Origin: Leclercia adecarboxylata
GTDB lineage: Bacteria; Pseudomonadota; Gammaproteobacteria; Enterobacterales; Enterobacteriaceae
Reading direction: 5' to 3'
NCBI RefSeq assembly: GCF_006874705.1
Contig: NZ_CP035382.1
Coordinates: 3,224,001-3,288,000, forward strand
DNA length: 64,000 bases
The notes beneath the pieces were generated by a model. That model had not been told where the DNA came from and did no database searches. It was given only the letters and a program-made list of their open reading frames with translations. Each line of letters starts with the position of its first letter. Positions within the stretch are counted from its first letter, which is position 1. This document shows, in pieces, positions 1 to 64,000 of this stretch. The translations under genes and the position numbers were made by a program.

Positions 1-438
1 ACCCCGTTCCGCCAGCTGGCGCTCTACTGCGCGGAACAGCAGCGTGAGTTTCACTACGCCTGTCTCGGGGTCAGCCGGGCGGCCAATACGCAGGCGCTGT
101 GGGATGAAGCGGCTCGTCTTAACGTCACTCTGGTGGAAGATCTCGATTTCCAGCAGCAGGCGCTGCCGGTGCTGGACACCGTCCTCAACAATGCGGATCG
201 GGTCTACCTCACCATTGACCTCGACGTGATGCCCGCCGGGGAGATGCCCGCCGTGTCGGCCCCCGCCGCGCTGGGGGTTCCGGCCCGGGATCTGCTCCCG
301 GTCATCGCGCGGATCTGTCGCAGCGGCAAACTGCAGGCGGCGGATCTGGTGGAGTTCAGCCCTGGCTTCGATCGCGACGGCCAGGGGGCGAAGCTCGCCG
401 CGCGTCTTGCCTGGCAAATTGCTCACTGGTGGGCGTAA
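1..438 (+). CDS. hutG: Formimidoylglutamase HutG, 3' part
   Basis: C-terminal 145 residues of a ureohydrolase-fold enzyme; the start lies left of the window. HutG hydrolyses N-formimidoyl-L-glutamate to glutamate and formamide, the last step of this histidine pathway. The frame is open from base 1. The stretch [20 protein letters not shown] carries the two Asp residues of the IDxD metal-binding motif of the arginase/agmatinase superfamily, where they hold the binuclear Mn centre. It ends at TAA, 44 bases before hutC, which suggests co-transcription in a hutIGC-type operon. The hut context decides between HutG and agmatinase. Confidence 0.9.
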
Positions 439-482
439 TCTGTGGATATACTCGGATTTTTATAACGGCTTAAGGAATTGCT

Positions 483-1217
483 ATGTTCTCTCGCGCCCCG
501 CAGCAGCAGGCCAATACGCCAGCCCCTTTCTATGAAAAGGTAAAACAGGCGATCAGCCATCAGATCGCCACCGGCGTCTGGCGTCCTCACGATCGCATCC
601 CGTCCGAGGCAGAGCTGGTGGCCCAGTTCGGCTTTAGCCGGATGACCATCAACCGCGCGCTGCGGGAGCTGACCGATGAGGGGCTGCTGGTGCGTCTGCA
701 GGGGGTCGGCACCTTTGTGGCCGAGCCAAAAGGGCAGTCCGCGCTGTTTGAAATTCGCAGCATTGCCGATGAGATCGCCTCCCGCAACCATCAGCACCGC
801 TGTGAGGTGCTGTTCCTTGAGGAGACGCAGGCCAGCGCTGCGCAGGCCGCTGCGTTGAACGTCAAAGAGGGAACGCGTATCTTCCACTCCCTGATGTTGC
901 ACTTTGAAAACGATATCCCGGTGCAGATTGAGGATCGCAGCGTCAATGCCGCGCTGGTGCCGGATTACCTGCAGCAGGACTATACCGCCACCACCCCCCA
1001 TGCTTATCTGTCGCTGGTCGCGCCGCTGACGGAAGGGGAGCATATCGTCGAGGCGGTGCGCGCCACGCCGCAGGAGTGCGAGCTGCTGCGTATTAAAGAG
1101 CACGATCCCTGCCTGCTGATCCACCGCCGTACCTGGTCAGCCTCGCACATTGTTTCCCACGCCAGACTGCTGTTCCCGGGCAACCGCTATCGGCTGCAGG
1201 GCCATTTCATGTCATAA
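483..1217 (+). CDS. hutC: Histidine utilization repressor HutC (GntR family)
   Basis: 244 residues, the usual HutC length. Residues about 13-78 form a GntR winged helix-turn-helix (PSEAELVAQFGFSRMTINRA), and about 90-240 form a UTRA effector domain. In enterobacteria the repressor binds hut operators and is released by urocanate, the product of HutH. The ATG follows TTAAGGAATTGCT, which supplies a ribosome binding site. It lies between hutG and hutU, so it probably represses both its own operon and hutUH through the palindrome at 1287-1302. Confidence 0.95.
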   Translation: MFSRAPQQQANTPAPFYEKVKQAISHQIATGVWRPHDRIPSEAELVAQFGFSRMTINRALRELTDEGLLVRLQGVGTFVAEPKGQSALFEIRSIADEIASRNHQHRCEVLFLEETQASAAQAAALNVKEGTRIFHSLMLHFENDIPVQIEDRSVNAALVPDYLQQDYTATTPHAYLSLVAPLTEGEHIVEAVRATPQECELLRIKEHDPCLLIHRRTWSASHIVSHARLLFPGNRYRLQGHFMS

Positions 1218-1225
1218 GCCAAAAG

Positions 1226-1258
1226 CGTGATTGCTGACGCAATATAACAAAAATGTAT
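1226..1258 (+). promoter_or_regulatory. Probable CRP and Nac activator sites for hutUH
   Basis: ATAACAAAAATGTAT (1244-1258) fits ATA-N9-TAT, the core of Nac sites. Upstream, CGTGA-N6-ACGCA (1226-1241) is a weak CRP-like repeat with a good left half only. The two centres are 17.5 bp apart, which as I recall is the spacing reported for the Klebsiella hutU promoter (CRP at -81.5, Nac at -64). This would put the start near 1315, agreeing with the promoter read at 1279-1307. The binding is inferred. Confidence 0.5.
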
Positions 1259-1278
1259 CGTAATTGTTAAAACCGGCC

Positions 1279-1307
1279 TTGTGTGCACTTGTCTATACAA
1301 GTATATC
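1279..1307 (+). promoter_or_regulatory. hutUH promoter with HutC operator
   Basis: A near-palindrome ACTTGTCTATACAAGT (1287-1302) has perfect ACTTG/CAAGT arms and resembles known HutC operators. It sits between a weak -35 TTGTGT (1279-1284) and a -10 TATATC (1302-1307) spaced 17 bp, where a bound repressor would block polymerase. The poor -35 fits a promoter that needs an activator. The start codon follows at 1343 behind GAGGAG. Confidence 0.65.
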
Positions 1308-1342
1308 TTAGTGTATATTCTGTCCCCAATGAGGAGCACACA

Positions 1343-3028
1343 ATGTCGTCAGGTAAGTATCGCCAGCAAGAGATCCGCGCCCCACGTGGCACCACGCTTA
1401 ACGCCAAAAGCTGGCTCACCGAAGCCCCGCTGCGCATGTTAATGAACAACCTCGATCCCGACGTGGCGGAAAACCCTCACGAGCTGGTGGTGTATGGCGG
1501 AATTGGCCGCGCGGCGCGCAACTGGGCGTGCTATGACGCCATTGTCAAATCCCTCACCGAACTGGAAAACGACGAAACCCTGCTGGTGCAGTCCGGCAAA
1601 CCGGTCGGCGTCTTCAAAACCCACGAAAACGCCCCGCGCGTGCTGATCGCCAACTCCAACCTGGTCCCGCACTGGGCAACCTGGGAACACTTTAACGAGC
1701 TGGATGCGAAAGGGCTGGCGATGTATGGCCAGATGACCGCCGGCAGCTGGATCTACATCGGCAGCCAGGGCATCGTCCAGGGCACCTACGAAACCTTTGT
1801 CGAGGCGGGCCGTCAGCACTATAACGGCTCCCTGAAAGGCCGTTGGGTACTGACCGCGGGCCTGGGCGGCATGGGCGGCGCACAGCCGCTGGCGGCGACA
1901 CTGGCGGGAGCCTGCTCCCTTAACATTGAGTGCCAGCAGAGCCGCATCGATTTCCGTCTGCGTACCCGCTACGTCGATGAGCAGGCCGATTCGCTGGACG
2001 ATGCCCTGGCGCGCATTAACAAATACACCCAGCAAGGCAAAGCGGTCTCGATTGCCCTGTGCGGTAACGCGGCCGATATCGTGCCGGAGCTGGTGGCGCG
2101 CGGCGTGCGTCCGGACCTGGTCACCGACCAGACCAGCGCCCACGATCCGCTGCACGGCTACCTGCCAAAAGGCTGGAGCTGGGAAGAGTACCAGCAGAAA
2201 GCGCAGCAGGATCCGGAAGGCACCGTGCTGGCGGCGAAGCGTTCAATGGCCGATCATGTCAACGCGATGCTGGCCTTCAGCCAGCAGGGCGTCCCGACCT
2301 TCGATTACGGCAATAATATCCGCCAGATGGCGAAAGAGATGGGCGTTACCAACGCCTTTGATTTCCCAGGCTTTGTCCCTGCCTATATCCGTCCGCTGTT
2401 CTGCCGCGGGATCGGCCCGTTCCGCTGGGTGGCGCTCTCCGGCGACCCGGAAGATATCTACAAAACCGACGCCAAAGTGAAAGAGATTGTCGCCGATGAT
2501 GAACACCTGCATCACTGGCTGGACATGGCCCGCGAGCGCATTAACTTCCAGGGACTGCCGGCGCGTATCTGCTGGGTAGGCCTGGAGTGGCGCCAGAAGC
2601 TGGGCCTGGCCTTTAACGAAATGGTCCGCAGCGGTGAAGTCTCTGCGCCAATCGTTATTGGTCGTGACCATCTTGATTCGGGCTCGGTTGCCAGCCCGAA
2701 CCGTGAAACCGAAGCGATGAAGGACGGCTCCGACGCGGTCTCCGACTGGCCGCTGCTGAATGCGCTGCTCAACACCGCCAGCGGCGCGACCTGGGTCTCG
2801 CTCCACCACGGCGGCGGCGTCGGGATGGGCTTCTCCCAGCATGCCGGAATGGTCATCGTCTGCGACGGCACCGATGAAGCCGCGGCCCGTATTGCCCGCG
2901 TACTGCACAACGATCCGGCGACTGGCGTGATGCGCCATGCCGATGCCGGGTATGACATTGCCATTGATTGCGCGAAAGAGCAGGGCCTGAACCTGCCGAT
3001 GATCGCCGCTCAACAAGGAAAGCACTGA
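1343..3028 (+). CDS. hutU: Urocanate hydratase HutU
   Basis: 561 residues when started at the ATG at 1343, 7 bases after GAGGAG; the open frame reaches back to 1283 but that would place the operator inside the gene. Urocanase hydrates urocanate to imidazolonepropionate using tightly bound NAD+. The NAD-binding glycine-rich motif GLGGMGG is at residues 173-179 and the active-site cysteine is C410 ([10 protein letters not shown]), the same number as in the Pseudomonas enzyme. Its TGA overlaps the hutH ATG (TGATG), so the two are translationally coupled. Confidence 0.97.
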
Positions 3029-4548
3029 TGAACGCTTTAACCCTGACTCCCGGTTCCCTGACCCTGGCCCAGCTGCGCCAGGTCTGGCAACAGCCGCTGC
3101 ACCTGACGCTCGACGACGCGGCCCACAAGGCCATCAACGACAGCGTCGCCTGCGTGGAAGCGATTGTCGCCGAAGGGCGCACCGCCTACGGGATCAACAC
3201 CGGTTTTGGCCTGCTGGCGCAGACGCGCATCGCTACTCACGATCTGGAAAACCTGCAACGTTCGCTGGTGCTCTCCCACGCGGCGGGCGTCGGCGAGCCG
3301 CTGGATGACGACATTGTGCGTCTGATGATGGTGCTGAAGATCAACAGCCTGGCGCGCGGTTTCTCCGGCATCCGCCTGAGCGTAATTCAGGCGCTGATTG
3401 CCATGGTCAACGCCGAAGTTTACCCCTGGATCCCGGCCAAAGGTTCGGTCGGCGCGTCCGGCGATCTGGCCCCGCTGGCGCACATGTCCCTGACCCTGCT
3501 GGGTGAGGGCAAAGCCCGCTACCGGGGCGAATGGTTACCGGCCGCCACCGCCCTGCAGAAAGCGGGTCTGGCCCCGGTGACGCTGGCGGCGAAAGAGGGC
3601 CTGGCGCTGCTGAACGGCACCCAGGCCTCCACCGCCTTTGCCCTGCGCGGCCTGTTTGAAGCCGAAGATCTGTTTGCCTCGGCGGTGGTCTGTGGGGCGC
3701 TGACTACCGAAGCGGTGCTCGGCTCCCGTCGTCCGTTTGACGCCCGCATTCATGAGGTACGCGGCCAGCGCGGGCAGATCGACGCCGCGGCGCTGTTCCG
3801 CCACGTCCTGACCGACACCAGCGCCATTGCCGAGTCGCACCACAACTGCGACAAGGTGCAGGACCCGTACTCCCTGCGCTGTCAGCCGCAGGTAATGGGG
3901 GCCTGTCTTACCCAGATGCGTCAGGTGGCGGAGGTACTGCTGGTGGAATCCAATGCCGTTTCCGATAACCCGCTGGTGTTCGCCGCGGAAAACGAAGTGG
4001 TCTCCGGGGGTAACTTCCACGCCGAACCGGTGGCGATGGCGGCGGATAATCTGGCCCTGGCGATTGCCGAAATTGGCGCGCTGTCGGAGCGTCGTATCGC
4101 GCTGATGATGGATAAACACATGTCCCAGCTGCCACCGTTCCTGGTGCGCAACGGCGGGGTTAACTCCGGGTTTATGATTGCCCAGGTGACCGCCGCCGCG
4201 CTGGCGAGCGAGAACAAGGCCCTGTCGCACCCGCACAGCGTGGACAGTCTGCCGACGTCAGCTAATCAGGAAGATCATGTCTCGATGGCCCCGGCGGCAG
4301 GCCGCCGCTTGTGGGAGATGGCGGGCAACACCCGCGGCGTGCTGGCGGTAGAGTGGTTAGCGGCCTGTCAGGGCTGCGATCTGCGCGACGGTCTGACCTC
4401 CAGCCCGCAGCTGGAGCAGGCGCGGCATATCCTGCGGGAGCAGGTGGCGCACTATGATGACGACCGCTTCTTTGCCCCGGATATTGATGCGGCGATTGCG
4501 TTGCTGAACAAAAGGAGCCTGGTCGGGTTGCTGCCAGCGTTCTTGTAA
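3028..4548 (+). CDS. hutH: Histidine ammonia-lyase HutH
   Basis: 506 residues. Deaminates L-histidine to urocanate, the first step of the pathway and the source of the HutC inducer. The Ala143-Ser144-Gly145 triad in [15 protein letters not shown] cyclises by itself to the MIO electrophile. The fumarase/aspartase-superfamily all-helical fold and the QDRYSLR-type segment ([12 protein letters not shown]) are present. The start overlaps the hutU stop. A REP element and a bidirectional terminator follow. Confidence 0.97.
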
Positions 4549-4554
4549 AAAAAC

Positions 4555-4583
4555 GCCCGGTGGCGCTGCGCTTACCGGGCCTA
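4555..4583. repeat. REP palindrome
   Basis: GCCCGGTGGCGCTGCGCTTA followed by CCGGGCCTAC is a typical enterobacterial REP sequence, placed just after hutH. Related copies occur at 13566, 18389, 29080, 33766, 52157 and 53632. Confidence 0.85.
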
Positions 4584-4586
4584 CAA

Positions 4587-4613
4587 AAAACCGGCCTATG
4601 TGCCGGTTTTTTA
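4587..4613. terminator. Bidirectional terminator between hutH and ybhB
   Basis: AAAACCGGC - CTATGT - GCCGGTTTT forms a 9-bp stem with A-tracts on the left and T-tracts on the right, so it can stop hutUH from the left and ybhB from the right. Confidence 0.85.
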
Positions 4614-4614
4614 T

Positions 4615-5091
4615 TTAACTGTACATCGCCGTAATCGACGCGCTGCCCAGGGTGTGGAAATGGACGTTAAAGCCTACCATTGCGCCGCTGGCCTCTTTAT
4701 CGACCTCGATTCTCTCCACATTCAGCGCATGTACCGTGAAGATATAACGATGGGTTTCGCCTTTTGGCGGGGCCGCGCCGCCGTATCCCGCTTTGCCAAA
4801 ATCGGTGCGGGTCTCCACGGCACCCTCCGGCAGCGCCACCAGCGAAGAGCCGGAGCCCTGCGGCAGCACGCGGGTATCGGCGGGGATATTGGCGACAACC
4901 CAGTGCCACCAGCCGGAGCCGGTTGGGGCGTCCGGGTCGTAACAGGTCACGACAAAGCTTTTGGTACCCGACGGCACCTCGTCCCACGCCAGATGCGGAG
5001 AGATGTTATCTCCCTCATATCCCATACCGTTAAATACGTGGCGCAGCGGGAGTTTATCGCCGTCGCGCAGATCCTGACTGATAAGTTTCAT
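4615..5091 (-). CDS. ybhB: PEBP / Raf-kinase-inhibitor-like protein YbhB
   Basis: 158 residues, same length as E. coli YbhB. It belongs to the phosphatidylethanolamine-binding protein family (YbhB/YbcL type), with the ligand-pocket motif CYDPDAPTGSGWWHWVV and the later HRYIFTVHAL. No signal peptide, so probably cytosolic. Its cellular role is not established. It reads in the same direction as bioA, 45 bases downstream of it, and ends at the bidirectional terminator. Confidence 0.93.
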   Translation of the reverse strand: MKLISQDLRDGDKLPLRHVFNGMGYEGDNISPHLAWDEVPSGTKSFVVTCYDPDAPTGSGWWHWVVANIPADTRVLPQGSGSSLVALPEGAVETRTDFGKAGYGGAAPPKGETHRYIFTVHALNVERIEVDKEASGAMVGFNVHFHTLGSASITAMYS

Positions 5092-5135
5092 ACAGTTCCT
5101 CCGTAAAAAGCCCTGCCAGAAGTGTAACGCATAAA

Positions 5136-6425
5136 CTAAAGCGTAAAGTGCGCAGGCTCCTGAACGGCATCCACCACCGCACGGGTCAGCTTGCTGAGCT
5201 GGTCGCGGCTTATCACATAGGGCGGCATCAGATAGATCAGTTTGCCGAACGGCCGCACCCAGACGCCGCGCGCCACAAAGAAGCTTTGCAGCGCCGACAT
5301 GTTCACCGGATGGGTTGTTTCAACGACGCCGATCGCCCCCAGCACCCGCACGTCGGCGACAAAGGCTGAATCCCGCGCCGCCGCCAGTTCATTCTTCAGC
5401 TGGGCTTCGATGGCGGGCACCTGAATCTGCCACTCACCGCTCTCAAGCAGGGCCAGGCTCTCGCTGGCGACCGCGCAGGCCAGCGGGTTACCCATAAAGG
5501 TCGGGCCGTGCATAAAGCAGCCTGCTTCGCCGTTGCTGATGGTCTCCGCCACCTGGCGAGTGGCGAGGGTGGCTGAGAGGGTCATGGTGCCCCCGGTCAG
5601 GGCTTTGCCGAGGCAGAGAATGTCCGGCGTAATGCCCGCGTGCTCGCAGGCAAACAGCTTGCCGGTGCGCCCGAAGCCGGTGGCAATTTCATCGGCAATC
5701 AGCAGAATGCCTTCGCGGTCACACATCCTGCGGATGCGCTTCAGCCACTCGGGATGGTACATGCGCATTCCGCCCGCACCCTGCACGATGGGCTCGAGGA
5801 TCACGGCGGCAATCTCATGACGGTGGGCGGCCATCAGGCGGGCAAAGCCGACCATGTCCATTTCATCCCACTCGCCGTCGAAACGGCTCTGCGGCGCCGG
5901 GGCAAACAGGTTTTCCGGCAGATAGCCCTTCCACAGACTGTGCATCGAGTTGTCGGGATCGCAGACCGACATCGCGCCGAAAGTGTCGCCGTGATAGCCG
6001 TTGCGGAAGGTGATAAACCGCTGACGGCTTTCGCCCTTCGCGTGCCAGTACTGCAGCGCCATTTTCATCGCCACCTCCACCGCTACCGAGCCGGAATCGG
6101 CCAGGAAGACGCACTCCAGCGCTTCGGGGGTCATCGCCACCAGCCGACGGCAGAGATCCACCGCCGGTTGATGGGTGATGCCGCCGAACATCACGTGCGA
6201 CATGCGGTCAATCTGGGCTTTCATCGCCGCGTTAAGCCGCGGGTGATTGTAGCCATGAATGGCTGCCCACCAGGAGGACATGCCGTCCACCAGCTGTTCG
6301 CCGCTGGCCAGGGTCAGCTCGCAGCCGTGCGCTTCCGTCACCGGATATACCGGCAGGGGCTGGGTCATGGAGGTGTAGGGATGCCAGATGTGTTGCCGAT
6401 CGAAGGCGAGATCGTCCGTTGTCAT
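5136..6425 (-). CDS. bioA: Adenosylmethionine-8-amino-7-oxononanoate aminotransferase BioA
   Basis: 429 residues from the ATG at 6425 ([17 protein letters not shown]), matching E. coli; a longer frame exists but would cross the BirA operator. PLP-dependent class III aminotransferase that uses S-adenosylmethionine as amino donor to convert KAPA to DAPA. The PLP lysine is in [11 protein letters not shown] and the cofactor Asp in [15 protein letters not shown]. Transcribed away from bioBFCD from the shared operator. Confidence 0.97.
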
Positions 6426-6432
6426 AATCGAC

Positions 6433-6466
6433 TTGTAAACCATTTTGAAAACATTTAGGTTTACAA
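6433..6466. promoter_or_regulatory. BirA (biotin) operator
   Basis: TTGTAAACC - 16 bp - GGTTTACAA is a perfect inverted repeat with the arms of the E. coli bio operator. It lies between the divergent bioA and bioB starts, where BirA-biotinyl-AMP dimers repress both promoters. Confidence 0.95.
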
Positions 6467-6512
6467 GCATAACCCGAACCCATCCTGAACTAAACCCCTT
6501 TGGAGACGCCCC

Positions 6513-7553
6513 ATGGCTCACCAGGCTCGCTGGACATTGTCGCAAGTCACTGCATTATTTGAAAAACCCCTGCTTGAACTGCTGTTTGAAGCGCAACAAA
6601 TTCACCGTCAGCACTTCGATCCGCAGCAGGTTCAGGTCAGCACCCTGCTGTCGATCAAGACCGGGGCCTGCCCGGAAGACTGCAAATACTGCCCGCAAAG
6701 CGCGCGTTACAAAACTGGCCTCGAATCCGAACGCCTGATGGAGGTGGAGCAGGTGCTGGAGTCGGCGCGTCAGGCGAAAAACGCCGGCTCGACCCGCTTC
6801 TGCATGGGCGCGGCCTGGAAAAACCCGCACGAGCGCGATATGCCTTATCTCGAGCAGATGGTGCAGGGCGTGAAGGCGATGGGCCTCGAAGCCTGTATGA
6901 CTCTCGGCACGCTGGATGACCATCAGGCCCAGCGTCTTGCCTCGGCGGGGCTGGATTACTACAACCACAACCTCGACACCTCCCCGGAGTTCTACGGCAA
7001 CATCATCACCACCCGGACCTATCAGGAGCGTCTGGACACCCTCGACAAAGTGCGCGATGCGGGCATCAAGGTCTGCTCGGGCGGGATTGTCGGCTTAGGC
7101 GAAACGGTCACCGATCGCGCCGGGCTGCTGTTACAGCTGGCAAACCTGCCGACCCCGCCGGAGAGCGTGCCGATCAACATGCTGGTGAAGGTGAAGGGCA
7201 CCCCGCTGGCCGATAACGACGACGTCGACGCCTTTGACTTTATCCGCACTATTGCGGTGGCGCGAGTGATGATGCCGACCTCGTACGTACGCCTCTCGGC
7301 GGGTCGCGAGCAGATGAACGAGCAGACTCAGGCGATGTGCTTTATGGCCGGGGCCAACTCCATCTTCTACGGCTGCAAGCTGCTTACCACCCCGAACCCG
7401 GAAGAGGACAAAGACGTGCAGCTGTTCCGCAAGCTGGGGCTCAACCCGCAGCAGACCGCGGTGCTGACCGGCGATAACGAGCAGCAGCACCAGCTCGAAC
7501 AGCAGCTTTTCAACGCCGATACCGACCAGTTCTATAACGCGGCGACGGTATGA
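6513..7553 (+). CDS. bioB: Biotin synthase BioB
   Basis: 346 residues. Radical-SAM enzyme that inserts sulfur into dethiobiotin. C53-C57-C60 ([13 protein letters not shown]) bind the 4Fe-4S cluster; the further cysteines needed for the 2Fe-2S cluster are in [15 protein letters not shown] and [15 protein letters not shown] follows GGAGACGCCCC. The stop overlaps bioF by four bases (ATGA). Confidence 0.98.
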
Positions 7554-8707
7554 CCTGGCAACAACGCATCGATGCCGCCCTCGACGCTCGTCGGGCGTCC
7601 GACGCCCTGCGCGTGCGCACCCCGGTGGAGAACGGCGCCGGGCGCTTTCTCACCCGCGAGCAGCGGCGGTACTGCAACTTCTCCGGCAATGACTATCTCG
7701 GCCTGAGTCAGCACCCCGACATCATCCGCGCCTGGCAACAGGGCGCGGAGCAGTACGGCGTGGGCAGCGGCGGCTCCGGCCACGTCAGCGGCTACACCCA
7801 CGCGCATCAGGCGCTGGAGGAGCACCTTGCCGGGTGGCTCGGCTACCCGCGGGCGCTGCTGTTTATCTCCGGCTTTGCCGCTAATCAGGCGCTGATTGCC
7901 GCCCTGACCGGCAAAGAGGATCGCATTGTGGCCGACCGCTTAAGCCACGCCTCGCTGCTGGAAGCCGCCAGCCACAGCCCGGCTCAGCTCAGGCGCTTCG
8001 CCCACAACGATGTCGCCCAGCTGGATTCGCTGCTGGATAAACCCTGCGCCGGGCAACAGCTGGTGGTGACCGAGGGGATCTTCAGTATGGACGGCGACAG
8101 CGCCCCGCTGGGCGAGATCCACGCGGCGGCCCAGCGTCAGGGCAGCTGGCTGCTGGTGGACGATGCCCACGGGATTGGCGTCACCGGGCCAGAGGGGCGC
8201 GGAAGCGCTGCCAGCCAGGGCGTTAAACCCGAGCTGCTGGTGGTGACCTTCGGTAAAGGCGTTGGGGTCAGCGGGGCGGCGGTGCTGTGCAGCGAATCCG
8301 TCGCCGACTACCTGCTGCAGTTCGCCCGCCATCTGATCTACAGCACCAGCATGCCGCCTGCCCAGGCGGTGGCGCTGCTGGCGGCCTTTAACCTGATTCG
8401 CAGCGACGAAGGCGACGCGCGTCGGCAGCGGCTGGCTGCGTTGATCGACCAGTTCCGCGCGTGCGTGCGCGATTTGCCGCTGGCGATCACCGCCTCGCAG
8501 AGCGCCATTCAGCCGCTGATCGTCGGCGACAACGCGCGCGCCCTGCACCTGGCGCAGGTCCTCAGAGAGCAGGGGATCTGGGTGACCGCCATTCGTCCGC
8601 CTACCGTGCCGGCGGGCACGGCGCGCCTGCGCCTGACTCTGACGGCGGCGCATGAGCCGGAAGATATCACCGCGTTACTGGAGGCGCTGCATGTCGCAAG
8701 TGAATAA
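7550..8707 (+). CDS. bioF: 8-amino-7-oxononanoate synthase BioF
   Basis: 385 residues, alpha-oxoamine synthase family. Condenses pimeloyl-ACP with L-alanine, using PLP bound on the Lys of [11 protein letters not shown] (about residue 236). [10 protein letters not shown] carries the cofactor-binding Asp and His. Overlaps bioB by 4 bases at its start and bioC by 17 at its end, consistent with tight translational coupling. Confidence 0.97.
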
Positions 8708-9446
8708 ACAGGCGATTGCCGCCGCCTTTGGCCGGGCGGCGCACAGCTACGCGCGCCACGATGGTCTCCAGCGGCAAAGTGCCGACGGGCTGCGGGCTTT
8801 GCTGGCAGAGAACAGGTTTGCCAGCGTGCTGGACGCCGGCTGCGGCCCGGGGAGCAACAGCCTGGCCTGGCGCCAGGCCGGGAGTCATGTGACGGCGATG
8901 GATCTCTGCGCCCCGATGCTGGAGGAAGCGCGCCGCAACCAGGCGGCCGACTGCTATCTGCAGGCCGATATCGAAGCCATTCCGCTGGCGGAGGAGCAGT
9001 TCAGCCTGGTCTGGAGCCATCTGGCGGTGCAGTGGTGCGCCAGTCTGCCGCAGGCGCTGGCAGAGCTGTATCGCGTGGCGCAGCCGGGAGGCAAGGTGGC
9101 CTTCACCACGCTGCTCAACGGCTCGCTGCCGGAGCTGAATCAGGCCTGGCAGGCGGTGGATACCCAGCCGCACGCCAACCGTTTTCTGACCGGACAGCAG
9201 GTGAACGATGCCCTGTCCGGCTGGCAGTACCGCTGTGCGGTCCAGACCGTCACCCTGCTGTTTGACGATGCGCTCAGCGCCATGCAGTCCCTGAAGGGGA
9301 TCGGCGCCACCCATCTGCACGCCGGGCGGGCCGACAGGCCCTTAACGCGCGGCCAGCTGCAGCGGCTGGCGCAGGCCTGGCCGCAGCAGGCGGGGAAATT
9401 CCCGCTCTCTTATCAACTTTTTCATGGAATTATCGAACGTGACTGA
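8691..9446 (+). CDS. bioC: Malonyl-ACP O-methyltransferase BioC
   Basis: 251 residues from the ATG at 8691 ([20 protein letters not shown]), the E. coli length. SAM motif I is [15 protein letters not shown]. It methylates malonyl-ACP so that the fatty-acid machinery can build pimeloyl-ACP. The start lies inside the bioF 3' end; an earlier in-frame position at 8652 is less likely because it would extend the conserved N-terminus. Confidence 0.95.
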
Positions 9447-10164
9447 ACGTTATTTTGTCACCGGCACCGACACCGAGGTCGGTAAAACCGTCGCCAGCAC
9501 CGCCCTGTTACAGGCGGCGCGGGCGCTGGGCCGCAACACTGCCGGATACAAACCGGTGGCCTCGGGCAGTGAGATGACCGCACAAGGGCTGCGCAACAGC
9601 GATGCCCTGGCGTTACAGCACAACAGCAGCGTGACGCTGAGCTACCCGACGGTGAACCCTTATACCTTCGCGGAGCCGACGTCGCCGCACATCATCAGCG
9701 CCGACGAGCAGCGCCCGATCCTGTTCAGCACGCTCTCCGCCGGGTTACGCACCCTGGAGAGCTGTGCCGACTGGGTGCTGGTGGAAGGGGCGGGCGGCTG
9801 GTTCACGCCGCTGTCGCAGGAGCAGACCTTCGCCGACTGGGTGCTGGCCGAACGCCTGCCGGTGATCCTGGTGGTGGGGGGGAAGCTGGGCTGTATCAAC
9901 CACGCGATGCTGACCGCGCAGGCGATTCAGCAGGCGGGACTGCATTTTGCAGGCTGGGTGGCGAACGGGGTAGTGCCCCCCGGCAAGCGCCATGCCGAAT
10001 ACATGGCGACGCTCCAGCGCGTGCTGCCCGCTCCGCTGCTGGGCGAGATCCCGTGGCTGGGCGATACGGCTGACACCTCGGCAGTCGGGCAGTATCTGTC
10101 TCTTACTGCGCTGACGCCGTCGGCCCCATCCAGTGGGCAATCAGCGGGTCATCCAGCTCGCTGA
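9439..10164 (+). CDS. bioD: Dethiobiotin synthetase BioD, extended C-terminus
   Basis: Forms the ureido ring of dethiobiotin from DAPA, CO2 and ATP. The P-loop [12 protein letters not shown] is at the N-terminus. I chose GTG 9439 because E. coli BioD begins directly before [17 protein letters not shown] 9424 adds five residues. From GTG it has 241 residues against 225 in E. coli. The excess is at the C-terminus: homology-like sequence ends near YLSLTAL, and about 16 Pro/Ser/Gly-rich residues follow. These are encoded inside the convergent UrtE-like gene, overlapping it by 62 bases. Confidence 0.95.
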
Positions 10165-10798
10165 CCCGACCCTGAGCCACGTTTCGCCCCCGGTAAAGCA
10201 GGCAAAAGCGATCCGCCACCCGACGGATCAGGGAAAGATGCTGTTCGGCCAGCAGCACCGATAATCCCAGCTCCCGGTTGAACCTGAGCAGCAGCTGCGC
10301 CAGCTTGAGGGTAAACAGCTGGCCGGTGCCGCGGCTGGGCTCGTCGAGGATCAGCAGGCGAGGGCGGGTGACCAGCGCGTTAGCCAGTGCCAGCTGGTAC
10401 TGCTGGTCGTCATTAAGCCCCGAGGCCCGATGCTGGCGCAGCGGGTACAGCTCCGGAAAGAACTCAAAAACGTCGCGGCTTACCGATCCGCCCGCGACGC
10501 CTTTCGCCATCCGCGCGACATGCAGATTCTCCTCTACCGTCAGTTGCGAAAAGATCCGCCGGTCCTGTGGCACAAAGCTGATCCCCTCTCCTGGACGGGT
10601 CTCTGGCCCGGCGTCATGCCAGACCATGGTGCCGCTGGCGATGGGCAGCAGCCCGGCAATACAGCTCACGAGGGTGGTTTTCCCCATTCCGGGCAGCCCG
10701 ACGACGCCGGTGCAGAGGCCGGGAGGGAGATCGAGGTCAACGTTCCACAGGGTGTGGCGATCCCCGTAATACTGGTTTACGGCGCGCAGGCTTAACAT
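10103..10798 (-). CDS. Orphan UrtE/LivF-like ABC ATPase with degenerate signature motif
   Basis: 231 residues from ATG 10798, preceded by AAAAGGAGCACTACC. Overall it resembles UrtE, the second ATPase of urea/amide importers (MLSLRAVNQYYGDRHTLWNV; EFFPELYPL; NALVTRPRLLILDEPSRG). Walker A is GLPGMGKTT, the Q-loop FVPQD, Walker B LLILDEP and the switch LLAEQH. The signature LSGGQ is LNDDQ, an unusual loss. No permease, binding protein or second ATPase is adjacent. A sigma-54 promoter and NtrC-like sites lie upstream, suggesting nitrogen-limitation control. Whether it still powers transport is unknown. Confidence 0.8.
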   Translation of the reverse strand: MLSLRAVNQYYGDRHTLWNVDLDLPPGLCTGVVGLPGMGKTTLVSCIAGLLPIASGTMVWHDAGPETRPGEGISFVPQDRRIFSQLTVEENLHVARMAKGVAGGSVSRDVFEFFPELYPLRQHRASGLNDDQQYQLALANALVTRPRLLILDEPSRGTGQLFTLKLAQLLLRFNRELGLSVLLAEQHLSLIRRVADRFCLLYRGRNVAQGRVSELDDPLIAHWMGPTASAQ

Positions 10799-10838
10799 GG
10801 TAGTGCTCCTTTTCAGGCATCGGTGACACCTGATGCTC

Positions 10839-10854
10839 TGCAAGACTCTTGCCA
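10839..10854 (-). promoter_or_regulatory. Sigma-54 promoter of the UrtE-like gene
   Basis: Read on the minus strand, TGGCAAGAGTCTTGCA matches the sigma-54 consensus TGGCACGN4TTGCA with one mismatch and the obligatory GG/GC spacing. The predicted start near 10828 leaves a leader of about 30 bases with an AGGAG ribosome binding site before ATG 10798. Confidence 0.7.
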
Positions 10855-10929
10855 CAGCCCAAAAAAAGGCGCTTAAACCTTCTTTTTTCGGATTAGGTTC
10901 AAAAATGCGCGCTGCGATGACAGGAACCT

Positions 10930-10966
10930 GCACTGCGTCGGTGCCCCGTTTTATGCACCTGGTGCA
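10930..10966 (-). promoter_or_regulatory. Two NtrC-like enhancer sites
   Basis: GCACTGCGTCGGTGC (10930-10944) matches GCAC-N5-TGGTGC with one mismatch. TGCACCTGGTGCA (10954-10966) has perfect NtrC-like half-sites but a shortened centre. Measured from the predicted start near 10828 they centre around -109 and -132, a normal enhancer distance. Confidence 0.55.
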
Positions 10967-11124
10967 GGTACTATTTTGGTTAAAATGTGAGCAATGCCTC
11001 ACCAGTTCGTTCGCTGATTTTTGTCATAAGATCGCCATAATTGGGTGATAAAAATTTTTTACCGTCGCGCTGGGGAGAAAAACCGGGAACGGGCCGAGTC
11101 ACGTTCCGTATGGCCTGGAGACAG

Positions 11125-11147
11125 TTATCCACTATTCCTGTGGATAA
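11125..11147. promoter_or_regulatory. Inverted pair of DnaA boxes upstream of uvrB
   Basis: TTATCCACT (11125-11133) and TGTGGATAA (11139-11147) form an inverted pair; the second is a perfect DnaA box and the first has one mismatch. They lie in the 746-base gene-free interval 10799-11544, about 400 bases before uvrB. A DnaA site upstream of uvrB is also known in E. coli. Apart from these, the promoter/NtrC sites and the LexA box, I see nothing coding in that interval. Confidence 0.6.
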
Positions 11148-11449
11148 CCATGTGCATTAGAGTTAGAAAACACAAGGTAAGCGAGAGAATACGCGGCCTG
11201 CGCCTGAATTGCTGCGAAACGCGTCTTTTTGAAAACTTTATTGCAGATCAAGGCGTTAAATAAAAGCAATCATTGTCATCAAACTGTCAATCAGATGCGC
11301 TAAAGTTCGGCGGTTCGCCTTGACAAATGTTAAAAAACAAAAAATTCTGGGGATAACCGACCCCTGATGGAATTTTATCCCGTCACAGCCGAAATTTTGC
11401 GCAGCTTTGCTTGATTCCCGTTGCTGCTGGCACAAAACCACGCAGATGC

Positions 11450-11473
11450 TACTGGGTTTATATCCAGTATAAT
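11450..11473 (+). promoter_or_regulatory. LexA box and -10 of uvrB
   Basis: TACTGGGTTTATATCCAGTA (11450-11469) has the CTG-N10-CAG core of an SOS box. It overlaps a consensus -10 TATAAT (11468-11473), so LexA would cover the promoter. uvrB starts at 11545. Confidence 0.88.
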
Positions 11474-11544
11474 TTACTGGCAAAAATAGCCATGAGGAGT
11501 AAAATTACACACCTGCCGTATTAATCATCATCAGGTCGCCGTTC

Positions 11545-13560
11545 ATGAGTAAACCGTTCAAACTGAATTCCGCTTTCCGTCCTTCTGGCGATCAGCCTGA
11601 AGCGATTCGCCGTCTGAAAGAGGGGCTGGAGGATGGGCTTGCACACCAGACGCTGCTGGGGGTGACCGGTTCGGGTAAAACCTTTACCGTCGCCAACGTG
11701 ATCGCCGATCTTCAGCGGCCCACCATGGTGCTGGCACCCAACAAAACCCTGGCTGCGCAGCTGTACGGCGAGATGAAAGAGTTCTTCCCCGAAAACGCGG
11801 TGGAGTATTTCGTCTCCTACTACGACTACTACCAGCCGGAAGCCTACGTCCCGAGCTCCGACACCTTTATTGAAAAGGATGCCTCGGTGAACGAGCATAT
11901 CGAGCAGATGCGTCTGTCCGCCACCAAGGCCTTGCTCGAGCGCCGCGACGTGGTGGTGGTAGCCTCGGTGTCAGCCATTTACGGCCTCGGCGACCCCGAT
12001 CTCTACCTGAAGATGATGCTGCACCTGACCCAGGGGATGATTATCGATCAGCGCGCCATCTTGCGGCGCCTGGCGGAGCTGCAATATACCCGCAACGATC
12101 AGGCATTTCAGCGCGGCACTTTCCGCGTTCGCGGCGAGGTCATCGACATCTTCCCGGCGGAATCGGACGACTTCGCGCTGCGCGTGGAGCTGTTTGATGA
12201 AGAGGTGGAGCGGCTGTCCCTGTTTGATCCGCTGACCGGCCACGTGGAGTCGATTATTCAGCGCTTCACCGTCTACCCCAAAACCCACTACGTTACCCCG
12301 CGCGAGCGCATCGTGCAGGCGATGGAAGATATCAAGGTAGAGCTGGCGGATCGCCGCAAGACCCTGCTGGACAACAACAAGCTGCTGGAAGAGCAGCGCA
12401 TCAGCCAGCGTACCCAGTTCGATCTCGAGATGATGAACGAGCTGGGCTACTGCTCCGGTATTGAAAACTACTCGCGCTATCTCTCCGGCCGCGGGCCGGG
12501 CGAGGCGCCGCCGACCCTGTTTGACTACCTGCCGGCGGATGGCCTGCTGGTGGTGGACGAATCCCACGTGACCATTCCGCAGATTGGCGGCATGTACCGC
12601 GGTGACCGGGCGCGTAAAGAGACCCTGGTGGAGTACGGCTTCCGTCTGCCGTCGGCGCTGGATAACCGCCCGATGAAGTTCGAAGAGTTTGAGGCGCTGG
12701 CGCCGCAAACCATCTACGTTTCCGCGACGCCGGGCAACTACGAGCTGGAGAAATCGGGCGATGAAGTGGTGGATCAGGTGGTGCGTCCGACCGGTCTGCT
12801 GGATCCGATTATCGAAGTGCGTCCGGTTGGCACCCAGGTGGACGATCTGCTGTCGGAGATCCGTGCCCGGGCGGCCATCAACGAGCGCGTGCTGGTCACC
12901 ACCCTGACCAAACGCATGGCGGAAGATCTGACCGAATACCTCGAGGAGCATGGCGAGAAGGTGCGCTATCTGCACTCGGATATCGACACCGTGGAACGTA
13001 TGGAGATCATCCGCGACCTGCGCCTTGGCGAGTTCGACGTGCTGGTGGGGATCAACCTGCTGCGTGAAGGGCTGGATATGCCGGAAGTGTCGCTGGTGGC
13101 GATTCTGGATGCCGATAAAGAGGGCTTCCTGCGCTCCGAGCGCTCGCTGATCCAGACCATTGGTCGTGCGGCGCGAAACGTCAACGGCAAAGCGATTCTT
13201 TACGGCGACAAGATCACCCCGTCAATGGCGAAAGCCATCGGCGAAACCGAACGCCGCCGCGAGAAGCAGCAGCGCTATAACGAAGAGCACGGCATTACGC
13301 CGCAGGGTCTGAACAAGAAGGTGGTGGATATCCTGGCGCTCGGCCAGAACATCGCCAAAACCAAAGCGAAGGGCCGCGGCAAGTCGCGCTCACCGGTGGA
13401 GGCCGATACCGTTGCCCTGACGCCGAAAGCGCTGCAGCAGAAGATTCACGAACTGGAAGGGCAGATGATGCAGCACGCGCAGAATCTGGAGTTCGAAGAG
13501 GCCGCGCAGATCCGCGACCAGCTACATCAGTTGCGGGATTTATTCATCGCCGCGTCGTAG
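11545..13560 (+). CDS. uvrB: Excinuclease ABC subunit UvrB
   Basis: 671 residues. Damage-verifying subunit of nucleotide excision repair; it is loaded by UvrA and recruits UvrC. Walker A is GVTGSGKTF (about residues 39-47); the tyrosine-rich hairpin [11 protein letters not shown] inserts between the strands; helicase motif II is VVDESHV and motif [11 protein letters not shown]. The C-terminal UVR domain that binds UvrC covers about 630-665. SOS-controlled by the LexA box at 11450. Confidence 0.98.
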
Positions 13561-13565
13561 TTTGT

Positions 13566-13642
13566 GCCCGGTGGCGCTGCGCTTACCGGGCCTACGAACG
13601 GCTTTAAACTTGTAGGCCCGGTAAGCGCTAGCGCCACCGGGC
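13566..13642. repeat. Paired REP (BIME) between uvrB and ybhK
   Basis: Two REP palindromes in opposite orientation (13566-13595 and 13611-13642) separated by 15 bases, between the convergent ends of uvrB and ybhK. Such pairs can protect both mRNA 3' ends and bind gyrase. Confidence 0.85.
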
Positions 13643-13660
13643 GATAAAGGCCGCACAGTC

Positions 13661-14569
13661 TTAACCCAACGCCTGCACCGCCTTCTCCAGCGCCACGCGC
13701 AGTAAATGCCGGTCATGGCGGTACTTAATATCGCTCGCCTCAAGTGGCTCCTGCACTACCACCCGGCCTTCCATGCCTGATACATCAGTACAAGGCCCGA
13801 CCACCACCGCATCGATAATCTTTTTCCCGACATACTGCTCCATCAGGGCCAGCTTAGCGGGCAGCGAAAGCCCGGCGGCGGCAGGGCTGAGCTCGCGACC
13901 CAGATTGCCGATGTAAACCACGGGGGCAGGCGTCCGGCGCAGCGCCTGGGCCAGCTCGTTGTTCAGCAGCAGCGGCATCAGGCTGGTGTAAAAACTGCCC
14001 GGGCCGATCAAAATTAAATCTGCTTCACCAATGGCCTCAACTGCTTCACGGGTCGCCGGAACCGTGGGGTAGAGCATCAGCTCTTTCGGCGGCAGAACCA
14101 GCTGGTCGATATTCACTTCGCCATACACTTCATGGTCGTTACTGTCGATGGCCATCAAATCCACCGGAAGTTCGGACATCGGAATCAAAAACGCATCCAC
14201 TTTTAGCAGGTTGCGGATTAAATTGATCGCCTCCAGAGGCCGCACGCTGAGATGATCCAGCGCCTTTAACATCAGATTTCCGAGGTTATGCCCCGAAAGT
14301 TCGCCATTACCGCCAAAACGATACTCAAACATCGCGGAAGCGACGCTGGGTTCGGTGATAAGTTGATTTAAACAGTTGCGCATATCACCCCAGGCGATGC
14401 CCCCTTCGGCGCGACGAATGCGTCCGGTTGAGCCGCCGTTATCGGTGGTGGTAACGATCCCGGTAAGCCGTGAGCCGAGCGATGACAAGGAGGACATCAC
14501 CCGGCCCAGTCCGTGTCCTCCGCCGAGAGCGACGACGCGGTCGAGATCCGCAAAAGTGCGATTGCGCAT
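13661..14569 (-). CDS. ybhK: YvcK/CofD-like protein YbhK
   Basis: 302 residues, the E. coli YbhK length. CofD/YvcK family: the N-terminal [17 protein letters not shown] is the glycine-rich nucleotide-sugar binding loop, followed by [15 protein letters not shown], both hallmarks of the family. Bacillus YvcK binds UDP-GlcNAc and affects carbon metabolism and cell shape; the enterobacterial role is not settled. Cytosolic, no membrane segments. Confidence 0.93.
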
Positions 14570-14645
14570 AGAAATTCCTTAGTAAGACGAACATCTTAAC
14601 AGTAACTCAACTACCCCTAAATGACGATGTCCCGCCCGGGGCAAA

Positions 14646-14659
14646 ATGACATATATCAA
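14646..14659 (+). promoter_or_regulatory. FNR-like site upstream of moa
   Basis: ATGACATATATCAA matches the FNR pattern TTGAT-N4-ATCAA in 8 of 10 positions. It lies in the 347-base gap before moaA. moa is reported to rise under anaerobiosis in E. coli; binding here is inferred. Confidence 0.45.
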
Positions 14660-14708
14660 TGCATTAATTTTATAATGACGTATTCTGAATCGAAATGGCA
14701 CGAACATG

Positions 14709-14734
14709 TCGATATATACAACTTTATATAGCGA
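14709..14734 (+). promoter_or_regulatory. ModE-like box upstream of moa
   Basis: An imperfect inverted repeat of TCGATATATA and TATATAGCGA arms, separated by about 6 bases, resembles ModE-molybdate boxes. It is about 100 bases upstream of the riboswitch, a position from which ModE activates moa in E. coli. Confidence 0.5.
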
Positions 14735-14810
14735 AAGACGATAATAGCGAAACTGCTTTTAACACGCTACTATCGGCATAACCACGTTTTCTTAATCGAA
14801 AACATACACT

Positions 14811-14908
14811 CTAGCCTTTGCGCCTGTGTCGACAGATATGGTGCTCTGGCCGTGGCGGTTTCGCCACCAGGGTACAGAAAGAAATGACTGTGCCTCCCGT
14901 ATCAGGAA
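14811..14908 (+). ncRNA. Molybdenum-cofactor (Moco) riboswitch
   Basis: The leader directly before moaA keeps the conserved Moco-motif blocks I recognise from E. coli: CTAGCCT near its 5' end, GGTGCTCTGGCCGTGGC, GCCACCAGGG, GAAATGACT and CGCCTCCCGTATC-like sequence (here TGCCTCCCGTATC). The internal GTGGCGG/TTTCG/CCACC stem closes well. Moco binding is thought to sequester the AGGAAAGG ribosome binding site. Confidence 0.85.
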
Positions 14909-14916
14909 AGGTGTAC

Positions 14917-15906
14917 ATGGCTTCACAACTTACCGATGCATTCGCGCGTAAGTTTTTTTACCTGCGTTTGTCGATTACCGATGTGTGCAATTTCCGTTGC
15001 ACCTACTGCCTGCCGGACGGCTACAAACCCGGCGGTATCACCAATAACGGCTTTCTCTCCGTGGACGAAGTCCGCCGCGTGACGCGCGCGTTTGCCGCCA
15101 TGGGAACAGAAAAGGTCCGTCTTACCGGCGGCGAACCCTCGCTGCGCCGTGACTTCACCGACATCATTGCCGCAGTACGTGAAAACGACGTCATCCGCCA
15201 GATTGCGGTCACCACTAACGGTTATCGCCTTGCGCGCGATGTCGCCGACTGGCGCGATGCGGGGCTCACGGCCATCAACGTCAGTGTCGACAGTCTGGAT
15301 GCCCGCCAGTTTCACGCCATCACCGGCCAGGATAAATTCCACCAGGTGATGGAGGGCATCGATGCAGCCTTTGCGGCCGGCTTCGACAAGGTGAAGGTCA
15401 ACACCGTGCTGATGCGCGATGTGAACCATCATCAGCTGGATACCTTCCTGGCGTGGATCAAGCCCCGCCGCATCCAACTGCGCTTTATCGAGCTGATGGA
15501 AACCGGCGAGGGCAGCGACCTGTTCTCCCGCCATCACATCTCCGGCATGGTGCTGCGCGATGAACTGCTCAAACGCGGCTGGATCCATCAGCTTCGCCAG
15601 CGCAGCGACGGCCCGGCACAGGTCTTTTGTCACCCCGACTACGAAGGGGAGATCGGTCTTATCATGCCGTATGAAAAAGACTTCTGCGCCAGCTGCAACC
15701 GCCTGCGCGTCTCGTCGGTGGGTAAACTGCACCTGTGCCTGTTTGGCGACGGCGGCGTCGACCTGCGCGATTTGCTGGCCGATGACGCCCAGCAGCAGGC
15801 GCTGGAAGCGCGCATTTCTGAGGCGCTGATGCACAAAAAACAGACCCATTTCCTGCATCAGGGCAACACCGGGATCACCCAGAACCTGTCCTACATAGGC
15901 GGGTAA
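14917..15906 (+). CDS. moaA: GTP 3',8-cyclase MoaA
   Basis: 329 residues from ATG 14917 ([19 protein letters not shown]); the frame is open further upstream, but that part is the riboswitch. Radical-SAM enzyme starting molybdopterin synthesis from GTP. N-terminal cluster cysteines are C24, C28 and C31 (CNFRCTYC); the C-terminal cluster is in [12 protein letters not shown]...LHLC. The protein ends YIGG; the terminal Gly-Gly is functionally important in MoaA. Confidence 0.97.
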
Positions 15907-15925
15907 TCGCAAAAGGAACCAGAAG

Positions 15926-16438
15926 ATGAGTCAGGTAAACGCTGAATTTATCCCGACGCGTATTGCTATCCTTACCGTTTCCGAACGCCGCGGCGAAGAG
16001 GATGATACCTCCGGCCACTGGCTGCGCGATGCGGCCCATGAGGCGGGGCATCAGATCGTCGACAAGAGCATCGTCAAAGAGAACCGCTACGCCATTCGCG
16101 CGGAAGTGTCGCGCTGGGTCGCCAGCGACAACGTTCAGGTAGTGCTGATCACCGGCGGCACCGGGTTTACCACGGGCGACCAGGCCCCCGAGGCGCTGCT
16201 GCCGCTGTTCGATCGCGAGATTGAAGGCTTCGGGGAAGTGTTCCGCATGCTCTCGTTCGAAGAGATTGGCACCTCCACGTTGCAGTCGCGCGCCGTGGCC
16301 GGGATCGCCAACAATACGGTGATTTTTGCCATGCCGGGCTCCACTAAAGCCTGCCGTACCGCATGGGAAAACATCATTGCCCCGCAGCTGGATGCCCGTA
16401 CGCGTCCGTGTAATTTCCATCCTCATCTGAAGAAGTAA
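15926..16438 (+). CDS. moaB: Molybdenum cofactor biosynthesis protein MoaB
   Basis: 170 residues. Member of the MogA/MoaB molybdopterin-binding fold, with the loop ITGGTGFTTGDQAPEAL and the later MPGSTKACRTAW. E. coli MoaB is dispensable for Moco, and its exact reaction is unclear. 19 bases after moaA, behind AAAAGGAACC; in the moa operon. Confidence 0.96.
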   Translation: MSQVNAEFIPTRIAILTVSERRGEEDDTSGHWLRDAAHEAGHQIVDKSIVKENRYAIRAEVSRWVASDNVQVVLITGGTGFTTGDQAPEALLPLFDREIEGFGEVFRMLSFEEIGTSTLQSRAVAGIANNTVIFAMPGSTKACRTAWENIIAPQLDARTRPCNFHPHLKK

Positions 16439-16441
16439 GCT

Positions 16442-16927
16442 ATGTCGCAACTGACCCACATTAACGCCGCTGGCGAAGCGCATATGGTGGATGTCTCCGC
16501 CAAGGCCGAGACCGTGCGTGAAGCCCGCGCGGAAGCGTTCGTCACCATGCTTCCCGAGACACTGGCAATGATCGTTGACGGCAGCCACCACAAAGGGGAC
16601 GTCTTCGCCACGGCGCGGATCGCCGGGATCCAGGCGGCGAAACGCACCTGGGATCTTATCCCGCTGTGCCATCCCCTGATGCTGAGCAAGGTCGAGGTCA
16701 ACCTGCGGGCCGAGCCGGAGCATAACCGGGTGCGCATCGAATCACTGTGCCGCCTGACGGGAAAAACCGGGGTGGAGATGGAAGCCTTAACCGCTGCCTC
16801 CGTGGCGGCATTGACCATCTACGACATGTGCAAAGCGGTGCAGAAAGATATGGTCATCGGCCCGGTTCGCCTGCTGGCGAAAAGCGGCGGTAAATCAGGT
16901 GATTTCAGGGTACAAGATAATGATTAA
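16442..16927 (+). CDS. moaC: Cyclic pyranopterin monophosphate synthase MoaC
   Basis: 161 residues. Converts the MoaA product 3',8-cH2GTP into cyclic pyranopterin monophosphate. Conserved stretches: [35 protein letters not shown] and the catalytic lysine region [10 protein letters not shown]. Three bases after moaB; overlaps moaD by 8. Confidence 0.97.
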
Positions 16928-17165
16928 AGTGCTGTTTTTTGCGCAGGTGCGCGAGCTGGTGAACACCGACAGCCTGACGCTGGAGAGTGAGTTCGATACC
17001 GTGGAGGCGCTGCGGGCGCATCTGGCGGCGCAGAGCGATCGCTGGGCGCTGGCGCTGGACGCGGGCAAACTGCTGGCGGCGGTCAACCAGACGCTGGTGG
17101 AGTTCACTCATCCGGTCAAACCGGGCGATGAGGTAGCTTTCTTTCCACCGGTGACCGGAGGTTGA
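16920..17165 (+). CDS. moaD: Molybdopterin synthase sulfur carrier MoaD
   Basis: 81 residues from ATG 16920 ([13 protein letters not shown]), inside the moaC 3' end. Ubiquitin-like fold ending VTGG; the C-terminal glycine becomes a thiocarboxylate and donates sulfur to precursor Z within the MoaD-MoaE complex. A slightly longer start at 16899 is possible but does not match the family. Confidence 0.96.
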
Positions 17166-17166
17166 G

Positions 17167-17619
17167 ATGACTGACACCAAAATCGTGGTCGATCAGGCGC
17201 GTTTCAACGTCGGCACGGAGTACAGCTGGCTGGCGGAGCGCGACGAAGACGGGGCGGTGGTCACCTTCACCGGCAAAGTGCGCAACCATAATCTGGGCGA
17301 CAGCGTGAAGGCCCTGACCCTTGAGCACTATCCGGGCATGACCGAAAAGGCGCTGGCGGAGATCGTCGACCAGGCGCGCGAGCGCTGGCCGCTCGGCCGG
17401 GTAACGGTGATCCACCGCATCGGCGAGATGTGGCCCGGGGAAGAGATCGTCTTCGTGGGCGTCACCAGCGCCCATCGCGGCAGCGCCTTTGCCGCAGGCG
17501 AGTTTATTATGGATTATCTGAAAACCCGCGCCCCGTTCTGGAAGCGCGAAGCCACGCCGGAAGGGGATCGCTGGGTAGAGTCCCGGGACAGCGACAAGGA
17601 AGCCGCCAGCCGCTGGTAG
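17167..17619 (+). CDS. moaE: Molybdopterin synthase catalytic subunit MoaE
   Basis: 150 residues. Partner of MoaD; contains GAVVTFTGKVRNHN, the MoaD-tail pocket, and the active-site lysine segment TRAPFWKREATPEGDRWVES. One base after the moaD stop, last gene of the moa operon. Confidence 0.97.
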   Translation: MTDTKIVVDQARFNVGTEYSWLAERDEDGAVVTFTGKVRNHNLGDSVKALTLEHYPGMTEKALAEIVDQARERWPLGRVTVIHRIGEMWPGEEIVFVGVTSAHRGSAFAAGEFIMDYLKTRAPFWKREATPEGDRWVESRDSDKEAASRW

Positions 17620-17676
17620 CCGGATTGGCGGGATGTACTAGTCTTTAACATGCGTCCACTTAAAAAGGAGTGCGTT

Positions 17677-18381
17677 ATGGACAGATTTCCCCGTTCCGAT
17701 TCCATCGTGCAGACCCGCAGCGGCCTGCAAACCTATATGGCGCAGGTCTATGGCTGGATGACCTGCGGACTGCTGCTTACCGCGTTTGTCGCCTGGTTTT
17801 CAGCAAACACGCCTGCCGTAATGATGTTCGTTTCCTCCAGCAAAATTACCTTCTTTGGTCTGATTATCGCCCAGCTGGCGCTGGTGTTTGTCCTCTCCGG
17901 GCTGGTGCATAAGCTCAGTGCCGGGATGGCGACCACGCTGTTCATGCTCTATTCGGCGCTTACCGGCCTGACGCTCTCCAGCATCTTCATCGTCTATACC
18001 TACTCCTCCATTGCCAGCACCTTCGTGGTGGCGGGCGGGATGTTTGGCGCGATGAGCCTCTACGGCTACACCACCAAACGCGACCTGAGCGGCTTTGGCA
18101 ACATGCTGTTTATGGCGCTGATTGGTATCGTGCTGGCCTCGCTGGTGAACTTCTGGCTGAAGAGCGAAGCGCTGATGTGGGCGGTGACCTATATCGGGGT
18201 GATTGTGTTTGTCGGCCTGACGGCCTACGACACGCAGAAGCTGAAAAATATCGGAGAGCAGATTGACGTGCGTGACAGTTCAAACCTGCGTAAATACTCG
18301 ATTCTCGGGGCGCTGACCCTCTATCTGGACTTCATCAACCTGTTCCTGATGCTGCTGCGCATCTTCGGCAACCGCCGTTAA
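17677..18381 (+). CDS. ybhL: Bax-inhibitor-1 family inner membrane protein YbhL
   Basis: 234 residues from ATG 17677 after AAAAAGGAGTGCGTT. About seven transmembrane segments, starting at residue ~27, and the family motif LTAYDTQKLK near the C-terminus. Family members act as Ca2+ leak channels (e.g. BsYetJ); the role of YbhL is unknown. In E. coli its paralogue ybhM follows; here a type VI cassette stands in its place. Confidence 0.95.
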   Translation: MDRFPRSDSIVQTRSGLQTYMAQVYGWMTCGLLLTAFVAWFSANTPAVMMFVSSSKITFFGLIIAQLALVFVLSGLVHKLSAGMATTLFMLYSALTGLTLSSIFIVYTYSSIASTFVVAGGMFGAMSLYGYTTKRDLSGFGNMLFMALIGIVLASLVNFWLKSEALMWAVTYIGVIVFVGLTAYDTQKLKNIGEQIDVRDSSNLRKYSILGALTLYLDFINLFLMLLRIFGNRR

Positions 18382-18388
18382 GGGTGAT

Positions 18389-18418
18389 GCCCGGCAGCGC
18401 GATGCTTGCCGGGCCTAC
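18389..18418. repeat. REP palindrome after ybhL
   Basis: GCCCGGCAGCGCGATGCTTG followed by CCGGGCCTAC, a single REP 8 bases after the ybhL stop. Confidence 0.8.
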
Positions 18419-18446
18419 AAGGGATATCTCACTCTCAATTATGGGG

Positions 18447-18627
18447 TGTACGGTCCGGTGACATCATGAACACTTGTTCGGGGACATAGTAGACACCTAC
18501 AACTAAGGCATAAGAACCCCCTGTTATGGAGTCGCTTATGTCGTGGGATGCGAGAGATACCATGTCATTACGTACCGAATTTTTATTGTTCGCCTCGCAG
18601 GCGCTGCAAAAAGCGGTCAGCATTTGA
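18447..18627 (+). pseudogene. Left-end remnant of an IS481-type element with transposase start
   Basis: From TGTACGGTCCGGTGACAT (possible terminal repeat) runs a leader and then a short frame from ATG 18538: MSWDARDTMSLRTEFLLFAS. This is, from memory, the N-terminus of IS481-family transposases. After about 21 codons it joins unrelated sequence (QALQKAVSI) and stops at 18627. No catalytic domain remains. The break abuts the 17-bp repeat that bounds the type VI cassette, so the element is probably a scar of that insertion. Family assignment is from recall. Confidence 0.55.
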
Positions 18628-18638
18628 GATTCCTCCGC
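18622..18638 (+). repeat. Left 17-bp direct repeat of the type VI cassette
   Basis: ATTTGAGATTCCTCCGC, identical to 24241-24257. A second shared word, CAGAATTTGA, occurs at 18645-18654 and 24237-24246. The interval 18639-18733 before vgrG contains no gene. Confidence 0.85.
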
Positions 18639-18733
18639 AATTTTCAGAATTTGACTCCTGTTCCAGCCATTTACAGCTTACCCCCGCCGTGCAACCATCC
18701 CTCATTAACCCCAATATTAATTGAGCCTTTGTT

Positions 18734-21073
18734 ATGGATAACTGGCTGGCGCTTTTCGACGGACAGACCCGCCACACCCTCCGGATTACCGGCTCCGCCG
18801 TCACCCCCGACGTGCTGCGCTTCAGCGGCCGGGAGGCTCTGAGCGAGCCGTTCCGCTGGGAAATCGACTTCACCACCCCGCAGGATAATATCGCCCCGCA
18901 GGATGTGCTGATGAAACACGCCACCCTGCATATGCGCAGCGGGAAGGCGGTGCACGGTATCATCACCCGTCTGGAGTGGATTTCCACCACTGCCGACCAG
19001 TCGCATTACCAGGTGGTGCTGAGCTCCCGTCTGGCACTGCTGACGCGTATCCGTCAGTGCAGTGTATTTCAGAATCAGTCGGTGCCGGAGGTGGTGGAGC
19101 AGGTATTACGCCAGCATGGCCTTGAAGGCGCGGATTTTGATTTTCGTCTGGAGCGCACCTACCCGGCACGTGAACTGATTACTCAGTGGCGGGAGACGGA
19201 CCTGGAATTTATTCAGCGCATACTGTCAGAGGTCGGGATTTTCTGGCGCACGGAAATGGACGAGGCGCGCGGGCTGGATATTTATATTTTTGCCGACAGC
19301 CAGCTGAACTACCGGTTTGACGTTCATCTGCCGTACCGCGAGCCGTCCGGGCTGTATGACGGGGCACAGGAGTCAGTGTGGGACGTGTCCACCCTGAACC
19401 AGGTGGTGCCGGGCATGGTCAGCGTACGGGATTACAACTACCGTATCGCCGGAACACCGATGGACGCGACGGTGAGCGTGCGCAGTGAGGCGGTGACCAC
19501 CGGAGAGCATTACCGCTACGTCGCGCCGTACCGGGAGGCAGGCGACGACACCGACCCGGAGCCGGAGACCGAATCCGGTGCCTTTTATGCCCGCATTCAC
19601 CATGAGCGGGAACTGAACGCCTCGGCGCGTATTCATCTGGAGAGTAACGCCGCATGCCTGCTGCCGGGCCAGGTGCTGGAGCCGCAGGGCGAGGTGATTC
19701 GGGCGCTTAAGGAGGGTGTGGTCATCACCACCATGGAGTACCATGCCGCCCGTGACACCCGCCTGCATGTCTCCGTCGACGGGATGCCCTATACCGAACG
19801 TTACTGCTTCCGCCCGGCAGAAACCTAACGCCCGGAAGTGCACGGCACGTTGCCCGCACGGGTTGAGAGCCGGGAGAAGAACGACATCTACGCGCATCTG
19901 GATGAACAGGGTCGCTACCGCGTCAGGCTGGATTTCGACCGGGACGATACTGGACAGGGGTTTGCCTACCTGTGGCTGCGGATGGCGAAGCCGTATGCCG
20001 GTGGGACATACGGCTGGCACACCCCGCTGCTCGACGGTACCGAAGTGGCCATCGCATACAGCAACGGCGACATCGACCTGCCGTATATCTCCCACGCCCT
20101 GCATGATTCTGAGCACCCGGACCATGTTGCCCGCGACAACCACACCCGCAACGTGCTGCGCACGCCTGCGAATAACAAGATGCGGATGGAAGACCAGCGC
20201 GGGGAGGAGCATATCAAGCTCGCCACGGAGTACGGCAAAACGCAGCTGAATACCGGGCATCTGGTGGACGTGCAGGAGATACCCCGTGGCAAGGGTTTTG
20301 AACTCAGAACCGATGAGCACGGCGTGATTCGCGTCGCAAAAGGGCTGTTTATCACCGCGGACGGACAGCAGAAGGCGGCGGGCGAGGTGCTGGAGATGGA
20401 GACCGCCCTGAAAGAAATTGATATCTGCCTGCAGCAGCTTCAGCAACTGGAAACTGCCGCTGAACAGGCGCAGGCGCTGAAGGCGGACATTGACAGCCAG
20501 ATACAGATGTTTGAAAAGCGCCTGAAGCCGCTGAACGAAACCCTGCTGTTCTCCGCGCCGGAAGGGATGGCATTCACCAGCGGTGAGCATCTGCAGATGA
20601 CCGCCGCGAAGAACATTGCCATTAACGCCGGGAGCGATATCAGCACTGGCGTGATGGGCAACATGACGGCGCTGGCCGGAGAAAAAATCGGGTTGTTTGC
20701 GAGAACGGGGCAACTGAGCCTGAAAGCCAGCGAAGGCCAGGTGGAGATGCAGGCGCAGAACGGGAAGATGCAGTTGATTGCGGAGAAAAAGCTGACGATG
20801 AGTTCGGCGAGTGACATCTCATTTACCGGAAAGAAACGCATCACGCTGATTGGCGGCGGGAGCTACCTGCGGCTGGAGGCGGGGAAGATTGAGTACGGCA
20901 CGGTGGGGACCTACCTGCGGCGGACGAAAAGGACCATGGCGGCGGCTCCGGCCACCATGCCGTTACCCATTCCGCTTCTCCCGGGTCAGTATCCGCCGCT
21001 TAATGGCTCAATATGTATCGAATGCCTCCTCAATGCCATCAGAGCCAACGACGCTATTGTTCAGGGAGCGTAG
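18734..21073 (+). pseudogene. vgrG: Type VI spike protein VgrG, interrupted by an in-frame stop
   Basis: A 780-codon VgrG frame with one TAA at 19826-19828 (codon 365). The first 364 residues are the gp27-like hub domain (FSGREALSEPFRWEIDF ... GIFWRTEMDE). The same frame continues at once with the gp5-like OB fold (PARVESREKNDIYAHLDEQG, GTYGWHTPLLDGTEVAIAYS), a coiled-coil insert near residues 550-600, and the DUF2345 repeat region. It ends with a Pro-rich tail (AAPATMPLPIPLLPGQYPPL). A GTG at 19838 could restart translation in frame. No clear ribosome binding site precedes the ATG. Either a recent pseudogene, a readthrough product or a two-chain spike. No other T6SS core gene is in the window. 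Confidence 0.88.
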
Positions 21074-21076
21074 TCA

Positions 21077-21904
21077 ATGGATGCTAAAAAAATGATGCAG
21101 GCGCTACCTGAATCAATTAACACACATCTCTTTCTGTTACTGGAAGGTGGCGCGCAAACATCGGATGCTTTTCAAACTTTTTATAATGAACACGCATCGG
21201 CTCTGTATTCGCTGTATCTCCATCCACAGCTTGCAGAATTCAGAAACTATGGACCCTGGTTGTTCGCTTTAAAAAATAAGGCGGAGGTAGAACGTTATAT
21301 TGATTCCATGTCGGGTTTAGCGGCTGTTATCGCTTCTTCACGCTCAGGCGGAGCTTTAGCCGTTCAGCTTTCTGCTGCATGTACAATTATTTCGCCCGAT
21401 GACTCTGCGTCATTAGTGCGTTTTTATGTCCGGAATGTCATGAGTCTACTGGCGAGCCGTAACGATCGGGAATGGCACAGTATCTTATTTAGAGGGGTTT
21501 CTCAGTGGTGGTCACCTGAAGAGAATGGATGGCAGCCTGTAAATATTCCCCCTTCACGGGTAATAAATGCCAGAGATAGCGCCATACGGCTGAATAAAGA
21601 AGAATGGCAATATATCGCAGATGACCCGGTTGTCACCAGTGTATTAACCGCCTGGCAAAAGTTGCCCTCCAGCCAGCATTTCTCTCCGTGTGTACAGCGC
21701 GATATGGTCAAAAAAGCGCTGAAAAAAGCATGCGAAGCGAAAATGAAAGCGGGCACAGAACAAAAACTGTATGCCCTTTTTTATCTTAATGGCGGTAAAA
21801 AAAGACTGGAGTCAGAGACTATACAGTCTGCATTAGAAAATGTTGCGCAGGGAAAAGTCTCGCTGGAGCAAGTATTCAAAAATATTATTCAACATCAGGG
21901 ATGA
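21077..21904 (+). CDS. DUF4123-type T6SS effector adaptor
   Basis: 275 residues, 3 bases after the vgrG stop. The N-terminal half (LFLLLEGGAQTSDAF ... LYSLYLHPQLAEFRNYGPWLF ... LRFYVRNVMSLLASRND-like spacing) fits DUF4123 (Tap/TEC) chaperones, which load an effector onto the cognate VgrG. No signal peptide, consistent with a cytosolic adaptor. Base composition turns clearly more A+T-rich than in vgrG. It probably serves the effector at 22436. Confidence 0.75.
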   Translation: MDAKKMMQALPESINTHLFLLLEGGAQTSDAFQTFYNEHASALYSLYLHPQLAEFRNYGPWLFALKNKAEVERYIDSMSGLAAVIASSRSGGALAVQLSAACTIISPDDSASLVRFYVRNVMSLLASRNDREWHSILFRGVSQWWSPEENGWQPVNIPPSRVINARDSAIRLNKEEWQYIADDPVVTSVLTAWQKLPSSQHFSPCVQRDMVKKALKKACEAKMKAGTEQKLYALFYLNGGKKRLESETIQSALENVAQGKVSLEQVFKNIIQHQG

Positions 21905-21913
21905 AACCAGAAT

Positions 21914-22432
21914 ATGGGATTTTTCCGTGCGTATAAAAAAATAGACGGTGCGGTTAACCGGGGTTATGCCCGTTGGGGGAAATGTCTCTGGGGAGCATTG
22001 ATACTGCCAGTGGTGATTTATCTTGGCTGGTCGGTATGGGCGGCGGTCTGGGGGCCGCCGTCGGGGCCGGTGACGCTGATTATTCACAGCGAAATTGACA
22101 GGCCTGTTCTGGGATTTAGCGTAAACGGGGTGGCGGGGGCGAATGCCTTTGCGCATGGCGGGGGTAAAGCAACCTGCTGCGGAAGCATCAGCGGGGATAA
22201 GGCTGAAGTGATCTGGACACTGGATATAACTCACGAGCAATACCTTAAAGGTATGAGATTAGAATCACGCCACACGGTAATGCCTATGCCTGCCCGCCAG
22301 TGGGGTGAAAATTATCTTCATGTCTATTTCCTGCCTGAAGATAATGTCCGGTTATGGTGGAGTACCGGATTTAATCATCCTGATTCTCACGATATCAAAG
22401 ACCAAACCTCAGAATTAAAAAAAGGAAAATAA
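21914..22432 (+). CDS. DUF3304-type membrane-anchored protein, candidate immunity protein
   Basis: 172 residues with one N-terminal transmembrane segment at about 24-46 (LWGALILPVVIYLGWSVWAA) and a periplasmic domain. The words FSVNGVAGANAFAHGGGKATCCG and the later Trp-rich part match DUF3304 proteins, which often sit beside T6SS lipase effectors. A periplasmic anchored inhibitor would suit an effector that attacks membranes from the periplasm. The immunity role is inferred from position and topology only; 3 bases separate it from the effector gene. Confidence 0.65.
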   Translation: MGFFRAYKKIDGAVNRGYARWGKCLWGALILPVVIYLGWSVWAAVWGPPSGPVTLIIHSEIDRPVLGFSVNGVAGANAFAHGGGKATCCGSISGDKAEVIWTLDITHEQYLKGMRLESRHTVMPMPARQWGENYLHVYFLPEDNVRLWWSTGFNHPDSHDIKDQTSELKKGK

Positions 22433-22435
22433 CAT

Positions 22436-24220
22436 ATGGATATTGAAAGCCTTATTGCGGCAGCAAACCGGGCCCAGCAGGCAGAAGATGCTGGTTTAGG
22501 GAACTGTTCACGGGTATGGCATGTGGGGTTCTTTTTTGATGGAATTCATCGAAATATCGAACAGGATGCACCGGAGCATCGTCTCAGCAACATTGCCAGA
22601 ATGTTCAGGGCTTTTCCGGATGAAAAAGAAAGCATGCCAAATGTGACTTATAATTCTTTTTACATTTCTGGCCTGGGCACTTCTTTTAATGAAACTCTCG
22701 TTGAAAAGCTTCACACCATCATGGACAGCGGCCTGGGCAGCATAAACGATAATTTAAAAGAACAGCCCGGCGAAATGGCCAAAGACGCGGGCATGGATTC
22801 TATAAAAGGCAACAACTGGTACGAGGTTTTAAAAAAACAGGGAAAGAAACTTCTTAACCCTACGGAATGGAAAAAACTGGCCTCCGATACGGCAAAAAAG
22901 GCTGCCAAAAAAAGTGTCATCGAAGCAACCCCCTGGCTTCGTGATAACCCTGTGATAGCAGATATGCTGGTAACGGGGGCGGATACCCGTATTGCATCGA
23001 CAAAAATATCGTTTGAAAAGGGATACAAAGAAGCTGTTAAAAAAAGCCCGGTCCCCGTCAGAGTCATTTCTGTCTCCCTTTTCGGTTTTGACCTCGGTGC
23101 TACCCTGGCACGTAAATTCCTCGACAGTCTGCTGAAAGATATTTGTAACAAAGAAGGGGATAAATACACCTACCAGGGCATACCCGTCGATATCGTCTTT
23201 ACCGGCCTGTTTGACTGCTCGCGACGCACATCGGCCAGCAACAACAACGGCATGGATTACTTTATCTCTGCGTTTGGCGGGCCAATAAAAGGAATCAGCG
23301 TATTGCTGGGAGACAAATCCATCGACCAGGATACCCCCCTGCCTGAGGCGGTAAAGAAAAGCCTGCATCTCGTTGCCGCCCATGAAACCCGCGTCTGGCG
23401 CTGCCTGTACCGCACCGGCAATAACCCGGCGCACAAGGAAGAACTCTATCCCGGATGCGCGGAGGATATTGGCGGTGGCCTGAAACCGGACGAACAGAAA
23501 CCCAGTGCGGAACTCTGCCGCGTGGCGCTGCACAGAATGTACCGCGAGGCGACCATGGCGGGCGTGCCTTTCCCTGATTTTCAAAGTCTGAAATCTTACT
23601 CCGAAACCGTAGCCAGCTATTTTACCGTCCAGGACAACGTTAAAAACCAGTCCATCCTGCAGTGGGCAGAAGCCTACCAGAGCGCACTGCCTTTTACTTC
23701 ATTAAGCACCGCATGCCAGAACCGTCATCTGGACAGCTATATCGACTGGCTGGGTCGTCAGTACTATCAGTACCGCACGGAATGCATGAAATACGAAAAG
23801 CAGCGCGGCGATACGCTGGCCTCTGCTGGCGCATCAGTAGGGTTTGCAGGCATTACTCAGGAGGCGAAAGAGACCGCCGGGCAGTACGCCACTGAACTGT
23901 CTGTGTTACAGCAAAACTGGGGCTGGCTTGATGACGTGAAGGATGCCGCGATAAGAATGCGAAACAGTATTGAACAGAACCCCATGGACAGGCGCAGGGA
24001 TATCGTACCGAACGTGTATGGGCCGGCGCTGTGGCGTGCGAAGCGATTTCTGGATTATTTCCATGCGGCGCACCTCGGTAAGCCCCAGCCATTTCCCATA
24101 GATGCTGCACCGCCGGAAATGTACGCATGGTTTGTACACGACCTGCAAACCGTTGAAAAAGGAGCGGGTATCTCCCAGGACTTTTTTGTAATTCGCTCAA
24201 TGGAGATGCCTGAGGCCTGA
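22436..24220 (+). CDS. Tle1/DUF2235-like T6SS effector with atypical active site
   Basis: 594 residues, no signal peptide. Features of the DUF2235 (Tle1 phospholipase) fold are visible in order: HVGFFFDGIHRN (30-40), the nucleophile elbow VSLFGFDLGATLARKF (213-228), VFTGLFDCSRRTS (254-266), HLVAAHETRVWR (311-322) and ELYPGCAEDIGGGL (336-349). Family members have GFSRG at the elbow and VHSDVGGG later; here the serine is Asp219 (GFDLG) and the His is Ala (CAED). The reaction is therefore uncertain: a dead enzyme, a different nucleophile, or a serine elsewhere. Lys-rich insert at 130-205. Last gene of the cassette. Confidence 0.75.
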   Translation: MDIESLIAAANRAQQAEDAGLGNCSRVWHVGFFFDGIHRNIEQDAPEHRLSNIARMFRAFPDEKESMPNVTYNSFYISGLGTSFNETLVEKLHTIMDSGLGSINDNLKEQPGEMAKDAGMDSIKGNNWYEVLKKQGKKLLNPTEWKKLASDTAKKAAKKSVIEATPWLRDNPVIADMLVTGADTRIASTKISFEKGYKEAVKKSPVPVRVISVSLFGFDLGATLARKFLDSLLKDICNKEGDKYTYQGIPVDIVFTGLFDCSRRTSASNNNGMDYFISAFGGPIKGISVLLGDKSIDQDTPLPEAVKKSLHLVAAHETRVWRCLYRTGNNPAHKEELYPGCAEDIGGGLKPDEQKPSAELCRVALHRMYREATMAGVPFPDFQSLKSYSETVASYFTVQDNVKNQSILQWAEAYQSALPFTSLSTACQNRHLDSYIDWLGRQYYQYRTECMKYEKQRGDTLASAGASVGFAGITQEAKETAGQYATELSVLQQNWGWLDDVKDAAIRMRNSIEQNPMDRRRDIVPNVYGPALWRAKRFLDYFHAAHLGKPQPFPIDAAPPEMYAWFVHDLQTVEKGAGISQDFFVIRSMEMPEA

Positions 24221-24240
24221 TGAGGACTACTCGCGACAGA

Positions 24241-24257
24241 ATTTGAGATTCCTCCGC
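24241..24257 (+). repeat. Right 17-bp direct repeat of the type VI cassette
   Basis: ATTTGAGATTCCTCCGC, 20 bases after the effector stop and identical to 18622-18638, so 5.6 kb holding vgrG to the effector is bounded by direct repeats. Confidence 0.85.
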
Positions 24258-24261
24258 TACT

Positions 24262-24399
24262 GCCGTTCTAAGACAGCCGTCGCAGGCAGCTCAGGCTCGG
24301 CGACGCCAGCAGGATGACCGCCAGCGTCAGGTGGACGAAGCTCGACATCGCCTTGAAGATGATGAGCGTCGTTTAGAGGATGATAACGATCGGCGATAA
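24262..24399 (+). pseudogene. C-terminal remnant of an unrecognised charged protein
   Basis: Directly after the right repeat one frame reads AVLRQPSQAAQARRRQQDDR and continues QRQVDEARHRLEDDERRLED to a TAA at 24397. The heptad-like Arg/Asp/Glu/Gln pattern looks like a real coiled protein tail that has lost its start and body. I do not recognise the family. It could be what the cassette insertion left of a resident gene, or of another effector gene. Chance open frame is possible. Confidence 0.3.
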
Positions 24400-24424
24400 C
24401 ATCCGGTCTTATGCCCTTTCTCTG

Positions 24425-24477
24425 GCCCTTATGTCTTGATCTTCTCCACCTCGCAGAGAAGATCAAGACATAAGGGC
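24425..24477. repeat. 22-bp perfect inverted repeat with 9-base loop
   Basis: GCCCTTATGTCTTGATCTTC plus TC pairs without mismatch with its complement ending at 24477, around the loop CACCTCGCA. It lies 15 bases beyond the ybhN stop. There is no T-run on either strand, so it is not a standard intrinsic terminator; it may stabilise the ybhN mRNA end or mark a rearrangement at the cassette edge. Confidence 0.9.
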
Positions 24478-24492
24478 TGGGGGGAGGGGATA

Positions 24493-25455
24493 TCACTTCG
24501 CCATCTGCTGCTCGTTTTTAGCCCGCAGTTTCTTCGCCCGGCTCTCCAGCACCAGATAACAGACCGTCGCCAGTGCCAGCGGCAGGAAGTAATAGAGCAT
24601 GCGGTAGGCCAGCAGGGCGGCAATGATGGTGCCGTGAGAGACATGCTCCCCGGCCAGCAGGGCGATAAATACCGCCTCCAGCACGCCGATGCCGGCCGGA
24701 ATATGGACAATCACCCCGGCGATGCTGCTCACCAGCAACACTCCCAGCACGAAGAAGTAATTCACATCTTCGCCCATCAGCAGCCAGATAATCGCCCCCA
24801 TCGCCATCCAGTTACCGGCTGAAATACCCATCTGCGCCATTGCAAAACGCCAGGAGGGGAGCACCAGCTTTTGCTTTTTGATCGTCACATGGCGCCGCTT
24901 CGCAAACGCGCAGGCCCACAGATAAACGGCAATCACCAGCAGCAATACCACGCCGAGAATGCGCAGCGTCGTCTGGTCTATGTACCAGTGGTCGGGCAGT
25001 TGAACGACCCCGGCGGTAAAGATCACCCCGCCCAACAGGATATAGCCCAGCCAGTTGGTGGTGATACTCAGGGAGAAGATGCGGGTAATGGTGCTGCTGG
25101 GCAGCCCGAGGCGGGAGTAAAGCCGGTAGCGCATCCCGATACCCCCGACCCAGGTGCTCAGGGTCAGGTTAAAGGCATAGCAGATAAACGACACCAGCAT
25201 AACCTGACGTTTGGCCAGCTTATGCCCGCAGTAAACCCGCCCGAGCAGGTCGTAACAGCCATACAGCAGATAGCTCAGCACCACCAGCGCAATCGCGCTC
25301 AGGAGCGACACACGGTCGTAGTCGCGGATAACCTTCCAGACTTCAGTCCAGTCGACTTTTTTCGCGTAAACTACCAGCAGCACCGCAACGGCAATAAAAA
25401 ATACCCAGGTGAGGATCTTTTTAGCCAGACGCCAGCGCGAATGTTTTTTGCTCAT
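24493..25455 (-). CDS. ybhN: Inner membrane protein YbhN (LPG synthase TM-like)
   Basis: 320 residues, close to E. coli YbhN (318). UPF0104 / lysylphosphatidylglycerol-synthase transmembrane family with about eight membrane segments and the conserved LSTWVGGIGMRYRLYSRLGL and HIPAGIGVLEAVF. Its start overlaps the clsB stop (TGATG), so it belongs to the ybhP-clsB-ybhN operon and may act in lipid handling with ClsB. Confidence 0.93.
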   Translation of the reverse strand: MSKKHSRWRLAKKILTWVFFIAVAVLLVVYAKKVDWTEVWKVIRDYDRVSLLSAIALVVLSYLLYGCYDLLGRVYCGHKLAKRQVMLVSFICYAFNLTLSTWVGGIGMRYRLYSRLGLPSSTITRIFSLSITTNWLGYILLGGVIFTAGVVQLPDHWYIDQTTLRILGVVLLLVIAVYLWACAFAKRRHVTIKKQKLVLPSWRFAMAQMGISAGNWMAMGAIIWLLMGEDVNYFFVLGVLLVSSIAGVIVHIPAGIGVLEAVFIALLAGEHVSHGTIIAALLAYRMLYYFLPLALATVCYLVLESRAKKLRAKNEQQMAK

Positions 25456-26696
25456 CAGGGTTTCACTCCCGTGTTACCTGCCTCGACCCGATCCTGGGTC
25501 TCCATTTCGGGCTGTACCGGGGGCGGCACCTGCGCCAGCTTGGGCGTATGGGCCGGCAACCAACCCACCAGCGCCGGGAAATGGCGCAGGAAGTGGAACA
25601 CCACCACGCTTTTGCCCAAATTCCACCAGGTGCGTTTCGGTACCATCGTCTCATCAACCCGTACGCAATCCTCGGCGATGATGGCGGAGAGATTGTCGCG
25701 CAGGGTCTGGTTAAACTCACGATCGTGAATAATCAGGTTGGCCTCCAGATTCAGCGACAGGCTGAGGGGATCGAGGTTGCTGGAGCCGACGGTCACCCAG
25801 TGATCGTCCATCAGCGCCACCTTGCCGTGCAGCGGACGGCGGCGGTATTCGTAAATCTCGACCCCACCTTTCACCAGATAGTTGTACAGCAGGCGCGCGC
25901 CCACCGTGACGATCGGCATATCCGGCTCGCCCTGCACAATCAGCTTCACCCGCACGCCGCGCCGCGCCGCGTTACGCATGGCGTGCAGCAGGCGATAGCC
26001 GGGGAAGAAGTAGGCGTTGGCGATGATCACTTCGCGCCGGGCGTTGGTGAGCATCTTGAGATAGTGCCGCTCAATATCGTCCCGGTGCTCTTCGTTATCG
26101 CGCCAGACGAACAGTGCCTGGGCCTCGCCCGGTTTCCTGTTCTCTTCGGCGCGATGACGCCGCTTCCACCAGCGACGCACGGCGGCTTTGCCGGGCAGGT
26201 TTTCCACGACAAACTGCAAAATATCCTGCACCACCGGGCCTTCGACCTGGACGGCATAATCCTGTTTGGCTTCCGGACCGTAGTCCGACATATGTTCAGC
26301 GGAGTAGTTAATCCCGCCGACGAAGGCCACCTGCTCATCCACCACCACAATTTTACGGTGCATGCGGCGGAACACGTTGGTACGCATGCCGAACAGAGGA
26401 GGGCGTGGATCGTAGTAACGGAACACCACGCCTGCCGCGGTGAGTTCCCCGACGAAGTCGTCATCGAGATCGGGGGATCCGTAGCCGTCCAGCAGCACTT
26501 CGATATGCACGCCGCGCTGGGCTGCGCGCAGGATAACGGCATGCAGCTTGCGGCCTACGCTGTCATCAAACCAGATGAAGGTCTCAAGCAGCACCCGACT
26601 CTGGGCCTTATCGATGGCGGCAAATACCGCCGGATAATATTGATCGCCATTTTCCAGCAGCTTAATCCGGTTGCCGCTTTGCCATGAACATTTCAT
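25455..26696 (-). CDS. clsB: Cardiolipin synthase ClsB (YbhO)
   Basis: 413 residues, phospholipase-D superfamily. Two HKD motifs are visible: [16 protein letters not shown] and [19 protein letters not shown]. coli ClsB makes cardiolipin and can also form phosphatidylglycerol from phosphatidylethanolamine and glycerol. Overlaps ybhP by 4 bases and ybhN by 1. Confidence 0.96.
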
Positions 26697-27454
26697 AGAT
26701 GAATCTCCGCACTTAACGGCGCATGGTCGGAAAGGTGACGCCAGTTACTCAGTGCCAGCGCGGTAGGGCTGCTGGCATGGGCATTTTTGACATAGATACG
26801 ATCGAGACGCAGCAGCGGGAACCTGACCGGGAAGGTGCGGGCAGGCCTGCCGTGCGCGAGGGTAAACACCTCTTCGAGCCCGGCCTCCGCTTTCAGCGGA
26901 TGGCTGGCGCGCTGACGCCAGTCGTTAAAGTCCCCGGCCACCACGACCGGCTCGCCCTCGGGCAGGGCGTTGACCCAGTCGGCCATCATCTGCAGCTGCG
27001 CCTGGCGGTGGGCTTCCCGCAGGCCCAGATGCACCGAGGCCACATGCAGCGGCATGGCCAGCTCCGGCACGGCAACCCGACAGTAGAGTAGTCCGCGTTT
27101 TTCACTCTCGCCAACCGAGACATCGTGGTTTTCATAGTGTTCGATGGGATAGCGGGAGAGGATCGCATTGCCGTGATGCCCTTCGGGATAGACGGCGTTG
27201 CGCCCGTAGGCGTAATCACTCCACATGGTGTCCGCGAGAAATTCGTAGTGGCTGGTGTCGGGCCAGTTCTCTACGTGCAGCGGATGCACTTCATGGGCCC
27301 CCATCACTTCCTGCAGACAGACGATATCCGCGCTGACGGTACGTACGGCGTCGCGCAGTTCGGGCAGAATGAAACGGCGGTTAAACGCCGCGAATCCTTT
27401 ATGAATGTTGATCGTTAAGACTTTAAGCGAAAAATGCCGGGTTTGTTGGGTCAT
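26693..27454 (-). CDS. ybhP: Endonuclease/exonuclease/phosphatase family protein YbhP
   Basis: 253 residues, same as E. coli. EEP fold: LTINIHKGF, the metal-binding Glu in [17 protein letters not shown] and the terminal [12 protein letters not shown]. Substrate unknown; the genetic link to clsB suggests a phosphodiesterase or phosphatase connected with lipids. First gene of the ybhP-clsB-ybhN operon. Confidence 0.93.
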
Positions 27455-27586
27455 ACACTCCTTCCCGCGTCACTATCCTGATGAAAATAAAGTGTAGTCG
27501 TCGTCACAAAAAGGTGCTGTGTTACGGAATTTTCCGTAAAGTGCGATAGTCTGAACAAGCAGAGTAAAATCCTTCAGGAGAGTGCC

Positions 27587-27997
27587 ATGAAGTGGCAACA
27601 ACGCATACGCGTCGCGACCGGCCTGAGTTGCTGGCAGATTATGTTGCATTTATTGGTGGTGGCCGTACTGGTGATGGCCTGGATGAGCGGCACCCTGGTG
27701 CGCGTCGGCTTAGGTTTATGTGTGCTGTACGGCGTAACCGTACTGCTGATGCTCTTTTTACAGCGTCATCATGAAGAACGCTGGCGCGAAGTGGCGGATG
27801 TGCTCGAAGAGCTCACCACCACCTGGTATTTCGGTGCGGCAGTGATTGTGCTGTGGCTGTTGTCACGCGTGCTGCAAAACAACTTTTTACTGGCCGTTGC
27901 CGGCCTGGCGATCCTGGCCGGGCCAGCGGTGGTTTCACTGTTAACCAAAGACAAAAAGCTACGCGATATTGCGTCTAAACATCGCGTACGCCACTGA
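27587..27997 (+). CDS. ybhQ: Inner membrane protein YbhQ
   Basis: 136 residues, E. coli YbhQ length. Four hydrophobic segments in two pairs (about 20-62 and 83-122) separated by a charged loop ([19 protein letters not shown]). Function unknown. Preceded by CTTCAGGAGAGTGCC. Its last 39 bases overlap the convergent ybhR 3' end. Confidence 0.92.
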
Positions 27998-29065
27998 CCC
28001 CGTCACGGCCGCTATCACCAGTAGCGGCCACAAACTTCCCCACACAATGTCCAGACTCGCATCCTTGAGATAGATCTGCTTGGTAATATCGGTGAAGTGG
28101 CGGATCGGGTTTACCCAGGTTAAGTTCTGCAGCCAGACCGGCATATTCTCCACCGGCGAGACATAGCCGGAGAGCAAAATCGCCGGCATCATAAAGACAA
28201 ACACCCCGATAAACGCCTGCTGTTGAGTCGAGCAGAGCGCCGAGATCAGCAGCCCAAAGCCCACCAGCGACAGCCCGTAAATCACCATCGTAAAGTAGAA
28301 CAGCAGAAGCGAACCGGCGAAGGGGATGTGATAGGCCCAGATGCCAATGGCCAGCACGATGCTGGCCTGGAAAGTGGCCACAATCAGCGCCGGAACCGCT
28401 TTGCCGACGAAGATCTGCCAGGTCGCCAGCGGAGAGACCAGCAGCTGATCCAGCGTGCCCTGTTCGCGCTCGCGGGCCACCGACAGCGACGTCACGATCA
28501 TCACCCCGATGGTGGTGATCATGGCGATAAGCGACGGCACCACAAACCATTTGTAGTCGAGGTTCGGGTTGTACCAGTTGCGCACCACCAGCTCGCTGTT
28601 GTTCGGCTTCGGTTTGCCCTCCATCAGCTCCTGCTGATACTCCTTCACCACCTGCTGCAGGTAGTTGGCGGCAATCTGCGCGCTGTTGGAGTTACGCCCG
28701 TCAAGGATCAGCTGCATGGGCGCGGTTTGCAGGGTGTCGAGGTTGCGGGAAAAATCGGCCGGGAAGCGCACCAGCAAGAGCGCCTTTTGCGTGTCGATGG
28801 TCGGCTGTATTTCCTGCGGGCTGTTGAGGATCAGCACGTGGGTAAAGGCTTTGGCGCGGGCAAAGCGCTGGGTCAGCTCCACCGAATGTTTGCCGTTATC
28901 TTCGTTATAGACGGCGATGGTGGCGTTGGTCACCTCCAGGGTGGCCGCCCAAGGGAACAGCAGCACCTGGATCAGCACCGGCAAAATCAAAATCGCCCGG
29001 GTCTGCGGCTCGCGCAGCAGAGATTGCAGCTCTTTGCGGATCAAGGTCCATAAACGGTAAAGCAT
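27959..29065 (-). CDS. ybhR: ABC-2 type permease YbhR
   Basis: 368 residues. ABC-2 membrane subunit: one N-terminal TM, a large periplasmic domain, then a five-TM block with [16 protein letters not shown] before the core. In E. coli the YbhGFSR pump is linked to cefoperazone and Na+/Li+ export. Pairs with YbhS and is separated from it by two REPs, perhaps allowing uneven expression. Confidence 0.95.
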
Positions 29066-29079
29066 AGTGTCGTCCTCTT

Positions 29080-29156
29080 GTCGGGTGGCGCTTTCGCTTA
29101 CCCGACCTACAAAATCAACGAGACCCGTAGGACCGGTAAGCGCAGCGCCACCGGGC
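29080..29156. repeat. Paired REP between ybhS and ybhR
   Basis: GTCGGGTGGCGCTTTCGCTT... (29080-29110) and an opposite copy (29125-29156) form a REP pair inside the ybhGFSR operon, in the only sizeable gap of that operon. Confidence 0.8.
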
Positions 29157-29161
29157 GAAAC

Positions 29162-30295
29162 CTAATCTAATCGCCGTTTGGTTTTCATCCACGTCAGCCC
29201 GATAAACATCACCGCCGACGCAATCAAAAACAGCAGATTCACAATCAGCACCACCGGAATATTGCCCGCCAGGAACAGGCTTTGCAGGGTGCTGACGAAA
29301 TAGCGCGCCGGGATAATGTAGGTTGCCGCACGGATCGCCGCCGGCATACTGTCGATCTGGAAAATAAACCCGGACAGCATAATCGACGGCAGGAAGGCGG
29401 CATTCAGCGCTACCTGGGCGGCGTTAAACTGGTTGCGGGTGACGGTGGAGATCAACAGCCCCATCCCCAGGGTGCTGAGTAAAAACAGGCTGGTGATGAG
29501 GAACAGCACCAGCAGCGAGCCGCGATAGGGCACGCCGAGAATAAACACTGACACCAGCATGCACAGCAGCATCGCCAGCATCCCGAGGAAGTAGTAGGGG
29601 ATCAGCTTGCACAGCAGCAGTTCCGTGCGCGTCACTTCGGTGGAGAGCAGCGCCTCCATGGTGCCGCGCTCCCACTCGCGGGCGATCACCAGCGAGGTGA
29701 GGATCGCGCCGATAACCGTCATGATAATGGTCACCGCGCCGGGGATAATAAAGTGCTGGCTGATGGCCGCCGGGTTAAACCAGTACCGGGTCTGGACGTC
29801 GATCAACGGCTCGAACGTTTCACCGCGGTCTTCCGCCCGCTGCATCTGCCACAGCTGCCAGATCCCTTCGCTGTAGCCCTGCACAAAGTTGGCGGTGTTC
29901 GGCTCGCTGCCGTCGGTGATCACCTGGATCGGGGCGGTATCGCCCGGGCGCGCCATGCGGGCCGCGAAATCCACCGGAATGACGATCAGCCCGCGAATGC
30001 GCCCGGCCTGCATCATCTGGATCAGCTGCTGGCGGTCATCGCTGATGGTGGCGTCGATATAGGGCGAGCCGGTCATGGCGTGGGTGAAGTCGAGCGCCTC
30101 TTCGCTGCGCTGCTCCAGCAGGATCCCGACCCGCAGCTTGCTGGAGTCCAGGTTAATGCCGTAGCCAAAGATAAACAAAAGCAGCAGGGGGATCACCACC
30201 GCAATCAGCCAGCTGCTCGGGTCGCGCACAATCTGCCGCGTCTCTTTGATGCACAGGGCGCGCACCCGACGCCAGGAGAGGGCGGTATCAGACAT
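29162..30295 (-). CDS. ybhS: ABC-2 type permease YbhS
   Basis: 377 residues when started at the second ATG ([15 protein letters not shown]), which gives the E. coli length and leaves 7 bases after GGAG; the first ATG two codons earlier is only one base from GGAG. Same architecture as YbhR: N-terminal TM, periplasmic domain, and the [16 protein letters not shown] motif before the TM core. Overlaps the ybhF stop by 8 bases. Confidence 0.95.
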
Positions 30296-32024
30296 GGCCA
30301 TGCTCCTTATCCCAGTCGTTAATCAGCGAAATAAAGGCCTGCTCCATGGTGGGGTCGGGCTGTTGCTCGTCCGCCACCTGAGCTTTGAGATCGTCAGGCG
30401 TGCCGTGGGCGATCAGCTTGCCGCGGTACACCAGCCCGATGCGGTCGCAGTACTCCGCCTCGTCCATAAAGTGGGTGGTGACCATCACGGTAACCCCTTT
30501 CTCCACCATGCTGTTGATATGCAGCCAGAACTCGCGGCGGGTGAGGGGGTCGACGCCGGAGGTCGGTTCATCGAGGAACAGAATGTCCGGCTCATGCATC
30601 AGGGAGCAGGCCAGCGCCAGCCGCTGCTTAAATCCGAGCGGCAGATCGTCAGTGGCGTGGCTGGCGATGTTGCTTAAACCAAAAGCCTCGCTCATGCGGG
30701 CGATCTTCTCACTCTGCACCCGTCCGCGCAGGCCGTAGACCCCGGAGAAGAAGCGCAGGTTCTGCTCCACCGTCAGGTTGCCGTACAGGGAGAATTTTTG
30801 CGCCATGTAGCCCAGGTGCTGGCGCGCCTTGCCGGAGCTGACTTTTAAATCCATATCCAACACCAGCGCCTTACCGGCGGTGGGCACCAGCAGGCCGCAC
30901 ATCATTTTGAAGGTGGTGGATTTGCCCGCGCCGTTGGGACCCAGCAGACCAAAGATCTCCCCGCGTTTCACGGCAAAGTTCACGTCATCCGTCGCGGCAA
31001 AATCACCGAACTTTTTGGTCAGGGATTTGGCTTCAATTACCGTTTCGCCCGGCGTGCCTTCCACGGTATGCAGAATGGCCCCCAGCGGGGATTCCGCGGT
31101 GCCTGCCCCGCCGAGCAGATCGATAAAGGCATCTTCAAAGCGTGGGGCGGTCTCCTCGATGTGCAGATCCGGCAGATCCGCACTCTGGCGCAGATCGTCG
31201 GCGCTGGCCTCTTTTGTGAGGATCACCCGCACCGATTTCCCCTGAATCATCCCGTCGCTCACCTGGGGCAGCTTCAGCACCCGCTGCAGCAGGCGGCGGT
31301 TGTTCTCATGGGGCGAGTGCAGTAACAGGCTGCGCCCGGTCATGCTTTGGGTCAGCTTAGTCGGATCGCCCTGATAGAGCAGCTCCCCTTCGTTCATCAG
31401 CAGCACGTCCCGGCACTGCTCTGCTTCGTCGAGGTACGAGGTGCTCCAGAGGATCAACATCCCGTCGCCCGCCAGCTCATGCACCATCTGCCATAGCTCG
31501 CGGCGGGAGATGGGATCCACCCCAACGCCGGGCTCGTCCAGCAGCAACACCTTCGGTTCGCCTACCAGGGTGCAGGCGAGCCCCAGCTTCTGCTTCATGC
31601 CGCCGGAAAGTTTGCCCGCCAGCCGGTCGGTGAAGGGACCCAGCGCGGTAAAGTCGAGCAAGCGCTGAAAGGTCTTCTGCCGCGTCTCGCCGGTGACGCT
31701 GCGCAGATCGGCGTACAGGGTCAGGTTCTCCATCACCGTCAGATCCTCGTACAGGCCGAATTTCTGCGGCATGTAGCCCAGCATCGCATGCAGGGCGCGA
31801 TCGTCCTGGATGGGATCCAGCCCCAGCACGCTGGCTGTCCCTTCGTCGGGCTTCAGCAGCCCGGCCAGCATTCGCATCAGGGTGGTTTTGCCCGCGCCGT
31901 CCGGGCCGACCAGCCCGGTGACGTAGCCTTTCTGCAGCGTACAGTCGAGCGGCGCGACGGCGGGCTTCTCCATCCCGGCAAAGCGTTTAACCAGCCCGGT
32001 GAGCTGGATCACCGCGTCACTCAT
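30288..32024 (-). CDS. ybhF: Double ATP-binding ABC protein YbhF
   Basis: 578 residues from [11 protein letters not shown]; the frame opens four codons earlier but that part is the ybhG end. Two complete nucleotide-binding domains: Walker [10 protein letters not shown] and GPNGAGKST; signatures LSGGMKQKL and the variant LPLGFKQRL; Walker [10 protein letters not shown] and LFLDEPTSG. It energises YbhS-YbhR with YbhG as periplasmic adaptor. Confidence 0.96.
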
Positions 32025-33012
32025 GGGCTTGCCCATTATCGAAGCTGACCGTTACCGGCATCCCCTGGCGCAGGGAATCGTCGGCATCGTTGACGATAAT
32101 GCGCAGGCGATAGACCAGATCGGTGCGCAGGTCCGGGGTTTCCACGGTTTTCGGCGTGAATTCGGCGGTAGGGGAGACAAAGCCGATTTTCCCGTGATAA
32201 GGCTTGTCGGGGCGGCCGTCGGTATAGAGCAGCACTTCGCGCCCCGGTTTAGCCTCCCCGAGACTGGCTTCATTGACGTAGGCCCGCACCCACACCGGGC
32301 GGGTCAGGGAGAGGGTCAGCACCGTGCTGCCCGCGTTCAGCATGCTGCCGGGCTCGACGGCGCGGGTCAGCAGCGTGCCGTTAGCCGGGGCTACCAGGGT
32401 GGTGTCGTGCAGATCCAGCTGCGCCTGCGCCAGCTGGGCCTGGGCCTGTTCGAGGCTGGCTTTGGCCTGGGCGATATCCTGCTCGCGGTTGCCGGAGCGG
32501 TACTGGCGCAACTTATCCTGGGAAGATCTCAGGGTTGCCAGCGCCTGGTCGCGCGAGGAGCGGGCGTTCTCCAGATCGTTAGCCGACACGGTGCGGCTTT
32601 TCCACAGCCCCTGCTGACGGTTAAAGAAGTTCTGCGCATAGTCATAGGCGGCCTGGGCCTGTTTGACGGCGGCAGCGGCCTGGGCCACCTCTTCGTCGCG
32701 GTAGCCCGCCTGCATCAAATCGTATTGCGCCTGAGCCACGGAGACGCCCGCCTGGGCCTGCATCAGGGCATTCTGGTACGGGGCTTTGTCCAGCTCGCCC
32801 AGCGTCTGCCCGGCGGCGATGGTATCCCCTTCGTCCACGGTTAATGACGCCAGCCGTCCGCCGACGCGAAAGCTCATGTTGACGGTGCGGATATCGACGT
32901 TGCCGTAGAGAGTCAGCGTTTTATCCTGCTGACTCTGATACCACAGCCAGCCGCCGATCCCGGCGGCCAGCACCACGATCGCTGCCACAATAATGACAAC
33001 CGGTTTTTTCAT
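32017..33012 (-). CDS. ybhG: HlyD-family periplasmic adaptor YbhG
   Basis: 331 residues. N-terminal membrane anchor ([20 protein letters not shown]), lipoyl-like half-motifs ([20 protein letters not shown] and [20 protein letters not shown]) around a long Ala/Gln-rich coiled-coil hairpin at about 80-200. Overlaps cecR by 4 bases and ybhF by 8. Confidence 0.95.
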
Positions 33013-33686
33013 GACTCCAGGCTCCTTTGCGTTAACCCCTGCAGGATCAAATCGACATGACAGGTGATGACCTGGCTTATCTGCAGGGCTTTATCCTCAT
33101 CAAATTCGGTCCAGCCGGTGCGTAACAAAATGGTTTCCCGCCCGAGGCGAAAGGCGAGCACTTCGCCCAGCAGGGCATGGGTATGCAGGATGGTCTGCGT
33201 GTCGCTGGCGTCGCGACCGGTATAGGCAGCCACCAGCCGGGTCAGATGGGTGTGCATCGGGGCGATAACCCGATCGTGCACCAGCTGGTAAGCGGCGGAA
33301 GGCGAGAGCTGCTCCCGTGAGATAAACTTACTCAGGTTTAGCGTATCGTCATGGGTCAGCAGCTGAATCATATTGTTGCAGGCGGTTAAAATCAGTTCGC
33401 GAATGGCGGCGCGATCCGGCGCGGGCTCGTCCAGCAGGGCAGTGGCCGTCTCCACGTGCGGGCGAAAGTGAGTGCCGATGAAGTCGGCGATCCACTGGGC
33501 GCAGGCGAGGTAGAGATCCTCTTTCGAGCCAAAATAGTAGGTAATGGCGGCGATGTTCTGCCCCGCCTGGGCGGCGATATCGCGGGTGGTGGCATGCAGC
33601 CCGTATTCGCCAAACTGCGCCAGCGCGGCGGCAATCAGCTGGCTTTTGGCCTGTTCGCCTTTAGTGGTGGTCGGGATCGGATTCAT
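33009..33686 (-). CDS. cecR: TetR-family regulator CecR (YbiH)
   Basis: 225 residues from ATG 33686 ([20 protein letters not shown]); earlier in-frame starts would cross the operator. TetR helix-turn-helix at about 28-50 ([20 protein letters not shown]). In E. coli it represses ybhGFSR and acts on rhlE. First gene of the cecR-ybhGFSR operon, with its palindromic operator just upstream. Confidence 0.95.
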
Positions 33687-33693
33687 AGGGCAT

Positions 33694-33725
33694 ATAATCT
33701 TAATCAATCGATTGATTAAGATTAT
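33694..33725. promoter_or_regulatory. CecR operator, perfect 32-bp palindrome
   Basis: ATAATCTTAATCAATC is followed exactly by its reverse complement, centred on AATCGATT, between the divergent cecR and rhlE genes and only 8 bases from the cecR ATG. TTAATCAAT half-sites suit a TetR dimer pair. Repression of both directions is inferred from position. Confidence 0.85.
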
Positions 33726-33765
33726 GACTGTTTTTTGAGCTTGTCCAGTCCGCTTGTTCAATGTT

Positions 33766-33798
33766 GCGCCGGGCGGCACTGCGTCTGCCCGGCCTACG
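33766..33798. repeat. REP palindrome upstream of rhlE
   Basis: GCGCCGGGCGGCACTGCGTC followed by TGCCCGGCCTACG, in the 230-base cecR-rhlE gap. Confidence 0.75.
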
Positions 33799-33956
33799 TA
33801 ATAGCGTGGATGCATCTGTTTGCGGGATATTTTATGCGCCACGTCACAAAAGCTGCTACACTCCGCTGCTTCGCGACACCGTGGTTTTTGTCCTTCTATT
33901 TGTCATTATCTCCCTGAAAACTACACCTGAAATGGTCGGGGCGGTTCGGAGTTGTT

Positions 33957-35321
33957 ATGTCTTTTGATACCCTTGGCCTGAACCCGGAAATCCTGCGTGC
34001 TGTAGAAGAGCAGGGCTACCGCGAACCTACCCCTATTCAGCAGCAGGCCATTCCTGCCGTGCTGGCCGGCCGCGACCTGATGGCCAGCGCCCAGACCGGG
34101 ACCGGTAAAACCGCCGGCTTTACCCTGCCGCTGCTGCAACGCCTGATTCAGAAAGAGCCGCACGCCAAGGGCCGTCGCCCGGTGCGCGCCCTGATCCTGA
34201 CCCCGACCCGTGAACTCGCCGCCCAGGTGGGTGAGAACGTGCGTGAGTACAGCCGCTATCTCAACATCCGCTCGCTGGTGGTGTTCGGTGGGGTCAGCAT
34301 TAACCCGCAGATGATGAAACTGCGCAGCGGCGTGGACGTGCTGGTAGCGACCCCGGGCCGCCTGCTCGATCTGGAACACCAGAACGCCGTCAAGCTCGAC
34401 AGCGTGGAAATCCTGGTGCTCGACGAAGCCGACCGCATGCTCGACATGGGCTTCATTCACGATATTCGCCGCGTGCTGGCAAAACTGCCGACCCGCCGCC
34501 AGAACCTGCTCTTCTCCGCTACCTTCTCCGACGAGATCAAAGGCCTGGCGGAAAAACTGCTGCACAACCCGCTGGAAGTGGAAGTGGCGCGCCGCAATAC
34601 CGCCTCCGAGCAGGTGACCCAGCATGTGCACATGGTGGACAAAAAGCGCAAGCGCGAGCTGCTGTCGCAGATGATTGGCGAAGGCAACTGGCAGCAGGTG
34701 CTGGTCTTCACCCGCACCAAGCACGGCGCAAACCATCTGGCAGAACAGCTGAACAAAGACGGGATCCGCAGCGCGGCTATCCACGGCAACAAGAGCCAGG
34801 GCGCACGTACCCGCGCGCTGGCAGATTTTAAATCCGGCGATATCCGCGTGCTGGTGGCGACCGACATCGCCGCCCGTGGTCTGGACATCGAAGAGCTGCC
34901 GCACGTGGTCAACTACGAGCTGCCGAACGTCCCGGAAGATTACGTCCACCGTATCGGCCGTACCGGTCGTGCAGCGGCCACCGGCGAAGCGCTGTCGCTG
35001 GTCTGTGTGGATGAAATTAAACTGCTGCGCGATATCGAACGCCTGCTGAAGAAAGAGATCCCGCGCATCGCCCTTGCGGGTTATGACGTGGATCCGTCGA
35101 TCAAAGCTGAGCCGATCCAGAACGGTCGCCAGGGTGGCGGTCGCGGTCAGGGCGGTGGACGCGGGCAGGGCGGCGGCGGTCGTGGTCAGCAGCAGCCGCG
35201 CCGTAGCGAAGGCGGCGCGCCGAAAGCGGCCAGCAAGCCACCGCGTCGCGATGGTGAAGCGAAACCGGCCGGGGAAGGCCAGCGCCGACGCCGTCCGCGC
35301 AAACCTGCCAGCGCACAGTAA
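33957..35321 (+). CDS. rhlE: ATP-dependent RNA helicase RhlE
   Basis: 454 residues, DEAD-box helicase involved in ribosome maturation. Q-motif region [13 protein letters not shown], motif I AQTGTGKT, motif II DEADRM, motif III SATFS and motif [10 protein letters not shown]. The C-terminal 80 residues are a basic Gly/Gln/Arg-rich tail with GGGRGQ repeats that probably binds RNA. An intrinsic terminator follows. Confidence 0.96.
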
Positions 35322-35326
35322 TCTGG

Positions 35327-35357
35327 AAGCCCGGTCGTAAAGCCGGGCTTTTCTTTT
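35327..35357 (+). terminator. rhlE terminator
   Basis: AAGCCCGG - 8-base loop - CCGGGCTT followed by TTCTTTT. Confidence 0.88.
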
Positions 35358-35383
35358 GCGGCCCGCTTAAGAAAGTGCCACAA

Positions 35384-35403
35384 TAGTGGCTGTTTATACA
35401 GTA
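35384..35403 (+). promoter_or_regulatory. LexA box of dinG
   Basis: TAGTGGCTGTTTATACAGTA has a good right half (ATACAGTA) and a weak left half (GTG instead of CTG), much like the E. coli dinG box. It is 14 bases before the dinG ATG. Confidence 0.7.
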
Positions 35404-35416
35404 TTTCAGGTCCATC

Positions 35417-37594
35417 ATGGCTTTAACCGCCGCGCTGAAAGCGCAAATTGCCGCCTGGTATAAGGCGCTGCAACAGCAGATCCCCGACTTTATCCCCCGC
35501 GCACCGCAACGGCAGATGATTGCCGATGTGGCAAAAACGCTGGCCGGTGACGAGGGGCGACATCTGGCAATTGAAGCCCCGACCGGGGTCGGTAAAACCC
35601 TCTCCTACCTGATCCCCGGCATCGCTATCGCCCGGGAAGAACAAAAGACGCTGGTGGTGAGCACCGCCAACGTAGCCCTGCAGGATCAGATCTACAGTAA
35701 AGACCTGCCCCTGCTGCGCAAGATCATCCCCGAGCTGCGCTTTACCGCCGCCTTCGGGCGCGGGCGTTACGTTTGCCCGCGCAATCTGGCCGCCCTTGCC
35801 AGCAGCGAACCGACCCAGCAGGATCTGCTGGCGTTTCTTGATGACGAGCTGACCCCTAACAACAAGGCCGAGCAGGAGCAGTGCGCAAAGCTGAAGACCG
35901 ATCTCGACGGCTACAAGTGGGACGGCCTGCGCGATCACACCGATCAGGCCATCAGCGACGACCTCTGGCGCAGGCTCAGCACCGATAAAGCAAGCTGCCT
36001 GAACCGCAACTGCCACTACTACCGCGAATGCCCGTTCTTTGTCGCCCGCCGTGAAATTCAGGAGGCCGAAGTGGTGGTCGCCAACCACGCCCTGGTGATG
36101 GCGGCCATGGAGAGCGAAGCGGTACTGCCGGACCCGAAACATCTGCTGCTGGTGCTGGATGAAGGCCATCATCTGCCGGACGTTGCCCGCGATGCGCTGG
36201 AGATGAGCGCCGAGATCACCGCCCCCTGGTTCCGCCTGCAGCTGGATCTCTTCTGCAAGCTGGTTGCCACCTGCATGGATCAGTTCCGCCCGAAAACCAT
36301 CCCGCCGCTGGCGGTCCCGGAGCGCCTCAGCGAGCACTGCGAAACCATTTACACCCATATCGCCTCGCTGAATAACATCCTCAATCTCTATCTCCCGCCC
36401 GGACAGGAGGCGGAGCACCGCTTTGAGATGGGCGAGCTGCCGGATGAGATCATGACCCTTTGCCGCGAGCTGGCGCAGCTTATCGAAAAACTGCGCGGGC
36501 TGGCGGAGCTGTTTTTAAACGATCTCAGTGAAAAGACCGGCACCCATGACGTGGTGCGTGTGCACCGGGTACTGTTGCAGATGAACCGCGCGCTCGGCAT
36601 GTTCGAAGGGCAGAGCAAGCTGTGGCGGCTGGCGTCGATGGCCCAGGCCTCCGGCGCGCCGGTCACCAAGTGGGCGACGCGGGAAGTCAGGGAGGGGCAG
36701 GTGCATCTCTTCTTCCACTGCGCGGGCATTCGCGTCAGCGATCAGCTGGAAAAACTGCTCTGGCGCAGCGTCCCGCATGTGGTGGTCACCTCCGCCACGC
36801 TGCGCTCGTTGAACAGCTTCTCGCGGTTGCAGGAGATGAGCGGCCTGAAGGAGAAAGCGGGCGATCGTTTTGTGGCCCTCGATTCGCCGTTCAACCACTG
36901 CGAGCAGGGCAAGCTGGTGATCCCGCGCATGCAGTTTGAGCCGCTGATCGACAACGAAGAGCAGCATCTTGCCGAGATGGCGGCCTACTTCCGCGAACAG
37001 CTGGAAAGCAAAAAATACCCCGGCATGCTGGTGCTGTTCGCCAGCGCCCGGGCGATGAATCTCTTTTTAACCTTCGTCACCGATCTGCGCCTGCTTCTGC
37101 TGGTGCAGGGGGATCAGCCCCGCTACCGGCTGGTGGAACTCCACCGTAAACGGATAGACAGCGGGGAGCGCAGCGTGCTGGTGGGGCTCCAGTCGTTCGC
37201 GGAGGGGCTGGATCTGAAGGGCGATTACCTGACCCAGGTGCACATCCACAAGATTGCCTTCCCGCCCATCGACAGCCCGGTAGTGCTGACCGAGGGCGAG
37301 TGGCTGAAAAGCCTCAACCGCTTCCCGTTTGAGGTGCAGAGCCTGCCGGCGGCGTCGTTCAACCTGATCCAGCAGGTCGGGCGCCTGATCCGCAGCCACA
37401 GCTGCTGGGGTGAGGTGGTGATCTACGATAAACGCCTGCTGACCAAAAACTACGGCAAGCGTCTGCTGAATGCCCTGCCGGTGTTTCCTATCGAGCAGCC
37501 CGAGGTGCCCGAAGTAAAAAAACGCCCGGCTAAACTTGCCGCCGGGCGTAAAAAAAGCATCCATGCCAAGAGGCGCGGTCCTACTGGTAAGTGA
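35417..37594 (+). CDS. dinG: SOS-induced DNA helicase DinG
   Basis: 725 residues (E. coli 716). XPD-like superfamily-2 helicase that unwinds R-loops and forks. Walker A EAPTGVGKT (53-61); 4Fe-4S ligands C120, C194, C199 and C205; motif II LDEGHH; motif VI QQVGRLIR. The last ~30 codons (KKRPAKLAAGRKKSIHAKRR) cover a minus-strand terminator, and the stop lies 14 bases inside the convergent fimbrial operon end. In E. coli ybiB follows directly. Confidence 0.96.
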   Translation: MALTAALKAQIAAWYKALQQQIPDFIPRAPQRQMIADVAKTLAGDEGRHLAIEAPTGVGKTLSYLIPGIAIAREEQKTLVVSTANVALQDQIYSKDLPLLRKIIPELRFTAAFGRGRYVCPRNLAALASSEPTQQDLLAFLDDELTPNNKAEQEQCAKLKTDLDGYKWDGLRDHTDQAISDDLWRRLSTDKASCLNRNCHYYRECPFFVARREIQEAEVVVANHALVMAAMESEAVLPDPKHLLLVLDEGHHLPDVARDALEMSAEITAPWFRLQLDLFCKLVATCMDQFRPKTIPPLAVPERLSEHCETIYTHIASLNNILNLYLPPGQEAEHRFEMGELPDEIMTLCRELAQLIEKLRGLAELFLNDLSEKTGTHDVVRVHRVLLQMNRALGMFEGQSKLWRLASMAQASGAPVTKWATREVREGQVHLFFHCAGIRVSDQLEKLLWRSVPHVVVTSATLRSLNSFSRLQEMSGLKEKAGDRFVALDSPFNHCEQGKLVIPRMQFEPLIDNEEQHLAEMAAYFREQLESKKYPGMLVLFASARAMNLFLTFVTDLRLLLLVQGDQPRYRLVELHRKRIDSGERSVLVGLQSFAEGLDLKGDYLTQVHIHKIAFPPIDSPVVLTEGEWLKSLNRFPFEVQSLPAASFNLIQQVGRLIRSHSCWGEVVIYDKRLLTKNYGKRLLNALPVFPIEQPEVPEVKKRPAKLAAGRKKSIHAKRRGPTGK
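37516..37548 (-). terminator. Fimbrial operon terminator inside dinG
   Basis: On the minus strand CGCCCGGC - 10-base loop - GCCGGGCG is followed by seven T. It lies about 33 bases past the last fimbrial stop and within the dinG coding end; on the plus strand no T-run follows, so dinG is unaffected. Confidence 0.8.
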
Positions 37595-38081
37595 AGGTAA
37601 ACTGCACCACGCTTGAAAACTCGCCCGCGCTGACCGGGGTATGCGAGGCGTAATAGCGTGCCGCCATCGGGAAATCGGCGGTGTGGGTGAGCGGGTCGAC
37701 CACCGCATTGAAGCGCGCTTCCGGCGCCAGAATGATCGCGTCGGTGCGGTCTGCCAGCTCCAGCGCCAGCCCTCTGGCCGTGCCGGTGTTGGCAAACTTA
37801 AACGGGTGGAGGGTGTCGCGCTGCCCCTCCAGGTTGATCGTCGCCAGGGTCAAGTTTTGCGGGCAATGCGAGAGGGTAATATCAAAGTTCTTCCACACCC
37901 CGGTGTCCCCCACCGATTTAAAATCACTGGCAACGGCCTGGCCGAGATCGACCACCTTGTTCTGGCTGGCGCTGTCCACCTCGCAGGCGGTGTCGTAAAT
38001 ATTGCCTTTGATGCTGAGGATCACGTCGGTGGCCGGGGCAGACGCGCTGGTCAGCAGCAGTAGCAGGGCAACGTATTTCAT
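37581..38081 (-). CDS. Minor fimbrial subunit (FimA/FimG-like)
   Basis: 166 residues from ATG 38081 (MKYVALLLLLTSASAPATDV); a GTG four codons earlier overlaps the previous stop. Signal peptide, then a pilin domain with the paired cysteines TACEVD and LSHCPQNL and the C-terminal beta-strand ending VQFTFTYQ, which fits donor-strand exchange. Last gene of the fimbrial operon; probably a minor or linker subunit. Confidence 0.85.
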   Translation of the reverse strand: MKYVALLLLLTSASAPATDVILSIKGNIYDTACEVDSASQNKVVDLGQAVASDFKSVGDTGVWKNFDITLSHCPQNLTLATINLEGQRDTLHPFKFANTGTARGLALELADRTDAIILAPEARFNAVVDPLTHTADFPMAARYYASHTPVSAGEFSSVVQFTFTYQ

Positions 38082-38089
38082 CGGGGATC

Positions 38090-39073
38090 TCACTGGTATT
38101 CAATGTCTATGGTGGCAAGGGTATTGGCTCTGCCGGCGGTCACGACCTCGGCGGTCTGGTAGTACTGCACCTGGAAGGGCAGGTTGAACGGCTGGTTGGG
38201 CACCGTCTGGTCCCCGAAGGGGATGGGGTAGTCGTAGCGCAGTAAAACGCCGCCGACCATCATTTTGACGCCGACGCCGCTGGCACTGTCGATGCCGGCG
38301 TTAATATTCAGTACATCATTTCCGTCGCTAATGGAGGTGGCGCCGTTCGGGCTGGTGATACGGGCGGTCATCGTCACCGCGTCGGTGCAGGTTGCGGTCA
38401 GATTGAAGGTTCTCCAGTCGCTGGTGCTGCCGACATGGGTAAACTGGCTGACGGCAAAATTCCCCAGAGAGACGTTCAGGCTTTTCGGATCCACCGAGCA
38501 GGTGGTCGCCTTCAGCGCCAGATTGCCACCGTAGCGCACGGCGTTAAGCTGACCCAGCTTTTGATCGGGGTAGATGCCCAGCGACCAGATGCCGTTATGC
38601 ACCGTCGTTGAGGCCTGCTCTCCGGTGGTACTTGCGGTTTTGATTAGCTGCATCGTCAGCGTCACGTTGAAGCTGCCGTCACTGCTGACGTACCCCAACG
38701 GCGTACTTCTGCTGTCACAGTGGGCGGCGCGGCCGCGTACCGGCTGTCCGGCGCTGTTCAGCAGTTCAATACCTATCCCTTCGATACCGCTGCGCCAGAC
38801 GCCCGGCATCCCCGGTATCTCCTCGCCTGGGCCCAGATGGCAGGCGGTGATCGGCTTGCCGCTGTCGGCGGCATCACAGCGGCCTTTTACCCTGTGCGAC
38901 TGCGCGGAGCCGGGGATGGCGCTGCCAGCCCCGAGAGAGGCGGGCACCGTCAGGGTCCCCGGCGTGGCCGTCCAGGGCAGATCCGCAGTGGAGCAGGCCG
39001 CTTTGGCCTGCGGCATAAACAGAAACAGGGCGGCAAACAGGGCCAGAACACAGCCGTAACGGAAGGGTTTCAT
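38090..39073 (-). CDS. Fimbrial tip adhesin
   Basis: 327 residues. Signal peptide (about 1-25, ending QAKA), a Cys-rich N-terminal half of about 160 residues with no resemblance I can name (candidate receptor-binding lectin domain), and a C-terminal pilin domain beginning at TTCSVDPKSLNVSLG and ending ANTLATIDIEYQ. Two-domain size and its place after the usher are typical of FimH-type adhesins. Ligand unknown. Confidence 0.85.
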   Translation of the reverse strand: MKPFRYGCVLALFAALFLFMPQAKAACSTADLPWTATPGTLTVPASLGAGSAIPGSAQSHRVKGRCDAADSGKPITACHLGPGEEIPGMPGVWRSGIEGIGIELLNSAGQPVRGRAAHCDSRSTPLGYVSSDGSFNVTLTMQLIKTASTTGEQASTTVHNGIWSLGIYPDQKLGQLNAVRYGGNLALKATTCSVDPKSLNVSLGNFAVSQFTHVGSTSDWRTFNLTATCTDAVTMTARITSPNGATSISDGNDVLNINAGIDSASGVGVKMMVGGVLLRYDYPIPFGDQTVPNQPFNLPFQVQYYQTAEVVTAGRANTLATIDIEYQ

Positions 39074-39089
39074 CTTTTCCTCGACGTTG

Positions 39090-41630
39090 TCAGGTGCACT
39101 GCGCGGTGACGCTAATCACCGGGTCAGCGGATCGGGACGGCAGTTGATAGTGGGCGGAGCAGTGGGCGCCTGCGCCTTTGCCCCAGCTGACGTTGATATT
39201 GCCGTGGGCGTGCATCCCGGTCAGGTAGACCTGGCCGCCATCGGCAACGATAAATTCGCCGCTGTCATGGGCCGGCGCCGCCGTGGCGCCAAAGGGCACC
39301 GGACGACCGTCAGCCCGGGTGAGAGTCAGCAGCACCCGGCTGCCGACGCGGGTATCAAAGTGAGTACGTACAATCGCCCCCCGGGTTGGGGTGATGACTT
39401 TGGCCGCCTGGCCGACGTCGGCCCCGGCGGGCAGGCTTTCGGTATTCAGCGCCACGGTGTTGTGATGGTACGGCGTGACGTAAGGCACGATGGCATAGCC
39501 ACGATAGTCGGTTTTGACCCCGGTCTGGTTGTCGATCCCGGTTCCGCTGGCCCCCGGCGCCTCCACCAGCGCCACGGTATCTCCCATCGGCTGGCCGAAG
39601 GTGACGCCGTGGGCGTGGACAATCATGCTGCCCTGCACGCCGAGGTTGAGCTGGCGCTGCTGGTTATCCCGGGAGTAGCCCGCCGTCATTTCGCCGTAGG
39701 TGGCTTTGTAATCGCTGTTCAGGCTGGTGCTGTAGCCGGACGCGTGGCTGTGGCCCTGCTGCACCCCCCAGCTGAGATTATTGTCTGCCAGCGCGGTGCC
39801 GTTGAGGCCGACGCTCTGGCTGGTGTCATCTTTGCTGTTGTTGAAGGTGTAATTGACCCAGGTATTGCTCAGCCAACGATCCAGCGGGACGGAGAGGTTA
39901 AAGCCGAAGGTCTGCTCGTTCTCCCGCTGGTCGTCGTCGTCCTCATCCTGCGTGTTTTTGCTCAGGCCGTAGTTGATACCGTAACTGATGCCGTGCCAGC
40001 TGCCGTTATAGCCAATGCTCAGCGAGGTCATGCCCTGGTCGCTGTGCCAGTAGTTCTCTTTCACCAGGCTTAACGTCATCGACCCCAGAGAGCCGCCCAG
40101 GGACTGATCGAGGGTCGCCTCCTGGCGGTCGCGTCGCCTGTCGCCTGGCGTCCAGTCGTCGTTGGCGGTGTGCGAGTCAAACACGTCTGCCAGGGTGGCA
40201 AATCCGGCGCTGTTGTAGCGATACCCGGCCACCGTAAAGTGGGTGCCGGTGGTGACGAAATCTTTGCTGTAGCGCACCCGCCAGGCGCGGCCGCGGGAGG
40301 TTTTTTGCCCCTGCATCTGCGATTTCGCCGCGGTTATATCCACCGAAAACGCCCCCCAGTCACCGATATTTTTCCCGGTGCCGAGCGCCAGGGCATCGTA
40401 ATACTGGCTGGTCTGGAGGCCGCCATAGGCGGTGATATCGTACGGCAGACCGTAGATCCCGGTCCCCTGCAGGAATGGCGTCTGCTCCACGCTGTGGTCA
40501 TAGCTGCGGTAGCGCCCGCCGGTCAGGCTGTATTTGAACCGGCCTTCACGCTGCAAAACCGGCACTGAGGCGTAAGGCACCACGAAGTGCTGCTCGCTAC
40601 CGTCGGTCTCTTTGACGGTGACGTTCAGATCGCCGCTGCCGCCGGTGGGGTAGAGATCGTGAATCTCGAACGCGCCGGGTGCGACGTAATTTTGATAGAT
40701 CACGTAGCCGTTCTGGCGCACCACCACCTGGGCATTGCTGTGCGCCACGCCGCGAATGCGCGGGGCGAAGCCTTTCAGGCTGTCCGGCAGCATGTCGTCG
40801 TCCGAGGCGATCTGCGCTCCGGTGAACGACAGGCTGTCAAACACGTCCGAGGGGGTGGCGCTTTGCCCGAGGGTGACGACGCTGCCCAGCGACAGGATAT
40901 TGCGCTGGGCATAGCTGTAGACGGAGGAAAAATCGCGCTGCGTGGTGCGATCGTCCCGGGTCTGGCTCCATGTCGAGTAGTTACGCAGGCGCCAGGCGCC
41001 GAGGTTCAGCCCCGGACGCAGGTTCAGGTAGTCATTGCGCTGGTGGCTGCTGTCTTCACCCCAGCTGCGGCTATCCCCGGCGGAGTAGCTGTAGTTCAGC
41101 AGGAAGGCGTTGATGCCGTTGTCCATCTCTTCCGGCGCCACGTAACCGTGGGGAACCGGGGTGATGGCCGCCTGAGGGATACTCAGCAGCAGCTGCTGCT
41201 GGCCGGGGCGGAAGGTGGCGCTGGCGGCAGGTAACCCAGCGAGATCGACACAGCCGTCATTCTTCGTGCCGCTGAATTTATCGCTCCGGATACCCAGGCT
41301 CTTAAGGGTCTCCACCGAGAGGCAGGGTTGCAGGGTGGCCGGTCCGCTGGCCGGCTGTTGCAGGCCAAAGGCGATCTTTCTGTTGGCTACTTTGTTGTTA
41401 TTGACGTAGACATCCACCTGATAGCTCCCCGGCGCGATGCCTGGGCCCGTCTCATACACGGAAAGGTCGGTTTTGCCCTGACCGGGGGTATCGATATCCA
41501 GCAGGGCCGGGTTGAAATAATCCTCCGCCAGCACCTGCTGCACGCCCACGCTCAGTATCGCGCAGCCCAGCGCAATCAGCAGGGCGCGCGCGGGGTGACG
41601 GGGTGCTTTGGTGGAGTAGTCCCAGGGCAT
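39090..41630 (-). CDS. Outer membrane fimbrial usher (FimD family)
   Basis: 846 residues. Signal segment near 15-36, N-terminal chaperone-binding domain from EDYFNPALLDI with the conserved PGSYQVDVYVNN, a 24-strand beta-barrel with plug (GSGDLNVTVKETDGSEQHF) and C-terminal domains. It assembles and exports subunits delivered by the chaperone. 13 bases after the chaperone stop. Confidence 0.95.
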   Translation of the reverse strand: MPWDYSTKAPRHPARALLIALGCAILSVGVQQVLAEDYFNPALLDIDTPGQGKTDLSVYETGPGIAPGSYQVDVYVNNNKVANRKIAFGLQQPASGPATLQPCLSVETLKSLGIRSDKFSGTKNDGCVDLAGLPAASATFRPGQQQLLLSIPQAAITPVPHGYVAPEEMDNGINAFLLNYSYSAGDSRSWGEDSSHQRNDYLNLRPGLNLGAWRLRNYSTWSQTRDDRTTQRDFSSVYSYAQRNILSLGSVVTLGQSATPSDVFDSLSFTGAQIASDDDMLPDSLKGFAPRIRGVAHSNAQVVVRQNGYVIYQNYVAPGAFEIHDLYPTGGSGDLNVTVKETDGSEQHFVVPYASVPVLQREGRFKYSLTGGRYRSYDHSVEQTPFLQGTGIYGLPYDITAYGGLQTSQYYDALALGTGKNIGDWGAFSVDITAAKSQMQGQKTSRGRAWRVRYSKDFVTTGTHFTVAGYRYNSAGFATLADVFDSHTANDDWTPGDRRRDRQEATLDQSLGGSLGSMTLSLVKENYWHSDQGMTSLSIGYNGSWHGISYGINYGLSKNTQDEDDDDQRENEQTFGFNLSVPLDRWLSNTWVNYTFNNSKDDTSQSVGLNGTALADNNLSWGVQQGHSHASGYSTSLNSDYKATYGEMTAGYSRDNQQRQLNLGVQGSMIVHAHGVTFGQPMGDTVALVEAPGASGTGIDNQTGVKTDYRGYAIVPYVTPYHHNTVALNTESLPAGADVGQAAKVITPTRGAIVRTHFDTRVGSRVLLTLTRADGRPVPFGATAAPAHDSGEFIVADGGQVYLTGMHAHGNINVSWGKGAGAHCSAHYQLPSRSADPVISVTAQCT

Positions 41631-41643
41631 GGCGGCGTCGGGC

Positions 41644-42318
41644 TTAGTGCAAAGGCGCAGACCAGGCGTGGCTTACCGCGCCGTAGTCGTTGATGATTTT
41701 CCAGGAAACCGTGCTCCCGGTGATGCCGCCCGGCACGGCAAAGTGCGCGTCGCTGTCGGGGGCCACCCAGGTCACATTGTCGGCTTTTTTACCGCCGACG
41801 GTGATGGTCTGGAAGTTCATGTAAAAGGGCGTCGGGTTGCTCACCACCAGTCTATTGCCCTGCTTATGCCAGCGTAATTTACCCGCCACCTCGTCCGGTT
41901 TGCCGTTAATCCCGCTCGGGCGGTAGATCAGTTTGATTCGCGTTTTAATGGCGATTTGCAGGGTGTTACTGCTCTCTTCCCGGGAGGTGGACGGAATGGA
42001 TTTGATATTCAGCCAGTAGAGCGATTCGCGATCGGTCGGCAACGTGCCCCCGGTGCGCACCACGCGCAGGATGTTGTCCTGTTTGCCATCGAGGCGAAAC
42101 AGCGGCGGGGTGATAAGAAACGGCGCTTTATTCCGCGCAGAATCGGCGCTCTCCACCCAGGATTGCACCAGATAGTCGAGGTTATCCGGGTTGGAAAGCC
42201 CTAACGACGCTTCTTTTTTATCTCCCTGATAGATTAGACGGGTCCCTTCGATAATCACCCCGGCGTGAGCGGCGGTGGTAATGAATAACAGGGCGGCGAT
42301 GAAAACAGATTTACGCAT
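41644..42318 (-). CDS. Periplasmic fimbrial chaperone (PapD/FimC family)
   Basis: 224 residues with a signal peptide (1-19). Two Ig-like domains: GVIIEGTRLIYQGDKKEASL carries the conserved N-terminal Arg, and KTRIKLIYRPSGI the motif of the second. It holds subunits by donor-strand complementation and hands them to the usher. 57 bases downstream of the major subunit gene. Confidence 0.95.
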   Translation of the reverse strand: MRKSVFIAALLFITTAAHAGVIIEGTRLIYQGDKKEASLGLSNPDNLDYLVQSWVESADSARNKAPFLITPPLFRLDGKQDNILRVVRTGGTLPTDRESLYWLNIKSIPSTSREESSNTLQIAIKTRIKLIYRPSGINGKPDEVAGKLRWHKQGNRLVVSNPTPFYMNFQTITVGGKKADNVTWVAPDSDAHFAVPGGITGSTVSWKIINDYGAVSHAWSAPLH

Positions 42319-42375
42319 GGCGGGACTCTGATAAAGCAGGCGGTGCCTGACCGCAGAGGGCCAGGCAGCGCAGGA

Positions 42376-42912
42376 TTAGTTGTACATGACGGTAAAGGTG
42401 GAGACCGCATTCGCCGGGCCGGCGGTGATGGTGCTGCCGGTCTGGATATAGCGTGCGCCAAACACCAGATCGTTGGTGGTGGTGCCGGACTGAAGCGTAT
42501 AGCTGGTGGAGGCGGTGTACAGGCTCAGTGGATTTTCTGTCTTATCCAGCAGCTGGATACCGACGCCGGTGGCGGCACCGGTGCCTGGCGTTACCGCCAG
42601 CACGTTGGCGTTGGTACCGTCAGCGGAGCCACCAAAGGTGATCGCCGCGCTGGTGATGGTTTCCGGGCAGTCTTTCAGCTGGATATCAAAACGGGTGGTT
42701 GACGTGGTCGAGCCTGAACCGGTAAAGGCCGTTTGTGAGACTTTGCCGAGGGAAACATCCAGCGGGCTGCTGACGCCATTTACCACCTGACAGGCGGAGT
42801 CGATGATTTCGCCAGTGAAATTAATCTGTCCCTCGCCGCTGTTTGCAGCCCAGGCAGAGACAGAACAACATAATGCAGTGGCAATAAAGGTGCCGGAGAC
42901 AATTTTACGCAT
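42376..42912 (-). CDS. Major fimbrial subunit (FimA-like)
   Basis: 178 residues from ATG 42912 (MRKIVSGTFIATALCCSVSA) after CAGGAA. Signal peptide to SAWA; pilin fold with the disulfide cysteines SACQVV and LKDCPE and the terminal strand AVSTFTVMYN. First gene of the five-gene operon, hence expected to be the main shaft protein. The operon has no recombinase or regulator beside it. The gap 42913-43188 holds its promoter region and nothing coding. Confidence 0.92.
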   Translation of the reverse strand: MRKIVSGTFIATALCCSVSAWAANSGEGQINFTGEIIDSACQVVNGVSSPLDVSLGKVSQTAFTGSGSTTSTTRFDIQLKDCPETITSAAITFGGSADGTNANVLAVTPGTGAATGVGIQLLDKTENPLSLYTASTSYTLQSGTTTNDLVFGARYIQTGSTITAGPANAVSTFTVMYN

Positions 42913-43188
42913 AATAATTCCTGAATAAATTCCGGGGGTAATAACATCCGTTGTGATGAACTGCGGTAAAAAGTGGGGCAACTTTTTACCGGGTAGATAA
43001 TTTACGTAATTAATTTCGGATAACTATTGGTCGGGTCAATAGTGATTCCGATAACGGTTGAATTTTTATTTTTACTGAAATTACAAGGGGATGATGTTAT
43101 TGCCGCCCGGCAGCGATAAGAGAAATGTCTGTCCGATGGCGCCTTATCAACGCTATAGTGTTAACAAGATGTCACAAGGAGAAAGAAC

Positions 43189-44154
43189 GTGGATTATCGC
43201 AAAATTATCAAAGAGGTCGGGCGGGGGAAAAACCACGCCCGCGACCTGGATCAGGAGACCGCCCGGGCGCTCTATACCGCGATGCTGAACGGCGAGGTAC
43301 CGGATCTGGAGATGGGCGGCATCCTGATTGCCCTGCGTATTAAGGGCGAAGGCGAAGCCGAAATGCGCGGTTTCTACGAAGCGATGCAGGCGCAAACCCT
43401 GCGCCTGACGCCGCCGGTGGCGAAGCCGATGCCGGTGGTGATCCCGAGCTATAACGGCGCGCGCAAGCAGGCCAACCTGACCCCGCTGCTGGCTATTCTG
43501 CTGAACAAGCTGGGGTTTCCGGTAGTGGTACACGGGATAAGTGAAGATCCCACCCGCGTGCTGACGGAAACCATTTTTACCCTGCTGGGCATCGAGCCGA
43601 CCCGTCACGGCGGCCAGGCGCAGGCGAAGCTCGAGGGGCATCATCCGGTCTATATTCCGGTGAGCACCCTGTGTCCGCCGCTGGAAAAACAGCTGGCGAT
43701 GCGCTGGCGGATGGGGGTGCGTAACAGCGCCCATACCCTCGCCAAGCTGGCGACGCCCTTTGCGGAAGATGCCGCCCTGCGCCTCTCCAGCGTCTCGCAC
43801 CCGGAGTACGTCACCCGCGTGGCGACCTTTTTTGCCGATATTGGCGGTCGGGGGCTGTTGATGCACGGCACCGAAGGGGAAGTATATGCCAACCCGCAGC
43901 GCTGCCCGCAGCAAACCCTGATTGACCCGACGGCGGGAACCCGGGTGGTGCTGGAGCGCGGAGAAGAGAACAGCGACGTCTCCCTGCCGCAGGCCAAAGA
44001 TCCTGAAACGACCGCCCGCTGGATAGAGAGTTGCCTGGCCGGGCGTGAAGCGGTGCCGCACGCTCTGAAGCTACAGATGGCCTGCTGCCTGCTGGCGACC
44101 GGACAGGTTGAGACGGTCGACGCCGGGCTGGCGCGGGTTAACCAGAGTTTTTAA
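43189..44154 (+). CDS. ybiB: Nucleic-acid-binding TrpD2-type protein YbiB
   Basis: 321 residues; the start is a GTG 7 bases after AAGGAGAAAG. Anthranilate-phosphoribosyltransferase-like fold (family TrpD2), but in E. coli YbiB binds nucleic acids rather than acting in tryptophan synthesis. Conserved: VVIPSYNGARKQANLTPLLA and WRMGVRNSAHTLAKL. In E. coli it shares the SOS-controlled dinG operon; here 5.3 kb of fimbrial genes intervene and I see no LexA box before it. Confidence 0.93.
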   Translation: MDYRKIIKEVGRGKNHARDLDQETARALYTAMLNGEVPDLEMGGILIALRIKGEGEAEMRGFYEAMQAQTLRLTPPVAKPMPVVIPSYNGARKQANLTPLLAILLNKLGFPVVVHGISEDPTRVLTETIFTLLGIEPTRHGGQAQAKLEGHHPVYIPVSTLCPPLEKQLAMRWRMGVRNSAHTLAKLATPFAEDAALRLSSVSHPEYVTRVATFFADIGGRGLLMHGTEGEVYANPQRCPQQTLIDPTAGTRVVLERGEENSDVSLPQAKDPETTARWIESCLAGREAVPHALKLQMACCLLATGQVETVDAGLARVNQSF

Positions 44155-44155
44155 A

Positions 44156-44196
44156 TAAAAAAAGGCCCGTCCAGCGATGGACGGGCCAAAAAAATA
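44156..44196. terminator. Bidirectional terminator ybiB / ybiJ
   Basis: GGCCCGTCCAGCGATGGACGG followed by GCC forms a 10-bp GC stem with A-runs on both sides (T-runs on the minus strand to the left). Confidence 0.85.
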
Positions 44197-44266
44197 ACAA
44201 CAGGGTCAATGAGGGTTGGAGCATCTCGCCAGCGAACTGGCGAGCAGAGCAGAGATAAGGGGCAGG

Positions 44267-44527
44267 TTATTTGTAGATAACCGCAGTACCGCTCAGTTTG
44301 TTGTTGGTGTTGGCGGAGGTAATGGTGTAACCGGTCGCGCCAGCCGCTTCAGCTTTCGCTGCCAGGCGTGCTTCCAGACCATCCAGCGTGGTCGCGCCTT
44401 CAGCACTCACCACACCGATTTTGTTCATGCTGTTTGCCTGAGCGGCGCTGATAGATTCCGCAGCGAAAGCACCGAAGGAGAGGGTAGTCAGGGCAACAGC
44501 GGCAACAGCATATTTAATGGTTTTCAT
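44267..44527 (-). CDS. ybiJ: YhcN/BhsA-family periplasmic protein YbiJ
   Basis: 86 residues from MKTIKYAVAAVALTTLSFGA. Signal peptide ending AFAA, then a single DUF1471 (YdgH/BhsA/McbA) domain with DGLEARLAAKAEAAGATGY and a C-terminal TAVIYK. DUF1471 proteins respond to stress and influence biofilm. A relative, mcbA, lies at 48430. Confidence 0.92.
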   Translation of the reverse strand: MKTIKYAVAAVALTTLSFGAFAAESISAAQANSMNKIGVVSAEGATTLDGLEARLAAKAEAAGATGYTITSANTNNKLSGTAVIYK

Positions 44528-44812
44528 CGTTAGTATCTCGCAGGTTATTCTGTTAAGGGGACGTTGTTCCGTCGATGTGATAAGTATCACGCTTTTTTAC
44601 GAGAGATAAAATCGAAGAGAATTGACGACATCATTCGAAAAATTTGAATGACAAATAAGTTATTGAATATTAATAAATTCAGTGAATGAATTTACCTTTC
44701 TTGCCGTTGCGCTTTACAGAGGGAAGTGTGAGGGCACGTTTTGCGAAACGCACAGCAAAAAATCGTGCTCAAAAAAGAAACCGCTTGCGTGGCGTTGCTG
44801 CCGCCAGGCCAG

Positions 44813-45079
44813 TCATCGTAACTGGCTGTCTTTCGATCCTCTGCGATTATATCCTGCATGTGATGCATTATGTGAATCTTTCTCCTGCTGGCAGGCGATG
44901 CACAGCCGGACGCCGGGCACCGCTTTACGCCGCGCTTCGGGGATGGGCTCCCCGCACTCTTCGCAGGTTTTCAGGCTCTCACCCTGCGGGATCTCGCCCC
45001 GCGCCCGCGCCACCGCATCTTCAATGGTACTGTTGATCTGTTCATTAACGGCGTCATCATTCGCCCAACCGGAAGCCAT
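44813..45079 (-). CDS. ybiI: DksA/TraR-type zinc-finger protein YbiI
   Basis: 88 residues, E. coli length. Four-cysteine zinc finger CEECGEP ... LCIACQQ in the C-terminal half and an acidic helical N-terminus (ANDDAVNEQI). Related to DksA, lacking the long coiled-coil. Preceded by CAGGAGGG. Confidence 0.93.
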   Translation of the reverse strand: MASGWANDDAVNEQINSTIEDAVARARGEIPQGESLKTCEECGEPIPEARRKAVPGVRLCIACQQEKDSHNASHAGYNRRGSKDSQLR

Positions 45080-45151
45080 AAACCCTCCTGACAGGATATT
45101 GCGCTGTACCAGTAACTATGGGGCTAAAAAACGCACAATCAAGGCGAAGGG

Positions 45152-45829
45152 CTAGATTTCAGACCATTCACGCAGCAGGTTATGGTAGAGATTGAGCAGG
45201 GAGAGCACTTCGTCACTTTCGCCATGGCGGCCGCGCAGAGTCTGGATATTGCGGTCCAGCTCGAACAGCATGGCGCGCTTTTTATCGTCGCGGATCATCG
45301 ACTGGATCCACATAAAGGAGGCTACCCGCACGCCCGCGGTCACCGGGGTCACGCAGTGCAGGCTGCTGGAGGGATAGAGGACCAGATCCCCTGCCGGGAG
45401 CTTGACGCTGTGCTGGCCGTAGGTGTCGTTAACCACCAGCTCGCCACCCTCGTAGCTGTCGGGCTCGCTTAAAAAGAGGGTGGCCGAGAGATCGGTCCGC
45501 ATCCAGCCACTTTGCGGGTGACTGCGCACGGCGCCGTCGACGTGAAAGCCGTAAGTTTCCTGCTGCTGATAGCGGTTAAACAGCGGGCTGGAGATCTGGC
45601 GCGGCAGGGCGGCGGCAAAAAAGAGCGCGTGCTGATTCACCGCCTGCAACACCGCCGCCTGCAGGGTGGCGTACAGCGGACTTTGCGTGTCGACCTGCTG
45701 GTTATTTTTGACCTGCGCACCCTGGTTGCCCACGGTGGCACGGCCGTCGATCCACGGGGCCTGGTCCAGCTGAGCGCGGAACTGCGCCACCTCATCGGCG
45801 TTCAGCACGCCCGGAATGTGATACATCAT
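45152..45829 (-). CDS. ybiX: PKHD-type Fe(II)/2-oxoglutarate hydroxylase YbiX
   Basis: 225 residues. Double-stranded beta-helix dioxygenase: iron ligands His and Asp in [10 protein letters not shown], the distal His in [10 protein letters not shown], and the 2-oxoglutarate-binding Arg in TAGVRVASF. Lies 42 bases downstream of fiu in the same direction, so it is probably iron-regulated with it. Substrate unknown. Confidence 0.93.
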
Positions 45830-45846
45830 AAAAGGTTCTCCGAAAG

Positions 45847-45864
45847 GTGGGGCCGAAGCCCCAC
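45847..45864 (-). other. UUCG-loop hairpin between fiu and ybiX
   Basis: On the minus strand GTGGGGC-TTCG-GCCCCAC forms a 7-bp stem with a UUCG tetraloop, 7 bases after the fiu stop and followed by CTTTCGGAGAACC, the ybiX ribosome binding site. It may protect the fiu mRNA end or partly end transcription. Confidence 0.65.
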
Positions 45865-45870
45865 GCGGGA

Positions 45871-48156
45871 TCAGAAGTGCATGTTCGCCGTTAACATAAA
45901 GGTGCGCGGCTCGCCCGGATGGTAGCGGTAGCCACTCTTGTTGATGGAGGCGACATAATCTTCATCAAACAGGTTGTAGACGTTGAGCTGCATATCGAGG
46001 TTGCGGTTGACGCGATAGCCCAGTTTGGCATCGGCCACCCAGTAGCCTTCGGTGAAGGACGGGGTACCCACCGCGCCGTCAGAGCCACGATGCATGCTGC
46101 CGATGTAGCGCGCGCCGGCACCCACGGAGATCGCATCCGTGGCCTGGTACTGGCTCCACAGGGTGAAGGCATGTTCCGGAGTATACGGCAGGGAAGAGGT
46201 GCCATCCTGCGCCACGTCACTGCCGGTGCGCACGCTGGCGCGCTGCTGAGTATAACCGCCGATGACCTGCCAGGCCGGAGTGATGTTGCCCGCGGCAGAC
46301 AGCTCATAGCCTTCGATACGTTTTTTACCGTACTGCGAATAGGTGCCGTCATCGTTCTGCTCGACTTCGTTTTCGATGTCGGTGCGGAAGACTGCCGCGG
46401 TCAGCTGGAGACGTTTATCCAGCACTTCCCACTTGGTGCCCAGCTCGCTGGTCTTGGCCTTCTGCGGTTTAAAGTCCGTGCGGTTGGCGCTGCTGCCGGT
46501 GCCGCCCTGGGCCAGGGCAAAGTTATTGCCGCCCGGGGGCTGCTGGGAGATAGCGTAGTTGACGTAAATATTGCCGTGCTCGGTCAGATGGTAGAGCGCC
46601 CCGGCTTTCCAGTTGACCAGGTTACCGGAGGTGGCGGTATCCACCGTAGTGACCGGCGAGCCTTTAGGCGTGCCGGTCGGGCAGGCAACCGCCCCGCGAC
46701 CCGTGCCGCCGCAGATGCTGGCGCTGTCATATTCGGTGTGATACGTATCGAGACGAATTCCGCCGTTCAGCTCGAAGTCACGGGTGACCTGGAGCGTATC
46801 AAAGGCGTAAATCCCGAAGGTATCGGTCCGACCGTTGGCGTTGGCACCGCTGTTGTTCAGACCGCCCAGGCTGACGTTGCTGTTCGGGTGATAGATATTC
46901 ACCGGCGGCGGGGTGATGGCATCCACGCCATAGTTGGTCTGGGTTTCGCGGGTGAACTCCACCCCGGTGCTGATATCGTGGCCGACGCTGCCGGTATAGA
47001 ATTTGGTCGTCAGGTTGGTCTGGTTGGTCAGGATCTTGTTGCTGACATCTTTGGTGTTGGCGTTACGCGACCAGGTCCAGGTATCCACGTTGTTGCGATC
47101 GGGCTGGGTGATGTTGGTGGCCCCACCCATCACGGCGGTCATCAGATAATCCTGCTTCACCCGCGACCAGCGCGTGGTGTTCCGCACGGTGGTGTTGTCG
47201 TTGAAGTCGTGCTCAAAGCGCACCGTGGCGGTGTCGGAGGTGGAGTCGTCGTAATCGGAATCGGTGCCGTAGAAGTTGCTGGTATCCACTTTGCCGGAGT
47301 GATTCAGCGCCGCAGTGCCCGCCGATGGCGCAGAGTAGCCCGGCAGCCCGATGGTCGGGATGCCGCCGTCCGGGGTGTTGTGCTGAGTCACGTGCAGGTA
47401 GTTCAGATACAGACGGTTTTCCGTTCCCAGACCAAAGGCGAGGGAAGGGGCTACGCCGTAGCGTTCGTTCTTAACGTTATCGCGTCCTTCGTCGTGGGTT
47501 TTTTCACCCATCAGGTTCAGACGAAACGCCGAGGTGTCACCCATCACCTGGTTAATATCGAGGGTACCGCGACGCATGTACGCGCTGCCAATGCTGGCGG
47601 AGGCATCAATGCCCGAGTCCAGACGCGGCTGTTTACTGATCATATTGATGGAGCCGCTGGGTGCGCTACGGCCGTAATCGCTGCCGGATGGCCCTTTAAT
47701 CACTTCGACCTGTTCGGTGTTAAAGGTATCGCGCGTAGTGGTGCTGATGTCGCGGATCCCGTCAACGTAAATGCTGTTCGAGGTGTCCACACCGCGCATG
47801 TACACCGCGTCGCCGGTAGTGGAGTTACCGTTTTCACCGGCAAAGAAAGCCCCCACGCCCGGGACGTTTTTCAGGGCGTCGGTCAGGTTGGTGGTGCCCT
47901 GATCCTTCAGCACCTGTTCGGAGATAACGGTCATAGTGCGGGTGGTATCTGCCACGGGGCGGCTGAACTTCGCGTCGGCAGACTTCTGCGGCGCATAAAG
48001 CGAAGGTTGCGCCGCTTCTACCACCAGGGTGTCGTCAGACTTTTTATCGTTATTCTCCGCCGAGATAGCGCTCGCTACCGGGGAGAGGCCAATACACAGC
48101 CCCGCAAAAAAGGTCAGCGAGCTGAAGCTGTTCGGAACGTTGCGATTTTTATCCAT
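45871..48156 (-). CDS. fiu: TonB-dependent catecholate siderophore receptor Fiu
   Basis: 761 residues (E. coli 760). Signal peptide, TonB box ([11 protein letters not shown]), plug domain ([20 protein letters not shown]) and 22-strand barrel ending [11 protein letters not shown] with C-terminal Phe. Imports monomeric catechol-iron complexes such as dihydroxybenzoylserine-Fe. A Fur box lies upstream; ybiX follows. Confidence 0.96.
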
Positions 48157-48257
48157 ATTGTTTAGCGACTTATAATTTTTAGAATCGAGTTTCCATTACG
48201 TTGTCAGGCAGGTCTGTGCCTTTTCCTGTGCCACGGGAATAACCGTAATGAACCTAC

Positions 48258-48290
48258 AAATGATAATAATTGTGATAAACATTATCATTT
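48258..48290 (-). promoter_or_regulatory. Fur box(es) upstream of fiu
   Basis: AAATGATAAT and ATTATCATTT are perfect inverted arms 13 bases apart, with an internal GATAA; overlapping 19-bp Fur sites can be read here. About 100 bases before the fiu start. The rest of 48157-48429 is non-coding apart from the mcbA terminator. Confidence 0.85.
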
Positions 48291-48373
48291 GGCGTGACTT
48301 TTTATCACTCTCGCCAACAAAATGAAATACGTAAATTTACATTGCCTGCTAAAAAACTTCACAAAGTGGATTT

Positions 48374-48408
48374 TGGACAAAAAACGAACTGCACCCCAGA
48401 GGATGCAG
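48374..48408 (-). terminator. mcbA terminator
   Basis: On the minus strand CTGCATCC-TCTG-GGGTGCAG (one mismatch) is followed by TTCGTTTTTTG, 22 bases past the mcbA stop. Confidence 0.7.
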
Positions 48409-48429
48409 TGTGTAGTGCAGAGCGGGGAA

Positions 48430-48690
48430 CTATTTGTAGATGGTGGCAGTACCAAACATGTTGTTATCGCCGCTGGCAGAGTTCACAACATAGCCTTTAG
48501 CACCTTTTTCACGCGCTTTTTCAGCCAGTTTGTCCTGCAGGTCGTCGAGGTCTCTTGCGCCCGAAGCCTGCACGGTTCCGGCTGGCCTCAGTTGACTGGT
48601 GTCGCCGCTGCTGAGTGATTCAATCGACCATGCAGCAAACGACGCGCCTGCCAGTGAAGCGGCAGCGAGCATTACCAGGTATTTTTTCAT
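48430..48690 (-). CDS. mcbA: McbA/YbiM, DUF1471 periplasmic protein
   Basis: 86 residues from MKKYLVMLAAASLAGASFAA. Signal peptide plus DUF1471 domain: QLRPAGTVQASGARDLDDL and KGYVVNSASGDNNMFGTATI. In E. coli McbA is induced through McbR/YncC and affects colanic acid and biofilm. Preceded by AGAGGAAGTGATT. Confidence 0.93.
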   Translation of the reverse strand: MKKYLVMLAAASLAGASFAAWSIESLSSGDTSQLRPAGTVQASGARDLDDLQDKLAEKAREKGAKGYVVNSASGDNNMFGTATIYK

Positions 48691-48931
48691 AATCACTTCC
48701 TCTGATTGACAACGGGTGGTGCACACTAAGTGTAGAACGGGTCAGAGTGTGATTTAGTGCAAAAAATTGATGATGATCTGCTTATTTTTTGAACGACATA
48801 TTTTGACAATTTCATGACAAATCAGCGACATACAGGTGGCTGATTTTTGGTGTTTTATTCTGCGGCGCAGAGAAATATTTACCGTTGCGCCCGCAACGGG
48901 TATCTTACGCCGCTGTTTACAGGAGAACGCC

Positions 48932-49846
48932 ATGACACCCGAGAAGCCGGGGTTGCACCCACGCAACCGCCACCGCAGCCGTTACGATATGAATGCCTTA
49001 TGCGAGAGCTGTCCGGCACTGCGCGAATTTATCACCGAAACCCCGACGGGCGAGCCGACGGTGAACTTTGCCGATCCCCAGGCGGTGAAGACGCTGAACA
49101 AAGCACTGCTGATGCATTTCTACGGTGTGGCGCAGTGGGATATTCCGGACGGCTACCTCTGTCCGCCGGTACCGGGGCGCGCCGACTACATTCACCATCT
49201 CGCCGATCTGTTGGCGGAAGGGAATAACGGCACGGTACCTGCCCAGGCGACGATCCTCGACATCGGGACCGGCTCCAACCTGATCTACCCCCTGATTGGC
49301 GTGCATGAGTACGGCTGGCGCTTCACCGGCAGCGAGGTGGATCCGCAGGCCTTTGCCAACGCCGCCGCCATCATTAATGGCAATCCCGGTATGGCCCGCG
49401 CCATTCGTCTGCGCCGCCAGAAAGAGGCCGCATCGATTTTCGCCGGGGTGATCCATAAAAACGAACAGTACGATGCTACTCTGTGCAACCCGCCGTTCCA
49501 TGATTCCGCTGAATCGGCCCGGGCGGGCAGCGAGCGTAAGCGCCGCAACCTCGGCCAGGCGGCCGATGCCGCGCTGAACTTTGGCGGCCAGCAGCAGGAG
49601 CTGTGGTGCGAAGGGGGCGAAGTGGCCTTTATCAAGAAGATGATTGCCGAGAGCGCCCAGTTTGCCCGTCAGGTGAAGTGGTTTACTACTCTGGTCTCGC
49701 GCAGCGAAAACCTGCCGCCGCTGTATCGCGCCCTGACGGACGTCGGCGCGGTGAAGGTGGTGAAAAAAGAGATGGCCCAGGGTCAAAAGCAGAGCCGCTT
49801 TATCGCCTGGACCTTTATGGATAACGACAAACGCCGCCAGCGCTAA
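48932..49846 (+). CDS. rlmF: 23S rRNA m6A1618 methyltransferase RlmF (YbiN)
   Basis: 304 residues from ATG 48932, 6 bases after AGGAGA; the frame extends upstream without a plausible start signal. SAM motif [15 protein letters not shown] and the N6-adenine methyltransferase motif IV NPPFHDS. Methylates A1618 of 23S rRNA. Convergent with ybiO. Confidence 0.95.
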
Positions 49847-49854
49847 CGGGTTTT

Positions 49855-52068
49855 TTACAGCGTTGGCTCCTGAGGCGAAGAGGGTGCCGGGCCCGGCGAC
49901 GGCAGCAGCTGATACATCTGCACCGGCATCCGCACTTCTGCCAGATCGAAATGTTTTTTCACCATGCTGTCGAGGGCGAAACGCACCGTCCACTGCTTCA
50001 GCGGCTGGGTGGTGAACGACACGCGCAGCGTAAAGGCGGTGCTGGTCAGCCCGACAATCCCGGCAAACGACGGCTCGCCGATAATCAGGCCGCGAATATC
50101 CTCTCTCTCCAGCAGTTCATCCACCGCCGCTTTCAGCGCCTGCTTCGCTTTCTCGGCATCTTCATGTCTGTCCACATCGTAGTTCGCCACCACCGAACCG
50201 ATGCCGCGGACAAAGTTGGCGAAGGTGGTGATCGATGACCACGGAATAATGTGGTACGCCCCGGTATCCTGCCGCACCCCCACCGAACGAATCGACATTC
50301 GCTCTACCGTGCCGGTTAGCGGCCCGATGGTCACCAGATCCCCGGTGTTCATCCCGTTTTCAAACTGAATAAAGATGCCGGTGATGATGTCTTTCACCAG
50401 CGTCTGGGAACCAAAGGAGATCGCCAGCCCCAGCGCCCCGGCACCGGCCAGCAGCGGGGCGATATTCACGCCAATTTCCGACAGCACAATCATGATGGTA
50501 ATGGTGCTGATCACCACCGCCAGCGCGTTGCGGAACAGCGTCAACAGCGTGCGGGCGCGGGCGCTGGGCAGCGGCCGGCCATGAATATCCGAGGAGAGCC
50601 GGTTCTCAATCAGGCTCGCCAGAATCGTCCAGCCAATGGCGGAGAAGAAGAGGATCAGCGCGATGCGGATCAGAATATCCACCGTCTTTTCACCGGCACC
50701 GTTGTGCAGCCAGTTCCAGAAGTCGAACAGCCCCCAGGCGCTGAGCAACAGCATAATGGCGACACAGACCGTCAGGAACCGCGCCACCTTCAGCGACACG
50801 GAGATCCAGCCGTTCAACCGCTTTTGCAGCTCCGGATAGCTGCGCTGCACGTGCGGCGACAGGGTGATGGTTTTAGCCAGCCAGCGCGACAGCAGCCCCG
50901 ACACAAAGGCGGCGATGCCGACGATCGCCAGGCTGCGGAAGGTCGCCCCCATCATAAATTTGAGGCTGTTTCCCGGGTCGAACAGGGAGAAGAAGCAGAG
51001 CACGATAAAATAGGCGCTCGCCAGCCAGTGCCACACCAGGGCGAAGGCGCGAATAAACAGGCTGAAAAAGGCGAGGGAGCGGTCGGCCAGGTGTAGCAGC
51101 CCCTCGGTAATGGCGCGTTTGTTGTGAAAAATCAGGTACAGCGCCCAGACGGTGATGCAGAGCATAATCAGCACGTTGGCCAGGGCGCCGATCTGCACGT
51201 TGACCTGGTTAGAGATAATGGGCACCGCCACCAGCAGGCCATAGCCGATCATCCCGCTCAGGATGCTCAGCCGGAGCGACCAGTAGTGGGCGGCGCGATC
51301 GCTGATGGCAAAGGGGCGCAGGTCGGGCACCCGCGGGCAGAATATCAGGCGCAGGATCGCTTTGAAGAACTCAATCAGCGCGAAGGCGTTGAGGAATAGC
51401 GTCTGCTGGAAGGCGATGGTGGGATTGCCGGTATTGAGATATTCGCTGAGGATTTGGCCGATAAACAGGGTCAGCGCCAGCAGCAGCAGGTCGATTATAA
51501 AGGCGCTGGCGATGGTCAGCGGCAGGTGGACCCAGCTGCTGGTCTCCCGGTTCTTTCTGCGTCCCCAGCTGCCCATTTTGCGGTACAGCGGCCAGGCGCA
51601 GAGCCTCACCAGCCAGTAGAAGGCAAAAACTAACCCGGCGAGGAGCAGAAACTGCCGCGCGGCAACGACGAAAGTCTGCGGGTTAAAGGGCTTATGCGGG
51701 GAGCCGATCAGGTTGCGGTAGAGCTGGGCGAAGCGGGTGGAGAGCGCATCGCCGTAATGGCGGCTGATGTCGGTCACGTTCTCCAGCACGGTCTTCTCTT
51801 CGGCGATCTCCGGCGGGGTGATTTTGGGCACCGGCTCCTGGGGAGGCGTCGCGGCCACGCTGCGCAGCTGGGAGATCAGCTCCTGGCGCGAGGCGTCATT
51901 TTCCAGAACATCCGCCAGTGCGGAATAGGCGGCCTTCTTCTGCTCAACGTCCGGCTCGGCGGCCGGAGTGGTCGCTTCAGCTGGGGTGGCAGCAGGAACG
52001 CCCGGCAGGCTGACGGCCTGCGCAGGCAGGCAAAACAGGCTTATCAGGAGCAGCAGGATCCAGGGCAC
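49855..52068 (-). CDS. ybiO: MscS-family mechanosensitive channel YbiO
   Basis: 737 residues from a GTG at 52068, placed 5 bases after CCGGAGG and giving the signal peptide VPWILLLLISLFCLPAQA. Large N-terminal periplasmic region, about eleven TM segments, and the MscS pore and vestibule signature AGAGALGLAISFGSQTLVKD with GLVTIGPLTGTVERM-like beta domain. Opens under hypo-osmotic shock. Confidence 0.94.
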   Translation of the reverse strand: MPWILLLLISLFCLPAQAVSLPGVPAATPAEATTPAAEPDVEQKKAAYSALADVLENDASRQELISQLRSVAATPPQEPVPKITPPEIAEEKTVLENVTDISRHYGDALSTRFAQLYRNLIGSPHKPFNPQTFVVAARQFLLLAGLVFAFYWLVRLCAWPLYRKMGSWGRRKNRETSSWVHLPLTIASAFIIDLLLLALTLFIGQILSEYLNTGNPTIAFQQTLFLNAFALIEFFKAILRLIFCPRVPDLRPFAISDRAAHYWSLRLSILSGMIGYGLLVAVPIISNQVNVQIGALANVLIMLCITVWALYLIFHNKRAITEGLLHLADRSLAFFSLFIRAFALVWHWLASAYFIVLCFFSLFDPGNSLKFMMGATFRSLAIVGIAAFVSGLLSRWLAKTITLSPHVQRSYPELQKRLNGWISVSLKVARFLTVCVAIMLLLSAWGLFDFWNWLHNGAGEKTVDILIRIALILFFSAIGWTILASLIENRLSSDIHGRPLPSARARTLLTLFRNALAVVISTITIMIVLSEIGVNIAPLLAGAGALGLAISFGSQTLVKDIITGIFIQFENGMNTGDLVTIGPLTGTVERMSIRSVGVRQDTGAYHIIPWSSITTFANFVRGIGSVVANYDVDRHEDAEKAKQALKAAVDELLEREDIRGLIIGEPSFAGIVGLTSTAFTLRVSFTTQPLKQWTVRFALDSMVKKHFDLAEVRMPVQMYQLLPSPGPAPSSPQEPTL

Positions 52069-52156
52069 GGCGTCCTCCGGTGACAATATTGTGCAAAGTG
52101 ATAAGTATAGAAGGCGAACGGAAGCGGGGGGTTTTTGGGAAGATTCCGGAGGAATC

Positions 52157-52190
52157 GTAGGCCGGGCAAGCGTCAGCGCCGCCCGGCGTT
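52157..52190. repeat. REP palindrome between ybiO and glnQ
   Basis: GTAGGCCGGGCAAGCGTCAG followed by CGCCGCCCGGCG, just after the glnQ 3' end. Confidence 0.8.
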
Positions 52191-52193
52191 AAA

Positions 52194-52916
52194 TTACGAA
52201 ACGTGCTGGAGGAAATCCTGCAAACGCTGGCTCGGTGGGTTCTCAATCAACGCCTGCGGATTGCCATCTTCGGCAATACGGCCTTTGTCGATGAAGATCA
52301 GGCGCGAGGCCACTTTCTCGGCAAAGCCGATTTCGTGGGTCACGATCACCATCGTCATCCCTTCTTCCGCCAGATCCTGCATAACCTTCAGTACTTCGTG
52401 GCGCAGTTCCGGGTCGAGGGCCGAGGTCGGTTCATCGAACAGCATCATCTTCGGTTTGACCGCCAGCGCACGGGCAATAGCCACGCGCTGCTGCTGACCA
52501 CCGGAGAGCTCGGACGGATAGTGATGCCCGCGCTCCGCCAGTCCGACTTTCGCCAGCAGCTCTTTTGCAAGCTGCTCGGCGGCCGCTTTGTTGGCACCGC
52601 GCACGCGCAGAGGGCCGAACATCACGTTCTCCAGCGCCGTCAGATGCGGGAACAGATAGAACTGCTGGAACACCATCCCGGCTTCCTGGCGGATCAGACG
52701 CTCGTCCACCTTCGGGTCGTTGACCTTCAGACCGTCGACAATCAGATCGCCGCTGGTGATCTCTTCCAGCTTGTTGATGCAGCGCAGCAGGGTCGATTTA
52801 CCGGAGCCGGACGGCCCGATAATCACCACCACTTCGCCGGTCTGGATCTGGAGATCGATATTGTGCAGCACCTGGGTCTGACCAAAGTGCTTGGAAACGT
52901 TTTTAAATTCAATCAC
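52194..52916 (-). CDS. glnQ: Glutamine ABC transporter ATPase GlnQ
   Basis: 240 residues. Walker [10 protein letters not shown], signature LSGGQQQRV, Walker [12 protein letters not shown] and switch VTHEIGF. Polar amino-acid ATPase energising GlnP. Overlaps glnP by 4 bases. Confidence 0.97.
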
Positions 52917-53572
52917 AGGATTTTCATCCTTCTTTCAAGACGACGCAGCACGAAGCTCAGTGCCAGGGTAATAATGAGATAGACCACTGCAACGGCGCTC
53001 CAGATCTCCAGGGCGCGGAAGTTACCGGCAATGATCTCCTGGCCCTGACGGGTCAGTTCAGCGACGCCGATAACAATGAACAGTGAGGTATCTTTAATGC
53101 TGATGATCCACTGGTTGCCCAGCGGCGGCAGCATACGACGCAGCGCCAGGGGGAGGATCACGTGGCGGATGGTTTCGCGACGGGAAAGACCCAGCGCCAG
53201 ACCGGCCTCGCTAAAGCCTTTGTGGATCGACAGCACCGCACCGCGGGTGATCTCAGCGATATAGGCACCGGAGTTGATCATGATGGTGACCACCGCCGCG
53301 CTGAACGGGTCAATGCGCAGATCGGTAAAGGCCATCGGCAGGGCGAAGTAGATAAACATCACCTGCACCACAATCGGCGTGCCGCGGATCACTTCGATGA
53401 AAACCAGTGCTACGTGGTTGGCTATCCAGCCGCCGTAGGTGCGGGCAAAACCGGCAACGAGGCCGATAATCAACCCGCCAACCAGACCGAGGACCGAAAT
53501 CCACAGGGTCATTTTGGCGCCTTCAAGCAAGAGAGGAATGGCAGGCCAGATGGCGCTCCAGTCAAACTGCAT
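52913..53572 (-). CDS. glnP: Glutamine ABC transporter permease GlnP
   Basis: 219 residues, five predicted TM helices. Contains the EAA-loop [20 protein letters not shown] that contacts GlnQ. Member of the HisMQ permease family. Separated from glnH by 117 bases carrying a REP. Confidence 0.97.
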
Positions 53573-53631
53573 GATGTATTCCTGTATACCGTGGTGAAAA
53601 CAAAAAATTAGCCAGGGGGATGACTAAAATT

Positions 53632-53663
53632 GTAGGCCCGGTAAGCGCAAGCGCCACCGGGCG
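53632..53663. repeat. REP palindrome between glnH and glnP
   Basis: GTAGGCCCGGTAAGCGCAAG followed by CGCCACCGGGCGG. It may stabilise the upstream glnH message, which is needed in larger amounts. Confidence 0.8.
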
Positions 53664-53689
53664 GTACAGTTCCTGTTTAACAGGCTGTT

Positions 53690-54544
<855 letters not shown>

Positions 54545-54592
54545 TCATTGCACAAAAAGTGTAGCAATGTCGGCGGATTGCACCATAACGAA

Positions 54593-54607
54593 GCACTGTT
54601 TTGGTGC
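54593..54607 (-). promoter_or_regulatory. NtrC site for glnHPQ
   Basis: GCACTGTTTTGGTGC fits GCAC-N5-TGGTGC perfectly, about 100 bases upstream of the sigma-54 promoter. A weaker half-site TGCACCATAACG precedes it. Confidence 0.8.
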
Positions 54608-54752
54608 AGCACTACGCCATCACTAACGGTTATGCTATTAAGCGCAAATATTGATGAGAAAACAATCTTTCGTTAACGATTGTGTGAGGTGATTATTACA
54701 AATGCTTTACGTTTGCGGCGGGAAAGGTGAAATGTGTGCACTATAAAAGTGC

Positions 54753-54775
54753 AAAACCCCCGCCAGAGGCGAGGG
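54753..54775 (-). terminator. dps terminator
   Basis: On the minus strand CCCTCGCC-TCT-GGCGGGGG is followed by TTTTGC, 23 bases beyond the dps stop. Confidence 0.75.
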
Positions 54776-54797
54776 TGTAAGAGCAAAATGCTATAGG

Positions 54798-55346
<549 letters not shown>

Positions 55347-55348
55347 TC

Positions 55349-55356
55349 AAGTATAG
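55349..55356 (-). promoter_or_regulatory. dps -10 element of stationary-phase type
   Basis: Minus strand CTATACTT, an extended -10 of sigma-S type (CTATACT), about 48 bases before the ATG, at the position of the known E. coli dps promoter. The remaining gap to 55582 holds no gene that I can see. Confidence 0.75.
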
Positions 55357-55582
55357 CACCGGCTATAGAAGGCGCGATTGGGTCCTGCCTATTGGTTTAA
55401 TAGAGAAAGGCGGGTTGTGATAGTTAAATAGTTGATAATAAAAAGATATTTATATTTTAGGGTAAATTTATCTTATTTTCACCGGGCGGGTGTGAGGCGA
55501 AGGGGATATTTCAAAATAATGACGGTTATTGCGAATGGGAATATTTCGCCGGGAAACCGATCCCCCGGCAAAATAATATCGT

Positions 55583-56470
55583 TTAGCGGATATCCACCTC
55601 TTCGACTTTACTCTCCCGGCGCAGGGTGAGCGTCGACCCCATCGACGCGGCAATGATCGAGCAGAGCGCCAGCGTCTGGGTAAAGGTCAGAGATTCGCCC
55701 AGGAACACCATCCCGGACATGGCCGCCAGGGCGGGCTCCATGCTCATCAGGGTGCCGAAGATGCGCGTCGGCAGACGCGTCAGGGCAATCATCTCCAGCG
55801 AGTAGGGAAGTGCGGTTGAGAGTACCGCCACCGCCAGGCCCACCGGCAGGATCGACCACTGCCAGATCGACTCGGTGGCCTGCGCCATTCCCAGCGGTAC
55901 AAAGACGATGGCGGCGATCAGCGACCCCAGCGCCACGGTGGCCGGGCCGTGCTCTTCCCCGGCACGCTGCCCGGTAAGAATGTAGACCGCCCAGCAGGCC
56001 CCCGCGCCCAGCGCCAGGGCCGCGCCGGTCAGGTCAACGTGCGAGACGTCCTGACCCAGCGGCAGCAGAAACCACAGCCCCAGCACCGCCAGCACCACCC
56101 AGACAAAGTCCACCGGACGACGGGAGGAGAACAGGGCTACCGCCAGCGGGCCGGTGAACTCCAGCGCCACGGCGATCCCCAGCGGCACCGTCTGAATCGA
56201 CAGGTAGAAGAGATAGTTCATCGCCCCCAGCGACAGCCCGTAAAACAGCAGGGGCAAGCGTTGCTCTTTCTTAAAACGCAACCGCCAGGGTTTAAAGATC
56301 ACGACCAGGATCAGGGTACCGAGCGCAATACGCAGCGCCGTCACGCCAGGGGCGCCCACGATCGGGAAGAGCGATTTTGCCAGCGAGGCGCCGCTCTGAA
56401 TCGAGAGCATGGCAATGAGAATGACAATTACGGGCAACCAGACTGGCGCCCTGCGAGACAACCCAGGCAT
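55583..56470 (-). CDS. rhtA: Threonine/homoserine exporter RhtA (YbiF)
   Basis: 295 residues from MPGLSRRAPVWLPV, preceded by GGAGAAAGG; a start five codons earlier is possible. DMT superfamily with ten TM segments in two EamA repeats. Exports threonine and homoserine. Divergent from ompX. Confidence 0.95.
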   Translation of the reverse strand: MPGLSRRAPVWLPVIVILIAMLSIQSGASLAKSLFPIVGAPGVTALRIALGTLILVVIFKPWRLRFKKEQRLPLLFYGLSLGAMNYLFYLSIQTVPLGIAVALEFTGPLAVALFSSRRPVDFVWVVLAVLGLWFLLPLGQDVSHVDLTGAALALGAGACWAVYILTGQRAGEEHGPATVALGSLIAAIVFVPLGMAQATESIWQWSILPVGLAVAVLSTALPYSLEMIALTRLPTRIFGTLMSMEPALAAMSGMVFLGESLTFTQTLALCSIIAASMGSTLTLRRESKVEEVDIR

Positions 56471-56825
56471 CCTTTCTCCTGTCAATTTCTGTCAAAGGAA
56501 GTAAAGAGGGGGAGTGTAAAGGAAATAACGCCGCACGGTTGAGACTTTGTTGAAAAAAAGTCGCCACAAATCCGTAAAATAGCCTCATAGCGCCGGGTGA
56601 TTTCTGTAACAGATTAGGAATCGTCTGGATGAATGTATTGTGACTGACGCGCAAAATCAGGTTTGTGAAACATAAATTCGGTGTTTTTTGAACAAGATAG
56701 CTGCGGGTGGAAATGTTTAGTTACATGAAAAGCCGCGTTAGACATCACGAATCACAAAGAGTTTCACAAGTTTTTTTGATATATTTAAAACTTACGGATT
56801 TACTTGAAGCACATTTGAGGTGGTT
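56471..56825. other. Intergenic region rhtA-ompX
   Basis: A 355-base non-coding stretch, A+T-rich next to ompX, with divergent promoters; GATATATTTAAAACT at about 56779 offers an A+T-rich -10 area for ompX. No gene or repeat recognised. Confidence 0.5.
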
Positions 56826-57344
56826 ATGAAAAAAATTGCATGTCTTTCAGCACTGGCAGCTGTTCTGGCTGTTTCCGCAGGTTCCGCTGTCGCAGCGACC
56901 TCTACCGTGACTGGCGGTTACGCTCAGAGCGATATGCAGGGCGTGATGAACAAAACCAACGGTTTCAACCTGAAATATCGCTACGAGCAGGACAACAACC
57001 CGCTGGGTGCCATCGGTTCCTTCACCTACACTGAGAAAGACCGTTCCGAAGACGGCGCTTACAACAAAGCTCAGTACTACGGCATCACTGCTGGCCCGGC
57101 TTTCCGTCTGAACGACTGGGCAAGCATCTACGGTGTAGTGGGTGTTGGCTACGGTAAATTCCAGCAGACTGAAAACCAGGGCTTCAACCGCTCTGCTACC
57201 AACAGCGACTATGGCTTCTCCTATGGCGCAGGTATGCAGTTCAACCCAATCGAAAACGTTGCGCTGGACTTCTCCTATGAGCAGAGCCGCATCCGTAACG
57301 TTGACGTTGGCACCTGGATCGCAGGCGTAGGTTACCGCTTCTAA
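56826..57344 (+). CDS. ompX: Outer membrane protein OmpX
   Basis: 172 residues, eight-stranded beta-barrel of the Ail/Lom family. Signal peptide 1-23 (MKKIACLSALAAVLAVSAGS), mature start ATSTVTGGYAQ, C-terminal aromatic VGYRF. ATG 56826 follows TTGAGGTGGTT. Strong terminator follows. Confidence 0.97.
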   Translation: MKKIACLSALAAVLAVSAGSAVAATSTVTGGYAQSDMQGVMNKTNGFNLKYRYEQDNNPLGAIGSFTYTEKDRSEDGAYNKAQYYGITAGPAFRLNDWASIYGVVGVGYGKFQQTENQGFNRSATNSDYGFSYGAGMQFNPIENVALDFSYEQSRIRNVDVGTWIAGVGYRF

Positions 57345-57362
57345 TCACTTCGGTGAGCCAGT

Positions 57363-57389
57363 AAAAAAACCCGCTTCGGCGGGTTTTTT
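57363..57389. terminator. ompX terminator (bidirectional)
   Basis: AAAAACCCGC-TTCG-GCGGGTTTTTT, UUCG-type loop; can also serve opgE from the other side. Confidence 0.92.
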
Positions 57390-57433
57390 GTTTTTGTCAT
57401 TTCCCCTCATAAGAGGGTCAGGCTGCGCGGTCG

Positions 57434-59017
57434 TTACCGGCTTTTCGTCTCAAACAGGTCCGTCCCCAGATGGTTGTAATCCACTTTCTGTAGCTTAAAG
57501 TTGGTCACATACACCGGCGGCGCTTTGTCGTTCGACATGAAGCGGTACTTACTGGCGATCTCTTTCGCGCCGATCCCCGTCCACTGCGAGAAGAAGCTTA
57601 AAAAATCATTCGCGGAACGGCGCGCCTTGACGATACGATGCGCTTTGTCATCGCTCGACAGCACCATAAACGGCACCTGGAAGTTCTGCTGGAAGCTGTC
57701 GTCGTGTGCCAGGTACTGCACCTCTTTGCCGCGCTCTTTAAACGCCAGTCCGTGATCGGAGAAATAGACCATTGAGAAGCTCTCACCGGTATTTTGCAGC
57801 TGGGCATAGAGCTTGCTGAGCAGGTCATCAGTCTGGGTCATGGTGTAGAGGTAGCACGAGGTCTCTTTCGACTGCACGAACTCTGCATATTTCCCCTGGG
57901 TGCGGTCGCAGGCTTGCGGATGGGAGCCCATCAGGTGCAGAACGATGAGCTGTGGCTGGGTGCGATGGCTGCTGAAGACTTGTTCGGTCATCTTGAGTAA
58001 CGCCTCATCCCGGGTGTTTTTATCTGCCTCGAAATCACCGCTTTTCAGGAACTGCACTTCGTCAGCCCGTTTAGCAATGCTGGCGATGGCGGTATCGTAT
58101 TCACCAATCTGCCCCTGGTTCGAGAACCACCAGCTCTGGAAGCCCGCGCGGTTGGCGAGGGTCACAAAGTTATCCTGATACTGCGGCTTGTTGTCCACCA
58201 CCCGGTTGAGCGTCAGCCCGAGCGACTTCTGCGTTGAACCGCTGGCGGCAACGTAGTCGGTAAACAGGGTGCCGTTAACTTTGCTGGCAAACGGGGTGTT
58301 ATTCCAGTGTCCACCGAAGGCACCCAGCGCGTCGCGGCGGGCGCTTTCACCAATCACCACCATATAGATGTGATACTTAGGTTTCACCGCCAGCACGTTC
58401 CAGGTGTCCTTCATCTGCGACAGCTCGGCCATCCGGGCCTGCTCTTCAACCACTTCCTGGTTGTTCACCACCACATCTTTGACAAAGCGAAACACCGGAT
58501 AGCCGGAATCTTTCAGCTTGAAGACGCCGCCCCAGGCCAGGTTTTGCACCGGGGCGACGAAAAAGGCCACCACGCTGAAGACCAGACACAGGCTGTCGAT
58601 TTTGCCCCACGCCTTTTTAGGCTGCGGCTTGCGGCGCACGGCGATTACGCCGAGGGCAAAGATAAACAGGCCGACGACGTAGCTGTACCACGGGAAGATG
58701 GTGAGGATCTCCGTCGACTCCTCCATGTTGGTGGAGTGCATCGCCAGCAGAGTATTAAAGTTGGGCGCGCCGTAGGCCTGGCCAAAGGGGAAATACATCG
58801 CCGCTACCAGCGAGCAGATGCCGAGCAGCCCTTTTTGCAGGCGCGGCGCGCTCAGCCAGAGCAGATGCAGGATACAGGTGAAAGCGACGGTATAGAGGAT
58901 GCTGAATGAATAGCCGAGGGCGATATTAATCAGCAGCGACTGTAAAAAGTAGAATCCGGTCCACGGGCTTAAGGCCCGGCTGCGGGTAATGAGCGTGTCT
59001 TTCAGGGTTAAATTCAT
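57434..59017 (-). CDS. opgE: Phosphoethanolamine transferase OpgE (YbiP)
   Basis: 527 residues, E. coli length. EptA/EptB-like: about five N-terminal TM segments, then a periplasmic sulfatase-fold domain with VVIGESARRDALG, the nucleophile region SGSTQKSLGLTLNR, HLMGSH and FSDHGL for Zn binding. E. coli YbiP adds phosphoethanolamine to osmoregulated periplasmic glucans. Confidence 0.94.
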   Translation of the reverse strand: MNLTLKDTLITRSRALSPWTGFYFLQSLLINIALGYSFSILYTVAFTCILHLLWLSAPRLQKGLLGICSLVAAMYFPFGQAYGAPNFNTLLAMHSTNMEESTEILTIFPWYSYVVGLFIFALGVIAVRRKPQPKKAWGKIDSLCLVFSVVAFFVAPVQNLAWGGVFKLKDSGYPVFRFVKDVVVNNQEVVEEQARMAELSQMKDTWNVLAVKPKYHIYMVVIGESARRDALGAFGGHWNNTPFASKVNGTLFTDYVAASGSTQKSLGLTLNRVVDNKPQYQDNFVTLANRAGFQSWWFSNQGQIGEYDTAIASIAKRADEVQFLKSGDFEADKNTRDEALLKMTEQVFSSHRTQPQLIVLHLMGSHPQACDRTQGKYAEFVQSKETSCYLYTMTQTDDLLSKLYAQLQNTGESFSMVYFSDHGLAFKERGKEVQYLAHDDSFQQNFQVPFMVLSSDDKAHRIVKARRSANDFLSFFSQWTGIGAKEIASKYRFMSNDKAPPVYVTNFKLQKVDYNHLGTDLFETKSR

Positions 59018-59296
59018 AGGTCACTATCGTGAAAACGCCATGTGCTCACCCTGGCGCCAAGGGTCTAAACCTGCCTGAGAATGCGTAGAAGGGGAGAGGA
59101 GGTCCGCATCTGCGAGCCGCAAATAGTGCAGGGCTGCAAGAAGATAGAGCCAGTGGCCGTTAAGGTCAACAGTTATAAAGGGGGTGTTTTGCGAAGAGGA
59201 TTACATTTCCGCAAAAAAGGTCCGGGCATAGCGTGGAGACGAACAGTTTAGAGGGGATAAATGACACAAAAATGAAGCGGCGTACCGCGACGCCGC

Positions 59297-59422
59297 CTAG
59301 TGGGAAGGTTTGTTCTGCTGTGGCTTGCCGTTAATGATGTCGCAAATCATATTCAGCAGCATTAAGCGTACTTTAAAGGGAGAGTGGCTGAACACGCGTA
59401 TACACCTCTTGAATTCGTTCAT
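59297..59422 (-). CDS. mntS: Small protein MntS
   Basis: 41 codons, ATG at 59422 behind AGGAGGTTACG. Sequence begins MNEFKRCIRVFSHSPFKVRL and ends GKPQQNKPSH, closely matching E. coli MntS (42 residues). MntS raises available intracellular Mn by inhibiting the MntP exporter and is repressed by MntR-Mn. In E. coli it lies in the RybA RNA locus. The gap 59018-59296 toward opgE holds nothing else clear. Confidence 0.93.
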   Translation of the reverse strand: MNEFKRCIRVFSHSPFKVRLMLLNMICDIINGKPQQNKPSH

Positions 59423-59479
59423 CGTAACCTCCTGCGGGTTGATCCCTTCGATCCGTGAAGGGTGACTGCATTACATACA

Positions 59480-59499
59480 GATATAGCACAGGCTATGTT
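59480..59499 (-). promoter_or_regulatory. MntR box upstream of mntS
   Basis: GATATAGCACAGGCTATGTT is an imperfect palindrome close to the MntR consensus (ACATAGC-N4-GCTATGT), 58 bases before the mntS ATG and near TATGTAAT, a possible -10. A weaker second copy follows (TATGGCTACGGCTATAAC, from 59501). Confidence 0.8.
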
Positions 59500-59606
59500 A
59501 TATGGCTACGGCTATAACGTTAATTTTTTGTGCTTATAGAGTGATGGTTTACAATGGCCGCTTATCTATTGATACGCTTGATGTGTCCCCCGCTTGAGGA
59601 AGCACA

Positions 59607-60080
59607 ATGAACCGCCGTGCAGGTAAACCAACAACAAAAAAAATGACGCAACTGGTCAACGTCGAAGAGCATGTCGAAGGCTTTCGCCAGGTTCGCGAAG
59701 CGCATCGTCGCGAGCTGATCGATGATTATGTCGAGCTGATCTCCGATCTGATCCGTGAGGTGGGGGAGGCCCGTCAGGTGGATATGGCCGCACGCCTTGG
59801 CGTGTCGCAGCCGACGGTGGCAAAAATGCTCAAGCGTCTGGCAACAGTGGGTCTGATCGAAATGATCCCCTGGCGCGGGGTCTTTCTTACCCCGGAAGGG
59901 GAGAAGCTGGCGCAGGCGAGTCGCGAGCGCCATCAGATTGTCGAAAACTTCCTGCTGGTGCTGGGCGTCAGTCCCGACATCGCCCGCCGCGACGCCGAGG
60001 GCATGGAACATCACGTCAGCGAAGAGACGTTGCAGCAGTTCCTGGCCTTTACCCTTAAATATGGATCTTCCGCGGAATGA
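59607..60080 (+). CDS. mntR: Manganese-dependent regulator MntR
   Basis: 157 residues, DtxR family. Winged helix at about 55-85 ([20 protein letters not shown]); dimerisation and Mn-binding residues in [13 protein letters not shown] and EGMEHHVSE. With Mn bound it represses mntS and Mn import and activates export. Divergent from mntS; overlaps ybiR by four bases. Confidence 0.96.
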
Positions 60081-61186
60081 CCCTGCCAGGCCTGCGGGCG
60101 CTGGCCCGCGATCGTTTCTTTCATCTGTTACTGGTGGTTGGGGCAGGGCTCAGTTTCCTGGTGCCCTTCGCACCTGAGCGCTGGCCTGACGCCATCGACT
60201 GGCACACCATCATTACCCTCGCCGGGTTGATGATGCTGACCAAAGGGGTCGAGCAGAGCGGTTTTTTTGACGTTCTGGGGCGCAAGATGGTGCGCCGTTT
60301 CGCCACCGAGCGACGGCTGACGCTGTTTATGGTCTTCTCTGCCGCGCTGCTCTCGACCTTTCTTACCAACGATGTGGCGCTCTTTATCGTGGTGCCGCTC
60401 ACCCTCACGCTGCGCAAGCTGTGCGAAATCCCGGTTAACCGGCTGATCATCTTTGAGGCGCTGGCGGTCAACGCCGGATCGCTGCTGACCCCGATTGGCA
60501 ACCCGCAAAACATCCTGCTGTGGGGGCGCTCCGGGCTGTCGTTTGCCGCTTTCACCTGGCAGATGGCGCCCCTGGCGCTGGTAATGGTGACAACCCTGAT
60601 GGCCCTGTGCTGGTTCGCCTTTCCGGCAACGCCGCTGCGCTACCACAGCGGCAATGCGGCGACCCAGTCGAAACCGCGGCTGGCGTGGAGCTGTCTGGCG
60701 CTCTATCTGGTGTTTCTGGTAGCCCTCGATCTCAAGCAGGAGCTGTGGGGCGTGCTGCTGGTGGCGGGAGGATTCCTGCTGCTGGCGCGCCGGGTGCTGA
60801 TAAGCGTCGACTGGACGCTGCTGCTGGTCTTTATGGCGATGTTTATCGACGTGCATCTGCTGATTCAGGTCCCGGCTTTACAGGGCGTGCTGCAAAACGT
60901 CACCCATCTGTCGCAGCCGGGCCTCTGGCTAACGGCCATCGGGCTGTCGCAGTTTATCAGCAACGTGCCGTCTACCATCCTGCTGCTTAACTACGTGCCG
61001 CCGACGGCGCTGCTGGCATGGGCGGTGAACGTAGGGGGCTTTGGCCTGCTGCCAGGATCCCTCGCAAACCTGATCGCCCTGCGTATGGCAAACGATCGCC
61101 GCATCTGGTGGCGCTTCCACCTCTGGTCTTTGCCAATGCTGGTCTGGGCCGGGCTCGTCGGATTCGGATTATTCCTTCTCATATAG
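60077..61186 (+). CDS. ybiR: CitM/ArsB-like membrane transporter YbiR
   Basis: 369 residues with about ten TM segments. Family motifs [13 protein letters not shown] and [18 protein letters not shown] recall ion-transporter superfamily anion carriers. Substrate unknown. The 4-base overlap with mntR suggests a shared transcript and perhaps a metal-related role. Confidence 0.92.
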
Positions 61187-61190
61187 TGCC

Positions 61191-61223
61191 ACATTTGTCA
61201 GTTTTTCCTGGCAAATGTATAGC
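61191..61223 (+). promoter_or_regulatory. Promoter overlapped by palindrome before the EmrA-like gene
   Basis: TTGTCA (61195-61200), 17 bases, TATAGC (61218-61223) form a good sigma-70 promoter. ACATTTGTCAG and CTGGCAAATGT (one mismatch) form an inverted repeat at 61191-61217 covering the -35 and spacer, typical of a repressor operator. The cognate regulator is not in the window. Confidence 0.55.
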
Positions 61224-61289
61224 AACGTCCTAACTTTAGTGGGCGGCATAAATTGTGATGCCGTTCACTAACAGGATGGATGCTGTTCT

Positions 61290-62381
61290 ATGGCGGAAGA
61301 AAATCAACCCTCAGAAAACACCGATAATAAAGAGACTGAACGTAAACGCCCCGGCAAAAAGCCGCTGATTATTCTCGGCATTGTGGTGATCGTGATGGTC
61401 ATCGTGGCGCTGGTATGGTGGTTTATGACCCGTAACCAGGAGACCACCGACGACGCCTTCACCGAAGGCGACGCCGTGACCATCGCCCCGAAAACCGCAG
61501 GCTATGTCACCGAGCTGCGGGTGCGCGATAACCAGCGGGTGAAAAAGGGCGATCTGCTGGTGACTATCGATCCCCGGGACACCAGCGCCCAGCGCGACCA
61601 GGCAAAAGCCCAGCTTGGCCTGGCCGAGGCCCAGCTTCATCAGGCCCAGGCGCAGCTGGCTCTCTCGAAGGTGCAGTATCCTGCCCAGCGTGATGAAGCC
61701 AACGCTCAGGTGATCAAAGCTCAGGCGGATCTTGCCAATGCCCAGGCGGAATATCGCCGCCAGCGCGGGGTCGATCCCCGCGCCACCACGCAACAGAGCA
61801 TCGACGCGGCCAACGCCCAGCTGCGCAGCGCCCAGGCCCAGCTTGCCAGCGCCAAAGCCCAGCTTGAGGTGGCCTCGCAGGTGCAGCTGCAAATTCGCCA
61901 GCAGGAGACCAACGTCGAAGCCCGGGAGCGTCAGGTGGAGCAGGCCCGCGCCCAGCTGGAGACCGCCGAGCTCAACCTCTCTTATACCCAGGTCCGCGCC
62001 CCCTTTGATGGCTACATCACCAAACGCAACGTCCAGACCGGCACCCTGGTGCAGGCGGGCACCGCGCTCTTCTCGCTGGTCTCGACCGATATCTGGGTGG
62101 TCGCCAACTTTAAAGAGTCGCAGCTGGAGCGAATGCGCCCCGGCAATAAGGTGACCCTGAGCGTGGACGCCTGGCCGGATCTGGAGCTGGAAGGGCATAT
62201 CGACTCTATCCAGCAGGGGAGCGGCTCGCGCTTCGCCGCCTTCCCGTCGGAGAACGCCACCGGCAACTTTGTGAAGATCGTCCAGCGCGTGCCGGTAAAA
62301 ATCGTTATCGACAAAGGTCTGGATCCCAACCAGCCGCTGCCGCTCGGCCTCTCGGTTGAACCTAAGGTCACCGTAGAATGA
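61290..62381 (+). CDS. EmrA/HlyD-family membrane fusion protein
   Basis: 363 residues. Charged cytosolic N-terminus, TM at about 27-46 (PLIILGIVVIVMVIVALVWW), biotinyl-lipoyl half-motifs (VTELRVRDNQRVKKGDLLV and VRAPFDGYITKRNVQTGTLV) and an Ala/Gln-rich coiled-coil hairpin at about 95-215. Periplasmic adaptor of a tripartite drug pump; overlaps the transporter gene by 4 bases. Multidrug adaptor like EmrA, but in a different locus from emrAB. Confidence 0.92.
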   Translation: MAEENQPSENTDNKETERKRPGKKPLIILGIVVIVMVIVALVWWFMTRNQETTDDAFTEGDAVTIAPKTAGYVTELRVRDNQRVKKGDLLVTIDPRDTSAQRDQAKAQLGLAEAQLHQAQAQLALSKVQYPAQRDEANAQVIKAQADLANAQAEYRRQRGVDPRATTQQSIDAANAQLRSAQAQLASAKAQLEVASQVQLQIRQQETNVEARERQVEQARAQLETAELNLSYTQVRAPFDGYITKRNVQTGTLVQAGTALFSLVSTDIWVVANFKESQLERMRPGNKVTLSVDAWPDLELEGHIDSIQQGSGSRFAAFPSENATGNFVKIVQRVPVKIVIDKGLDPNQPLPLGLSVEPKVTVE

Positions 62382-63949
62382 GTGAGCACAGCCACGAAAA
62401 CTGGCGGCCCGCCAGCAACCCGTGGGCGGTGGCGATTGTCGTCACCCTGGCGGTGTTTATGGAGATCCTGGACACCACTATCGTGAACGTGGCGCTGCCC
62501 CACGTGGCGGGCTCGCTCTCCGCCAGCTACGACGAATCCACCTGGGTGCTCACCAGCTATCTGGTGGCTAACGGCATCGTGCTGCCTATCTCGGCGTTTC
62601 TGAGCCGGGTCTTTGGCCGCAAGCAGTTCTTCCTGATCTGCATTGTGATGTTCACCGTCTGCTCCTTCCTGTGCGGCATCGCCACCGAGCTGTGGCAGAT
62701 CATCCTGTTTCGCATCATGCAGGGCTTCTTCGGCGGCGGGTTACAGCCCACCCAGCAGTCGGTGCTGCTCGACTACTTTAAGCCGGAAGATCGCGGCAAG
62801 GCTTTCGGCCTGTCGTCCATCGCCATTATCGTCGCCCCGGTGCTGGGGCCGACGCTCGGGGGCTGGATCACCGATAACTACTCCTGGCGCTGGGTATTCT
62901 TTATTAATATCCCGGTGGGTATCGTGACGGTGCTGGCGATCTACCAGCTGCTGGAAGATCCGCCCTGGGAGAGTAAATCGAAAGAGAAGATCCCTATCGA
63001 CTGGACGGGCATCGGCCTGATCGCGCTGGGTCTCGGTTGCCTGCAGGTGATGCTCGACCGGGGCGAGGACGAAGACTGGTTCAACTCGAACTTTACCCGC
63101 ACCTTCGCGGTGCTGACGCTGACTGGCATTATCGGTGCTATCTACTGGCTGCTGTATGCCAAAAAGCCGGTGGTGGATCTGCACTGCATGAAGGATAAAA
63201 ACTTTGCCGTCTCCAGCCTGCTGATGGCCGGGATGGCAATGATCCTGTACGGCAGCTCGGTGGTGATCCCGCAGCTGGCGCAGCAGGATCTGGGCTATAC
63301 CGCCACCTGGTCCGGGCTGGTGTTGTCGCCTGGGGCAATACTTATCGTCCTCACTATCCCGCTGGTGCTGAAGCTGATGCCGATTGTGCAGACGCGCTGG
63401 ATCATCGCCTTCGGCTTTACCTGCCTGGCGGTATCGTTCTTCTGGTCGCGGACGCTCACGCCGGATATCGACTTCGAGACCCTGGTGCTGTTCCGCAGCG
63501 CGCAGTCAATCGGGCTGGGGTTCCTGTTTGTGCCCCTGACCACCATCGCCTTTATCTCGATTCCCCGGCGGCTGAACGCCGACGCCGCGGCGCTCTTTAC
63601 CATGTTCCGCAACGTGGCGGGGTCGATCGGCATTTCGCTCTCGACGGCGGCCATTACCGAGCGCTCGCAGGCCCACAGCGCCCATCTGGCCACGCATACC
63701 TCGGCGTTCGACGAGCCGTTCCAGCACGCCATCCGCGAGATGGCGCAGGCGGTGCAGAACTTTACCACCCAGGTGGGCGACCCCGCCGGTATCGCTACCG
63801 GGCGCATGTACCAGGTGATGATCGAACAGTCGCGCTTCCTGGCCTACATCGACGTCTTCACCCTTCTGAGCGTGGTGGCCCTCTTACTGATTCCGTTTTG
63901 TTTGTTGCTCTCGCCGGTTAAGAGCGAGGGGAGTGCAGGAGCACACTGA
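62378..63949 (+). CDS. DHA2-family (EmrB-like) MFS efflux transporter
   Basis: 523 residues, 14 TM segments. Motif C-type LDTTIVNVALPHVAGSLSAS in TM1, motif A SRVFGRKQFF, and GFFGGGLQPTQQSVLLDYF. Proton-driven exporter for hydrophobic compounds in EmrB relatives; the true substrate is unknown. Coupled to the adaptor before and the outer membrane factor after it. Confidence 0.92.
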   Translation: MSEHSHENWRPASNPWAVAIVVTLAVFMEILDTTIVNVALPHVAGSLSASYDESTWVLTSYLVANGIVLPISAFLSRVFGRKQFFLICIVMFTVCSFLCGIATELWQIILFRIMQGFFGGGLQPTQQSVLLDYFKPEDRGKAFGLSSIAIIVAPVLGPTLGGWITDNYSWRWVFFINIPVGIVTVLAIYQLLEDPPWESKSKEKIPIDWTGIGLIALGLGCLQVMLDRGEDEDWFNSNFTRTFAVLTLTGIIGAIYWLLYAKKPVVDLHCMKDKNFAVSSLLMAGMAMILYGSSVVIPQLAQQDLGYTATWSGLVLSPGAILIVLTIPLVLKLMPIVQTRWIIAFGFTCLAVSFFWSRTLTPDIDFETLVLFRSAQSIGLGFLFVPLTTIAFISIPRRLNADAAALFTMFRNVAGSIGISLSTAAITERSQAHSAHLATHTSAFDEPFQHAIREMAQAVQNFTTQVGDPAGIATGRMYQVMIEQSRFLAYIDVFTLLSVVALLLIPFCLLLSPVKSEGSAGAH

Positions 63950-64000
63950 TGATTTGCAGACGTTTAAGCCCCCTGATGTTAATGCTGTTGCTGGCAGGCT
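63949..64000 (+). CDS. Outer membrane factor of the pump, 5' end only
   Basis: ATG 63949 overlaps the transporter stop (TGATG). The 17 residues seen, MICRRLSPLMLMLLLAG, are a lipoprotein-type signal sequence reaching LLAG, where a Cys would be expected next. Position after an EmrAB pair suggests a TolC/NodT-family channel; most of the gene is outside the window. Confidence 0.7.
   Translation, partial: MICRRLSPLMLMLLLAG

Follow-up and report, generated by a model that had tools for sequence, protein, structure and literature searches.

The window, which is the whole 64,000-nucleotide stretch of Leclercia adecarboxylata DNA analyzed here, encodes between bioD and uvrB an orphan ABC protein descended from UrtE. 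We lean slightly toward reading this protein as an ATP-gated docking switch that would be turned on by NtrC and sigma-54 and that likely works outside transport, because purifying selection on it persists in genomes with no detected importer of its type. Sequence comparison supplied the grounds for this reading, namely the promoter parts and their conservation, the descent of the proteins as a single clade, the loss of particular motifs, the selection on the protein, and the presence of the gene in genomes lacking any detected permease of the branched-chain amino acid/urea importer class (HAAT).

We conceived that during nitrogen hunger NtrC and sigma-54 would turn the ATPase gene on, with phosphorylated NtrC driving its promoter. 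The product, which keeps its own ATP-binding motifs and has lost those that in other ABC proteins complete a partner's ATP site, would bind ATP and would probably not form the canonical two-site homodimer. It could dock on a partner via the Q-loop surface, as PhnK does on C-P lyase.

The gene has 231 codons, with an ATG start and AAGGAG ahead of it in the window sequence; the ORF list also holds a longer GTG frame that reaches back through the promoter. Its best curated family is UrtE, and its neighbors are a biotin gene (bioD) and a DNA-repair gene (uvrB), which confirms the original prediction of a UrtE-like ATPase standing as a single-gene unit between these two. The gene and its surroundings are as follows.

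9424..10164, plus strand: bioD, convergent neighbor of the ATPase gene, the 3′ ends of the two overlapping in the window
10103..10798, minus strand: orphan UrtE-like ABC ATPase gene, 231 aa, matching PF00005 at 8.8e-20 and the UrtE model at 174.9 bits, below its cut-off of 285.8
10806..10811, minus strand: Shine-Dalgarno-like AAGGAG before the ATG, read from the sequence
11545..13560, plus strand: uvrB, divergent neighbor of the ATPase gene

When positions 10000-11600 were searched against Rfam, no RNA element matched up to E = 1. Elsewhere in the window, at 18734-24220 and downstream of moa genes, a VgrG-like protein and large ORFs make up what looks by eye like a type VI secretion-like block.

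The ATPase gene was collected at 178 loci with 155 distinct genes. The 178 consist of 86 loci (the window's genome included), 18 added later, 73 from genome records, and one from a plasmid. The genome-record search gave 80 loci, from which seven were dropped for having no uvrB in view (L197, L200, L202, L205, L208, L209, and L210), all of them UrtE genes adjoining urtC and urtD; the uvrB requirement cost none of the 86 loci. L009-L012 were excluded, their genomes being identical to L094-L097. uvrB was in view at 177 of the 178 loci and divergent every time, bioD at 175 and convergent in 175/175, and both at 174, while urtC lay next to the orphan gene at 0/178. Because the loci were gathered by similarity to the ATPase gene, this fixed place between bioD and uvrB is a property of the finds.

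Holders of the gene are Klebsiella pneumoniae and K. oxytoca, Raoultella, Enterobacter, Kosakonia, Citrobacter, and Buttiauxella, and further Pantoea, Erwinia, Tatumella, Serratia, Rahnella, and Yersinia. A profile built from 44 relatives detected it (E ≤ 1e-75) in 144 of the 392 genomes sampled from the family, and that sample holds many reduced genomes; 40 of the 144 are not among the collected loci. The database held 466 relatives of the protein. Among the best 120 of the 466, the names were generic (ABC transporter ATP-binding protein, ATP-binding cassette domain protein, branched-chain amino acid ATPase component), and the nearest named entries were labelled Enterobacter hormaechei (94%) and Leclercia (93%). 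Among the titles and abstract openings listed by literature searches, none described the gene. Reading one bioD-uvrB gap of E. coli, that of strain FDAARGOS_497 (578 bp), turned up neither the ATPase gene nor a sigma-54 element, and tblastn recovered no remnant; with two mismatches allowed, the sole NtrC-site match fell in a conserved stretch near uvrB that looks DnaA-like by eye. Window positions 10165-11100 gave no blastn match to the E. coli collection at the nucleotide level.

Two variations of the locus were seen. One block of uvrB, ATPase gene, and bio genes, together with moa and hut genes, is carried on a 517-kb Enterobacter hormaechei plasmid (L100, CP103578.1). In several genera, about 1-2 kb of other genes lie between the ATPase gene and bioD, and the inserts in the gap between the ATPase stop and bioD vary by genus (L141, L150, L152, L154, L158, L186, L188, and L191), including by eye a small HicA-like and helix-turn-helix pair, an Hcp/effector-like set, and 550-aa proteins. 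A downstream partner gene for the ATPase was considered and rejected, as the inserts in these eight loci differ by genus and none is conserved.

The control region upstream of the gene contains three elements.

10839..10854, minus strand: -24/-12 sigma-54 promoter element TGGCAAGAGTCTTGCA, the strict pattern being present in 154 of 155 distinct loci
10929..10944, minus strand: NtrC-like site 1, GCACCGACGCAGTGCA, of the form GCAC-N7-GTGCA, starting 90 bp upstream of the -24 element
10954..10966, minus strand: NtrC-like site 2, TGCACCAGGTGCA, starting 22 bp upstream of site 1, with only its TGCACC half conserved

The promoter element TGGCAAGAGTCTTGCA (10854-10839) ends 41 bases before the ATG, as originally stated. 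Site 1, centered at about -109 from the predicted start, fits the spacing of enteric NtrC sites, GCAC-N7-GTGC. Site 2 is centered at about -132, its arms being 3 apart, not 7. Thus, of the two NtrC-like sites proposed at about -109 and -132, both are present, but the second is off the NtrC spacing and survives among relatives as a TGCACC half.

Conservation was scored with the strict sigma-54 pattern TGGCN7TTGC[AT] and with a paired NtrC site allowing one mismatch. Within 400 bp of the start, the strict pattern occurred in 84 of 86 loci, compared with a mean of 0.7/86 in dinucleotide shuffles, and the element plus NtrC pair occurred in 68 of 86, compared with 0 in shuffles; among the 18 unpaired loci, the leader reaches at least 255 nt in 16. 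Whole-gap counts were 159/160 for the sigma-54 element and 157/160 for the NtrC pair. Among distinct genes, they were 154/155 and 150/155, so the conservation in homologous loci on which the original prediction had staked itself was indeed found. The only distinct locus without the sigma-54 element is L069, and those without the paired site are L069, L149, L170, L261, and L264. The strict pattern also admits the weaker elements (TGGCCT..) seen at many distant loci. Overall, 173 of the 178 loci were paired, with an exact GCAC-N7-GTGC in 158 of the 173. The TGCACC half lay within 35 bp upstream of site 1 in 142 of 150 paired distinct loci and within 60 bp upstream in 164 of the 173 paired loci (21-24 bp away in 156), whereas the same search 60 bp downstream found it in 4 of 173.

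The spacing between the NtrC site and the -24 element falls into clusters at about 80, 91, 101, 111, 122, 133, and 145 bp, roughly one DNA turn apart. Where a locus had several exact NtrC sites, the nearest exact one was used, alternative distances of 171-183 bp being listed for L265, L266, L267, L269, L272, and L274. The phasing vector length was 0.74 at 10.75 bp, and 0 of 5000 random draws reached the value of the 33 distinct distances; this is indicative only, because related genomes are not independent and the draws spanned 80-147 bp although distances of 75 and 78 were observed. The leader between promoter and gene varies from 24 to 445 nt, suggesting that selection holds the promoter parts to each other rather than the promoter to the gene. 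As for membership in the NtrC/sigma-54 regulon, the elements are conserved as counted above (154 and 150 of 155), and rpoN and ntrC were present in 10 of 10 genomes checked. From these elements we infer that NtrC and sigma-54 probably act at the ATPase promoter. Incidentally, by eye, a palindrome TGTCA-N6-TGACA recurs about 50-100 nt before the ATPase start in L084, L086, L087, L093, and L195, hinting at a second regulator of these Rahnella/Ewingella-type loci.

The protein was examined for descent, motifs, fold, and selection. It matches PF00005 and carries Walker A and Walker B, as an ABC ATPase does; its predicted fold is a confident ABC fold (pLDDT 87.7), and the nearest solved structure to the model is 1ji0. 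Three motifs matter below.

10673..10699, minus strand: Walker A GLPGMGKTT, residues 34-42, with GK[TS] in 155 of 155 distinct genes
10403..10417, minus strand: lost ABC signature LNDDQ, residues 128-132, at the position of LSGGQ in UrtE, with LSGGQ in 0 of 155
10337..10357, minus strand: Walker B and catalytic glutamate LLILDEP, residues 148-154, with the glutamate in 153 of 155 and the preceding aspartate in 155 of 155

In a tree rooted on three outgroup proteins, whose deep nodes are weak (0.06 and 0.50), the 155 orphan ATPases formed one clade (support 0.93). This clade sits in a node with 27 of 32 other-gammaproteobacterial UrtE proteins (support 1.0), apart from 30 enteric UrtE proteins. 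The closest named non-enteric relatives, e.g. those of Motiliproteus and Thiodiazotropha, adjoin urtC and urtD.

LSGGQ was present in 62 of 62 UrtE controls (30/30 enteric and 32/32 other gammaproteobacterial). At the same position the orphan ATPases have 88 different pentapeptides among 155, none with both glycines; this loss across the family is an addition to the original prediction. Entropy reached 2.13 bits at the signature and 1.85 bits at the D-loop, compared with 0-0.16 in UrtE. The signature and D-loop reach over the dimer face to the ATP bound by the partner, and the kept motifs bind the protein's own ATP. Walker B stood at 0.11 bits and the whole protein at 1.23 bits. Walker A (0.58 bits vs 0-0.06 in UrtE) and the Q-loop (0.74 vs 0.04-0.10) are more variable than in UrtE, so that even what has been kept is under looser constraint. 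The stretch following the Q-loop is not looser, at 0.57 bits compared with 0.16 and 0.65 in the two UrtE sets. The catalytic glutamate is replaced by glutamine in L069 and by aspartate in L180. L069 (G113) may be decaying, because the sigma-54 element, the Walker B glutamate, and a bioD in view are all missing there.

Selection was estimated as omega, which was 0.013-0.10 in 20 close, partly overlapping pairs; these values and those for the permease-less set below are rough, because dS exceeds 1 in several pairs of both. That the gene is a decaying, functionless relic of an old urt operon is hardly credible with such omegas, with proteins of 231-245 aa throughout the tree set (trimmed at 245), and with Walker motifs and the two-part promoter in nearly all loci, even though the signature is lost and the family evolves faster than enteric UrtE (mean distance from the clade root of 0.92 vs 0.34). 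Because the ATPase gene runs convergently into bioD, the conserved promoter could mainly make antisense RNA against the bio operon. The overlap of the 3′ ends in the window and the convergence at every one of the 175 loci where bioD is in view agree with this, but the strong purifying selection on the protein and the 1-2 kb of other genes before bioD in several genera make it very improbable.

Whether a transporter partner is needed was examined first within the window's genome, which has urtB, urtC, urtD, and a separate urtE at other sites. By position, each of its four HAAT permease pairs has two ATPases next to it, and its remaining PF02653 permeases adjoin frames of about 500 aa. Since every HAAT pair is beside its own ATPases, no permease is waiting for the orphan subunit.

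Among the 392 genomes, 109 have the ATPase gene and UrtB, 35 the gene alone, 27 UrtB alone, and 221 neither, where the UrtB count of 136 comprises 135 over the cut-off and one fragment below it. UrtB thus accompanies the gene in 109 of 144 genomes, compared with 27 of 248 without the gene, a strong association that is inflated by reduced genomes lacking both. Of the 35 gene-positive genomes (of 144) without UrtB, 29 have a LivF-like ATPase (E ≤ 1e-60), 27 of them over the cut-off. The other six gave no LivF-like match at E ≤ 1e-60 (G098, G209, G283, G154, G310, and G370); three belong to one genus, one of these three being Tatumella ptyseos as judged by an identical gene (L068 and L184), and three to another. 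One of their assemblies has two contigs and five are drafts.

These six genomes have 2, 1, 2, 1, 0, and 1 PF02653 permeases. No PF02653 permease was next to another, nor did any resemble LivH/LivM well (at most 28%, covering part of LivH), and for each of the seven the nearby ABC ATPase resembles LivF, LivG, or UrtE at only 24-35%. Nevertheless, the ATPase gene and the sigma-54 element are intact in 6/6, the paired NtrC site is present in 5/6 (two with one mismatch), and omega was 0.043-0.054 and 0.073-0.076. In two urtB-less genera, omega was 0.019-0.084. A HAAT permease was therefore not found in every gene-keeping genome, six (five being drafts) having no pair. Because the gene, the sigma-54 element, and selection persist in these six, the conserved function most likely needs no HAAT permease.

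The evidence also bears on two readings within transport. A spare UrtE/LivF-type subunit could join Urt/Liv permeases in trans with UrtD or LivG during nitrogen hunger, the partner's intact signature completing its own site to make an importer with one active site. UrtE descent in the tree, the limited variability of the Q-loop and the segment behind it, co-occurrence with UrtB, and the LivF-like ATPases of the 29 urtB-less positives (27 over the cut-off) are all expected from this, as is the rise of urea-importer genes as K. oxytoca moves toward nitrogen fixation, described in a published report (PMC8381380). On the other hand, six positives lack UrtB, a LivF-like ATPase, and a paired HAAT permease at the thresholds used while omega stays at 0.043-0.076, selection in two urtB-less genera is about as strong (0.019-0.084), and the window's genome has no HAAT pair without ATPases. 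We thus regard this subunit as unlikely, though deserving attention. Pairing in trans with a urea/amide importer, one of two options offered originally, is weakened as a general function, since selection persists without a detected permease, and a non-transport role is the better option.

Alternatively, the protein could be a built-in inhibitor of HAAT importers that fills the slot of the second ATPase, cannot complete the partner's site, and so throttles uptake during nitrogen stress. Loss of the signature and D-loop with retention of the ATP-binding motifs is how a dead half should look. However, six genomes without HAAT permeases keep the gene, and throttling uptake during starvation would be odd, so we consider an inhibitor improbable.

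Several findings speak against the docking switch that we favor. The Q-loop and the segment following it touch the permease in importers, and in the orphan ATPase both (0.74 and 0.57 bits) vary less than the whole protein (1.23 bits), as if a permease is still docked. In addition, the gene co-occurs with UrtB, and all but one of the six permease-less assemblies are drafts. A non-HAAT ABC partner may also serve the orphan ATPase.

The enteric nitrogen response, a regulon familiar from textbooks, was worked out mostly in E. coli, where studies could not reveal the orphan ATPase because E. coli seems to lack the gene; if the switch reading is true, this apparent absence would explain why the gene has stayed unstudied. 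The gene is a candidate regulon member whose control DNA is unusually well conserved. It may even represent a family-wide branch of the nitrogen-stress response, in which a former importer ATPase lost the half of its machinery serving a partner and became an NtrC-controlled ATP switch on a non-transport target from Klebsiella to Serratia, Yersinia, and Tatumella, and apparently not in E. coli, although we put this at somewhat less than an even chance. The protein also offers a natural way to learn what an ABC ATPase is capable of once the signature motif is gone, and gene-keeping genomes without a detected HAAT permease make the partner question directly testable.

Compared with known systems, the orphan ATPase combines familiar parts in a different way. 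In degenerate-site ABC pairs such as TAP and MRP1, one half has a degenerate site and both halves are known within one transporter, whereas the other half of the orphan ATPase is missing. Enteric promoters of the glnA type have two upstream NtrC sites and a -24/-12 element. The orphan promoter shares this arrangement of NtrC-like sites and element, but only half of its second site is there, both in the window and in the consensus of relatives, and it would drive an unstudied gene that is absent along with the promoter from the one E. coli gap examined. In a published account (PMC9947105), PhnK and PhnL are ABC proteins that serve nutrient scavenging by docking on C-P lyase; they are likened to the orphan ATPase for a possible mode of work, not for membership, as they have a known partner and operon and the orphan ATPase has neither. 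With UrtE (TIGR03410), the second ATPase of the urea importer UrtABCDE, the orphan ATPase shares the ABC fold, Walker A and B, the Q-loop segment, and, according to the tree with its weak deeper nodes, common descent. Unlike UrtE, it scores below the family cut-off (174.9 vs 285.8 bits), has LSGGQ in 0/155 rather than 62/62, and sits between bioD and uvrB outside any urt operon (urtC adjacent in 0/178) with a predicted sigma-54/NtrC promoter of its own.
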